From: an uncultured Acetobacteraceae bacterium
GTDB lineage: Bacteria; Pseudomonadota; Alphaproteobacteria; Acetobacterales; Acetobacteraceae
Direction of reading: 5' to 3'
Length of the DNA: 48,461 bases
Assembly (NCBI GenBank): GCA_937873205.1
Contig: CALMVO010000041.1
Span: 1 to 48,461 of the forward strand
A program made the position numbers and the translations under genes. Below are positions 1-48,461 of the stretch, one piece after another. Under the pieces are notes generated by a model. It ran no database searches and was not told the origin of the DNA. It worked only from the letters and a program-made list of their open reading frames with translations. Numbering within the stretch: the stretch's first letter is position 1; every line of letters starts with the position of its first letter.

Positions 1-459
1 GCCGGGCGGCGACGCGCCGCCGGGCGCGGCCGGCACGCCGAGCGGGTTCTCCGGCGTCGGGTTCGCCGCGAGCTGGGCCGGCGACGCGGCGGGCGGCGCT
101 GCATCGGGCAGCGAGCCGGCCAGGGCCGTCTTCGGACCCGCAGCTTGGGCTGTCGCCGCCGCTGTTGCCGCCGCCGCTGGGGTTGCCTTGCCGGCGGCGT
201 TCGGCGCGGCCGGCTTCTTGCGGTAGTAGGCGATCAGCCGGTCCGCCGTCACCGTGACGCCGCCGCGCACCGCCTGCGCGCTGCCGTAGGCGGTGACCGT
301 CTGCGCGTTCTGGTTCCAGTCGAAGCCGCCCACCGCGGTGACGGTGACCTGGCCGCCATGCGACAGGTCGATCTGCTGTGCCGCCGCCGGGCCTGACGCT
401 GCCGCCGCCAGCCCGAGCGCCAGCGCCGCCACCGCCGGCCAGCCCGCCGCCCGCCGCAT
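1..459 (-). CDS. lptA: LPS export periplasmic protein LptA (OstA-like), 3' end outside window
   Basis: Reading from 459 downward the protein begins with MRRAAGWPAVAALALG, a signal peptide with likely cleavage after PAAAQ, followed by a segment rich in short beta repeats (VTVTAVGGFDWNQNAQTVTA, then ADRLIAYYRKKPA) typical of the OstA/LptA beta-jellyroll that carries lipopolysaccharide across the periplasm. An Ala/Pro-rich linker of about 60 residues follows and the gene runs off the window edge. The start codon overlaps the stop of lptC (TGATG) and a GGAGGGG ribosome site lies 5 nt upstream. The order rnd, lptC, lptA is the usual alphaproteobacterial arrangement; lptB would be expected next. 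The long low-complexity insert in the middle of the fold is unusual for the family. Function is by family; only 153 codons are visible. Confidence 0.85.
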   Translation of the reverse strand, partial: MRRAAGWPAVAALALGLAAAASGPAAAQQIDLSHGGQVTVTAVGGFDWNQNAQTVTAYGSAQAVRGGVTVTADRLIAYYRKKPAAPNAAGKATPAAAATAAATAQAAGPKTALAGSLPDAAPPAASPAQLAANPTPENPLGVPAAPGGASPPG

Positions 460-1460
460 CACGCCCCTCCCGAATGACCGGTCGGCCGGACGGGCGCGGG
501 GTTGGCCGCCGGCGCCGGCCGGGCGATGCGGTCGTCGTTCAGCACCAGCCGCGCCGGGCCGCGGAACTGTGCCAGCCCATCATGCTGCGACAGCACGTAG
601 CCCTGCGCGTCGAGCACCCCGAACGGGCCTTCCGCATGCACCCAGGCATCCGAGGCGATGACGCCGCGCCGGAGATCGAAGTCCGCCATCGGGCTGGTCA
701 TCATGATGCCGTCCTGCCGATACAGGGTGACGTCGTGCGTGACGTCCAGCACCTGGGCGTGCTGCATGTAGATCCCGTCGCGGGCGCCGATGCGGATCCA
801 TTCGCCGCCCTGGCCCAGCGTGTCGGCGACCGGGCTGGTCAGGTTGATGCGGTCGCCCGCGTCCGCGGCCGCGTGCGTCCCGGCCGGCTCGGACGCCGGA
901 GGGGCCGGGGCCGAGACCTGCTGCGCCTCTTCGGCGGTGATCATGTAGGGCCGGTCGCGCCCGTCGAGCCCGCGATAGCGGGCGCCCAGCATGCGGCCGG
1001 AATCCAACCGCACCCGGCTGGCCTGCGCCAGCCCGATCCGCGCCGTCCCCAGCGAGCGCTGAATCTCGGGCCAGGCCGCGATCGAGGCCAGCAGCAGCAG
1101 CGCGCCCGCCGGCAGCAGCCACTTGGTCCAGCGCAGCAGCAGCCGACGGCGGGCGATCTGGCCCGAGTTCGGCAGCCGCCGAAAGCCGGCGCTCGGCGGC
1201 AGGCTGGTGCGTCGCCGCGCTCCCGCGGCGCTCTCAAAAGGCCGCGCTCCCGCGGCGCTCTCAAAAGGCTGCGCTCCCGCGGCGCTTTCAGAGGGCCGCG
1301 CTGCCGCGGCGCTTTCGACAGCCCGCACTTCCGTCCCGCTACCCGGGATCCGCGCCGCCGCCTGGCCTGGCGTCGACGGGAGCGCCGGCCTGGCGGCCGC
1401 GCCGGGTTCAGGCGCCGGCAGCGTCTCCTCCGGCTGTCTCACCCGCGCATCCGCTCGCAT
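459..1460 (-). CDS. lptC: LPS export ABC transporter periplasmic protein LptC
   Basis: About 333 residues. After a long disordered Ala/Pro/Arg-rich cytoplasmic stretch (about residues 1-115) there is one membrane segment (WLLPAGALLLLASIAAW) followed by a periplasmic LptC domain with the family-like run YMITAEEAQQV and later GGEWIRIGARDGIYMQ and DGIMMTSPMADFDLRRGVIA. LptC is the single-pass bridge that hands LPS from LptB2FG to LptA. An in-frame ATG at 1556 exists, but the ATG at 1460 has GGAG about 12 nt upstream and is preferred; even so the N-terminal tail is far longer than in ordinary LptC of about 200 residues. That tail contains a 9-residue tandem repeat (see repeat at 1215). It lies between rnd and lptA and overlaps lptA by one base. 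Confidence 0.82.
   Translation of the reverse strand: MRADARVRQPEETLPAPEPGAAARPALPSTPGQAAARIPGSGTEVRAVESAAAARPSESAAGAQPFESAAGARPFESAAGARRRTSLPPSAGFRRLPNSGQIARRRLLLRWTKWLLPAGALLLLASIAAWPEIQRSLGTARIGLAQASRVRLDSGRMLGARYRGLDGRDRPYMITAEEAQQVSAPAPPASEPAGTHAAADAGDRINLTSPVADTLGQGGEWIRIGARDGIYMQHAQVLDVTHDVTLYRQDGIMMTSPMADFDLRRGVIASDAWVHAEGPFGVLDAQGYVLSQHDGLAQFRGPARLVLNDDRIARPAPAANPAPVRPTGHSGGA
1215..1322 (-). repeat. Four tandem copies of a 27-bp repeat inside lptC
   Basis: Four consecutive 27-nt units (1215-1241, 1242-1268, 1269-1295, 1296-1322) share the core ctcccgcggcgct. The first two differ at almost no position and the last two are diverged. In the LptC frame they encode a 9-residue repeat of the type ESAAGARPF. 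The unit length is a multiple of three, so copy-number change by slippage would keep the gene in frame. The repeat lies in the predicted disordered cytoplasmic tail. Confidence 0.9.
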
Positions 1461-1596
1461 CTCGTCATGTCCGCTCCTCGGGCCGGCGGCCGGTCGCCTT
1501 CCGGGCCACGGTCGGGCCGTCGTGCATCGCCGATGGACGCCGACCTGTATGGTCACCGGCGCCGGAAGCCGTCAACCGAGCCGTCAATGCGCGCGC

Positions 1597-2229
1597 TCAG
1601 TGCGCGAAGATGTCCGGGTCCTCGTAACCGAGCAGGTCGAGCCGCGCCCGGGCGGGCAGGAACGCGAAACAGGCTTCCGCCAGGTCCAGCCGCTGCTCGC
1701 GCACCAGCAGCGCCTCCAGCCGCGCCCATAGCGCATGCAGGTGCAGCACGTCGGAGGCCGCGTAGGCGAGCTGCTCCGGAGATAGCGTGGCCGCGCCCCA
1801 ATCCGAGGTCTGCTGCTGCTTGCTGAGGTCGATGCCGAGCACCTCGCGGCAGAGCTGCGCCAGCCCATGCCGATCGGTGAAGGTCCGCACCAGCCTGGCC
1901 GCGATCTTGGTGCAGCGCACCGGCGCCACCGCAATGCCGAGCGCGTGCTGCAGCACACCGACGTCGAAGCGCGCGAAGTGCATCAGCTTGACCACACCGG
2001 GATCGGCCAGCAGCCGCTTCAGGTTCGGGCAGTCGCCGCCGCCGCCCAGCCGCTCCGGGACGACCTGCACCAGGTGCGCCACGCCGTCGCCGGCCGAGAG
2101 CTGTACCAGGCACAGCCGGTCGCGATGCGGCAGCAGGCCCATGGTCTCGGTATCGACCGCCACCGAGGCGCCCAGATCGAGTCCGTCGGGAAGGTCGCCC
2201 TGGTGAAGATGGATGGTCGCGTTCGGCAT
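1597..2229 (-). CDS. rnd: Ribonuclease D (short form)
   Basis: About 210 residues, corresponding to the DEDD 3'-5' exonuclease domain alone; the HRDC domains of the enterobacterial enzyme are absent, as is usual in alphaproteobacteria. Visible motifs are AVDTETMGL (ExoI, metal-binding Asp and Glu), LMHFARFDVGVL (ExoII) and QLAYAASDVLHLHAL (ExoIII, Tyr and Asp). The enzyme trims 3' ends of structured RNAs such as tRNA precursors. The ATG at 2229 (MPNATIHLHQGD) is chosen because a longer frame would run through the tRNA-Leu gene just upstream. It is followed by lptC, 136 bp on. Confidence 0.9.
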   Translation of the reverse strand: MPNATIHLHQGDLPDGLDLGASVAVDTETMGLLPHRDRLCLVQLSAGDGVAHLVQVVPERLGGGGDCPNLKRLLADPGVVKLMHFARFDVGVLQHALGIAVAPVRCTKIAARLVRTFTDRHGLAQLCREVLGIDLSKQQQTSDWGAATLSPEQLAYAASDVLHLHALWARLEALLVREQRLDLAEACFAFLPARARLDLLGYEDPDIFAH

Positions 2230-2284
2230 GAACTGCGTGACGCTCACCGGATCAGGTCCGCCTGCTGCATTCGGAGCGGGCGCG

Positions 2285-2318
2285 GACCGGGCCCGGCCGC
2301 GTATGGCCGGGCCCGGTC
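2285..2318 (-). terminator. Perfect hairpin directly after tRNA-Leu
   Basis: The arms gaccgggcccggcc and ggccgggcccggtc are perfectly complementary (14 bp) around the loop gcgtat. The hairpin begins 9 nt after the CCA end of the tRNA-Leu gene and ends 55 nt before the rnd start. No run of T follows on the minus strand, so it may be a factor-assisted terminator or a 3' processing barrier rather than a classic intrinsic terminator. Confidence 0.6.
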
Positions 2319-2326
2319 GGCCCTCA

Positions 2327-2413
2327 TGGTGCCCAGGAGAAGACTCGAACTTCCACGACCTTGCGGCCACAGATACCTGAAACCTGCGCGTCTACCAATT
2401 CCGCCACCTGGGC
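2327..2413 (-). tRNA. tRNA-Leu (anticodon CAG)
   Basis: Read on the minus strand from 2413 the gene starts GCCCAGGTGGCGGAATTGG and ends CCTGGGCACCA, so the acceptor stem closes and the CCA tail is encoded. The D-loop (GGCGGAATTGGTAGACGC) and a class II variable arm (GTGGCCGCAAGGTCGTGG region) fit tRNA-Leu. The anticodon stem CAGGT/ATCTG encloses the loop TTCAGGT, giving anticodon CAG, which reads CUG, the main leucine codon in this GC-rich genome. The length is 87 nt including CCA. Confidence 0.95.
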
Positions 2414-2574
2414 TCAGGGGCAACCACGGCCAAGCGGGCCGCGGGTGGTTGGGGGCGATGTAGAGGGGCGGCTTCCCGCCGTCAACCGCCGCCGCGACCG
2501 GACGTTGCAGGCGGGGCGGCGCCGCACTTCTCCTCGGGCCGGTGCCGGCCACCACAACACTAGGATCGTGATCG

Positions 2575-3522
2575 ATGGCAGTGCGCAGCGTGGCGACCGT
2601 GTTCGGCGGCACCGGCTTCCTGGGGCGCTACATCGTCCGCCGCCTGGCCGCCGACGGCCATGTGGTGCGGGTCGCGGTGCGACGGACCGCACGCGCCAAC
2701 GAGCTGCGCACCATGGGCGACGTCGGCCAGGTGGTGCCGCTCTACGCCTCCCTCACCGACGAGGCGACGATCGCGCGCGCCGTCGAGGGGGCCAGCATCG
2801 TGATCAACCTGGTCGGCATCCTGGCCGAGGCGCGTCCCGGCGACTTCCAGCGGCTGCAGGTCGAGGGCCCGGGACGGGTCGCCCGGCTGGCGGCACTCTC
2901 CGGCGTCGGGCGCATGGTGCAGATGTCGGCGATCGGCGCCTCCCCCGACAGCCCCGGCGCCTACGGACGCAGCAAGGCCGCAGGCGAGGCGGCCGTCGCC
3001 GCCGCCTTCCCCGGCGCCACCATCCTGCGGCCCTCGCTGGTGTTCGGGCCGGAGGACGCGTTCTTCAACCGCTTCGGCGGCCTGGCGCGGATCTCGCCGA
3101 TCATGCCGGTGTTCTACGGCGCCACCCGGATGCAGCCGGTCTATGTCGGCGACGTCGGCGACGCGGTGCGGGCGGTGGTCGCCGACGGCGCCCCGTCCGG
3201 CGGGGTGTACGAGCTGGGCGGTCCGAAGGTGTGGACGTTCCGCGAGCTGCTGGCCTGGATGATGGCCGAGATGCACCGCCACCCGCCGCTGGTCGCGATC
3301 CCCCCCGCGCTGGCGAAGCTGCAGGCGACGATCCTGGAGCGCATTCCCGGCAAGCCGCTGACGCGCGACCAGCTGGCGATGCTCTCGGTGGACAACGTGG
3401 TCTCGCCCGGCGCCGCCGATCTGCAGGCGCTCGACATCGTGCCGACTGCGGTCGAGCTGGTGGTGCCCGCCTATCTTGCGCGCTACCGTCCCGGCGGCGG
3501 TCGAAAGACCCTGCCGAGCTAG
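2575..3522 (+). CDS. Complex I NDUFA9 subunit-like NAD(P)-binding protein
   Basis: 315 residues with an N-terminal Rossmann motif (ATVFGGTGFLGRYIVRRLAA) and an atypical short-chain dehydrogenase fold: NLVGILAE, QMSAIGASPDSPGAYGRSKAAGE and ILRPSLVFGPEDAFFNRF. This pattern is typical of the alphaproteobacterial and mitochondrial NDUFA9 accessory subunit of NADH:quinone oxidoreductase, which binds NADPH and has no proven catalytic turnover. Length matches the family. It stands alone between tRNA-Leu and gltD. A generic NAD-dependent epimerase annotation is the alternative. The start ATGGCAGTG has only a weak upstream ribosome site. Confidence 0.85.
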   Translation: MAVRSVATVFGGTGFLGRYIVRRLAADGHVVRVAVRRTARANELRTMGDVGQVVPLYASLTDEATIARAVEGASIVINLVGILAEARPGDFQRLQVEGPGRVARLAALSGVGRMVQMSAIGASPDSPGAYGRSKAAGEAAVAAAFPGATILRPSLVFGPEDAFFNRFGGLARISPIMPVFYGATRMQPVYVGDVGDAVRAVVADGAPSGGVYELGGPKVWTFRELLAWMMAEMHRHPPLVAIPPALAKLQATILERIPGKPLTRDQLAMLSVDNVVSPGAADLQALDIVPTAVELVVPAYLARYRPGGGRKTLPS

Positions 3523-3619
3523 CTTCATCGGGTCGAAGAGATCGATAGGGCCGGTTCGGCCGCTTGTCGTCACGAGTTGGACAAGATTTCCGCCACGCGC
3601 GATAGAATTACGCCTTAAA

Positions 3620-3639
3620 TGGCAGCGATGCTGCCTTTT
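3620..3639 (+). promoter_or_regulatory. Hairpin plus T-run that also resembles a sigma-54 -24/-12 box, upstream of gltD
   Basis: The 16-nt string TGGCAGCGATGCTGCC reads as a 6-bp stem (ggcagc/gctgcc, loop gat) followed by TTTT, which would be a small intrinsic terminator of the NDUFA9-like gene. The same bases place GG and GC exactly 10 nt apart, with TGGCA at the left and TGC at the right, as in a sigma-54 promoter. If used, transcription would begin near 3645, about 70 nt before gltD. Both readings come from the bases alone and cannot be separated here. Confidence 0.4.
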
Positions 3640-3715
3640 ACTGTTGACGTTCGTCCCGTAATCGTGACGGACGCCGCTTTTTTGACGCGGAGCGACAACC
3701 CAGGGGACCCGGACG

Positions 3716-5176
3716 ATGGCGGATCGCATGCTGCAGTTCGTCGCCGTGCCGCAGCGTCAGCCCGAAAAGCGCGGCGCCGCCGACCGTCGCCAGGATCACG
3801 ACGAGATCTACCGCGACTTCGACACGGCGCAGGCCGAGACCCAGTCCGGCCGCTGCTCGCAGTGCGGCGTGCCGTTCTGCTCGGTGCACTGCCCGCTCTC
3901 CAACAACATCCCCGACTGGTTGAAGCTCACCGCGGAGGGCCGGCTCGCCGAGGCCTACGAGGTGAGCTCGGCCACCAACAACTTCCCCGAGATCTGCGGC
4001 CGCATCTGTCCGCAGGATCGGCTCTGCGAGGGCAACTGCGTCATCGAGAAGGGCTTCGAGAGCGTCACCATCGGCGCCGTCGAGCGCTTCGTCACCGACA
4101 ACGCCTGGGAGCAGGGCTGGGTGAAGCCGATCCGCCCGTCGGCCGAGCGCACGGCCTCGATCGGCATCGTCGGCGCCGGACCCGGCGGGCTGGCGGCGGC
4201 CGAGCAGCTGCGCCGCCTCGGCTACCAGGTGCATGTCTATGACCGTCACGACCGCGTCGGCGGGCTGATGATCTACGGCATCCCGGGCTTCAAGCTGGAG
4301 AAGGAGATCGTGCTGCGCCGGCACGCGCTGATGGAGCAGGGCGGCATCGTCTTCCATCTCGGCCGCGGCGTCGGCGCCCAGGATGGCGACCGTGAGATCG
4401 CGTTCGCGACGCTGCGCGCCCGGCACGATGCGGTGCTGATCGCCACCGGCGTCTACGAGAGCCGGGCGCTGGGCGGTCCGGGCGCCGGCCTGCCCGGCAT
4501 CGTCAAGGCGATCGACTACCTCACCACCTCCAACCGGCTCTCGCTGGGTGACGCGGTGCCGGCCTTCGACAGCGGCGAGCTGGATGCGGCCGGCCGGCAC
4601 GTCGTGGTCATCGGCGGCGGCGACACCGCGATGGACTGCGTGCGCACCGCCATCCGCCAGGGGGCGGCCTCGGTGAAGTGCCTCTACCGCCGCGACCGCG
4701 CCAACATGCCGGGCTCGCTCCGCGAGGTGAAGAACGCCGAGGAGGAGGGCGTCGAGTTCGTCTGGCTGGCGGCACCCGAGGCCTTCCTCGGCGACGACCG
4801 CGTGACCGCGGTGCGGGCCGTGCGCATGCGGCTGGGGCTGGCAGATGCCACCGGCCGGCAATCGGTCGACCCGGTCGAGGGCAGCGGGTTCACGCTGGAC
4901 GCCGACCTGGTGGTCAAGGCTTTGGGCTTCGATCCCGAGCCGCTGCCGGCGCTGTGGGGCGAGCCGGCGCTCGATGTGTCGCGCTGGGGCACGCTCAAGG
5001 TCGGCCAGACCAGCTTCATGAGCAGCCTGCCCGGTGTGTTCGGCGCCGGCGACATCGTGCGCGGCGCCAGCCTGGTGGTGTGGGCGATCCGCGACGGCCG
5101 CGACGCTGCCGAGCAGATCCATCGCTGGCTGGAACGCAACGCCGCCGAGGCGCCCATGCAGGTCGCCGCCGAATGA
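3716..5176 (+). CDS. gltD: Glutamate synthase (NADPH) small subunit GltD
   Basis: 486 residues, normal for the beta subunit. Two Cys clusters for the 4Fe-4S centres are visible: Cys47, 50, 55, 59 and Cys94, 98, 104, 108. They are followed by an FAD-binding motif (IGIVGAGPGGLAAAEQL) and the NADPH-binding motif VVIGGGDTAMDC, then a C-terminal GDIVRGASLVVWAIRDGR flavin segment. It feeds electrons from NADPH to GltB, which makes two glutamates from glutamine and 2-oxoglutarate. The ATG at 3716 follows AGGGGACC. The stop codon overlaps the next gene by 4 nt (ATGA), so it heads a tightly coupled operon ending in gltB. The tail EAPMQVAAE is echoed in a relic at 5792-5823. Confidence 0.97.
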   Translation: MADRMLQFVAVPQRQPEKRGAADRRQDHDEIYRDFDTAQAETQSGRCSQCGVPFCSVHCPLSNNIPDWLKLTAEGRLAEAYEVSSATNNFPEICGRICPQDRLCEGNCVIEKGFESVTIGAVERFVTDNAWEQGWVKPIRPSAERTASIGIVGAGPGGLAAAEQLRRLGYQVHVYDRHDRVGGLMIYGIPGFKLEKEIVLRRHALMEQGGIVFHLGRGVGAQDGDREIAFATLRARHDAVLIATGVYESRALGGPGAGLPGIVKAIDYLTTSNRLSLGDAVPAFDSGELDAAGRHVVVIGGGDTAMDCVRTAIRQGAASVKCLYRRDRANMPGSLREVKNAEEEGVEFVWLAAPEAFLGDDRVTAVRAVRMRLGLADATGRQSVDPVEGSGFTLDADLVVKALGFDPEPLPALWGEPALDVSRWGTLKVGQTSFMSSLPGVFGAGDIVRGASLVVWAIRDGRDAAEQIHRWLERNAAEAPMQVAAE

Positions 5177-5676
5177 GCCCCGCCCTGCGTCGCCTGGCCG
5201 CCCCCGCCGTGCTGGCCGTCCTGCTGGCGACCCCGGCGGCGGCTTCGGAGCCGGCGCCGGATGCGGCCCATCTCGCGGCGGCGGCGCGGCTGGCCGAGGA
5301 TACCGGCGGCACCGTCCGCATCTCCAGGCTGCTCGGCACGATCCGGGGCGTGATGGTCGGCATCCTGGTCTCGCACGGCAAGGATTCCGCCAGCGCCGGC
5401 CGGCTCGTCGACGAGCTGCTGCTGCCCGCCTTCCGCTCGCACCTGCCCGAGCTGACCGCGGGCTTCGCGCAGTTCTGGGCCCGCTCCATGACCACGCAGC
5501 AGCTCGACACCGCCGACGCCTTCTTCCGCTCGTCGACCGGGCGCCGGATGGTCGAGGTGCAAATCGAGTCGGCACCCGCGCTGCTGGCCGTCGGCCAGGC
5601 ATGGGGGGAGCGCGTCGGCCGCGAAGTGCTGACCTCGCAGCGGGACGCGCTGCGCCAGCGGGGAGTGTCGCTATGA
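5173..5676 (+). CDS. Secreted DUF2059-like protein, copy A
   Basis: 167 residues with an N-terminal signal peptide (LAAPAVLAVLLATPAAASEP) and a helical C-terminal segment TTQQLDTADAFFRSSTGRRMV resembling DUF2059, a periplasmic family of unknown function in which a conserved FYxSxxGR motif occurs. It starts inside the gltD stop (ATGA) and ends overlapping the ATG of the relic at 5673. It is about one third identical by eye to the next copy (5820-6338), sharing the ending LRQ(R/K)GVSL. The position between gltD and gltB suggests co-expression with glutamate synthase, but there is no evidence for a functional link. Confidence 0.72.
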   Translation: MSPALRRLAAPAVLAVLLATPAAASEPAPDAAHLAAAARLAEDTGGTVRISRLLGTIRGVMVGILVSHGKDSASAGRLVDELLLPAFRSHLPELTAGFAQFWARSMTTQQLDTADAFFRSSTGRRMVEVQIESAPALLAVGQAWGERVGREVLTSQRDALRQRGVSL

Positions 5677-5822
5677 CCGAAATCCAGAGCGGCCCCGAAA
5701 CCGGCGCGGAGTTCGTCGCTGCGTGGGATGCCGACATTGCGCTGCTCGCAGGCGAATGCGCCCCGTCGATGATCGACCGAACGGCGCTCGGTCGAGGCTC
5801 CCCTGCAGGTCGCCGCGGAATG
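5673..5822 (+). pseudogene. Relic joining a gltB 5' end to a gltD 3' end
   Basis: The frame from ATG 5673 reads MTEIQSGPETGAEFVAAWDA, nearly the same as the true GltB start MTAIENGPETGADFVAAWDA at 6335. About 60 bases later the sequence gaggctcccctgcaggtcgc at 5796 matches the end of gltD at 5149-5176, including its stop overlapping the next ATG. So the piece is a gltB head abutting a gltD tail, as expected at the junction of a tandem duplication of the interval gltD tail - DUF2059 - gltB head. The gltB-head frame stays open into copy B (5820), so initiation at 5673 would give an extended protein; it is probably non-functional. Confidence 0.85.
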
Positions 5823-6334
5823 AGCCGGCCTGTTCCCGCCACTCTCGTCCCGCTGGCGCTCGTGATCGCGCTTCCGGTCGCCAAGGCGCAGCCGGCCGTT
5901 CAGTCGGCCGCACAGCATCCAGACCCCGCATCCCTCGCCGCGGCGGAGCAGTTGCTCCGCGACAACGGTGAAGGCGCGCGAACCGAACAGGCGATGCGCA
6001 CGATGCGGACCGCGTTCGTGTCCATCCTGAAGAGCAAGACGCAGCAGCCCGACCAGGTGGCCAGGATCGTCGACCAGGTCTTGATGCCGTCCGTGCGGCA
6101 GCGGATCCCGGAACTGGAGGCGCAGATCGCCGCTCTCTATGCGTCGAACGCGTCGTTGGCGGACCTCAAGTCCCTCGACGCGTTCTACCGGTCGCCGCTG
6201 GGCCAGCGTGCGGTCGTCATCGCGGGAGCGATACAGGCCCAGTCCCTGCCGATCGCCATCGCCTTCATGCGGCGCATCATCCCGGACGTGCTGAAGGCCG
6301 AGGCCGATGTGCTGCGCCAGAAGGGGGTATCGCT

Positions 6335-6338
<4 letters not shown>
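5820..6338 (+). CDS. Secreted DUF2059-like protein, copy B
   Basis: 172 residues from the ATG at 5820, with a signal peptide (MSRPVPATLVPLALVIALPVAKA) and a DUF2059-like body: QVLMPSVRQRIPELEAQIAA, then SLDAFYRSPLGQRAV. It ends LRQKGVSL and its stop overlaps the GTG start of gltB (GTGA). It is the product of the same duplication as copy A. The shorter start is preferred because it restores a signal peptide at the N-terminus and mirrors the gltD/copy A junction. The role is unknown. Confidence 0.72.
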
Positions 6339-10876
<4,538 letters not shown>

Positions 10877-10957
10877 GAGCGAAACGAAGGTAAACGCGGT
10901 GTCCCGGACCCGCAGGCGGGGCAGGGTCGCAAGATCCGGGTTATCCGCCGGAGCCGG

Positions 10958-13756
10958 CTACGCGGGACTCCGCCACAGCCGGTAGGCTGCCTCGCAGACG
11001 CGTGTCCACCCCTCCATGTTGGCCGGGTAGCCGGTGGCTGGCACGAAGCGGTCCTGGGCGAACCAGTCGAGATGGCCGACCAGCAGCCCCGGATGCACCT
11101 GGCGGACGGTGAAGGGCGGATGCCGCTTGTCCGCCCGGCAGACGAACAACAGCACGTTCCGGCCGAAGCCGTTCACCGCCCGTGCCAGGGCCAGCATCTC
11201 GGACTCGTCCTCGACGGTGCCCATGTAGCGGTAGACGAAGACCTTGCCCCCCTCCTTCAGGTCCTCCCGCAGCTTGCGGGCAAGGAAGCTCATGCGCTGG
11301 GACATCATCTTCTGCGCCCGTGCCAGCGGCACCGTCAGGCGGTCGAGATGCGTGTGGGCGCAGTAGAGCGCGTAGCGGGTGTCGGCGGCGTGCCAGTCGT
11401 TCTGGGTGGGAATGTCCACGAGATTCGTAAACTCGGGATCGCCGATGCCCTCGAAGTCGCATTCCAGCAGCCGGATCAGGTTCGGGGGCGCGACCCCGGT
11501 CCAGCGCAGCAGGCTGAGCGGCTCGATCTCGAGCTTGCGCTGCGCGAAGCCGAACTCGCAGCCATAGACGCCGGATCCGTCCGGGCCGCCGCCACCCAGG
11601 CTCTCGAACAGGGCGAACAGCTCCGCCGTCGTGGCGGGCAGATCATCCGATCGGGCCGACCGTGCGGCCGGCTCGTCCGCCTCGAGGCTGTCCGCCTCGC
11701 CGATGCCGAGCAGGATCTCGCGCGCGGCCACGATCCTCTCCGGCAGTCCCGGCGCATCCGGATGGGCCTCGCCGATCCGCTGCAGCCGCCGCAGGTAGTC
11801 GGGATAGTCGCCGCCGAGCTGGGCTAGCCGCGCCCCGGCATCCAGGAGCTCCAGGGTCTCGCCGTCCCGCAGGATCCGATCCGCGACCATCCGGGCGAGC
11901 TCGGGCAGCGGGATCCTCCTGTCCTCGGCCGGGATCCGACCGGTCAGGCGGCAGAGCTCGATCAGGGCCGCCGGCTGCTCCGGCGCCACCTGCATCGCCT
12001 CGATCAGCATGGCCTCGCCGTCGCCGGGGCGTCCGACCGCCGTGCAGGCGGTAGCCAGGCGGATGCGCGCCCAATAGTCGTTCGGGAAGCGCTCGCGGAT
12101 CGCCTGGAAGCGATCGAACGCGTCCTGCTGCCGCCCGGCCAGCTGGGCAAGATCGGCATGGTCGAAGAACAGCAGCGATTCCCCGGGCAGCCTCCGCTGC
12201 CCTTCGAGCAGGATGGCCTCGGCGTCGTCGAAGCGCTGCAGCTGGCGGTGCGTCTCCGCGAGCCGCCGGTAGGGATACCACATGTCCGGGAACCGGGTCC
12301 GGGCGAGGTCGAACCGGCGCAGCGTCTCGTCCCGGTCCTTCGCGTCGGCGGCCAGTTCCGCGTAGTCGATGAACAGGATGGGCTCGTTCGGGAACCGGCC
12401 CTGGCCGTCGACCAGCACCGTCTCCGCCTCGTCGGGCCGGCCGGACGCCCGCAGGATGTCGGCGGTGCGCTTCCACGACCAGGCGGACTCCGGGAAGCGC
12501 TGCCTCACCAGCTCAAAGCGTCGCAGCGCATCGGGCCAGTCCTGCCGCGCGGCCACCAGGTCCGCCTGGTCGATGAACAGCGCCTGCTCCCCGGGGAAGC
12601 GCTGCTGGCCGTCGAGCAGCAGGGCCTCGGCCTCCTCGGTCCGGCCGGTCGCCCGGAAGATGTCGGCGATGCGCTTCCACGACCACCAGAAGTCCGGGAA
12701 CCGGTCCCGCAGCAGCTCGAAGCATCGCAGTGCGCCCGGCCAGTCCTGGCGTCCGGCCACCAGCTCCGCATGGTCGACGAAAAGCCCCCGCTCCTCGGGG
12801 AAGCGCTGCTGGCCGTCGAGCAGCACCGCCTCCGCCTCGCCGGTCCGGCCGGTCGCCCGCAGAATGTCGGCGATGCGCTTCCACGACCACCAGAAGTTCG
12901 GAAACCGCTCCCGGGTCCGCTCGAAGCGGGCGAGCACCTCGGCCTGGTCGTGCGTGTCGGCGGCGAGCTCGGCCTGATCCGTGAACAGGATCGGCTCGTG
13001 CGGCAGCCGGCGCTGGCCGTCGAGCAGCATGGCCTCGGCGTCGGCGATCCGGCCGGCCCGTTTCAACATGTCGGCCGACCGCTTGCACGACCACCAGTTG
13101 TCCGGAAATGCTGCCGTCGCGACGTCGAAACGCCGTGCGGCCTCGATCCAGTCCTGGCGCTCCGCCGCCAACTCGGCGCAGTCGATCAGGAGGCTGAGAT
13201 CGGGCGGCGTCCGCTCGCTGGCCTGCAGCAGCACCCGCTCCGCATCGTGGATCCGGTTCGTCCGCTTCAACGCCGCCGCCAGGCGCAGGGAGGCGGGTCG
13301 ATGCGACGGGAAGCGCTCGCACAGCAGCCGCGTGCGCCGCATCGCCTGCGTCCAGTCCTGGCGGGCCTCCGCCAGGGCGGCATACGCGTCCAGGATGTCC
13401 AGGTCGTCGGGGAAGCGGGCCATCCCCTCGGCCAGGATCATCTCCGCCTCCCGATCACGATCGACCGTGCGGCACAGCGTGCCGGCGCGCCGATAGGCGG
13501 CCCGCGTCTCCGGGGCGTGATCGATCACCTCCTGCAGAAGCTCGAGGGCGCCGTTCCAGTCGCCGGCCGCCTCGGCCAGGGAGGCCTGGTCGAGGCGGAT
13601 CTGCACGTCGTCGGGAAACGTCCGCCGCCCGTCCGCCAGAAGCGCTGCCGCCTCCTCCAGCCGCTCGTCGCCGATCAGCCCCGCTGCCTGCGCGCGCAGC
13701 TCGGCGCTGGTCCGATCATGCGGCACGGCGATCTCGGCATGACGTCCTGGCTGCAT
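10958..13756 (-). CDS. Large TPR-repeat protein with a conserved C-terminal domain of unknown function
   Basis: 932 residues without a signal peptide. Residues about 1-660 are helical tetratricopeptide-like repeats, with five near-identical 68-residue units in the middle (see repeat entry). After an acidic linker, the last 230 residues (YGCEFGFAQRKLEIEPLSLL, then GKVFVYRYMGT, LLVGHLDWFAQD and VCEAAYRLWR) resemble a domain seen in acetobacterial and rhizobial proteins encoded near glycosyltransferases; a distant link to papain-like DUF1796 proteins is possible but not shown. The ATG at 13756 has an ideal AGGAGGT 9 nt upstream. A decayed paralogue lies at 17397-17979, and in each case SGNH hydrolase sequence sits directly upstream, so the two probably formed an operon. 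Confidence 0.75.
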   Translation of the reverse strand: MQPGRHAEIAVPHDRTSAELRAQAAGLIGDERLEEAAALLADGRRTFPDDVQIRLDQASLAEAAGDWNGALELLQEVIDHAPETRAAYRRAGTLCRTVDRDREAEMILAEGMARFPDDLDILDAYAALAEARQDWTQAMRRTRLLCERFPSHRPASLRLAAALKRTNRIHDAERVLLQASERTPPDLSLLIDCAELAAERQDWIEAARRFDVATAAFPDNWWSCKRSADMLKRAGRIADAEAMLLDGQRRLPHEPILFTDQAELAADTHDQAEVLARFERTRERFPNFWWSWKRIADILRATGRTGEAEAVLLDGQQRFPEERGLFVDHAELVAGRQDWPGALRCFELLRDRFPDFWWSWKRIADIFRATGRTEEAEALLLDGQQRFPGEQALFIDQADLVAARQDWPDALRRFELVRQRFPESAWSWKRTADILRASGRPDEAETVLVDGQGRFPNEPILFIDYAELAADAKDRDETLRRFDLARTRFPDMWYPYRRLAETHRQLQRFDDAEAILLEGQRRLPGESLLFFDHADLAQLAGRQQDAFDRFQAIRERFPNDYWARIRLATACTAVGRPGDGEAMLIEAMQVAPEQPAALIELCRLTGRIPAEDRRIPLPELARMVADRILRDGETLELLDAGARLAQLGGDYPDYLRRLQRIGEAHPDAPGLPERIVAAREILLGIGEADSLEADEPAARSARSDDLPATTAELFALFESLGGGGPDGSGVYGCEFGFAQRKLEIEPLSLLRWTGVAPPNLIRLLECDFEGIGDPEFTNLVDIPTQNDWHAADTRYALYCAHTHLDRLTVPLARAQKMMSQRMSFLARKLREDLKEGGKVFVYRYMGTVEDESEMLALARAVNGFGRNVLLFVCRADKRHPPFTVRQVHPGLLVGHLDWFAQDRFVPATGYPANMEGWTRVCEAAYRLWRSPA
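12053..13072 (-). repeat. Five tandem 204-bp (68-residue) repeats in the TPR gene
   Basis: Each unit has the frame D(I/M)(L/F)R..GR..EAE..LLDGQ.RFP, then a ..FIDHAEL..RQDW segment and a RFP..WWSWKRIA ending, which is two TPR-like hairpin pairs. Adjacent units share long exact DNA stretches, for example gatgtcggcgatgcgcttcc near 12660 and again 204 bp later near 12864. Such units can expand or contract by recombination without changing frame. Confidence 0.85.
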
Positions 13757-13830
13757 CGGACCTTACCTCCTGGCGAGACGAACCTGCATGCATCGTAAGA
13801 CCAGCCCTGCGCGCCATCCGCCGGGTTCGA

Positions 13831-14367
13831 TCAGCCCCGACTCGTAACCGTCGCGATGGCTTGCCGCAACAGATCGGCCAGCACCGCGTAGCCCGCGGCG
13901 CTCGGATGGACGCCGTCGGCGTTGTAGAGGCCGGACGCGCGCGCGTCCGGGTCCGCCATGCCCGACGCGTTCGCGTAGTCGATCACCAGGTCGGCACCGG
14001 CGGCGTTGCGCAGCTCTAGAGGATGATCCGATCGCTTAGGCTCACGGATCATCCTCTAGCTTCTTGTTCTGACGAGCATCTTTATCCGATCGAACGAGTC
14101 CGTTCGATCGGATGATGCTCTAGGACGTTGTACTCGGCCAGTGCCGCCTGGGCGGAGGGGCTCCAGTCGGGCCGTCCGAGCTCGGTCGAGACGATCACTT
14201 GCCAGCCCTGGGCGTGCGCCAGGGCGACGTAGCGCCGGAGGCTGTCCGCCGCCTCGCCGGCAGTCCGTCCCGCCGCGATATCGTTGTCGCCGCCGTGGAA
14301 CAGGACGATGTTGAACGGCGCCGCCGGGTCGTGGTGCGGCGCCACCCGGTCGGGGAAGTCCGCGAGC
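13831..14367 (-). pseudogene. SGNH/GDSL hydrolase, truncated and interrupted copy
   Basis: Compared with the intact copy at 16606-17196 this gene lacks its first about 53 codons, including the nucleophile motif DGDS, because homology ends at 14367. It is also split by a 104-bp palindromic insertion at 14020-14123. The middle part (PFNIVLFHGGDNDIAAGR) and the C-terminal DGVHPSAAGYAVL segment remain in frame on either side of the insertion. Read through the insertion, the first part ends in YNVLEHHPIERTRSIG. It cannot encode an active enzyme. Confidence 0.9.
14020..14123. mobile_element. 104-bp double-palindrome element inserted in the SGNH pseudogene
   Basis: The element is absent from the otherwise matching copy at 16788-16794 and is flanked by the direct repeat gctctag (14013-14019 and 14117-14123). 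It holds two hairpins: arms ctagaggatgatccg/cggatcatcctctag (14016-14030 and 14045-14059), and gagcatc plus atccgatcgaacg pairing with cgttcgatcggat plus gatgctc (14074-14120, one 3-nt bulge). It has no coding capacity. The CTAG borders and hairpins recall non-autonomous interspersed palindromic repeats known in alphaproteobacteria, moved by an enzyme supplied elsewhere. Confidence 0.82.
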
Positions 14368-14518
14368 TCCGGATGGTCCGACGAGTTCGCGCGATCCGTC
14401 CTCGGCCAAATGCGATAGCCCTGTGCGCCCCGGGCTGCCGGCTTGACCGGTCGGGGCCCGGCCTTCAGAGTCGTGATCTAGCCATATGTGCTGCATCGAC
14501 GGCGCGGGAAGGGCATCG

Positions 14519-16273
14519 ATGACGGACATCGCGTTCTGCATATTCGGACAGTTGCGGGACGACGATCACGTACTTCCGCTTACAGCGAAGCTGGCTCTCG
14601 AGCTGGGCGCCACCGTGTTCGTCAGCACTTGGCGACGCCGCGGCGCCAAGGTCGGCGGTATCATCCAAATGCCACAGGCCGCCCACCTGTTCGGCTATGA
14701 GCCGAGCCGCCTGTTGCCGGGGGCGCTATGCGCCGGACCTAACTTCTTCCGGGCCCTGCCCGGATTCGACATGGCGCTGATGGGCCGGCAGCCCGATGTC
14801 GAGGCGGCGCAGCTGATGTCCCATTTCCCCGAGGCGGTCATCGACATCGAGGGCGACGAGCTCTGCCTCGACTTCCGGGAGCCAGCTGTCGCCGATACCA
14901 ACAGCTTGCGCATGCTCTACAAGGCCTGGCGCTGCAACGAGCTGAAGCGGTCGGCCGAGAAGCGCCGTGAACGCCCGTTCGATGTCGTGGTCCGGTTCCG
15001 TGCCGATCTGGTGCCGTCGATCGAGAACCTCGAGCATCTTATCGCGACCCTGCGTGATAACGAGGTCTGCATCCCCGGCGCCGGCCTGGACTACGTCAAC
15101 GATACGCTTGCGATGTCGTCATCGGGCGCTGCCGACTCGCTGGCCGCCGCATTCGGCACAGCGCTGCTGTCGCCGGGGCGTCCGTGGGAGATGATCCATC
15201 ACGCGCTCGCTCGGCACATCCGCGAGACCGGGCTCGTGGCCCGCAACATAAGCTTCCTACCGATCCTCACCACGCCGGAGCGACAGATGCAAAATCTGCG
15301 TCTGCTGCTGGAAGCGATCCGTACCGGCGCGATCGATCCGGATTTTTTCCCCAACCCCGCCACTTGGCCTTCCACCGCGTCTCTGCTCGAGGCGCAGGTC
15401 CGACTTGATGAGGCGGGGGCGGAGGGGGCGCTCGGCATCGTGAACACGCTCGATCTGCCGGCGCTCGATCTCGACCAGCTCCGCTGCGTCGGCAACCTGC
15501 TCGAAAGCTGCTTCCGGGCGAACGGCGCCGCCGGCTCGCTCTGTACCGCGCGCCTGCTGGGGGTCGTTATCGCCGTACTGCTCGATCCGGCCGGTCAGGA
15601 TGACTACCTGCGCAATCGCATGCCGGTGGATCAGGTGGCGGATGCGCTGATCGACATATCCGACAAGCGTCCTCTCGATGCGCTGCTGCACGAGCGTGTC
15701 CTCGAGCCGGGCGAGCTCGATCCAGCGCTGTCCCCGCTGCACGCGGAGGTGCTCGGCCGCGCTGGGTCGGAGCAGGTTCGGGCTATCCTCGACGGTATCG
15801 GCGTGGTGCTGGCGCAGTCGTTCCAGGTGCAGAGCGTGCGCTTCAATAAGGCGCTACACCAGCGCGGCGACTTTCCGGCGGCGATCGCCATTGCCGAGGG
15901 GATGACGGAGCGGTTTCCCGACGATTCGCAGGGCCACGACCTCCTTGGTCACGCTCGCGAGCGCAACGGGGATCATCGAGGTGCCTACATAGCGGCGCAG
16001 TCGGCGCTCTGCCTCGACCCGCAGAATCCCGGACTAATGACCCGTCTCGGTATGCTGTCGCTCGGGGTGGACCGGCTCGATGAGGCCCATGATCTGTTCG
16101 ATGCGGCGCGTTCGGTCTGGGTTGACGACCGTCCCTGGGCCGGTCTGGTGACGACTGCCATCGCCCGGGGCCGTTCCGGAGAGGCCGCGGCCCTGGTCAA
16201 GGAAGGTTTGGCGAGGTTCCCCAACAGCACCTGGCTAGGCGACCTGTCGCAGCGGGTCCAAGCGTTGGCCTGA
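14519..16273 (+). CDS. Putative glycosyltransferase-like protein with C-terminal TPRs
   Basis: 584 residues from the ATG at 14519, which has GGAAGGG 6 nt upstream (an upstream in-frame ATG at 14486 lacks this). The N-terminal part begins TDIAFCIFGQLRDDD, then VFVSTW and later FDVVVRFRADLV. The pattern F.GQLR, STW and RxRxD occurs in a poorly studied group of polysaccharide-locus proteins and suggests a sugar-transfer or sugar-binding fold; catalytic residues cannot be assigned. Residues about 440-580 are TPR-like (FNKALHQRGDFPAAIAIAEG, AYIAAQSALCLDPQNPGLM, RLDEAHDLFDAARS). Codon use is slightly less GC-extreme than the housekeeping genes. It sits between the two SGNH copies on the opposite strand. 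Confidence 0.6.
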   Translation: MTDIAFCIFGQLRDDDHVLPLTAKLALELGATVFVSTWRRRGAKVGGIIQMPQAAHLFGYEPSRLLPGALCAGPNFFRALPGFDMALMGRQPDVEAAQLMSHFPEAVIDIEGDELCLDFREPAVADTNSLRMLYKAWRCNELKRSAEKRRERPFDVVVRFRADLVPSIENLEHLIATLRDNEVCIPGAGLDYVNDTLAMSSSGAADSLAAAFGTALLSPGRPWEMIHHALARHIRETGLVARNISFLPILTTPERQMQNLRLLLEAIRTGAIDPDFFPNPATWPSTASLLEAQVRLDEAGAEGALGIVNTLDLPALDLDQLRCVGNLLESCFRANGAAGSLCTARLLGVVIAVLLDPAGQDDYLRNRMPVDQVADALIDISDKRPLDALLHERVLEPGELDPALSPLHAEVLGRAGSEQVRAILDGIGVVLAQSFQVQSVRFNKALHQRGDFPAAIAIAEGMTERFPDDSQGHDLLGHARERNGDHRGAYIAAQSALCLDPQNPGLMTRLGMLSLGVDRLDEAHDLFDAARSVWVDDRPWAGLVTTAIARGRSGEAAALVKEGLARFPNSTWLGDLSQRVQALA

Positions 16274-16288
16274 TCGGCAATCCATCGG

Positions 16289-16531
16289 ATGAACGCATCA
16301 TCCATAAAGAAGGCGGGCGGCTGGCTGCGCTCGTGTGCGAAGGCGAACCAGATCGAACCCGCCTCCCGTGATTCCCTGCTCAGCCTGTCGCAGCGGCTGC
16401 CGCCATCGAACCTGGCGGCCGAGCAGGCGCTGCTGGGCGCATTGCTCGCCAACAACAAGGCCTACGAGCGGGTGGCCGAGTTCCTGGCGCCCGAGCATTT
16501 CGCCGATCCGGTGCACGGCCGCATCCTGGCT
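16289..16531 (+). pseudogene. dnaB: 5' fragment of replicative helicase dnaB
   Basis: The frame reads SLSQRLPPSNLAAEQALLGA and LLANNKAYERVAEFLAPEHF and then ADPVHGRI, which is the conserved N-terminal domain of DnaB. The coding match stops at about 16528, where the sequence switches to the duplicated SGNH-flanking segment, so only about 80 of some 480 codons are present and the helicase domain is missing. The frame then continues as meaningless sequence to 16666. It is probably a copy of the chromosomal dnaB start carried along by a rearrangement. Confidence 0.85.
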
Positions 16532-16532
16532 G

Positions 16533-17038
16533 TATCGAGACCTTACCTCCTGGCGAACGAACCTGCACCGTACGGCCAGCCCCGCGCGCCATCCGCCGGG
16601 TTCGATCAGCCCCGACTCGTAACCGTCGCGATGGCTTGCCGCAACAGATCGGCCAGCACCGCGTAGCCCGCGGCGCTCGGATGGACGCCGTCGGCGTTGT
16701 AGAGGCCGGACGCGCGCGCGTCCGGGTCCGCCATGCCCGACGCGTTCGCGTAGTCGATCACCAGGTCGGCACCGGCGGCATTGCGTAGCTCTAGGACGTT
16801 GTACTCGGCCAGTGCCGCCTGGGCGGAGGGGCCCCAGTCGGGCCGTCCGAGCTCGGTCGAGACGATCACTTGCCAGCCCTGGGCGTGCGCCAGGGCGACG
16901 TAGCGCCGGAGGCTGTCCGCCGCCTCGCCGGCAGTCCGTCCCGCCGCGATATCGTTGTCGCCGCCGTGGAACAGGACGATGTTGAACGGCGCCGCCGGGT
17001 CGTGGTGCGGCGCCACGCGGTCGGGGAAGTCCGCGAGC
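16533..17038. repeat. Segmental duplication, copy B
   Basis: It matches 13757-14367 without the 104-bp insertion. At its left edge the matching begins within the shared string tcctggctg, which is also the end of the dnaB fragment, so the junction carries a short microhomology. Beyond 17038 the intact SGNH gene continues with sequence missing from copy A. Confidence 0.88.
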
Positions 17039-17196
17039 GACGCGGAGACCGGCTTGCCGGACTCCGCCGCCATGACGATGCGGACCGGCACGTCCATCAG
17101 CCGCGCCAGCCGTGCCGCCGGGGTCTGCGCCTCCACGACGCCGTAGCCCCGCGACACGCTGTCGCCGTCGAACACCAGCACGCCCGGCGGCGTCAC
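16606..17196 (-). CDS. SGNH/GDSL-type hydrolase (intact copy)
   Basis: 196 residues with all SGNH blocks: FDGDSVSRGYG (nucleophile Ser13), a Gly in ESGKPV (block II), FHGGDND (Asn of block III) and DGVHPSAAG (catalytic Asp169 and His172). The family covers esterases, lipases and carbohydrate O-acetylhydrolases; substrate cannot be read from the sequence. No signal peptide is evident, which suggests a cytoplasmic site. It is the only complete one of three copies in the region. Its C-terminal end faces the dnaB fragment, so the TPR gene that follows the other copies is missing here. Confidence 0.88.
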   Translation of the reverse strand: MTPPGVLVFDGDSVSRGYGVVEAQTPAARLARLMDVPVRIVMAAESGKPVSASLADFPDRVAPHHDPAAPFNIVLFHGGDNDIAAGRTAGEAADSLRRYVALAHAQGWQVIVSTELGRPDWGPSAQAALAEYNVLELRNAAGADLVIDYANASGMADPDARASGLYNADGVHPSAAGYAVLADLLRQAIATVTSRG

Positions 17197-17254
17197 GGCG
17201 CTAACGGTCTGTCGTCCGGTATAAGCCGGCAGCTCTCGGCGTGATCGAAAGGGC

Positions 17255-17422
17255 TCACCCTGTCGTCGATGATCTCAGCCCTCCTGACATTACCCAGACC
17301 CGGAGCTGATCCAGCTTGGCCTTCAGCGCGATCATGTTGCTTACGTTCCCGATCTGATCCACCTCGCGTGACCGCGGCTTGACGTCGAGATACTGCTCAA
17401 TGCCGGGGATGATTGTGATCAT
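17255..17422 (-). CDS. Small hypothetical protein or gene remnant
   Basis: A 55-codon frame beginning MITIIPGIEQYLDVKPRSRE and continuing DQIGNVSNMIALKAKLDQLR looks coding by its amino-acid pattern and amphipathic helix. The last codons after VMSGG look random, so it may be the 5' piece of a longer lost gene. GAGGG lies immediately upstream, too close to be an ideal ribosome site. It overlaps the end of the decayed TPR gene. No family was recognised. Confidence 0.35.
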   Translation of the reverse strand: MITIIPGIEQYLDVKPRSREVDQIGNVSNMIALKAKLDQLRVWVMSGGLRSSTTG

Positions 17423-17979
17423 CCCTCGCCGGATCCCAGCCGGACGACGCTGCTTCGTTCGGCTTGTGCCATAGCCGGTAGGCTGCGGCGCACAGGGTCA
17501 ACCACCCATCAACGTTCACCGAAAATCCCAGCTGGTCGGTCGAGAACCAATCGATGTATTCAACCACAAGCCCCCGGCCGCATCGTCGGCCACCATGTCG
17601 ATGCTCGACGGGCACCAGCACATCCCCTTGAGGAGGATCGTCTCCGCCCCGTGCGGGCGACCAGCTCTCCAGTGCAGCGCGCCCACGTGCAGATAGGCGT
17701 CCGGCAGGCTGGGATGCGGTCCATCGCCGTCCGCAGAAGCGCGATGGCGTCGTCTGCGTCGTCCCGGGATTCCGCCAGCGACGCCTGGTCGAGCAGGAGA
17801 TGCATGTCGTCCGGGAACAGGCCTCGGCCATGCGCCAGCACTGCCGCCGCTCCATCCATCCGGCCTTCCCGGATCAGGCCGGCCGCTTGCGCACCCACTT
17901 CCTCGCTGGTCGCTCCATGCGTTTGCACGGCGCCCCGGTCGTGCGCTTGGTCGATCTCGGCTTGATGTCCCGGCTGCAC
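17397..17979 (-). pseudogene. Decayed paralogue of the large TPR protein
   Basis: The N-terminus (GTG start, MQPGHQAEID, then GAQAAGLIREGRMDGAAAVL and LFPDDMHLLLDQASLAE) matches the TPR protein at 13756. The match continues in a second frame (AYLHVGALHW, GAETILLKGM) and finally in a third (GLVVEYIDWFSTDQ, LCAAAYRLWHKP), which corresponds to the last 40 residues of the intact protein. So two frameshifts and a deletion of about 740 codons separate it from its paralogue. The ribosome site of the intact gene is not kept. Confidence 0.85.
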
Positions 17980-18044
17980 GGATAAACCCCGTCTTCACGT
18001 CGCAATCGTTCCACCTTTGCGGACATCGCGATATCGTCAGTGCC

Positions 18045-18085
18045 CGTCTTAGTAACTACCGCAATGGCCCCGCGCAACAGATGCG
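18045..18085 (-). pseudogene. Probable 3' remnant of a third SGNH hydrolase copy
   Basis: On the minus strand this reads LLRGAIAVVTK, against LLRQAIATVTSRG at the end of the intact enzyme, and about 22 of 30 bases match at 18051-18081. It lies about 70 bp upstream of the decayed TPR gene, the same distance that separates the SGNH stop and the TPR start in the copy at 13.8 kb. The match is short, so the call leans on the conserved arrangement. Confidence 0.45.
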
Positions 18086-18090
18086 CGGGT

Positions 18091-18547
18091 GGGCCGTCGG
18101 GACGGTGTTCGGGGCTGCGGTGTCGGATAGTCCGCGACCGGCAGATCCGACGGGCGAGCGATGCCGCGTCGTCGATCGGGTGTTCTCTCCGCCGCCGGGG
18201 CGCGGGAAGGGGGTGCAAGCCGCTGCCGCACTCCTGCCGGCTCCGGCCAACGGGCCTCACCGCGCCCGTGAACGAGATCGAAAGAAAGCCATACGTCGGC
18301 GCCGCTGCTGCCGGTCGTCCGGTTTCCCATGATCCCTGATCGAGATGCATTGATGCCGGCATCCCGACTGCGTATGGCAGCGGCGACCGTTCGGAACGCC
18401 CATGACCGCTCCCGCCGTCCACCCCGCGCTGTCCGACCGGATGGCACAAACCGCCTCCACCGGCAGCCCGTCCGCCGCCGGCGCCGTGCGACCAAGGGGG
18501 CGCCCCATCGCCGACAGGGCGGCCGACGACGGGGTCCGGACCGGGCC
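18091..18547. other. Gene-free stretch
   Basis: About 450 bp of GC-rich sequence with short overlapping open frames on both strands but no recognisable protein, RNA or repeat. It may hold further eroded SGNH sequence next to 18085 and the promoter of the DUF1176 gene, but no convincing -35/-10 pair is visible. Confidence 0.4.
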
Positions 18548-19564
18548 GTGATACCGCGGCATCGCCTCCGGCTCGCCGCCGTCCTGCTGCTGTCGGCACC
18601 CGCCGCCGCAGCGACGTCGGGACCGACCGCCGAGGCTCCCGTGCAGATGTCCGGCGACTGGCTCGCCGCCTGCGACAACCTGCTCGACTGCACCGCCTAC
18701 GGCTTCGGCGCCGACGACGCCCCTGCCGTGCTGCTGATCGTCCGCGGTCACGACCGCCCGACCACCGCCACCCTGATCCTGCGGGCGGACGGCCCGCGGC
18801 CGCTCGCCGCCGTCCGTCTTGCGGCGCCGCGGCATGGCCCGGCGATCACCGTGCGCCTGCAGCCCGGCGCGGCCGGCACCCTGCGTGGCACCCTGTCCGC
18901 CGGCGCGGTCGGGCTGCTGCTGCCGGTGCTGCGCGACGGCGGCCGGCTGCCTCTGCTGCCGGTGGTCCGTCCGGGCATCCGCGCCGCACCGCTGGGCGTG
19001 CTTCGCCTGGCCGGCGCCGCGCCGGCGCTGGACTGGATCGAGGCGCGCCAGCGGCGCACGCCCGAATCCCCGGCACCGGTGCCGTCTGCGGCGCCGCTCG
19101 ATCCCGCTCCATCACCGGACCCGCGCCATCCGCCACCCGCGGTCGCCGCCCTCGCCGCGGTCCGCGACTGCCGTCGTCAGGATGCCGAGGCCGCGATCGA
19201 CGAGACCGCCGCCACCCGGCTCTCCGCCACCACCAGCGTATGGCTGATTCCCTGCGGCAGCGGCAATTTCGATCGCGCCATGCTGATCGTGCTGGCCGGG
19301 CCGGACCAGGCCGCCGTGGCGCGCCTTGGCGTCCCGCTCGGCTTTCCGGCCCGCCCGCCCGGCCTGCTGGTCAACGTCGAGGCCAGTCCGGACGGGCGCG
19401 AGCTCGGCGCCGACGAGCCCAGCCGCGGCCTCGGCGATTGCGGCGACACGCGCACCTACCGCTGGGACGGCGCCCGCTATCGGCTGACGTCGGCGCGGCT
19501 GATGCCGGCCTGCCACGGCCTGGCCCCGGAGGATTGGCCGGTGGTCTACAGCACCGCCCGATGA
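18548..19564 (+). CDS. DUF1176 domain-containing secreted protein
   Basis: 338 residues from a GTG at 18548, which puts the signal peptide ([19 protein letters not shown]) at the N-terminus. The mature part starts [20 protein letters not shown], the hallmark of DUF1176, with paired cysteines, and contains two further Cys-bearing segments ([24 protein letters not shown]). The family is periplasmic with unknown function. Its stop overlaps the ATG of the YnfA gene (ATGA). No strong ribosome site is seen, so the exact start is uncertain. Confidence 0.78.
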
Positions 19565-19896
19565 GCCCCGGCCTCGCCGATGCGCTACTCTACGCCGCCG
19601 CTGCCCTGGCGGAGATCGCCGGCTGCTACGCCGTCTGGGCCTGGAGCCGGCTTGGCCGCTCGGCGCTCTGGCTGCTGCCGGCGCTCGGCTGCCTCGCCCT
19701 ATTCGCCTGGCTGCTGACCCGCATCGACAGCACGACCGCCGGCCGCGCCTTCGCTGCATATGGCGGCGTCTACATCGCCGCCTCGCTGCTTTGGATGGCG
19801 GTGGTGGAGCGGGTGACGCCGGATCGCTGGGACCTGCTGGGCGCGCTGCTCTGTCTCGCCGGCAGCACGGTCATCCTGGGAACGCACCGACCCTGA
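19561..19896 (+). CDS. YnfA/UPF0060 family small membrane protein
   Basis: 111 residues with four membrane helices, beginning [20 protein letters not shown] and containing the family motif [20 protein letters not shown] and ending [15 protein letters not shown]. The family belongs to the small multidrug-resistance-like fold; its transport substrate is not known. It is translationally coupled to the DUF1176 gene upstream by a 4-nt overlap. Confidence 0.92.
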
Positions 19897-19975
19897 GCGT
19901 TCGGGCTTGCGGGACCCGGCGGCCGCGTGATCCATGCCGCGAGACGATGAAAGCCGAGGCAGGGAGGCGTTCGAT

Positions 19976-20905
19976 ATGGGCCGGACCATCCTGGTCGCCT
20001 GGGCCAGCCTGCTGGTCAGCCTGGTGGTGCTGGCGACCAAGACGGAGGCCTACCGCCTCACCGGCAGCGTGGCGCTCTACTCCGACGCGCTCGAGACCAT
20101 CATCAACGTCGCCACCGCGCTGGCCGCTCTGTTCGCCCTCTGGTACAGCGCCCGCCCCGCCGACACCAACCACCCGTACGGTCACGACAAGGCGGAGTAC
20201 CTGAGCGCCATCGTCGAGGGCGCGCTGGTGTTGGCCACCGCCTTCGTGATCCTGAACGCCGCATTCGCCGCCTGGAACCACCCGGTACCGGTGCACACGC
20301 CGCTGCGCGGCATCGCGCTGAACGCCGCCGCCGGGCTGGTCAACCTGGTCTGGGCGCTGGTGCTGCTGCGGGAGGGCCGCCGGCTGCACTCGCCGGCACT
20401 CGCCGCCGGCGGCCGCCACGTCATGACCGACGTCTGGACCACCGTCGCGGTGCTGGCCGGCTTCGCGCTGGTGCCGCTCACCGGCTGGTTGCGCTTCGAC
20501 GCCGTGGTCGCCGCCGTGGTGGCGCTAAACATCCTCCGCACTGGCTGGGCCGTGCTGCGCAACTCGGTCGGCGGGCTGATGGACGAGGTGCAGGACCCGG
20601 ACACGGTCACCACCATCCGCGGCGCCATCGGCCGCTCCGGCGGCGGCGCCATCGAGGCGCACGACGTCCGCCTGCGCGTCGCCGGGCGCATGACCTTCGT
20701 CGACTTCCACCTGGTGGTGCCGAGCGACATGACCGTCGACGCCGCGCACGTGATCTGCGACCGCATCGAGCGCGCGATCCGCGACGAGGTGAGCCGCGAC
20801 GAGGTCGGCCGTGCCACGATCACCATCCACGTCGAGCCCGGCTACAAGACCAAGCCCACGCATGACCGCGCCGACGCGCTGCTGCTGGCCCGCACCCGGC
20901 CTTGA
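19976..20905 (+). CDS. Cation diffusion facilitator (CDF) family metal transporter
   Basis: 309 residues from the ATG at 19976, placed 8 nt after GGGAGG; an earlier in-frame ATG at 19934 lacks a ribosome site. Six membrane helices are expected. Metal-site segments are visible: VALYSDALETIIN in helix 2, the loop HPYGHDKAEYLSA, and HVMTDVWTT in helix 5, followed by a cytoplasmic domain with VDFHLVVPSDMTVDAAHVIC and the C-terminal ITIHVEPG. CDF proteins export Zn, Fe, Co or Mn by proton exchange at the inner membrane; which metal is not decided here. Confidence 0.9.
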   Translation: MGRTILVAWASLLVSLVVLATKTEAYRLTGSVALYSDALETIINVATALAALFALWYSARPADTNHPYGHDKAEYLSAIVEGALVLATAFVILNAAFAAWNHPVPVHTPLRGIALNAAAGLVNLVWALVLLREGRRLHSPALAAGGRHVMTDVWTTVAVLAGFALVPLTGWLRFDAVVAAVVALNILRTGWAVLRNSVGGLMDEVQDPDTVTTIRGAIGRSGGGAIEAHDVRLRVAGRMTFVDFHLVVPSDMTVDAAHVICDRIERAIRDEVSRDEVGRATITIHVEPGYKTKPTHDRADALLLARTRP

Positions 20906-20986
20906 GACCGGCACTCGCCCGATCTTGAGTGGCGCCCCTGCCGGCCGGCGATAGGGTGCGCGGATGGGACAGGTCACGAAGCTGGG

Positions 20987-22132
20987 ATGATCGTGCACCT
21001 CCTCCACACCGCCCTGCAGGCGCTGCTGCTCTCGGCCGGCATGATCTGGAGCGTCGCCTGGAGCCTAGTGCTGGGCTTCGCGATCTCCGGCCTGGTGCAG
21101 TCGCTGGTGTCGCAGTCCCGCATGCAGTCGGCCCTCGGCCGCGACGGGTTCCGCGAGGCGGCGCTGGCCGTCCTGTTCGGCGCCGCCAGCTCGTCCTGTT
21201 CCTACGCGTCGGCCGCGGTCTCGCGCACGCTGTTCAAGCGCGGCGCCGCCCTGGTGCCGTCGCTGGCCTTCCTGCTGTCCTCGACCAACCTCGTGATCGA
21301 GCTCGGCCTCATCCTCTATCTGCTGCTCGGCTGGCAGTTCGCCGTCGCCGAGTGGGTCGGTGGCGTGGTGATGGTGGTCCTGATGGGCCTGCTGGTCCGG
21401 CTGACCTATCCGGCCGCCCTGGTGGAGGCGGCGCGGCAGCACGAGGAGCCCGGCGGCGGCCACCAGCATGAGTCCGGCCCGGTGGCGGGCGAGACGCTGC
21501 TCGCCCAGCTCCGCAACCCCGAGCTGCCGGTCCGGGTCGCGCGCACCTTCGTCATGGACGTCTCGATGCTCTGGAAGGACCTCGCGATCGGCTTCCTGAT
21601 CGCGGGAATCCTAGGCGCCTTCGTGCCGAGCGACTGGTGGTCGGCGCTGTTCCTGCACGGGGCCTCGCCCTGGCTGCAGGCGCCGGCGAACGCGCTGCTG
21701 GGGCCGCTGGTCGCCGTGATCAGCTTCGTCTGCTCGATCGGCAACGTGCCGCTGGCGGCGATCCTGTGGGGCAGCGGCATCAGCTTCGGCGGCGTGCTGG
21801 CCTTCCTGTATGCCGACCTGATCGTGCTGCCGCTGCTCGACGTCTATCGCCGCTACTACGGCTGGCGGATGGCTGCCTACATCGCCGTGCTGTTCTACGC
21901 GACGATGGTGCTGGCCGGCCTGCTGATGGACCTCGCCTTTTCCGCCGCCGGCCTGGTGCCGGCGCACGATACCGGCCTCCGCGCCCAGGTTACGCATTTC
22001 GGCCTGGATTACACCTTCTGGCTCAACCTGGTCTTCGGCGTCGTGGCGCTCGGCCTGTACCACGTGAACCGTACCCGCCCCATGGAGACGCACGGTCATG
22101 GCGACGACGCGTGCCGGCACCATGACGGCTGA
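20987..22132 (+). CDS. Permease of the ArsP / YraQ (UPF0718) family
   Basis: 381 residues, about eight membrane helices. Diagnostic segments are FGAASSSCSYASAAVSRTLF and LSSTNLVIELG in the first half and the related VCSIGNVPLAAILWGSGISF with AFLYADLIVLPLL in the second half, showing the internal repeat of this family. Some members export organoarsenicals; most have no known substrate. A His-rich loop (GGGHQHES) and tail (HGHGDDACRHHDG) may bind metal. It follows the CDF gene by 81 bp in the same direction. Confidence 0.85.
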   Translation: MIVHLLHTALQALLLSAGMIWSVAWSLVLGFAISGLVQSLVSQSRMQSALGRDGFREAALAVLFGAASSSCSYASAAVSRTLFKRGAALVPSLAFLLSSTNLVIELGLILYLLLGWQFAVAEWVGGVVMVVLMGLLVRLTYPAALVEAARQHEEPGGGHQHESGPVAGETLLAQLRNPELPVRVARTFVMDVSMLWKDLAIGFLIAGILGAFVPSDWWSALFLHGASPWLQAPANALLGPLVAVISFVCSIGNVPLAAILWGSGISFGGVLAFLYADLIVLPLLDVYRRYYGWRMAAYIAVLFYATMVLAGLLMDLAFSAAGLVPAHDTGLRAQVTHFGLDYTFWLNLVFGVVALGLYHVNRTRPMETHGHGDDACRHHDG

Positions 22133-22294
22133 TCTCGTGACGGCTCCGGGCACGCCGCGGCATGGGGGCAGATGACCCGAGCGGAGGGCGGCACGACCGC
22201 GCCACCATCTGTCGCCGGCCGGCCCGCCGCCCTTTGACCGCCGCCCCGGCGATCCCAGATGACATGCCGTCCCTGCCACAGGATGCCGTCGCCC

Positions 22295-24199
22295 ATGCCT
22301 TCCGCCGCCCACGCCGCGCCCACCGCCACCCGCGCTGCCCTGGGGGCGCCGGTCCCCGAGTCGTCATCCATGGCGTCCGCCGCCGTCCTGGGGGGATCGT
22401 CGTCCGGCGCCTCCGCGCTGCCGAGCTGGGACCTGTCCGACCTCTATGCCGGCCAGGACTCCCCAGCACTGGCGCGCGACCTGGACGAGGCGGAGGCCGC
22501 CGCACGGGCCTTCGCCGGACGGTATGCCGGGCGCTTGGCCACCCTCGACAGTGCCGGGCTCGCCGCCGCCATCGCCGAGTACGAGCGCATCGACGCGGTG
22601 CTGGGCCGCGCAGCGTCCTATGCGGGGCTGCTGTTCGCCGGCGACTCGGAGGACGCCGCGATCGGCCGCTTCTATCAGGGCGTGAACGAGCGCCTGACGC
22701 AGGTCTCGACGCCGCTGATCTTCTTCACGCTGGAGCTGAACCAGCTGGATGACGACGCGCTGGCCGGCCTGCAGCGTGACCCGGCGCTGGCCCGCTGGCA
22801 GCCCTTCCTGCGCGACCTGCGCGTGTTCCGCCCGCACCAGCTCTCGGAGGAGGTGGAGCGCGTGCTGCACGAGAAGTCGGTCACCGGCGCCTCGGCCTGG
22901 AGCCGGCTGTTCGACGAGACCATGGCGCAGCTCCGCGTCGAGCTGGACGGCGCCCAGCTCACCGTCGGCGACGCGCTGAACAGGCTGTCCGACCGCGACC
23001 GCGCGGTGCGCGAGGGCGCCGCCCGCGCCATCGGCGAGGTCTTCGCCCGCAACGTCCGGCTGTTCTCGCTGATCACCAACACGCTGGCCAAGGACAAGGA
23101 GATCGGCGACGGGCTGCGCCAGTACCCGCGTCCCGGCAGCGCCCGCAACCGCGGCAACATGGTCGAGGACGAGGTGGTCGACGCGCTGGTGACCGCCGTC
23201 ACCTCCGATTACGAGCGCCTGTCGCACCGCTACTACGTCATGAAGGCGCGCTGGCTCGGCCTGGAGAAGCTCGAGCACTGGGACCGCAACGCGCCGCTGC
23301 CGGCCGACGAGGACCGCCGCATCGGCTGGGACGACGCGCGCGCCCACGTGCTCGGCGCCTACGCCGGGTTCGCGCCGGAGCTCGGGGACATCGCCCGGCA
23401 CTTCTTCGACCGGCCCTGGATCGACGCCGCGCCGCGCCCCGGCAAGTCCCCCGGCGCCTTCGCGCATCCGACCGTGCCGGCCGCCCATCCCTACATCCTG
23501 ATGAACTACCACGGCCGCGCCCGCGACGTGATGACGCTGGCGCACGAGCTCGGCCATGGCATCCATCAGGTGCTGGCCGCCGACCAGGGCTACCTGATGA
23601 GTTCGACGCCGCTGACGCTCGCCGAGACCGCCAGCGTGTTCGGCGAGATGCTGACCTTCCGCGCCCTGCTCGACGCCGAGATCGACCCGGCGCGGCGGCG
23701 GCGCATGCTGGCCGGCAAGGTCGAGGACATGATCAACACGGTGGTGCGCCAGATCGCGTTCTACCGCTTCGAGACCAGGCTGCACGACGAGCGCCGCGGC
23801 GGCGAGCTGCTGCCCGAGCGCATCGGCGCGATCTGGCGCGAGGTGCAGACCGAGAGCCTTGGCCCGGCCTTCAATCTCTCGCCCGACTACGACGTGTTCT
23901 GGGCCTACGTGCCGCACTTCGTGCACTCGCCGTTCTACGTCTATGCCTATGCCTTCGGCGACTGCCTGGTGAACGCGCTCTACGGCGTGTTCGAGTCCGG
24001 CCACCCCGGGTTCCAGGCCAAGTACGTCGAGATGCTGCGCGCCGGCGGCACCAAGCGGCATCGGGAGCTGCTGGCGCCGTTCGGGCTCGACGCCTCCGAC
24101 CCGTCGTTCTGGCGCCGCGGCCTCGACGTGCTGTCGGGCTTCATCGACGAGCTGGAAGCCGCGGAACCGGTCTCCGAGCCCGCGATGGCCGGGGGCTGA
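22295..24199 (+). CDS. pepF: M3 family oligoendopeptidase (PepF-like)
   Basis: About 634 residues. The zinc site is HELGHGIHQ (near residue 420), preceded by the M3B fold features PYILMNYHGRARDVMTLAHE and followed by ETASVFGEMLTF, which supplies the third ligand Glu. The N-terminal region LPSWDLSDLYAG is the usual start of M3B proteins. It hydrolyses short peptides in the cytoplasm. Several in-frame starts exist (22259, 22283, 22295, 22370); 22295 is chosen with AGGA about 10 nt upstream but the true start is uncertain. The next gene follows after 5 bp. Confidence 0.92.
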   Translation: MPSAAHAAPTATRAALGAPVPESSSMASAAVLGGSSSGASALPSWDLSDLYAGQDSPALARDLDEAEAAARAFAGRYAGRLATLDSAGLAAAIAEYERIDAVLGRAASYAGLLFAGDSEDAAIGRFYQGVNERLTQVSTPLIFFTLELNQLDDDALAGLQRDPALARWQPFLRDLRVFRPHQLSEEVERVLHEKSVTGASAWSRLFDETMAQLRVELDGAQLTVGDALNRLSDRDRAVREGAARAIGEVFARNVRLFSLITNTLAKDKEIGDGLRQYPRPGSARNRGNMVEDEVVDALVTAVTSDYERLSHRYYVMKARWLGLEKLEHWDRNAPLPADEDRRIGWDDARAHVLGAYAGFAPELGDIARHFFDRPWIDAAPRPGKSPGAFAHPTVPAAHPYILMNYHGRARDVMTLAHELGHGIHQVLAADQGYLMSSTPLTLAETASVFGEMLTFRALLDAEIDPARRRRMLAGKVEDMINTVVRQIAFYRFETRLHDERRGGELLPERIGAIWREVQTESLGPAFNLSPDYDVFWAYVPHFVHSPFYVYAYAFGDCLVNALYGVFESGHPGFQAKYVEMLRAGGTKRHRELLAPFGLDASDPSFWRRGLDVLSGFIDELEAAEPVSEPAMAGG

Positions 24200-24204
24200 G
24201 CCGG

Positions 24205-25578
24205 ATGGCTCGGGAGCGCGACCTCGACCGCGGCAGCAGCGTGCTTGGCGAGCTGAAGCGCTTCGCCCGGACGTCCGGCGCCGTTGGCGGCATCGCCGCC
24301 CGCCTCGCCGGCGCCCGCGTCGGCTTGCGCACCGACAAGACCGCGCATGCCGAGGATCTGCGCGCCATCCTGGGCGGGCTGAAGGGCCCGCTGATGAAGG
24401 TGGCGCAGCTGCTGTCGACGATCCCGAACGCGCTGCCCGACGAGTACGCCGCCGAGCTCGCCCACTTGCAGGCCAACGCGCCGCCGATGGGCTGGTCGTT
24501 CGTGCGCCGCCGCATGTCCACCGAGCTGGGGCCGGGCTGGGAGGGCCGTTACGCCACCTTCGACCGCGACGCCGCCGCCGCCGCCAGCCTGGGCCAGGTG
24601 CATCGCGCCACCCTGCCGGACGGCCGTGCCGTCGCCGCCAAGCTGCAATATCCGGACATGGTCTCGACGGTCGAGGCCGACCTGCGCCAGCTGCGGATCG
24701 CGGTCTCGCTCTATCACCGCATCGACAACGCGATCCAGCAGGACGAGGTCTACAAGGAGCTGGCCGACCGGCTGCGCGAGGAGCTGGACTATGCCCGCGA
24801 GGCGGCGCACCTGCGGCTCTACCGGCTGATGCTGGGGGGCCACCCCGAGATCAGCGTGCCGGAGCCGATCGAGGGGCTGTGCAGCGCCCGCCTGCTGACC
24901 ATGACCTGGCTCGACGGCGTGTCGCTGCAGACCTACCTCGACACCAACCCGAGCCAGGAGAGCCGCAACCAGACCGCGCGCGCGATCTTCACCGCCTGGT
25001 ATCTGCCGTTCTACCAGTATGGCGTTATCCACGGCGATCCGCATCTCGGCAACTTCCAGGTGCGGCCGGACAACAACCTGAACCTGCTGGATTTCGGCGC
25101 CATCCGAATCTTCCGGCCGCGTTTCGTGCAGGGCGTGGTCGATCTGCAGCACGCGGTTGAGCGGGATGACATGGCAGCGGCCTACCACGCCTATGAGGGC
25201 TGGGGCTTCACCAACCTCAGCCACGAGACCATGGACGTGCTGACCGAGTGGGCGCGTTTCCTGTACGAGCCGCTGCTGCAGGACCGGGCGCGGCCGATCC
25301 AGGAGAGCGACGACCCGCTGTTTGGCCGGGCCATCGCCGAACGCGTGCATGCCGGTCTGAAGCGCACCGGGGGCGTGAAGCCGCCGCGCGAGTTCGTGCT
25401 GATCGACCGCTCCGCGGTGGGGCTGGGCAGCGTGTTCCTGCGCCTGCGGGCCAACCTCAACTGGCACCGCCTCTATCACGAGACGGTCGCCGGCTTCGAC
25501 AGCGCCGCGCTGGCCGAACGCCAGGCCGCCGCCCTGGCCGAGGCCCGCGTCCCTCCACCCCTCCAGGAAAAGGGGTGA
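24205..25578 (+). CDS. ABC1/UbiB family atypical kinase
   Basis: 457 residues with the ABC1 kinase-like layout: an N-terminal extension, LKGPLMKVAQLLS where the family KxGQ motif lies, an Ala-rich nucleotide loop (AAAASLGQVHRA), the lysine in AVAAKLQYP, EELDYAREA, then HGDPHLGNFQ and LLDFGAI as catalytic and metal-binding loops. Members act with UbiB-type quinone synthesis or lipid handling at membranes. The KxGQ glycine is replaced by Ala (MKVAQ), which departs from the textbook motif. No C-terminal membrane helices are evident, so it is not a canonical UbiB. It follows the peptidase by 5 bp. Confidence 0.88.
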   Translation: MARERDLDRGSSVLGELKRFARTSGAVGGIAARLAGARVGLRTDKTAHAEDLRAILGGLKGPLMKVAQLLSTIPNALPDEYAAELAHLQANAPPMGWSFVRRRMSTELGPGWEGRYATFDRDAAAAASLGQVHRATLPDGRAVAAKLQYPDMVSTVEADLRQLRIAVSLYHRIDNAIQQDEVYKELADRLREELDYAREAAHLRLYRLMLGGHPEISVPEPIEGLCSARLLTMTWLDGVSLQTYLDTNPSQESRNQTARAIFTAWYLPFYQYGVIHGDPHLGNFQVRPDNNLNLLDFGAIRIFRPRFVQGVVDLQHAVERDDMAAAYHAYEGWGFTNLSHETMDVLTEWARFLYEPLLQDRARPIQESDDPLFGRAIAERVHAGLKRTGGVKPPREFVLIDRSAVGLGSVFLRLRANLNWHRLYHETVAGFDSAALAERQAAALAEARVPPPLQEKG

Positions 25579-25599
25579 AGGGTACGACTGTCCCCTTCC
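25566..25599 (+). terminator. Possible hairpin at the end of the ABC1 gene
   Basis: ggaaaagggg pairs with ccccttcc (two unpaired A) across a loop of about 16 nt, starting within the last codons of the ABC1 gene. There is no T-run, so it may equally be without function. Confidence 0.3.
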
Positions 25600-25668
25600 G
25601 GGTCCGGGGCGTCGTGCGGAGCACGCTTCGCGTGACGCCCTGGCCTTCCCCTTGTTCAGGTAGGCCGC

Positions 25669-26913
25669 ATGCCCATCCTCCTGTTTGCCATCCTCGCCTG
25701 GATCCTCCTCTGGCACGGTATTGAGCTCTGGCTCGGCCGCCGCCAGGCCGCGTCGATCCGCTCCCATCGTGAGCGTGTCCCAGCCGCTTTCGCCGACAGT
25801 GTGACGCTGGACGACCATGCCCGCGCCGCTGCCTACGGCCTGGCCCGCCTTCGCTTCGGCAAGGTCTCCGGCCTGATCGATCTCGTCGTTCTGGTGGTGG
25901 GCCTGGTCTGGGGCCTCGACGTGGTCTCCCGGCTGTTCGGCGCCTGGATGTCGCCCGGGATCCTGCGCAGCCTGCTGATCTTGGCGGTGCTGTGGGTCGC
26001 CGCCACCCTGGCCGGGCTGCCGCTGCGGGCCTGGCGCGAGCTGGTGCTGGAGCAGCGGTTCGGCTTCAACCGCCGTGCGCCCAGCCTGTTCGTCCGCGAC
26101 ACGCTGATCGCGACGCTGCTCACCGCGGCGATCGGTGGCCCGATCGTGGTCGGCATCCTGTGGGCGATGCGGGCGCTGCCCGGTCCCTGGTGGCTGGGCG
26201 CCTGGGCAGTGCTGACGCTGGCGATGCTGGTCGCCCCCACGATCTACGTCCGGCTGGTGGCGCCGCTGTTCAACCGCTTCACGCCGCTCAGGGCGGAGAT
26301 GGCGGCACCGGTCGAGGCGCTGCTGGCGCGCACCGGGTTCCGCTCCGGCGGCCTGTTCGAGATGGACGCCTCGAAGCGCTCCAGCCGGGGCAACGCGTTC
26401 TTCATCGGCTTCGGCCCGACCAAGCGCATCGTGCTGTTCGACACGCTGCTCGACAACCACCCGCCGCCGGAGATCGAGGCGGTGGTCGCGCACGAGCTCG
26501 GGCACTTCAAGTATCGCCACACGCTCACCGGCATGCTGCGCGGCATCGTCGGGCTGTTCTTCATGCTGGCCGCGATCGGCTGGCTGGCGCGGCAGTCCTG
26601 GCTGCTGCCGGGCTTCGGCATCCGCCACCCCGACCCGGCGCTGGGCCTGCTGCTGGCCGGGCTGGTGGCCGGATCGCTGTCGCCGCTGCTGGAGCTGGCC
26701 GGCAACGCGATCTCGCGCCGACACGAGTTCCAGGCCGACGCATTCGCCCGCACCACGGTGGGCGTGGCGCCGATGGTCGCGGCGCTGACCCGGCTGGCCC
26801 GCGACAACGCCAGCACGCTGACCCCGGACCGGCTGTTCTCGCTGGTGCACGATACCCATCCGCCGGTGCCGGTGCGGGTCGCCCGGTTGCTGGCCGATGC
26901 CGGGCGAGCCTGA
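25669..26913 (+). CDS. M48 family metalloprotease (Ste24/CAAX protease 1 type)
   Basis: 414 residues. Hydrophobic segments cover the first half, with VLEQRFGFNRRAPSLFVRD typical of the Ste24 N-terminal domain. The zinc site is HELGH at about residue 275, with the third ligand Glu in RRHEFQADAFA. It is an integral-membrane protease whose bacterial targets are mostly unknown. The start ATGCCCATC lies behind CAGGTAGGCC. Confidence 0.92.
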   Translation: MPILLFAILAWILLWHGIELWLGRRQAASIRSHRERVPAAFADSVTLDDHARAAAYGLARLRFGKVSGLIDLVVLVVGLVWGLDVVSRLFGAWMSPGILRSLLILAVLWVAATLAGLPLRAWRELVLEQRFGFNRRAPSLFVRDTLIATLLTAAIGGPIVVGILWAMRALPGPWWLGAWAVLTLAMLVAPTIYVRLVAPLFNRFTPLRAEMAAPVEALLARTGFRSGGLFEMDASKRSSRGNAFFIGFGPTKRIVLFDTLLDNHPPPEIEAVVAHELGHFKYRHTLTGMLRGIVGLFFMLAAIGWLARQSWLLPGFGIRHPDPALGLLLAGLVAGSLSPLLELAGNAISRRHEFQADAFARTTVGVAPMVAALTRLARDNASTLTPDRLFSLVHDTHPPVPVRVARLLADAGRA

Positions 26914-26980
26914 CACCGACGCGAGGTCGCAATCGGCCGCCGCCCCGGGCATAAGTGCGACCTCACGAGAGGATCACTCG

Positions 26981-27991
26981 ATGGCGCCTGGCGACCGGCC
27001 GAATCCCGCCCTGCTGACCGCGCTGGCGCTGGCCGGGCTGCTGCTGCCGAGGCCTCGGCTACGTGAGGCCGCCGCGGGCGTTGGCGCGCAGCACCGCTCT
27101 GGAGCCCCGCCGCAGCCGGATCGGCGGGCGGCGGCCGAGCCCGGCCGTATGCGGGAGATCCCGGCCGCCGGCTGGTGGCCGCTGCTGAAGCGGGTCGGCG
27201 CCGGCTTCTCGGAGGACCGCATCATGGCCGAGGCGGCCAGCGTCACCTTCTACGGCCTGCTGGCGCTGTTCCCGGCCATTGCGAGCCTGATCTCGATCTA
27301 CGGTCTGATCACCGACCCGACCAGCCTCGCCGATCAGCTCAAGGGGCTCGCCGGCATCGTGCCAGGCGGCGGCCTCGACATCATCAAGAGCCAGGTCACG
27401 GCGCTCACGTCGAGCGGCCACAAGGCGCTGGGCTGGGGCGTCGCGATCGGCCTGGCCACCTCGCTGTGGAGCGCCAACGCCGGCATGAAGTCGCTCTTCG
27501 ACGCGCTGAACGTCGTCTATCACGAGCGCGAAGCGCGCGGCTTCGTGCGGCTGACGCTCACCAGCTTCACCTTCACGCTGGGCGCCGTCGTGTTCCTGAT
27601 CGTGGCTTTGCTGGCGGTGGTGGCGCTGCCGATCGCGCTCGATTTCGTGGGGCTGGGCAGCGTCACCACCCTGCTGGTCGCGGTCGGCCGCTGGCCGCTG
27701 ATGCTGGCCGTGCTGGCGGGGGCGCTGGGGCTGATCTACCGCTACGGGCCGAGTCGCCACCCCGCACGCTGGCGCTGGATCGGCTGGGGCGGCGCTGCAG
27801 CCGCGATTGGATGGGTGCTGGTCTCGGCCGGCTTCTCGTACTACGTCGCCCATTTCGGCAGCTACAACAAAACCTACGGCGCGCTCGGCGCGGTGATCGG
27901 CTTCATGACCTGGATCTGGATCTCCAGCATGGTGATCCTGCTCGGCGCCGAGCTGGATGCCGAGCTGGAGCGGCAGGCCGCCTCACGTTAA
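26981..27991 (+). CDS. YihY/BrkB family inner-membrane protein
   Basis: 336 residues from the ATG at 26981, which has AGAGGATC upstream. After an Arg/Pro-rich N-terminal stretch of about 60 residues comes the conserved block [20 protein letters not shown], then [45 protein letters not shown] and the ending [20 protein letters not shown], the hallmarks of this six-helix family. It was once mis-named ribonuclease BN; the function is not established. The first 25 residues ([15 protein letters not shown]) look like an extra hydrophobic segment not usual in the family. Confidence 0.9.
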
Positions 27992-28004
27992 CCGGAGTGT
28001 TCCA

Positions 28005-28367
28005 ATGCAGACCGAAGACCAGACCATGCCCAACGGCATCCGCTACCGCGACGAGGTGGTCGGCACCGGCGCCGAGCCGGAGCAGGGCCAGCGCGTGACG
28101 GTCCATTACACAGGCTGGCTCGACCAGGACGGCGAACCCGGCGCCAAGTTCGACAGCTCGCGCGACCGTGGTCGTCCGTTCGTCTTCACGCTCGGCGTAC
28201 AGGAGGTGATCTCCGGCTGGGACCTTGGCGTCGCCACCATGAAGGTCGGCGGCCGCCGCATCCTGATGCTGCCGCCCGAGCACGGCTACGGCGCGCGGGG
28301 CGCCGGCGGCGCCATCCCGCCGAACGCCAGCCTGATCTTCGACGTCGAGCTGCTCGGGCTCGGCTGA
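28005..28367 (+). CDS. FKBP-type peptidyl-prolyl cis-trans isomerase
   Basis: 120 residues, a single FKBP domain without a signal peptide: [44 protein letters not shown] and [20 protein letters not shown] with LIFDVELL at the end, which carry the usual active-site aromatic residues. It speeds proline isomerisation in protein folding in the cytoplasm. The ATG at 28005 lies behind GGAG, 13 bp after the YihY gene. Confidence 0.95.
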
Positions 28368-28392
28368 CGGTCCGGCGGGGCGGGATCGAACA

Positions 28393-29823
28393 GTGCCGAA
28401 CGCCGTCCAGTCGGCCGTCCGCGCGGCGATCGAGGCCGGCGTCGAGCGAATCGCGTCCCACAACCGCAGGCGCCTGGCCCGCGCCGCCGCGCCGTTCCAA
28501 CTCGGCATCCACGCGCCGATGCGCTCCGAGCTCACGCTGCACGACCTGATCGTGACCGGTTCGATCCCGCCCGGCCTCGACGGCCGCTACCTGAAGATGG
28601 GCGCCAACCCGGTCGATCCCGATCTCGCCGGTCAGCACTGGTTCCTCGGCGACGGCATGGTGCACGGCCTCGCCCTCCAGGATGGCCGGGCGCCGTGGTA
28701 TCGCAACCGCTGGATCCGGTCGCGCACCGCGGCGGCGGCACTCGGCCGATCGCCGGCGCCCGGGCCGCGCCGCGGTCGCAACGACACCGTGAACACCAAC
28801 GTGGTCGGGATCGGCGGCAGCGCTTTCGCCCTGGTCGAGGCCGGGAGCTTCCCCGTCGAGCTGTCCGAAACCCTGGAGGAGCAGCGCTACAACCCGTTCG
28901 ACGGCACGCTCGGCGGCTCCTTCACCGGGCACCCGCATCGCGATCCGCAGACCGGCGAGCACCACGCGATCGCCTACGACGCCGACGTCGGGAGCGTCGT
29001 CCGCCACGTCGTCGTCTCGGACGCGGGCAGGGTGGTCCGCGACGTGCCGATCGCGGTCCGGCACGGCCCCTGCATTCACGATTCCGCTTTTACCGCCCGG
29101 TTCGCGATCGTGCTGGACCTTCCGGTCACCTTCTCGATGCGCGCCGTGCTCGGCGGCCACGTGTTCCCGTTCCGCTGGAACCCCGCGCATCCGGCCCGGG
29201 TCGGCCTGCTGCCGCGGCATGGCCAGGACGCCGACATGATCTGGTGCGACGTCGAGCCCTGCTTCGTCTTCCACGTCGCCAACGCCTACGACGACGCCGA
29301 CGGCCGGGTGGTCCTCGACGTCGTCGCCTATCCGACGATGTTCGCATCCGGCAGTACCGGTCTCGACGCGATCGGCCGCTTCGAGCGCTGGACGATCGAT
29401 CCGGCGGCCCGCCGCATAGACCGCCGCGTGATCGACCGCACGCCGCAGGAGTTCCCGCGCATCGACGAGCGCCGCTTCGGCCGGCCCTACCGCTACGCCT
29501 ACACGGTGTCGGTCCCACCCGACGGCGATCCGCAGCTGTCCGGCGCCACGACGCTCTTCAAGCACGACCTCGAGACCGGCGACCGCCGCACGCACGAGTT
29601 CGGCGACGGCCACGTGCCGGGCGAGTTCGTGTTCGTGCCCGAGTCTTCCAACGCGGACGAGGATGCGGGCTGGCTGCTCGGCCTTGTCATCGACCGCGCC
29701 GCCGACGCCACCGACCTCGCGATCCTCGACGCCCGCCGCATCGAGGCGCCGCCGGTGGCCACGGTCCGGCTGCCGCACAGGATCCCGCCGGGCTTCCACG
29801 GCAATTGGTTTCCCGCGTCCTGA
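28393..29823 (+). CDS. Carotenoid oxygenase family protein
   Basis: 476 residues beginning at a GTG. The four iron-binding histidines of the seven-bladed propeller fold are recognisable in FTGHPHRDP, PCIHDSAFT, CFVFHVANAYDD and GFHGNWFPAS. GDGMVHGLAL and ESSNADEDAGWLLGLV are further family markers. Such enzymes cleave a double bond in carotenoids, apocarotenoids or stilbenes with O2; the substrate cannot be told. No carotenoid synthesis gene lies in the window. Confidence 0.93.
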   Translation: MPNAVQSAVRAAIEAGVERIASHNRRRLARAAAPFQLGIHAPMRSELTLHDLIVTGSIPPGLDGRYLKMGANPVDPDLAGQHWFLGDGMVHGLALQDGRAPWYRNRWIRSRTAAAALGRSPAPGPRRGRNDTVNTNVVGIGGSAFALVEAGSFPVELSETLEEQRYNPFDGTLGGSFTGHPHRDPQTGEHHAIAYDADVGSVVRHVVVSDAGRVVRDVPIAVRHGPCIHDSAFTARFAIVLDLPVTFSMRAVLGGHVFPFRWNPAHPARVGLLPRHGQDADMIWCDVEPCFVFHVANAYDDADGRVVLDVVAYPTMFASGSTGLDAIGRFERWTIDPAARRIDRRVIDRTPQEFPRIDERRFGRPYRYAYTVSVPPDGDPQLSGATTLFKHDLETGDRRTHEFGDGHVPGEFVFVPESSNADEDAGWLLGLVIDRAADATDLAILDARRIEAPPVATVRLPHRIPPGFHGNWFPAS

Positions 29824-29896
29824 CGTCCCGGTTGCCGGCCGCGCCCGGCCCGCGATAGCCTCGCTGCGGGACAAGATCGGAAGGGTTCGAGCGAGC

Positions 29897-30802
29897 ATGC
29901 GCGTCCTTGTCCCCCGCCGCCCTGGCCTGGCCCTGGCACTGCTCGCGGCACTCTGCGCCTGCTCGACGCCGCCGCCCGACGACGCCGCCCGGGACCAGCT
30001 GCGCCAGATCCCGATGCGCAACGACGACGGCAGCACCGTCATGCTGGCGGCAAGGGTCTGCCGCCCGGCCGGCGACGCGCCCGCCCGCGTCGTCGTCGTC
30101 AACCACGGCTCTCCGGCCAATTCGGCCGCCCGGCCGCGCATGGAGCTGGAGGAATGCGACGGCGAGGCCTCGCGATGGTTCCTGCGTCGCGGCTACATCG
30201 TGGTCTATGCGCTCCGCCGCGGCTACGGCGACACCGGCGGCGGCTGGGCCGAGACCTACGGCTCCTGCCGGCATCCCGACTACGTCGATGCCGGGCTGGA
30301 GACCGCCCGCGACATCGCCGCGATCGTCGACTACGCGACGGCGCTGCCCTTCGCCCGTCCCGACGGCGCCATCGTCGTCGGCCAGTCCGCCGGCGGCTGG
30401 GGCACGATCGCCTATGCGTCGCTGCCGCATCCCAGGGTCGCCGCCCTGATCGTGTTCGCCGGCGGCCGCGGCGGCCATCGCGACGACATCCCCGACAGCA
30501 ACTGCGGCCCGGACCGGCTGGCCGAGGCCGCTGGCCTGTTCGGCCGGACCTCCCGCACCCCGATGCTCTGGGTCTACGCCCGCAACGACACCTTCTTCCG
30601 CCCCGAGATCGCCGAGGCGCTGCACGCCGCCTTCACCGCATCCGGCGGCCAAGCCACCTTCGTCCAGCCCGCCGCCTACGACGACGAGGGCCACCGCCTC
30701 TTCCTCGGCGACGGCGGCTCCGCCATCTGGGGCCCGCTGGTGGCGCGCTACCTGGCGCAGCGGGGGATCGGCTCCCCGTCTGCCCCGGGCGGCGCCTCGT
30801 GA
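29897..30802 (+). CDS. Lipoprotein alpha/beta hydrolase (dienelactone-hydrolase-like)
   Basis: 301 residues from the ATG at 29897. A lipoprotein signal ends LAALLAALCACSTPPP, so Cys21 or Cys23 is the likely lipid-bearing residue. The hydrolase core has NHGSPANSA (oxyanion region), VVGQSAGGWGTIA (nucleophile Ser), ARNDTFFRPEI (acid Asp) and DDEGHRLFLG (His). It is probably anchored in the outer or inner membrane and acts on esters or peptides. It follows the carotenoid oxygenase by 73 bp, in the same direction. Confidence 0.88.
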   Translation: MRVLVPRRPGLALALLAALCACSTPPPDDAARDQLRQIPMRNDDGSTVMLAARVCRPAGDAPARVVVVNHGSPANSAARPRMELEECDGEASRWFLRRGYIVVYALRRGYGDTGGGWAETYGSCRHPDYVDAGLETARDIAAIVDYATALPFARPDGAIVVGQSAGGWGTIAYASLPHPRVAALIVFAGGRGGHRDDIPDSNCGPDRLAEAAGLFGRTSRTPMLWVYARNDTFFRPEIAEALHAAFTASGGQATFVQPAAYDDEGHRLFLGDGGSAIWGPLVARYLAQRGIGSPSAPGGAS

Positions 30803-30821
30803 GGCTCGTCCGGCCTTCCAC

Positions 30822-31067
30822 CCGCCGCGCCATCCGTCCCGCCCGAACTCCCGGCACAGCTCGGCTTCGGCATCGTCGGGCGTACGGCGGCGCCCTCTCG
30901 TCAGGGTGCGGCCGGCACGGTTGATGAAGAACGTCAGCATCGACATGGTGGAGCGGAAGGGCGATCCCGCGCCGATCGTCCAACTTGAAGATGTCCGCCT
31001 CCAGGTCCAGCGCGTCGCTTCGCGTCGTGACCTCACCGGACCAGCGTCGATCGGTGTTCCGGCGCAT
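30822..31067 (-). pseudogene. Frameshifted DUF3175 gene
   Basis: On the minus strand the frame from ATG 31067 gives MRRNTDRRWSGEVTTRSDAL and DLEADIFKLDD, the start of DUF3175. The next conserved block, PFRSTMSMLTFFINRAGRTL, then AELCREFGRD, continues in another frame. The usual KRSAE segment between them is missing, so a deletion of about 45 nt plus a frameshift broke the gene. No function is assigned to the family. Confidence 0.78.
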
Positions 31068-31167
31068 CGCCGCCGCTCCCCGGACATGTGCGGGCCCCCG
31101 TCAACGCCAATCGGCTCAGCGCGTCTCCGGTCGCGACGATCACCCGGATCACGGGATGGGGGACATC

Positions 31168-31482
31168 ATGCCGCGCGGCGACAAGTCGAAGTAAACCGAC
31201 AAGCAGGAGCGGAAGGCGGAGCACATCGCCGAGGGCTACGAGACCCGCGGCGTCCCCCAGGAAGAGGCCGAGCGCCGTGCCTGGGCCATCGTCAACAAGG
31301 ACGATGGCGGGGAACGCGGGCGGTCGGGCACGACCACCCCCGCCGGCCATCCGGTCTTGAAGCGCGCCGGCGAGATCGGCGGCCATGCGTCGGCATCGCG
31401 CCCGAAGGCGGACCGCTCCGCTGCGGCCCGCAAGGCGGCCGCGACATGCAAGCGCAACGCCGAGGCCAAGCGGACGGGGTAA
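31168..31482 (+). pseudogene. Small basic MPRGDKSK-type protein gene with an early stop codon
   Basis: The ATG at 31168 (GGGGGA upstream) begins MPRGDKSK, then meets TAA at 31192-31194 where homologues have Tyr, and continues in the same frame TDKQERKAEHIAEGYETRGV and AERRAWAIVNKDDGG to a stop at 31480-31482. The whole is the size and pattern of a conserved small protein often annotated as a plasmid-stabilisation-like protein. No alternative start codon follows the stop soon enough. A single-base sequencing error is the only benign explanation. Confidence 0.8.
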
Positions 31483-31513
31483 GCCGGGCTTGATGGCAGA
31501 GGCAATGGATGAT

Positions 31514-31545
31514 CGCGATGACGATCATTCTCCCTTGTCATCGCG
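31514..31545. terminator. Hairpin between the small-protein pseudogene and the ATPase insert
   Basis: The arms cgcgatgac and gtcatcgcg (9 bp, perfect) enclose a 14-nt loop. A second short palindrome, CGGCCAATTTGGCCG, lies at 31576-31590. They may end transcription from either side of this intergenic region, but no T-run follows. Confidence 0.35.
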
Positions 31546-31624
31546 GCGGGACCTGTTGTTGTCCAACGATCGCTACGGCCAATTTGGCCGATACCGGACC
31601 GTCCGCTGATCGAGGCGTGGATGG

Positions 31625-31635
31625 CCAAAGCGGAC
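31625..31635. repeat. Left 11-bp inverted repeat of the ATPase insert
   Basis: ccaaagcggac here is the exact reverse complement of gtccgctttgg at 33002-33012. The two copies enclose about 1.37 kb of visibly AT-richer DNA containing only the ATPase gene. Homology does not extend beyond 11 bp. Confidence 0.55.
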
Positions 31636-31720
31636 ATCGGCGGCAACAGACCTATCCGAAATCAAAGAGGTGCTTTCCGAACCAGCACTGATCAATATAA
31701 GGAAGTCCCAGGACTTAAAC

Positions 31721-32884
31721 TTAATTTCGACGCTGCATAAATTCAGCAAAGAGCGGCACAGTAAAATCGAGATAGCCATGATCTGTGCTGTAGATCATGC
31801 CTTTCGAGATGATGTTTGCTCGCGTGGGACCCAGCGACTTCTGAGTTCTGCCCATAATCCTTGCGATATCCGCCATTGCGTAGGGCCCGTCACCAAGTTG
31901 GGCCATCGCCTTTACAAACTGGACCTCTCCCTTTGTCATACGGTCAAGGCGGATTTTGAAGAAGCCGTCGTCAAGCGACGCAAGCGTCTCGGCATAAGAT
32001 CCATCGACGTCATCAAATGTGATTACGGGACCTTCCGCATTGTTCCAAATCACGGATGCCCATTCCTGAAGGAAGAAGGGGTAGCCCTTGGTGCGCTCGA
32101 CGATGAGGCTCAACGCCTTCGCCGTGATAGTAGCCCCCTCGTCGATAATCGGCTTTTGAACAGCCTGTTGGGCCGAAGTTTGATCGAGAGCTCCTACAGC
32201 CGGATATTGGAACAATCGTTCCGCATAAGATTTCGCTTCTCCCGCCAGACGTGCGACTTGCGGTAGGCCTGCACCAACTAGCAAGACGGGCAGGTTTTCC
32301 TGCGACACCCGGTGCAGCGAGACGATCAGCGCTGATAAATCGGCCTCGGACAGATACTGCACTTCATCAATCAGAAGCAGCCAGCCACGTTCTGCAGCTT
32401 TAGCAGCCTTTCCAATAAGAACGAAAAGGTCGGGTAAATCATATTGAAGATCACCCGTCTCTGCTAAACCGGGTTCAGGCTCAACACCTACTTCCACGCC
32501 AGACATCTCGATCTTGAAGACCGAAGCAAAGTTCCGAAGTCCTCTGAGACCGCGCGCGGCAAACTGTTTAGCTGCCTGCATGCCGGACAGCGACCGAGTG
32601 ACTTTCCTCATTTCCGGGTAGATTAGGCGTGCCAAGCTTTCGCCTTCCGGCGACTCCACCCTGGAGACCAGCAAGCCTGCTTGCTCGGCATTTCGGCCGA
32701 TTTCATTGAGGAGCACGGTCTTACCAGTACCACGCAGGCCGAGCAGCATAACCGAGCGTGCGCTTCTTCCCTGCAGAGCTCTGCCACAAGAGACCTTTCC
32801 AGCCTCAAGAATAGTATCTCGGCCTGCCAACTCCGGGGGGCGACTGCCTGCTCCGGGTGCGAAGGGGTTACGATATGGATCCAT
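31721..32884 (-). CDS. Lone AAA-type ATPase with winged-helix-like C-terminus
   Basis: 387 residues. Walker A is GLRGTGKT (residues 49-56), Walker B is WLLLIDEVQ (about 168-176), and SLHRVSQENLPVLLVGAGLP carries a sensor-like strand. The C-terminal part (YAMADIARIMGRTQKSLGPT, then GMIYSTDHGYLDFTVPLFAE) looks like a winged helix. The layout is that of Orc1/Cdc6-like or STAND-type ATPases common as single genes on genomic islands; no partner gene is present. Base composition is much lower in GC (about half) than the rest of the window and codon use differs, so it was probably acquired. The ATG at 32884 has AAGG upstream. A defence or regulatory role is possible but not shown. Confidence 0.75.
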   Translation of the reverse strand: MDPYRNPFAPGAGSRPPELAGRDTILEAGKVSCGRALQGRSARSVMLLGLRGTGKTVLLNEIGRNAEQAGLLVSRVESPEGESLARLIYPEMRKVTRSLSGMQAAKQFAARGLRGLRNFASVFKIEMSGVEVGVEPEPGLAETGDLQYDLPDLFVLIGKAAKAAERGWLLLIDEVQYLSEADLSALIVSLHRVSQENLPVLLVGAGLPQVARLAGEAKSYAERLFQYPAVGALDQTSAQQAVQKPIIDEGATITAKALSLIVERTKGYPFFLQEWASVIWNNAEGPVITFDDVDGSYAETLASLDDGFFKIRLDRMTKGEVQFVKAMAQLGDGPYAMADIARIMGRTQKSLGPTRANIISKGMIYSTDHGYLDFTVPLFAEFMQRRN

Positions 32885-32913
32885 CTGCCTTCACTAGCCC
32901 ATGACAAAAGCAG

Positions 32914-32960
32914 TTTGTCTACTAAAACCTATCAAAAACTCCTAGACTTTGTTAGACAAA
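32914..32960 (-). promoter_or_regulatory. Putative promoter and operator of the ATPase gene
   Basis: Two 8-bp inverted half-sites, tttgtcta (32914-32921) and tagacaaa (32953-32960), lie 31 bp apart just upstream of the gene, and the second is part of the palindrome TTTGTTAGACAAA. On the minus strand TTGTCT and TTTGAT, 17 nt apart, could act as -35 and -10 boxes within this stretch. A regulator bound to both half-sites would block the promoter. Confidence 0.45.
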
Positions 32961-33001
32961 CCTAGTCTTTAGGCCAGCTGCCCGCGGTGAGCCGGTAAAT
33001 C

Positions 33002-33012
33002 GTCCGCTTTGG
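33002..33012. repeat. Right 11-bp inverted repeat of the ATPase insert
   Basis: gtccgctttgg is the reverse complement of 31625-31635. The bases that follow to about 33060 (tgtccgaaatgaccgcaaag) repeat the same theme of tgtccg and caaagc blocks, which recalls an interspersed repeat seen in other proteobacterial intergenic regions. Confidence 0.5.
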
Positions 33013-33568
33013 AGCACCTGAGCTTGACGCCAATTGTCCGAAATGACCGCAAAGCAGCCACTTGCGCCCTGAAAGACATCATCAGTCAGCGACTGCACGC
33101 ATGGCACCATGGAACCACCGCGGCCGTCTCTTCGGCTCGACCGACAGGTGGACCCCTGTCGTCTCCACCATCCGTCAATCCGGTCGCCTGGGCGTCGGGG
33201 GACGCCTCCCCTCGAACGCCCTCCGACGGCAGCAGCCGACGTAGAACCCCGAGCGCAGGATCATGACACCACGCCTGGCCATCTCCCGCCCCCGTCCAAG
33301 CCTCCCGGTCTGCGATTCGCTGCATCGTCGCCGTTGCGACGGCGTAGTCTCGGCGTCCGGCACCACCGAGGCAGACCAACCGCATGCGGACCCGCCGCCG
33401 ACGAACATCCCGGTCGTCGAGATACCCGTCACCCCGACCGCGCCCTCCGCGCCGGCCGTCGCGACTGCCCGCTGGCCCTGGATGGTGCGGGCAGGACTGA
33501 TCGAACCGACGGCAACTCCCGACGGTCGGACATGACCGCCCACGCCTCCGGGACGAGACGCGTGACGG
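33013..33568. other. Gene-free stretch after the ATPase insert
   Basis: The sequence returns to high GC after about 33070. Short open frames exist on both strands, the longest credible one being 90 codons at 33263-33535 (+, rich in Pro, Thr and Ala), but none has a recognisable domain or good ribosome site. No tRNA or attachment site was found. Confidence 0.4.
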
Positions 33569-37218
<3,650 letters not shown>

Positions 37219-37222
<4 letters not shown>

Positions 37223-38286
37223 TCCCTGCTCACCAGGCGCAGGTTCGGCCGGTGCTGGGTCGCCAACTGCCGGTAGATGCCGAGATAGTCCTCGGCCATC
37301 CGCCGCGCGGTGAAGCGGGTCTCGAAGCGTTGCCGGATAGCCGCCGGGCTCAGCCGGTCGAGCCGCGCGATCGCGCCGATGGCGCTGGTCTCGTCCTCGA
37401 CGATCAGCCCGGTGACGCCGTCCTCGATGATCTCCGGCACCGAGCCGCGGTTGAACGCGACCACCGGCGTGCCGCAGGCCATCGCCTCGATCATCACCAG
37501 CCCGAACGGCTCCGGCCAGTCGATCGGCATCAGGAGGCCCCGCGCGCCGGACAGGAAGCCGGCCTTCTGGCCATCATTGATCTCGCCGATCAGCTCGACC
37601 CCCTGGCCCAGCATCGGCTTGATCACGTGCTCGAAATACTCGACGTCGACCTTGTCCACCTTGGCCGCGATCCGGAGCGGGATGCCGACCGCGCGTGCGA
37701 TGCGGATCGCCTTGTCGATGCCCTTCTCCGGGCAGATGCGGCCGAGAAAGGCGAGGTAGGATCGCCCGCTGCCGTCGAGCGGCCCCTGCGGAGTCAGCAG
37801 GTGCTCCGGCAGCCCGTGATGCACCGTGCGCACGAAGTTGGCCTGCGCCAGCGGACGGCGCTGGCTGTCCGAGATCGACACCACCGGGCAGTGCGGGAAG
37901 GCCGCGAACACCGGCTGCAGCTCCGGCAGGTCGAGCCGGCCGTGCATGGTGGTCACGAACGGGATCTGCTGGCGGCTGAAATGGGTGAACGGCCAGTAGT
38001 CCATGTGGAAGTGCAGCACGTCGAACTGCTCGAGCCGCTGCGCCACCTGCTCCATCATCAGCATGTGCGGCGCGATCGGGTCGCGGATCGCCGGATCGAG
38101 CCGGAGTGCCCGCGGCCAGCAACGGTGCAGCGAGGCGGTGGTGACGCTGTCGCCACTGGCGAACAGGGTGACCTCGTGGCCCAGGCTCACCAGCTCCTCG
38201 GTCAGGAACGATACCACGCGCTCGGTGCCGCCATAAAGCTTCGGCGGCACGGCTTCATGGAGCGGGGCGATCTGCGCGACGCGCAT
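37219..38286 (-). CDS. GT4 family glycosyltransferase
   Basis: 355 residues from the ATG at 38286, which lies 9 nt after AAGGAGGT; longer frames upstream lack this. The N-terminal half reads [27 protein letters not shown] and [12 protein letters not shown], and the C-terminal half [20 protein letters not shown] with [21 protein letters not shown], the EX7E donor-binding motif of GT4 enzymes. No membrane segment is seen. It transfers a sugar from a nucleotide donor; acceptor unknown. The stop overlaps the CTG start of the hydantoinase gene. Confidence 0.9.
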
Positions 38287-38556
38287 GGGTGGACCTCCTT
38301 GGGGCAACGATTGCCATCCAACGGGACGAACGAGGCATTTTGTTGGCAGCCGGATGATGTTAGCCCCAACTACTCGGCACACGCGCCGGATCGCCCGCTC
38401 GCCGAAGGACACGCCGCTGGGTCATCCCTCTCATAAAGCTGCCGGACTGCCTGCGATTGCCGTCCGGTGCCGGGGTGCCGCCGCATGACCGCGACGAGCG
38501 ACCGCATGGGGGGCCGACACGGGCGGGCCCACCGTGCCCGCGCGCGGGAGGAGGCC

Positions 38557-40338
38557 GTGATCATCCCGGACGCCGAGCTGATCCGGCTGGCGCCGCGACC
38601 GCTCGCCTTCATGTTCCGCTACGTGATGCACCACAAGCTGCACCATGCCCTGATCCTGACCTCGGTGCTGCTGGCGGTGGCCGCCGTGGTCGGCTCGTCC
38701 TACGCCGTGAACAACCTGGTCAACACGCTCACCGGCTACCATGGCGGCTCGATGCGCCCGGTTTGGACCGCGGTCGCCCTGCTCGGCGTGCTGATCGCGC
38801 TCGACAACATGGCGTGGCGGATCGGCGGCTGGATCTCGACCTACGCCTTCGTGGAGGTCACCGGCGACCTGCGCCGCGACCTGTTCCGCCACCTCACCGG
38901 CCACGCGCCGTCCTATTTCGCCGACCGCATGCCGGGCACGCTGGCCGGACGCATCACCGCCACTTCCAACGCCATGTTCACGCTGGAGAACCTCGCCACC
39001 TGGAACGTGCTGCCGCCTTGCCTGAACGTCGCCTTCTCGATCCTGCTGATGATCACCGTGAGCCCGCTGATGGCGGCCGTGCTGATCGTGCTGGCGGCCC
39101 TGATCTCGATGCTGATGTTCCGGCTGGCCGCCGGCGGCCGGCCGCTGCACCACCGCTACGCCTCCGAGGCCGCGCGAGTCGATGGCGAGCTGCTCGACAT
39201 CATCAACAACATGCCGCTGGTGCGCGCGTTCGGGGCCACCAATCGCGAGCGCGTCCGTTTCAGCCGCCGCATGCAGGGCGAGATGCTCTCGCGCGGCACC
39301 TCGCTGCGCTACCTGGAGAAGCTGCGCCTGCTGCACGCGGTGGTGACCGCTTTCCTCACCGCCGGCCTGCTGATCTGGGCGGTGCTGCTCTGGCATCACC
39401 ATGCCGCCTCGGTCGGCGGCGTGGTGATGGTGACCACGCTCGGCTTCATGATCCTGCACGGCACCCGCGACCTCGCGGTGGCGCTGGTCGAGACCATCCA
39501 GCACATCGCCCGGCTGGCGGAGGCGCTGTCCACCCTGCTGCTGCCGCACGACATGCCGGACGCCCCCGACGCCGGCGGCTTCCGCGCCCCGCCGCGCGGC
39601 GAGATCGTGTTCGAGCACGTGAGCTACGCCTATCCCGGCACCGCCTCCGTGCTGGACGATTTCAGCCTGGCGATCGAGGCCGGCAGCCGCATCGGCCTGG
39701 TCGGGCGCTCGGGCTCGGGCAAGACCACGGTGCTGGCCCTGCTGCAGCGGCTCCGCTACGTCCAGGCCGGCCGCGTGCTGATCGACGGCGAGGCGCTGAC
39801 CGGGCTCACCGAGGAGGCGCTGCGGGCGGCGATCTCGGTGGTGCCGCAGGACGTCTCGCTGTTCCACCGCTCGGTGATGGAGAACATCCGCTACGGCAAG
39901 CCCGAGGCCAGCGACGACGAGGTGCGCGCCGCCGCCGAGGCCGCCGGCTGCCGCGAGTTCATCGAGGCGATGCCCGAGGGGTTCGCCACCGAGGTGGGCG
40001 ACCGCGGCGTGAAGCTGTCCGGCGGGCAGCGCCAGCGCATCGCCATCGCGCGCGCCTTCCTGCGCAACGCGCCGATCCTGCTGCTGGACGAGGCTACCAG
40101 CGCGCTCGACAGCGAGAGCGAGCAGCGGGTGCAGCAGGCGCTCGACCGGCTGATGGTCGGCCGCACCGTGGTGGCGGTCGCGCACCGCCTGTCCACGCTG
40201 CGCGACTTCGACCGCATCGTGGTGATGCAGTCCGGCCGTGTACTGCAGGACGGGCCGCCGGCGGTGCTGGAGCGCAGCGAGGGCGCCTATCGCGAGCTGT
40301 TGTCGCGTCAGGCGATGAGCCTGGAGGACGTGGTCTGA
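38557..40338 (+). CDS. ABC transporter, fused permease and ATPase (exporter type)
   Basis: 593 residues. A six-helix membrane domain (residues about 20-330, with FVEVTGDLRRDLFRHLTGH and GRITATSNAMFTLEN) is followed by an ATPase with Walker A GRSGSGKTT, Q-loop VPQDVSLF, signature LSGGQRQRIA, Walker B ILLLDEATSALD and the switch H in AVAHRLSTL. It belongs to the type IV exporters (MsbA-like); substrate unknown. The GTG at 38557 has GGGAGGAGG 5 nt upstream and is preferred over GTG 38467 and ATG 38485. It diverges from the GT4 gene. Confidence 0.92.
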   Translation: MIIPDAELIRLAPRPLAFMFRYVMHHKLHHALILTSVLLAVAAVVGSSYAVNNLVNTLTGYHGGSMRPVWTAVALLGVLIALDNMAWRIGGWISTYAFVEVTGDLRRDLFRHLTGHAPSYFADRMPGTLAGRITATSNAMFTLENLATWNVLPPCLNVAFSILLMITVSPLMAAVLIVLAALISMLMFRLAAGGRPLHHRYASEAARVDGELLDIINNMPLVRAFGATNRERVRFSRRMQGEMLSRGTSLRYLEKLRLLHAVVTAFLTAGLLIWAVLLWHHHAASVGGVVMVTTLGFMILHGTRDLAVALVETIQHIARLAEALSTLLLPHDMPDAPDAGGFRAPPRGEIVFEHVSYAYPGTASVLDDFSLAIEAGSRIGLVGRSGSGKTTVLALLQRLRYVQAGRVLIDGEALTGLTEEALRAAISVVPQDVSLFHRSVMENIRYGKPEASDDEVRAAAEAAGCREFIEAMPEGFATEVGDRGVKLSGGQRQRIAIARAFLRNAPILLLDEATSALDSESEQRVQQALDRLMVGRTVVAVAHRLSTLRDFDRIVVMQSGRVLQDGPPAVLERSEGAYRELLSRQAMSLEDVV

Positions 40339-40354
40339 TCGATCCCCTCCGGCA

Positions 40355-41368
40355 TCATGGGAAGGCCGCGCGGGGCGGAAAGGCGTCGTCCTCCCAGATC
40401 CCGTCCTGGCGGTGCGAGGCGACCTGCCACCCGTCGCCAGCGTGGCGGTAGGTCGAGTAGGTGGTGACGAAGTCCCCGGCGCTGCCGGTCGGCCGGCAGG
40501 CGACCAGCTCGATGGCGTCGGCGCCGCCGCCGGACGGCACGATGGTCCAGCCGGTCTTCGGCGTGTCGCCGAGCTCGATCGGGGTGCGCATGCCGTCGGC
40601 CGCCGCGGCCGTCTCGGGATCCAACCCGTGCAGCGACGGCAGCAGCAGGGTGGTGACGCGGCCGGCATAGCTGCCCATGCCGATGCTGTCGTCGACGGTC
40701 AGCATGAAGCCGGCTGCCGGCAGGCTGTGCAAGGGCGCCGGCCAGACGATCGCCTGCAGCTCCGTGAGCTGCCGGACCTGCAGCACGCCGCCCTGCGCGT
40801 CCACCAGCAGCAGCCGCGCCGGGCGCAGCGACCGGGCCTTGAAGCCCGCCAGCCTCTGGTCGTGCTGATCCAGCACGAACTCCGGGTCCTCGGCCACGCC
40901 CCACATCATGCGGCGCAGGTCCGGGGTGATCCGCGCATCCTCCAGCACCACCAGCGCGCTGCCGTCGGCGGCGCCGGTGGCGACGTGCTGGGTGCGCACG
41001 AGGCCGTCCCGCGCCGGCGGCGAAGGCACGTCGGCGAGCGGCTGGACGTCGACGTTGGCCGCGACGAGCGGGTCGGACGAGCCCGGGCTGGTGACCACCG
41101 AGCTGTTGCGGTGCGCCGTCCTCACCTCGACCAGATGCCCCAACACGACGTCGTTGCAGTCGCCCCGGCGGGCGGTCGCCAGGTCCTGCGGCCGCGGCGA
41201 CGGCGCATGGGTGCGGCTGTCGCCGCCCGGCAGCGTCAGGCTGGCAAGTGCGGCGGCGGAGGCACATAGGACGCCTGGCCGGACTGCCACCAGGTCATCG
41301 GCGGCGGCGGGAAGGCTGGCGGCGATCGCGGTCGCCGCCCAGATCAAGAGCCACGCGATCGGCCGCAT
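40355..41368 (-). CDS. Secreted protein of unknown function
   Basis: 337 residues from the ATG at 41368 (GGGAGAG 8 nt upstream), with a signal peptide (IAWLLIWAATAIAASLPAAADD). The mature part has no recognised domain. It holds DLVAVRPGVLCASAAALASL, which resembles a small domain found in other secreted proteins, and a C-terminal region YSTYRHAGDGWQVASHRQDG. The gene converges on the end of the ABC transporter with 16 bp between and diverges from the aldo/keto reductase. Its role is unknown. Confidence 0.7.
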   Translation of the reverse strand: MRPIAWLLIWAATAIAASLPAAADDLVAVRPGVLCASAAALASLTLPGGDSRTHAPSPRPQDLATARRGDCNDVVLGHLVEVRTAHRNSSVVTSPGSSDPLVAANVDVQPLADVPSPPARDGLVRTQHVATGAADGSALVVLEDARITPDLRRMMWGVAEDPEFVLDQHDQRLAGFKARSLRPARLLLVDAQGGVLQVRQLTELQAIVWPAPLHSLPAAGFMLTVDDSIGMGSYAGRVTTLLLPSLHGLDPETAAAADGMRTPIELGDTPKTGWTIVPSGGGADAIELVACRPTGSAGDFVTTYSTYRHAGDGWQVASHRQDGIWEDDAFPPRAAFP

Positions 41369-41424
41369 CCATGCTCTCCCGTCCAGGAGCGTCGAGGATG
41401 GCACGGCAAATTGGAGAGATCATC

Positions 41425-42477
41425 ATGCACATGAACACGCTCGGCCGCACCGGCCTGTTCGTCTCCGAGCTCTGTCTCGGCACCATGACGTTCGGCGGCG
41501 GCGACGGGATGTGGCGCAAGATCGGCGCTCTCGACCAGGGGCAGGCGGAGCGCCTGGTCGGACAGGCCATCGACGCCGGCATCAACCTCATCGACACCGC
41601 CGACGTGTACGCCGAAGGACTGTCGGAGCGGATCACCGGCCAGGCGCTGCGCAACCTGAAGGTGCCGCGGGACGACATCGTCGTGGCGACCAAGGTGTAC
41701 GGCCCCACCGGACCCGGCCCCAACGCGCGCGGCAACACGCGGACGCACATCCTCGACGGGGTGAAGGCCAGCCTGAAGCGGCTGCAGCTCGACCATATCG
41801 ACCTCTACCAGATCCATGGTTTCGATCCGGCGACGCCGATCGAGGAGACCGTGCGTGCGCTCGATATCCTCGTGCAGCACGGCCACGTCCGTTATATCGG
41901 CGTGTCGAACTGGGCGGCCTGGCAGGTCGCAAAGGCGCTCGGCATCGCCGAGCGCCTGGGGCTGGCCCGCTTCGAGACGCTGCAGGCGTACTACACCATT
42001 GCGGGGCGTGACCTGGAGCGCGAGCTGGTGCCGATGCTGCGCAGCGAGGGGCTGGGGCTGATGGTCTGGAGCCCGCTCGCGGGCGGCCTGCTCAGCGGCA
42101 AGTATCGCCGCGAGGACGAGGCGTCGGGCGAGGGCCGCCGTGCCCGCTTCGACTTCCCGCCGGTCGACCGCGACCGCGCCTATGGCTGCATCGAGGCGAT
42201 GCGGCCGCTGGCCGAGGCGCGGGGCGTCGGGGTCGCGCAGATCGCGATCGCCTGGCTGCTGCACCGGCGGGCGGTCAGCAGCGTGATCGTCGGCGCCAAC
42301 CGGCCGGACCAGCTCGATGACAGCATCGCGGCGACCAAGATCGAGCTCTCGTCCGAGGAGCTGGACCGGCTGGACGAGGCCGGCCGCCTGCCGCGCGAGT
42401 ATCCCGGCTGGATGTTCGAGATGCAGGCGCAGCGGGCGGACCAGCTCGCCGGGGCGGGTCGCCGGACCGCGCGCTGA
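41425..42477 (+). CDS. Aldo/keto reductase
   Basis: 350 residues, the TIM-barrel aldo/keto reductase fold. The catalytic tetrad is visible as Asp in LIDTADVYAEG, Tyr in the same motif, Lys in VATKVYG and His in LYQIHGFDP. NADPH-binding residues lie in VIVGANRPDQLDD. The sequence MHMNTLGRTGLFVSELCLGTMTFGGGDG is typical of the AKR12/13-like bacterial enzymes. Substrate unknown. The ATG at 41425 follows GGAGAG. Confidence 0.93.
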   Translation: MHMNTLGRTGLFVSELCLGTMTFGGGDGMWRKIGALDQGQAERLVGQAIDAGINLIDTADVYAEGLSERITGQALRNLKVPRDDIVVATKVYGPTGPGPNARGNTRTHILDGVKASLKRLQLDHIDLYQIHGFDPATPIEETVRALDILVQHGHVRYIGVSNWAAWQVAKALGIAERLGLARFETLQAYYTIAGRDLERELVPMLRSEGLGLMVWSPLAGGLLSGKYRREDEASGEGRRARFDFPPVDRDRAYGCIEAMRPLAEARGVGVAQIAIAWLLHRRAVSSVIVGANRPDQLDDSIAATKIELSSEELDRLDEAGRLPREYPGWMFEMQAQRADQLAGAGRRTAR

Positions 42478-42635
42478 CCCTGTGACGACGCCGGGCTGGG
42501 CCGACGCCGGGGCGGCCGGCGCCAGGCCGGACCGGCGGCGCATCGTGCCATCCCCCAAGTTCATGGCGGCGCGTTCGGGCTATGATATGATGCGGCCAAC
42601 TGCAGGGGTCCGCCTTCGATGATCTTGCACGCCGC

Positions 42636-44882
42636 ATGAGCCGACGCCGGGTCAACCGCGCCGATGCCGCCATCCTGGGCTTGCTGGTCCTGGTGCTGCT
42701 GCTGGCGGCGGCGATCACCTGGGATCGGTCTAGCCAGATCCGCGAGGTGCGCGCGACGCTGCGACAGGACGCGGAGATCATCGGCACCCTCAAGGACCTC
42801 GACGTGGCGATGCTGGACGCCGAGGCCAGGCAGCGCGACTTCCTGCTGACCGGCCGCGACGCGGAGCTGGCGTCCTACCTCGCCGCCGCGCGGCAGGTGC
42901 CACCGCTGCTGGTCCGGCTGCAGGCGGAAAGTGCCGGCGATCCGGCCGGGCTGGTGCGGCTGCAGGCGCTGTCGCCGGGGCTGCAGCGCCGGCTCGACGA
43001 ACTGCGGCGGAGCGTGCGGCTGCGCGCCGCCGGACAGGCACCGGAGGCGGAGGCGGTGGCGCTCGGCGCCGCACCCGGATCGCAGGATGATGCCGAGGCC
43101 GGGCTGCGGGCGTTGATCGTCGAAGCCGGCGGCCTGCGCGCGGCCCGGACGGCGGCGACCGATCGGCGCGCGGCCCGGTCGCGCGTCCTGATGTTCGCCG
43201 TGCTGGCGTTGGTGCTGCTGGCGCTGCTCTGGGCGGCGCGGATGCTGAACCGCGCCTGGCGGGACGCGTCCCGCATCGAGGCCGGGCAGCGAACCGTCGC
43301 CACGCAGCTGCGGACGTCGCTGGACAGCCTGAGCCAGGGCGTCGCGGTGTTCGACGCCGATCACGCGCTGTCGAGCTGGAACGCGTGCTTCCAGGCGCTG
43401 CTGGACCTGCCGAAGGAGCTGCTGGTGGTGGGCATGCCGTATGCGGCATTCGCCGAGCATGCCGGTTCCGGCGGACCGCCGTTGCTGGAGCCGCCGCTGC
43501 CGGCGCGGCGGCCGGGGCCGCTGCTGGAACCGGACGAGCAGGTCCGGCGCGACCGGCAGCGGCCGCGCGAGCCGGTGATCTACGAGCGCGTGCGGCCCGG
43601 CGGCAAGCAGCTCGAGCTGCGCCGCTCGCCGACGCCTGACGGCGGTTTCGTGCTGACGATCAGCGATATGACCAAGCGGGCGCAGGCGGAGGCGGTGCTG
43701 CGCGAATCGCAGAAGATGCAGGCGATCGGGCAGCTCACCGGCGGCATCGCGCACGACTTCAACAATCTCCTCACGGTCATCCTCGGCAACCTGGAGCTGG
43801 CGCGGGGCCGGCTGGGCGCCGATCCGGCGATGCAGGCCAGGATCGAGCGGGCGAGCTGGGCGGCGCAGCGTGGCGCCGTGCTGACCTCGCAGCTGCTGGC
43901 GGTCGCGCGCAAGCAGCCGCTGGCACCCGCCTCGATCGATCTCGCCGCCTCGATGCCGGAGCTGATCCCGCTGCTGCGGCGCACGCTGGGGGAGGACATC
44001 GAGATCGGCTACCTGGCCGATGACGGGCTGTGGCCGGCGATGGCCGACCCGGCACAGCTCGAGAACGCCGTCCTGAACCTCGCCCTCAACGCCCGCGACG
44101 CGATGCCGGGCGGCGGCCGGCTGACCATCGAGATGCGCAACCAGGTGCTGGACGAACGCGACGTGGCCGCCCATCACGAGGTGGCCGCGGGCGATTATGC
44201 CATGTTGGCGGTCACCGATACCGGCGAGGGCATGGGCGCCGACGTGCTGGCGCGGGTGTTCGAGCCGTTCTTCACCACCAAGCCGGACGGCAAGGGTACT
44301 GGGCTCGGTCTGCCGATGGTGTTCGGCTTCGTGAAGCAGTCGGGCGGCCACGTGATGATCCAGTCCGAGCCCGGCCGCGGCACCACCGTCAGGCTCTATC
44401 TTCCCCGCGCGGAGGGCGCAGAACCGGCGCCGCGCCGGCAGGCGATCGCGGCCGAGCCGCCGCGCGGCAACGCCACCATCCTGGTGGTCGAGGACGAGCC
44501 GGCGGTGCGCGAGGTCGCCGTCGAGATCCTGCAGGGTCTCGGCTACCGGGTTCTGGAGGCAGGGGACGGCGAGGCGGCGCTTGGCGTGATCGCGGCGCAT
44601 GGCCGCGAGATCGATCTGCTGCTGACGGACGTGGTGCTGCCCGGGCGGCTGCGCGGACGCGAGCTGACCCGGCGCGCCGTCCTCGCCTGCCCCGGCCTCA
44701 AGGTGCTCTACATGTCGGGCTATACCGAGAACGCGATCATGCAGGACGGTCGCCTCGACGAGGGGGTGCAGCTGATCGGCAAGCCGTTCCAGCCCGAGGA
44801 GCTCGCGCGACGGGTGGCGCAGCGCCTGCTGGAGGACTCCGCACCGGTCCGGCTCACGATCGCGCCATCCATCTGCTTGTGA
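42636..44882 (+). CDS. Hybrid sensor histidine kinase with CHASE3, PAS and receiver domains
   Basis: 748 residues. A membrane helix (residues about 12-31) starts a CHASE3-like periplasmic region (LDVAMLDAEARQRDFLLTGR), closed by a second helix (LMFAVLALVLLALLWAA). A PAS domain (SLDSLSQGVAVFDADHALSS) precedes HisKA with the H box IAHDFNNLL (His373), then N (LNLALNARDAMP) and G boxes (DTGEGMG, GTGLGLPMVFG) and a C-terminal receiver with phospho-acceptor Asp665 in LLLTDVVLP. No separate response regulator is adjacent, so the output partner is unknown. The gene begins 158 bp after the reductase. Confidence 0.93.
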   Translation: MSRRRVNRADAAILGLLVLVLLLAAAITWDRSSQIREVRATLRQDAEIIGTLKDLDVAMLDAEARQRDFLLTGRDAELASYLAAARQVPPLLVRLQAESAGDPAGLVRLQALSPGLQRRLDELRRSVRLRAAGQAPEAEAVALGAAPGSQDDAEAGLRALIVEAGGLRAARTAATDRRAARSRVLMFAVLALVLLALLWAARMLNRAWRDASRIEAGQRTVATQLRTSLDSLSQGVAVFDADHALSSWNACFQALLDLPKELLVVGMPYAAFAEHAGSGGPPLLEPPLPARRPGPLLEPDEQVRRDRQRPREPVIYERVRPGGKQLELRRSPTPDGGFVLTISDMTKRAQAEAVLRESQKMQAIGQLTGGIAHDFNNLLTVILGNLELARGRLGADPAMQARIERASWAAQRGAVLTSQLLAVARKQPLAPASIDLAASMPELIPLLRRTLGEDIEIGYLADDGLWPAMADPAQLENAVLNLALNARDAMPGGGRLTIEMRNQVLDERDVAAHHEVAAGDYAMLAVTDTGEGMGADVLARVFEPFFTTKPDGKGTGLGLPMVFGFVKQSGGHVMIQSEPGRGTTVRLYLPRAEGAEPAPRRQAIAAEPPRGNATILVVEDEPAVREVAVEILQGLGYRVLEAGDGEAALGVIAAHGREIDLLLTDVVLPGRLRGRELTRRAVLACPGLKVLYMSGYTENAIMQDGRLDEGVQLIGKPFQPEELARRVAQRLLEDSAPVRLTIAPSICL

Positions 44883-44945
44883 TGCCTGCCGCCTGAACCG
44901 GGTCGGAACCGCTCCGTTGGCTTCCCAAACCAAGGAGTGCCGACC

Positions 44946-45869
44946 ATGTTCCTTCGCATCGACAAGCTGCAGGCCGAACTGCCAGCACCGAAGAAGAGAG
45001 ACCCCAACGCCGGCGCCGCGTTGCAGGAGCTGCTCGGCGGCAAGTACGGCGAGATGTCGACGCTCGGCAACTACATGTTCCAGAGCTTCAACTTCCGCAG
45101 CAAGGCCAAGCTGCGCCCGTTCTACAGCCTCGTCGCCTGCATCACCGCCGAGGAGCTGGGCCACATCGAGCTGGTGAGCAACGGCATCGCCATGCTGAAC
45201 AACGGCCCTGATGGCGACGCTGATGAGAGCGACGGCGGTGACATCTCCGCCGCGCCCAACAAGGTGATGACGGATATCCGTCTGGCCGCGTCGTTCCTCT
45301 CAAACGGTGGGGGCGCCACGCCGGTGAACAGCAATGGCGCGTCCTGGAACAACGATTTTGTCACCAGCAGCGGCAACGTCATCACCGACCTGCTGCACAA
45401 CTTCCACCTTGAGTGCGGCGCCCGGCTGCACAAGCTGCGCGTCTACACGACGATGACCGATCCGACCGGACGCGAGGTCTGCGCCTACCTGCTGGTGCGT
45501 GGCTCGGTGCATGCGCACGCCTACGCGCTGGCGCTGAAGAAGCTGACCGGTGTCGAGATCGAGAAGATGTTGCCGACGCCGAACATCGATCTCAGCAAGA
45601 TCCCCGAGTGCCAGAAGTACCTGGACGAGGGGTCACACCGTCGCCTCTACACGTTCAGCCCGAGCGACTATAAGGAGACCGCCGGTATCTGGGGTAACGG
45701 CGAGATGGCGCTGCCGGGCGATCCGAAGGGCGAGCTCGAGGTCGTCGAGGGCGCACCGGAGGGTGGCAAGATCCATCAGCTCACCGGGGTCCCCTCCGCC
45801 TTCACGCCGGACTATGCGCCGGAGGAGATGTTCGAGATCGCGAGCAAGCTCTACAAGGCGTCGCGCTGA
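44946..45869 (+). CDS. Manganese catalase
   Basis: 307 residues. The dinuclear Mn ligands are recognisable: Glu36 (GKYGEMST), Glu70 and His73 (AEELGHIE), a third Glu in NFHLECGARLHKLR and His in VRGSVHAHAYALAL. It removes hydrogen peroxide without heme. The ATG at 44946 lies 8 nt after AAGGAG. A GC-rich hairpin follows the stop (45890-45913). Confidence 0.95.
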   Translation: MFLRIDKLQAELPAPKKRDPNAGAALQELLGGKYGEMSTLGNYMFQSFNFRSKAKLRPFYSLVACITAEELGHIELVSNGIAMLNNGPDGDADESDGGDISAAPNKVMTDIRLAASFLSNGGGATPVNSNGASWNNDFVTSSGNVITDLLHNFHLECGARLHKLRVYTTMTDPTGREVCAYLLVRGSVHAHAYALALKKLTGVEIEKMLPTPNIDLSKIPECQKYLDEGSHRRLYTFSPSDYKETAGIWGNGEMALPGDPKGELEVVEGAPEGGKIHQLTGVPSAFTPDYAPEEMFEIASKLYKASR

Positions 45870-45889
45870 TCGCAGGCGAGACGACATCG

Positions 45890-45913
45890 GGAGGGCGGCT
45901 GCGGCCGTCCTCC
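45890..45913 (+). terminator. Probable terminator hairpin after the manganese catalase
   Basis: ggagg-g-cggc pairs with gccg-t-cctcc around the loop tgcg, 21 bp after the catalase stop. It has a G-T wobble and no T-run. It lies in the convergent intergenic region with the LLM monooxygenase gene and could serve either side. Confidence 0.55.
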
Positions 45914-46010
45914 AGTCGTCGTCGAACAATACGAGGGACGGTGATGCCCTGCTTCAGCGGGAGCAGCGATCTGAGCGGCAGATGCGGCGATGGCTGAAAG
46001 CGGCGTGATG

Positions 46011-47288
46011 CTAGCTCACGCCGTAATGCTGTCGTAGCGTGCTGGTTTCATAGTCATGACGTGTCAGCCCGCGTGACCGCAGGAGCGGCATGACGCCGTC
46101 GACGAAGTGCTGCAGCCCTTTCGGGTAGACGTCGCACATGACGTTGAAGCCGTCGGCGGCACCAGCCTCGAACCAGTCCTGCATATGGTCCGCGATGGTG
46201 CCCGCGCCGCCGACCACCATATGGTGCGCGGTGCCATGACGGATCGCCTCTGCGACGGTCAGCCGGCGATCGCGCAGCAGACCGAGCGAGGCGTCGCGAA
46301 AGCCGCTCGAACCACCGGACGCCGCAGCCTGATCGAGCAGGTCGTCGGGCACCGGCCGATCGAGCGAGAGGCGCGCCGGATCGAGGCCGAACCGGGCAGC
46401 GAACCGGGCAAGGCGCCGGGATGGGGGCTCCAGTTCGTCGAGCGTCTGCAAGCGGACGGTTGCGGCGGCGTCGGTGTCGGCAATCACAGTGATCAGGCCG
46501 GGCAGCACGGCGACGGCGTCCGGATCCCGCCCGGCCGCCAGGGCACGCGACCGGATGTCGGCTCGGAAGGCGACGGCGGCATCGCGGTCCTGGGCCACGC
46601 TGAACACGGCGTCGGCGGAGCGGGCAGCCAGTGCGCGGCCGGCCTCCGAACCGCCCGCCTGGACCAGCAGCGGCCGCGTCTGCGGCGAGCGCGGGAGCTG
46701 CAGCGGCCCGCGCACGGTGAAGTGGGGGCCGGCATGCCCGATCGGATGGATGCGCGTGGGATCCGCGAACAGCCCGGCGGCCGGGTCGGTCGGAAACGCG
46801 TCCGGTTGCCAGCTGTGCCAGAGCGCGTCCAGCACGGCGGCGAACTCGGCGGCGCGAACGTAGCGCTCGCCGGCGGGCGGCATTGGCAGGCCGTGATTGG
46901 CCGCGGCCGCCTCGGCCATGGTGGTCACCAGGTTGAGCCCGATGCGGCCGCCGCTGACGTGGTCGAGCGAGGCGATGGTGCGGGCCAACGCATAGGGGCT
47001 GGAGAAGGTGGTGCTGGCGGTCATGATGAAGCCGACATGGCGCGTCGCGGCCGCCATCGCCGGCACCACGGTAACCGGATCGAGCCAACCCCAGCCCGGC
47101 GTCTCGGCGATGCCGGCGTTGATCGAGAGCTGGTCGGCCAGAAATACGGCGTCGAACCGGCCCTGCTCGGCCAGGCGCGCCACCTCGATGTGATGCGCCA
47201 GCGACAGGCAGGCCCGCGGATCGGCTCCCGCGCTGCGCCACGCCATCGGGTGGGCGCCGGAGGGCAGGAGGTTCACGTTCAGCCGCAT
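46011..47288 (-). CDS. LLM-class flavin monooxygenase (NtaA/SnaA/DszA-like)
   Basis: 425 residues. It has the N-terminal RLNVNLLPSGAHPMAWR, FDAVFLADQLS, GFIMTASTTFSSPYALARTI, GRIGLNLVTTM and AGGSEAGRALAARSADAVFS, all typical of the branch of flavin-dependent monooxygenases that includes nitrilotriacetate and dibenzothiophene-sulfone enzymes. These use reduced FMN from a partner reductase. The ATG at 47288 is chosen; a GTG at 47300 would overlap the upstream stop (GTGA). Substrate unknown. Confidence 0.92.
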   Translation of the reverse strand: MRLNVNLLPSGAHPMAWRSAGADPRACLSLAHHIEVARLAEQGRFDAVFLADQLSINAGIAETPGWGWLDPVTVVPAMAAATRHVGFIMTASTTFSSPYALARTIASLDHVSGGRIGLNLVTTMAEAAAANHGLPMPPAGERYVRAAEFAAVLDALWHSWQPDAFPTDPAAGLFADPTRIHPIGHAGPHFTVRGPLQLPRSPQTRPLLVQAGGSEAGRALAARSADAVFSVAQDRDAAVAFRADIRSRALAAGRDPDAVAVLPGLITVIADTDAAATVRLQTLDELEPPSRRLARFAARFGLDPARLSLDRPVPDDLLDQAAASGGSSGFRDASLGLLRDRRLTVAEAIRHGTAHHMVVGGAGTIADHMQDWFEAGAADGFNVMCDVYPKGLQHFVDGVMPLLRSRGLTRHDYETSTLRQHYGVS

Positions 47289-47296
47289 CGCACGGC

Positions 47297-47965
47297 TCAC
47301 GGCAGAGGTGGCCGGAAGTCCAGCAGGCCGCGCTGGTAGTTCTCCACCACGATCGCGAACGGCACGCCGTCGCGGCGGGCCAGGAGGGCGCGGTTCTCGA
47401 TCAGCGTTGCGGGGAGGCGCAGCGGTCCGATCGGAGGCGCCCGGGCCGGCGTCCCCCCGGGCGACCAGGACATCCGGCTCGACAGCGTCGTGCGCGTGAA
47501 GCCGAGCGGCAGCACCACCCGGCCGAACGGGGTGTCGGTGGTGTCGAGGGTCCGGTTCATGGCCGGCGTCAGCCGTTCGGCGACATACCAGTTGCCGGCC
47601 TCCGACAGCGCGTGGCCGTTGCAGTTCAGCCGCACGTGGCGGTAGCGCAGAGCCTGGCTCGGGGCGACCCGCAGCAGCGCCCGCAGCGCGGGTTCGAGCG
47701 CCGGCTGGGGGCCGGGCAGGCGATCGGCGACGAGGCGGCCATCCGCGGACAGGCCGTGCGCCATGCACCAGTGGCCCAGCGTGAGCGTGGCACTGGGTTC
47801 GGCGACCAGGGCGTGGCGCAGCCCGTCCAGCAAAGCGAAGGCGGTATGGCGATGGGAGGCGTCGTCGGACCAGGCGACGAAGGGCTGGTCGGCAGCATTG
47901 GCTGGCGGCAGTGCGGCCAAGGCCGCCGCTGCCAGCCCGGCTCGGAGCGGGCGGCTCCGGCTCAG
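47297..47965 (-). CDS. Exported chorismate-lyase-like protein
   Basis: About 222 residues. The body (RYRHVRLNCNGHALSEAGNW, then RLTPAMNRTLDTTDTPFGRVV and TLIENRALLARRDGVPFAIV) resembles the UbiC/DUF98 fold, including Arg and Glu positions used by chorismate pyruvate-lyase. Read back to CTG at 47965, which overlaps the TIGR02300 stop (CTGA), it starts MSRSRPLRAGLAAAALAALP, a signal peptide ending at NAAD. The earlier alternative start is TTG at 47920, which would cut the signal peptide. Export is unusual because UbiC works in the cytoplasm, so it may have another job. Confidence 0.68.
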   Translation of the reverse strand: MSRSRPLRAGLAAAALAALPPANAADQPFVAWSDDASHRHTAFALLDGLRHALVAEPSATLTLGHWCMAHGLSADGRLVADRLPGPQPALEPALRALLRVAPSQALRYRHVRLNCNGHALSEAGNWYVAERLTPAMNRTLDTTDTPFGRVVLPLGFTRTTLSSRMSWSPGGTPARAPPIGPLRLPATLIENRALLARRDGVPFAIVVENYQRGLLDFRPPLP

Positions 47966-48300
47966 CGTTCCGGCTCGTCGCCGTCGGTCTCGACCTCGAT
48001 GTCGGTGCCGATCACGTCGGCATCATCGTCCAGGTCGTCGGTGTCCTCGACCGCGTCCTCGCTCTCGGCCTCCTCCTCGGCAGGCTCGATCTCGCCGTCC
48101 TGGTCCTCCGGGTCCGGCGCCGGCTTCTTGGGGCGGCGGTCCTCGGGGGGCAGGTTGCCAACCGGGCGCCGCGTCCGCGGCTGGTCGAGCGGCTGCTCGG
48201 TGCCGCATTTGGGGCAGATGGCCGGGACCTTGGTGAGGTCGTAGAAGCGGGCGCTGCAGGAGACGCAGACGCGCTTGGTGCCGAGTTCAGCCTTGGCCAT
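47962..48300 (-). CDS. TIGR02300 family zinc-ribbon protein
   Basis: 112 residues. The N-terminus MAKAELGTKRVCVSCSARFY followed by DLTKVPAICPKCGTEQ carries the CxxC pairs (Cys12/15 and Cys29/32) of a zinc ribbon found in nearly all alphaproteobacteria. The C-terminal half is a long acidic tail of Glu and Asp. Function is unknown. On the minus strand a TTGACA hexamer lies at 48368-48363, but no clear -10 box follows, so the promoter is unsure. Confidence 0.92.
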   Translation of the reverse strand: MAKAELGTKRVCVSCSARFYDLTKVPAICPKCGTEQPLDQPRTRRPVGNLPPEDRRPKKPAPDPEDQDGEIEPAEEEAESEDAVEDTDDLDDDADVIGTDIEVETDGDEPER

Positions 48301-48461
48301 AGTGACCCTGTCTTGAGGACGATGCGTCGCAGGGCGGGGCCCATGCCAGTTCACCATCGGACTGTCAAACCGGCCGCGGGCGAGCCTTGGCCTCCGGTCG
48401 AAGCCGGCTCATTGACTCGTGCGGTGCCGGATCGGACACGATCGCGCGCCATGTCCCAGCC

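Follow-up and report, generated by a model that had tools for sequence, protein, structure and literature searches.

The window (the whole stretch of DNA analysed, 48,461 bp of contig CALMVO010000041.1 from an uncultured Acetobacteraceae bacterium) contains one copy of a short repeat with two hairpins, which is well supported as a TA-duplicating MITE. On balance the element is probably non-autonomous, with a DDE transposase that inserts at TA, perhaps an IS630-like one, moving it in trans. The parts of the copy in the window are as follows.

14016..14123, plus strand: CTAG-to-CTAG repeat unit of 108 bp; the same unit recurs across the genome
14019..14120, plus strand: element proper of 102 bp, starting with G and ending with C, as delimited under the TA-duplication model by border variants and empty sites of relatives
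14017..14018, no strand: left TA of the target duplication, within CTAG (comparison with the twin in the window, border variants)
14121..14122, no strand: right TA of the target duplication, within CTAG (same evidence)
14016..14059, plus strand: hairpin 1, 15 bp and perfect, arms 14016-14030 and 14045-14059, CTAG on both sides
14060..14073, plus strand: conserved spacer, family consensus approximately CTnTTTGTTTTGnC
14074..14120, plus strand: hairpin 2, consisting of GAGCATC, an unpaired TTT (14081-14083), ATCCGATCGAACG, the loop AGTC and the partner strands
14016..14034, plus strand: left terminal inverted repeat; of its 19 bases, 17 can pair with 14105-14123
14105..14123, minus strand: right terminal inverted repeat, pairing with the left one

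The order within the element is thus CTAG, hairpin 1, CTAG, spacer, hairpin 2, CTAG. The net insert is 104 bp, made up of the element proper and one copy of TA. Folding of positions 14009-14123 as DNA gave -38.8 kcal/mol, against -15.2 +/- 2.4 kcal/mol for 200 shuffled sequences (z -9.7). The element is gene-free, and the long reading frames found there only enter from outside. The two hairpins, the CTAG borders and the absence of an own gene that a preliminary description of this DNA had reported are confirmed.

The insertion site could be compared with an empty counterpart in the window itself, for which three further features are needed.

16791..16794, no strand: empty target CTAG in the duplicated twin, a single CTAG without insert
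14082..14345, minus strand: remnant frame of a GDSL-like hydrolase that runs into the element (PF13472, E 0.00018, below the family cut-off)
16606..17196, minus strand: open twin gene of 196 aa with the uninterrupted CTAG inside (PF13472, E 1.7e-15)

The flanks of the element are repeated at 16.55-17.04 kb with one CTAG and without the insert. Across the site the spacing of the direct repeat drops from 2775 to 2671, which is exactly 104 bp and confirms the empty twin site that had been proposed. Identity between the repeats is 96% up to and including the first CTAG; beyond the insert, starting with the element's last bases, it is 99%. The segmental duplication of approximately 0.5 kb (13779-14367 and 16554-17038) flanks a TPR-containing ORF of 595 aa (14486-16273), and its left copy is a truncated gene. 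Since the GDSL-type frame is open in the twin and broken in the left copy, the window copy sits inside a spare gene copy and not at a stop codon.

A 7-bp target duplication, gctctag, had also been proposed for this site. This proved wrong: GCTC is the element's own end, and the duplicated part is the TA in CTAG. The four bases at the right border are CTAG in 84 of the 87 copies read in the host genome, and any base can precede the left CTAG (C 30, T 23, G 19, A 13), so that the matching gct on the left is due to chance. A border survey covered 170 copies, 87 from the host genome and 83 from 26 other genomes. TA is kept on both sides in 143 of these, a count that requires a left TAG and a right CTA and omits the 27 others for mutated or misplaced ends. 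The outer bases of the 143 are C..G in 120, C..A in 12, T..G in 6, T..A in 2, C..T in 2 and A..G in 1. Next to the TA, the inner bases are mostly constant and set by the element (G on the left, C on the right), whereas the outer ones vary; hence TA is what is duplicated, and YTAR is preferred as target, CTAG most of all. A 4-bp duplication of CTAG does not agree with mixed borders, e.g. CTAG on the left with CTAA on the right. CTAG is a scarce word, present 17 times in the window versus 130 expected from base composition and 48 expected from its shorter words.

Relatives of the element on Rhizobium plasmids provided filled and empty states of two more sites. Two filled records at the site by an ROK-regulator gene have the form CTAG...CTAG, and CTAG occurs once in each of all four empty records aligned; one of the four also lacks about a dozen flanking bases. 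The ROK-regulator gene is 1203 bp long both in the filled record NZ_CP025508 and in the empty record NZ_CP054023. At the site by an ABC-permease gene, the filled form reads TTAG...CTAA and all five empty records aligned read TTAG. The stop of the permease gene is TAA in the empty form and TAG in the filled form, the latter being the target TA plus the terminal G of the element. The left T at this site comes from the target, contrary to the prediction of an IS608-like mode of insertion. A single silent substitution separates the right outer base of the filled form from that of the empty records; any model needs a mutation to account for it. The matches listed suggest further empty records at the two Rhizobium sites; a third site, in Sphingobium TomTYG74, was too rearranged to read. 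A duplication of TA at empty sites is thus seen in the window twin, the Rhizobium relatives and the borders alike. Terminal inverted repeats are present as well; in 27 relatives it is mainly TAGAGC and CCG that both ends retain.

The host genome (3.73 Mb, 155 contigs) was searched for further copies. The left 15-base core, with at most one mismatch, had 238 matches, about two per copy, and its reversed control had none. The right end, with at most three mismatches, had 271 matches versus 2 in the control, in a pattern that also catches left ends. The genome is estimated to hold 120-135 copies, a figure based on match counts and not on every copy read. Forty copies, that in the window included, are full-length with no more than three mismatches. 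In approximately 478 kb of DNA, 87 full-length copies were read, comprising 71 distinct sequences; 10 copies are identical to the consensus. Their flanks (20 bases each) are distinct in 83 cases on the left and 85 on the right. Among 69 own copies of 108 bp the median pairwise identity is 97%, and a further own subfamily, with CTAGAGCGTGATCC ends, is approximately 89-92% like the window copy. The element is thus short (102-104 bp), without a transposase gene and multi-copy. The absence of other copies, which the preliminary description had named as the finding that would speak against mobility, clearly does not hold with 238 core matches and 87 copies read. Its suggestion of a non-autonomous palindromic mobile family with CTAG borders was right, and the copies equal to the consensus and the high median identity point to a recent spread. 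It is plausible, judged from these sequences, that the element is still mobile.

Neighbouring copies on three contigs (C108, C127 and C40) have one CTAG in common, which is what insertion of a copy into another copy's border would produce. Seven contigs of the host genome (C11, C26, C39, C52, C72, C152 and C57) start inside or at an element; apparently it is the repeat that interrupts the assembly there. In the left flanks of four copies (L013, L032, L047 and L106) another repeat adjoins, approximately GGGCAGRGCCCTGGCC.

The element also has relatives outside its host. All five genomes of the genus have matches: 120 in the host genome (both strands and partial matches included), 31 in G003, 24 in G002, 4 in G004 and 1 in G001. 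The better copies of G002 and G003 resemble the window copy to 78-85%, the remainder to as little as 71%. G002 has a young subfamily of its own (median identity 97%, with 12 of 14 copies compared). In a sample of the family, 44 of 200 Acetobacteraceae genomes matched, in 33 of 102 genera; at most four candidates per genome were scored in this survey, so that per-genome counts are lower bounds. A covariance model was built from 27 representatives and tested on relatives to which blastn had pointed. It matched sequences in Acidiphilium (E 4e-15), Rhodovastum (2.5e-13), Methylosinus (1.2e-11), Sphingobium (8.7e-10), Rhizobium (4.4e-9 and weaker) and Methylorubrum (8e-7), and weakly in Ancylobacter (0.003) and one Rhizobium fragment (0.008). 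Another Rhizobium fragment (L396) had no match to the model, nor did nine empty-site Rhizobium records at E up to 1. A 130-base query of the Rhizobium form found 1765 places, whole or partial, on 480 plasmid records, mostly of Rhizobium and Sinorhizobium, and the Sphingobium form found 72 places on 24 plasmid records. The element had no match in Rfam at gathering thresholds and none in a phage collection.

Several derivatives were seen among the relatives. Genome G092 contains tandem arrays of the spacer and hairpin 2 alone with CTAG-like joints (L190, L322 and L323), which look as if the element consisted of CTAG-bounded modules, in a BIME-like manner. Short derivatives (L133, L155, L153 and L129), in which the outer arms are fused to single hairpins of approximately 40-50 bp or hairpin 1 has collapsed, look like products of palindrome deletion. 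Two copies of genome G022 (L174 and L299) have the same left flank but differ on the right, as recombination between elements would leave them.

The sequence of hairpin 1 differs among genera, with pairing mostly kept. Hairpin 2 is more conserved and has a 20-bp stem with the unpaired TTT. Covariation was assessed in 27 sequences, one per genome or subfamily, and its figures are inflated by the relatedness of the sequences and by the structure having been taken from one of them. With this reservation, 90.9% of the hairpin cells are paired, versus 31-39% when the partners were slid, and both-sided changes occur in 18 of 35 hairpin pairs (96 such cells, versus 30 in shuffles). In hairpin 1, four types of pair occur at individual positions. 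When the two ends of the element were paired with each other, 84.2% of the cells matched, with 19 both-sided cells versus 7 in shuffles, and covariation was 0.141 for the ends versus 0.297 for the hairpins. Between the ends, 8 to 12 of the 27 sequences mismatch at the four central bases. The signal from end to end being weaker than that of the hairpins, each hairpin is kept as a unit. This upkeep can come from recognition of a folded strand, from a role as RNA, or from repair copying of one arm from the other.

Many copies lie at gene ends. At 70% GC the length of an open frame tells too little by itself, and copies were instead judged by coding frame, for which 60 open codons with at least 80% GC in third positions were required; 78 of the 87 own copies were testable in this way. 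The border TAG is the exact stop of the adjacent gene in 46 of these 78, versus 23 of 132 testable unoccupied CTAGs (Fisher 1e-9). In-frame borders number 23 on the left and 31 on the right, those in other frames 3 and 1, respectively. With CTAGs inside genes excluded, the proportions are approximately 46 of 74 versus 23 of 88 (p 6e-6). Selection against insertions inside genes accounts for part of this excess, which on its own does not amount to a targeting preference. The target TA and the terminal G of the element together form a TAG stop. With a palindromic target and a G at both ends, the stop would be rebuilt on either side, and insertions at gene ends would survive.

As to the enzyme, the IS630/Tc1-mariner group duplicates TA, and IS630 prefers CTAG. 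The TA duplication described above agrees with this, and IS630 is the most likely kind of mover on the present comparison. Such a DDE transposase, supplied in trans and of a TA-inserting kind (most likely IS630/Tc1-mariner), would cut at the TAGAGC ends and paste the element into the TA within YTAR, best CTAG. The hairpins may also serve as 3' RNA stems or as a recognised folded form. Some IS630-type copies of the genus have TA and GAGC ends: L069 has CTAGAGCATTTT at both ends, L091 has CTAGAGCGGTTT at both ends, L080 has such a left end, and the fragment L070 of the host genome has TTAGAGCACTTTG at one end. The end search took only ends starting with TA plus G- or A-rich patterns and so favours TA and GAGC-like ends; the likeness to the element amounts to approximately six bases, two of them target. 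The commonest IS630 type read (6 copies, in G001) has other ends. The host genome has five PF13358 matches, with frames of 100-250 aa. None of the IS630 elements at 29 PF13358 loci has the full ends of the element, and no autonomous element with full ends was present in the loci read. An IS transposase with matching ends, which the preliminary description proposed to look for, was not found in these loci; some IS630 copies match in about six end bases. Frames between two close pairs of copies, inspected by eye, contained no obvious transposase.

Some observations fit a DDE transposase of IS630 type less well. G002 has no IS630 (PF13358) match yet carries its young subfamily, so its mover would be lost by now or be another enzyme. 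G001 has the most IS630 and IS5 matches of the genus genomes, yet a single element match. Finally, covariation is lower for the ends than for the hairpins, a pattern more typical of elements whose folded single strand is recognised.

A broader reading, which we regard as tentative, takes such repeats as mobile palindromes found across the Alphaproteobacteria that would combine two traits seldom found together, covarying hairpins of REP type and a TA duplication of MITE type. Their preference for CTAG and their terminal G would permit a protein-neutral landing at stop codons in either orientation, with TAG kept and TAA turned into TAG. The mover would then be another enzyme, perhaps a domesticated one.

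It is unlikely that the same MITE is moved instead by an IS5-family (IS427-like) DDE transposase, although copies of that family in the genus also lie in TA or CTAG. PF13340 and PF01609 matches occur in all five genus genomes, and the IS5-type copies L242/L246 and L250/L254 end in CTAGAGG; in general the IS5-type copies of the genus have TA and GAGG ends or others. However, the ends of the element and of IS5 have only TAGAG in common, another resident IS5 group (L198 to L219) was read by eye as making a 3-base TTA/TAA duplication, and G002 has only two PF13340 and three PF01609 matches, several of them with stops.

We also consider it improbable that some other enzyme, possibly encoded by a single-copy gene, recognises the folded hairpins and yet duplicates TA. 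Hairpin covariation alongside TA duplication would suit such an enzyme, as would the lack of correlation of the element with RAYT or Y1 and with the amount of IS630 and IS5 in the five genomes. No candidate gene was found for it, however, and a non-correlation in so few genomes is weak.

Still more doubtful is a REP- or REPIN-like element that a tyrosine (HUH) transposase, e.g. RAYT, copies in single-stranded form, with CTAG in the role of GTAG and no true target duplication. In favour of it, the two inverted, structure-conserved palindromes are separated by a conserved spacer, hairpin 2 contains an unpaired bulge, a tetranucleotide marks the foot of the hairpin, the hairpins covary, and the arrays of G092 consist of a single module. 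According to the part of the source consulted, GTAG REPs and REPINs likewise form an inverted palindrome pair, often with a conserved spacer, carry a tag at the foot and often supply TAG stops (PMC3733652). In addition, three young own copies that otherwise resemble the consensus (L028, L029 and L030) deviate from CTAG on the right only. Unlike in GTAG REPs, however, the tag is CTAG, TA is duplicated at empty sites, and no RAYT was detected in the genus, so that a REP-associated transposase, also considered in the preliminary description, is not supported. Y1_Tnp (PF01797) matched none of the five genus genomes and 24 of the 200 family genomes. A RAYT alignment matched 37 of the 200 and none of the four genus members sampled, and 11 of the 44 genomes with the element have RAYT, with 8.1 expected (p 0.27). 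No RAYT gene flanked by the repeats was found, and there was no element in the 34 of 59 RAYT/Y1 loci, from other genera, given to the covariance model; both matches of that run are one element of the host genome beside the IS5 locus L212. Copying of this kind predicts CTAA, and not the TTAG observed, in the empty permease gene. Two own copies deviate on the left (L104 with TTAG, L329 with ATAG), and over all copies the C..A and T..G borders (12 versus 6) are not significantly asymmetric.

RAYT matches number up to 9 per genome among the 37 genomes and lie in genera other than that of the window. IS608-like insertion 3' of CTAG, which the three young copies with a deviation on the right only had suggested, finds no support in the wider border counts or at the empty permease site. 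On an Acidiphilium multivorum plasmid (NZ_CP041717.1, L258) a full element lies directly 3' of an IS200/IS605-type tnpA gene; this IS200 tnpA was set aside as a lead, as a whole separate element lies there.

For the window site itself, an ancestral 104 bp precisely lost from the twin would look identical, but this is very improbable: many copies occupy different genomic sites, relatives show filled and empty states at the two Rhizobium sites, and the insert disrupts a frame that the twin keeps open. The first and second of these also make the proposed insertion after the segmental duplication most likely right.

Among known systems, a close comparison is with RUP of Streptococcus pneumoniae (107 bp, IS630-Spn1-like ends). 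In the part of the source consulted, RUP is similar in length, copy number (110 RUP in ATCC 700669), terminal inverted repeats and target duplication, and has likewise been proposed to be mobilised by an IS630 element; that part makes no mention, for RUP, of a two-hairpin layout with conserved spacer or of placement at stop codons (PMC3049150). RUP also differs in sequence and base composition. Our element works like a MITE such as RUP and resembles a dimer of REPs. CGTC REPs carry a CGTC tag and have stems of 8-9 bp, unlike the CTAG and the stems of 15 and 20 bp found here, and CGTC repeats are absent from Acetobacteraceae according to the excerpts used (PMC3733652).

Rhizobia also have intergenic repeats of similar form. 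The Rhizobium relative found here has a shape like that of RIME (Rhizobium-specific intergenic mosaic elements), reportedly described by Osteras in 1995 as rhizobial intergenic repeats of approximately 100 bp with two palindromes. RIME may be the rhizobial branch of the same family. Open-licence literature was searched with strings from the element and with names, and the matches listed, as far as their text was available, included no description of the element.

With the TA-duplicating MITE described here, a family of palindromic repeats without RAYT gains a concrete, testable insertion rule, for which complete Rhizobium plasmids offer natural examples of filled and empty sites. The element shows that the rare, stop-bearing word CTAG is usable as a safe landing site. 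It is also a well-defined case in which to seek the enzyme of repeats without a known transposase, the same question that, in the part of the source consulted, is left for CGTC REPs (PMC3733652).
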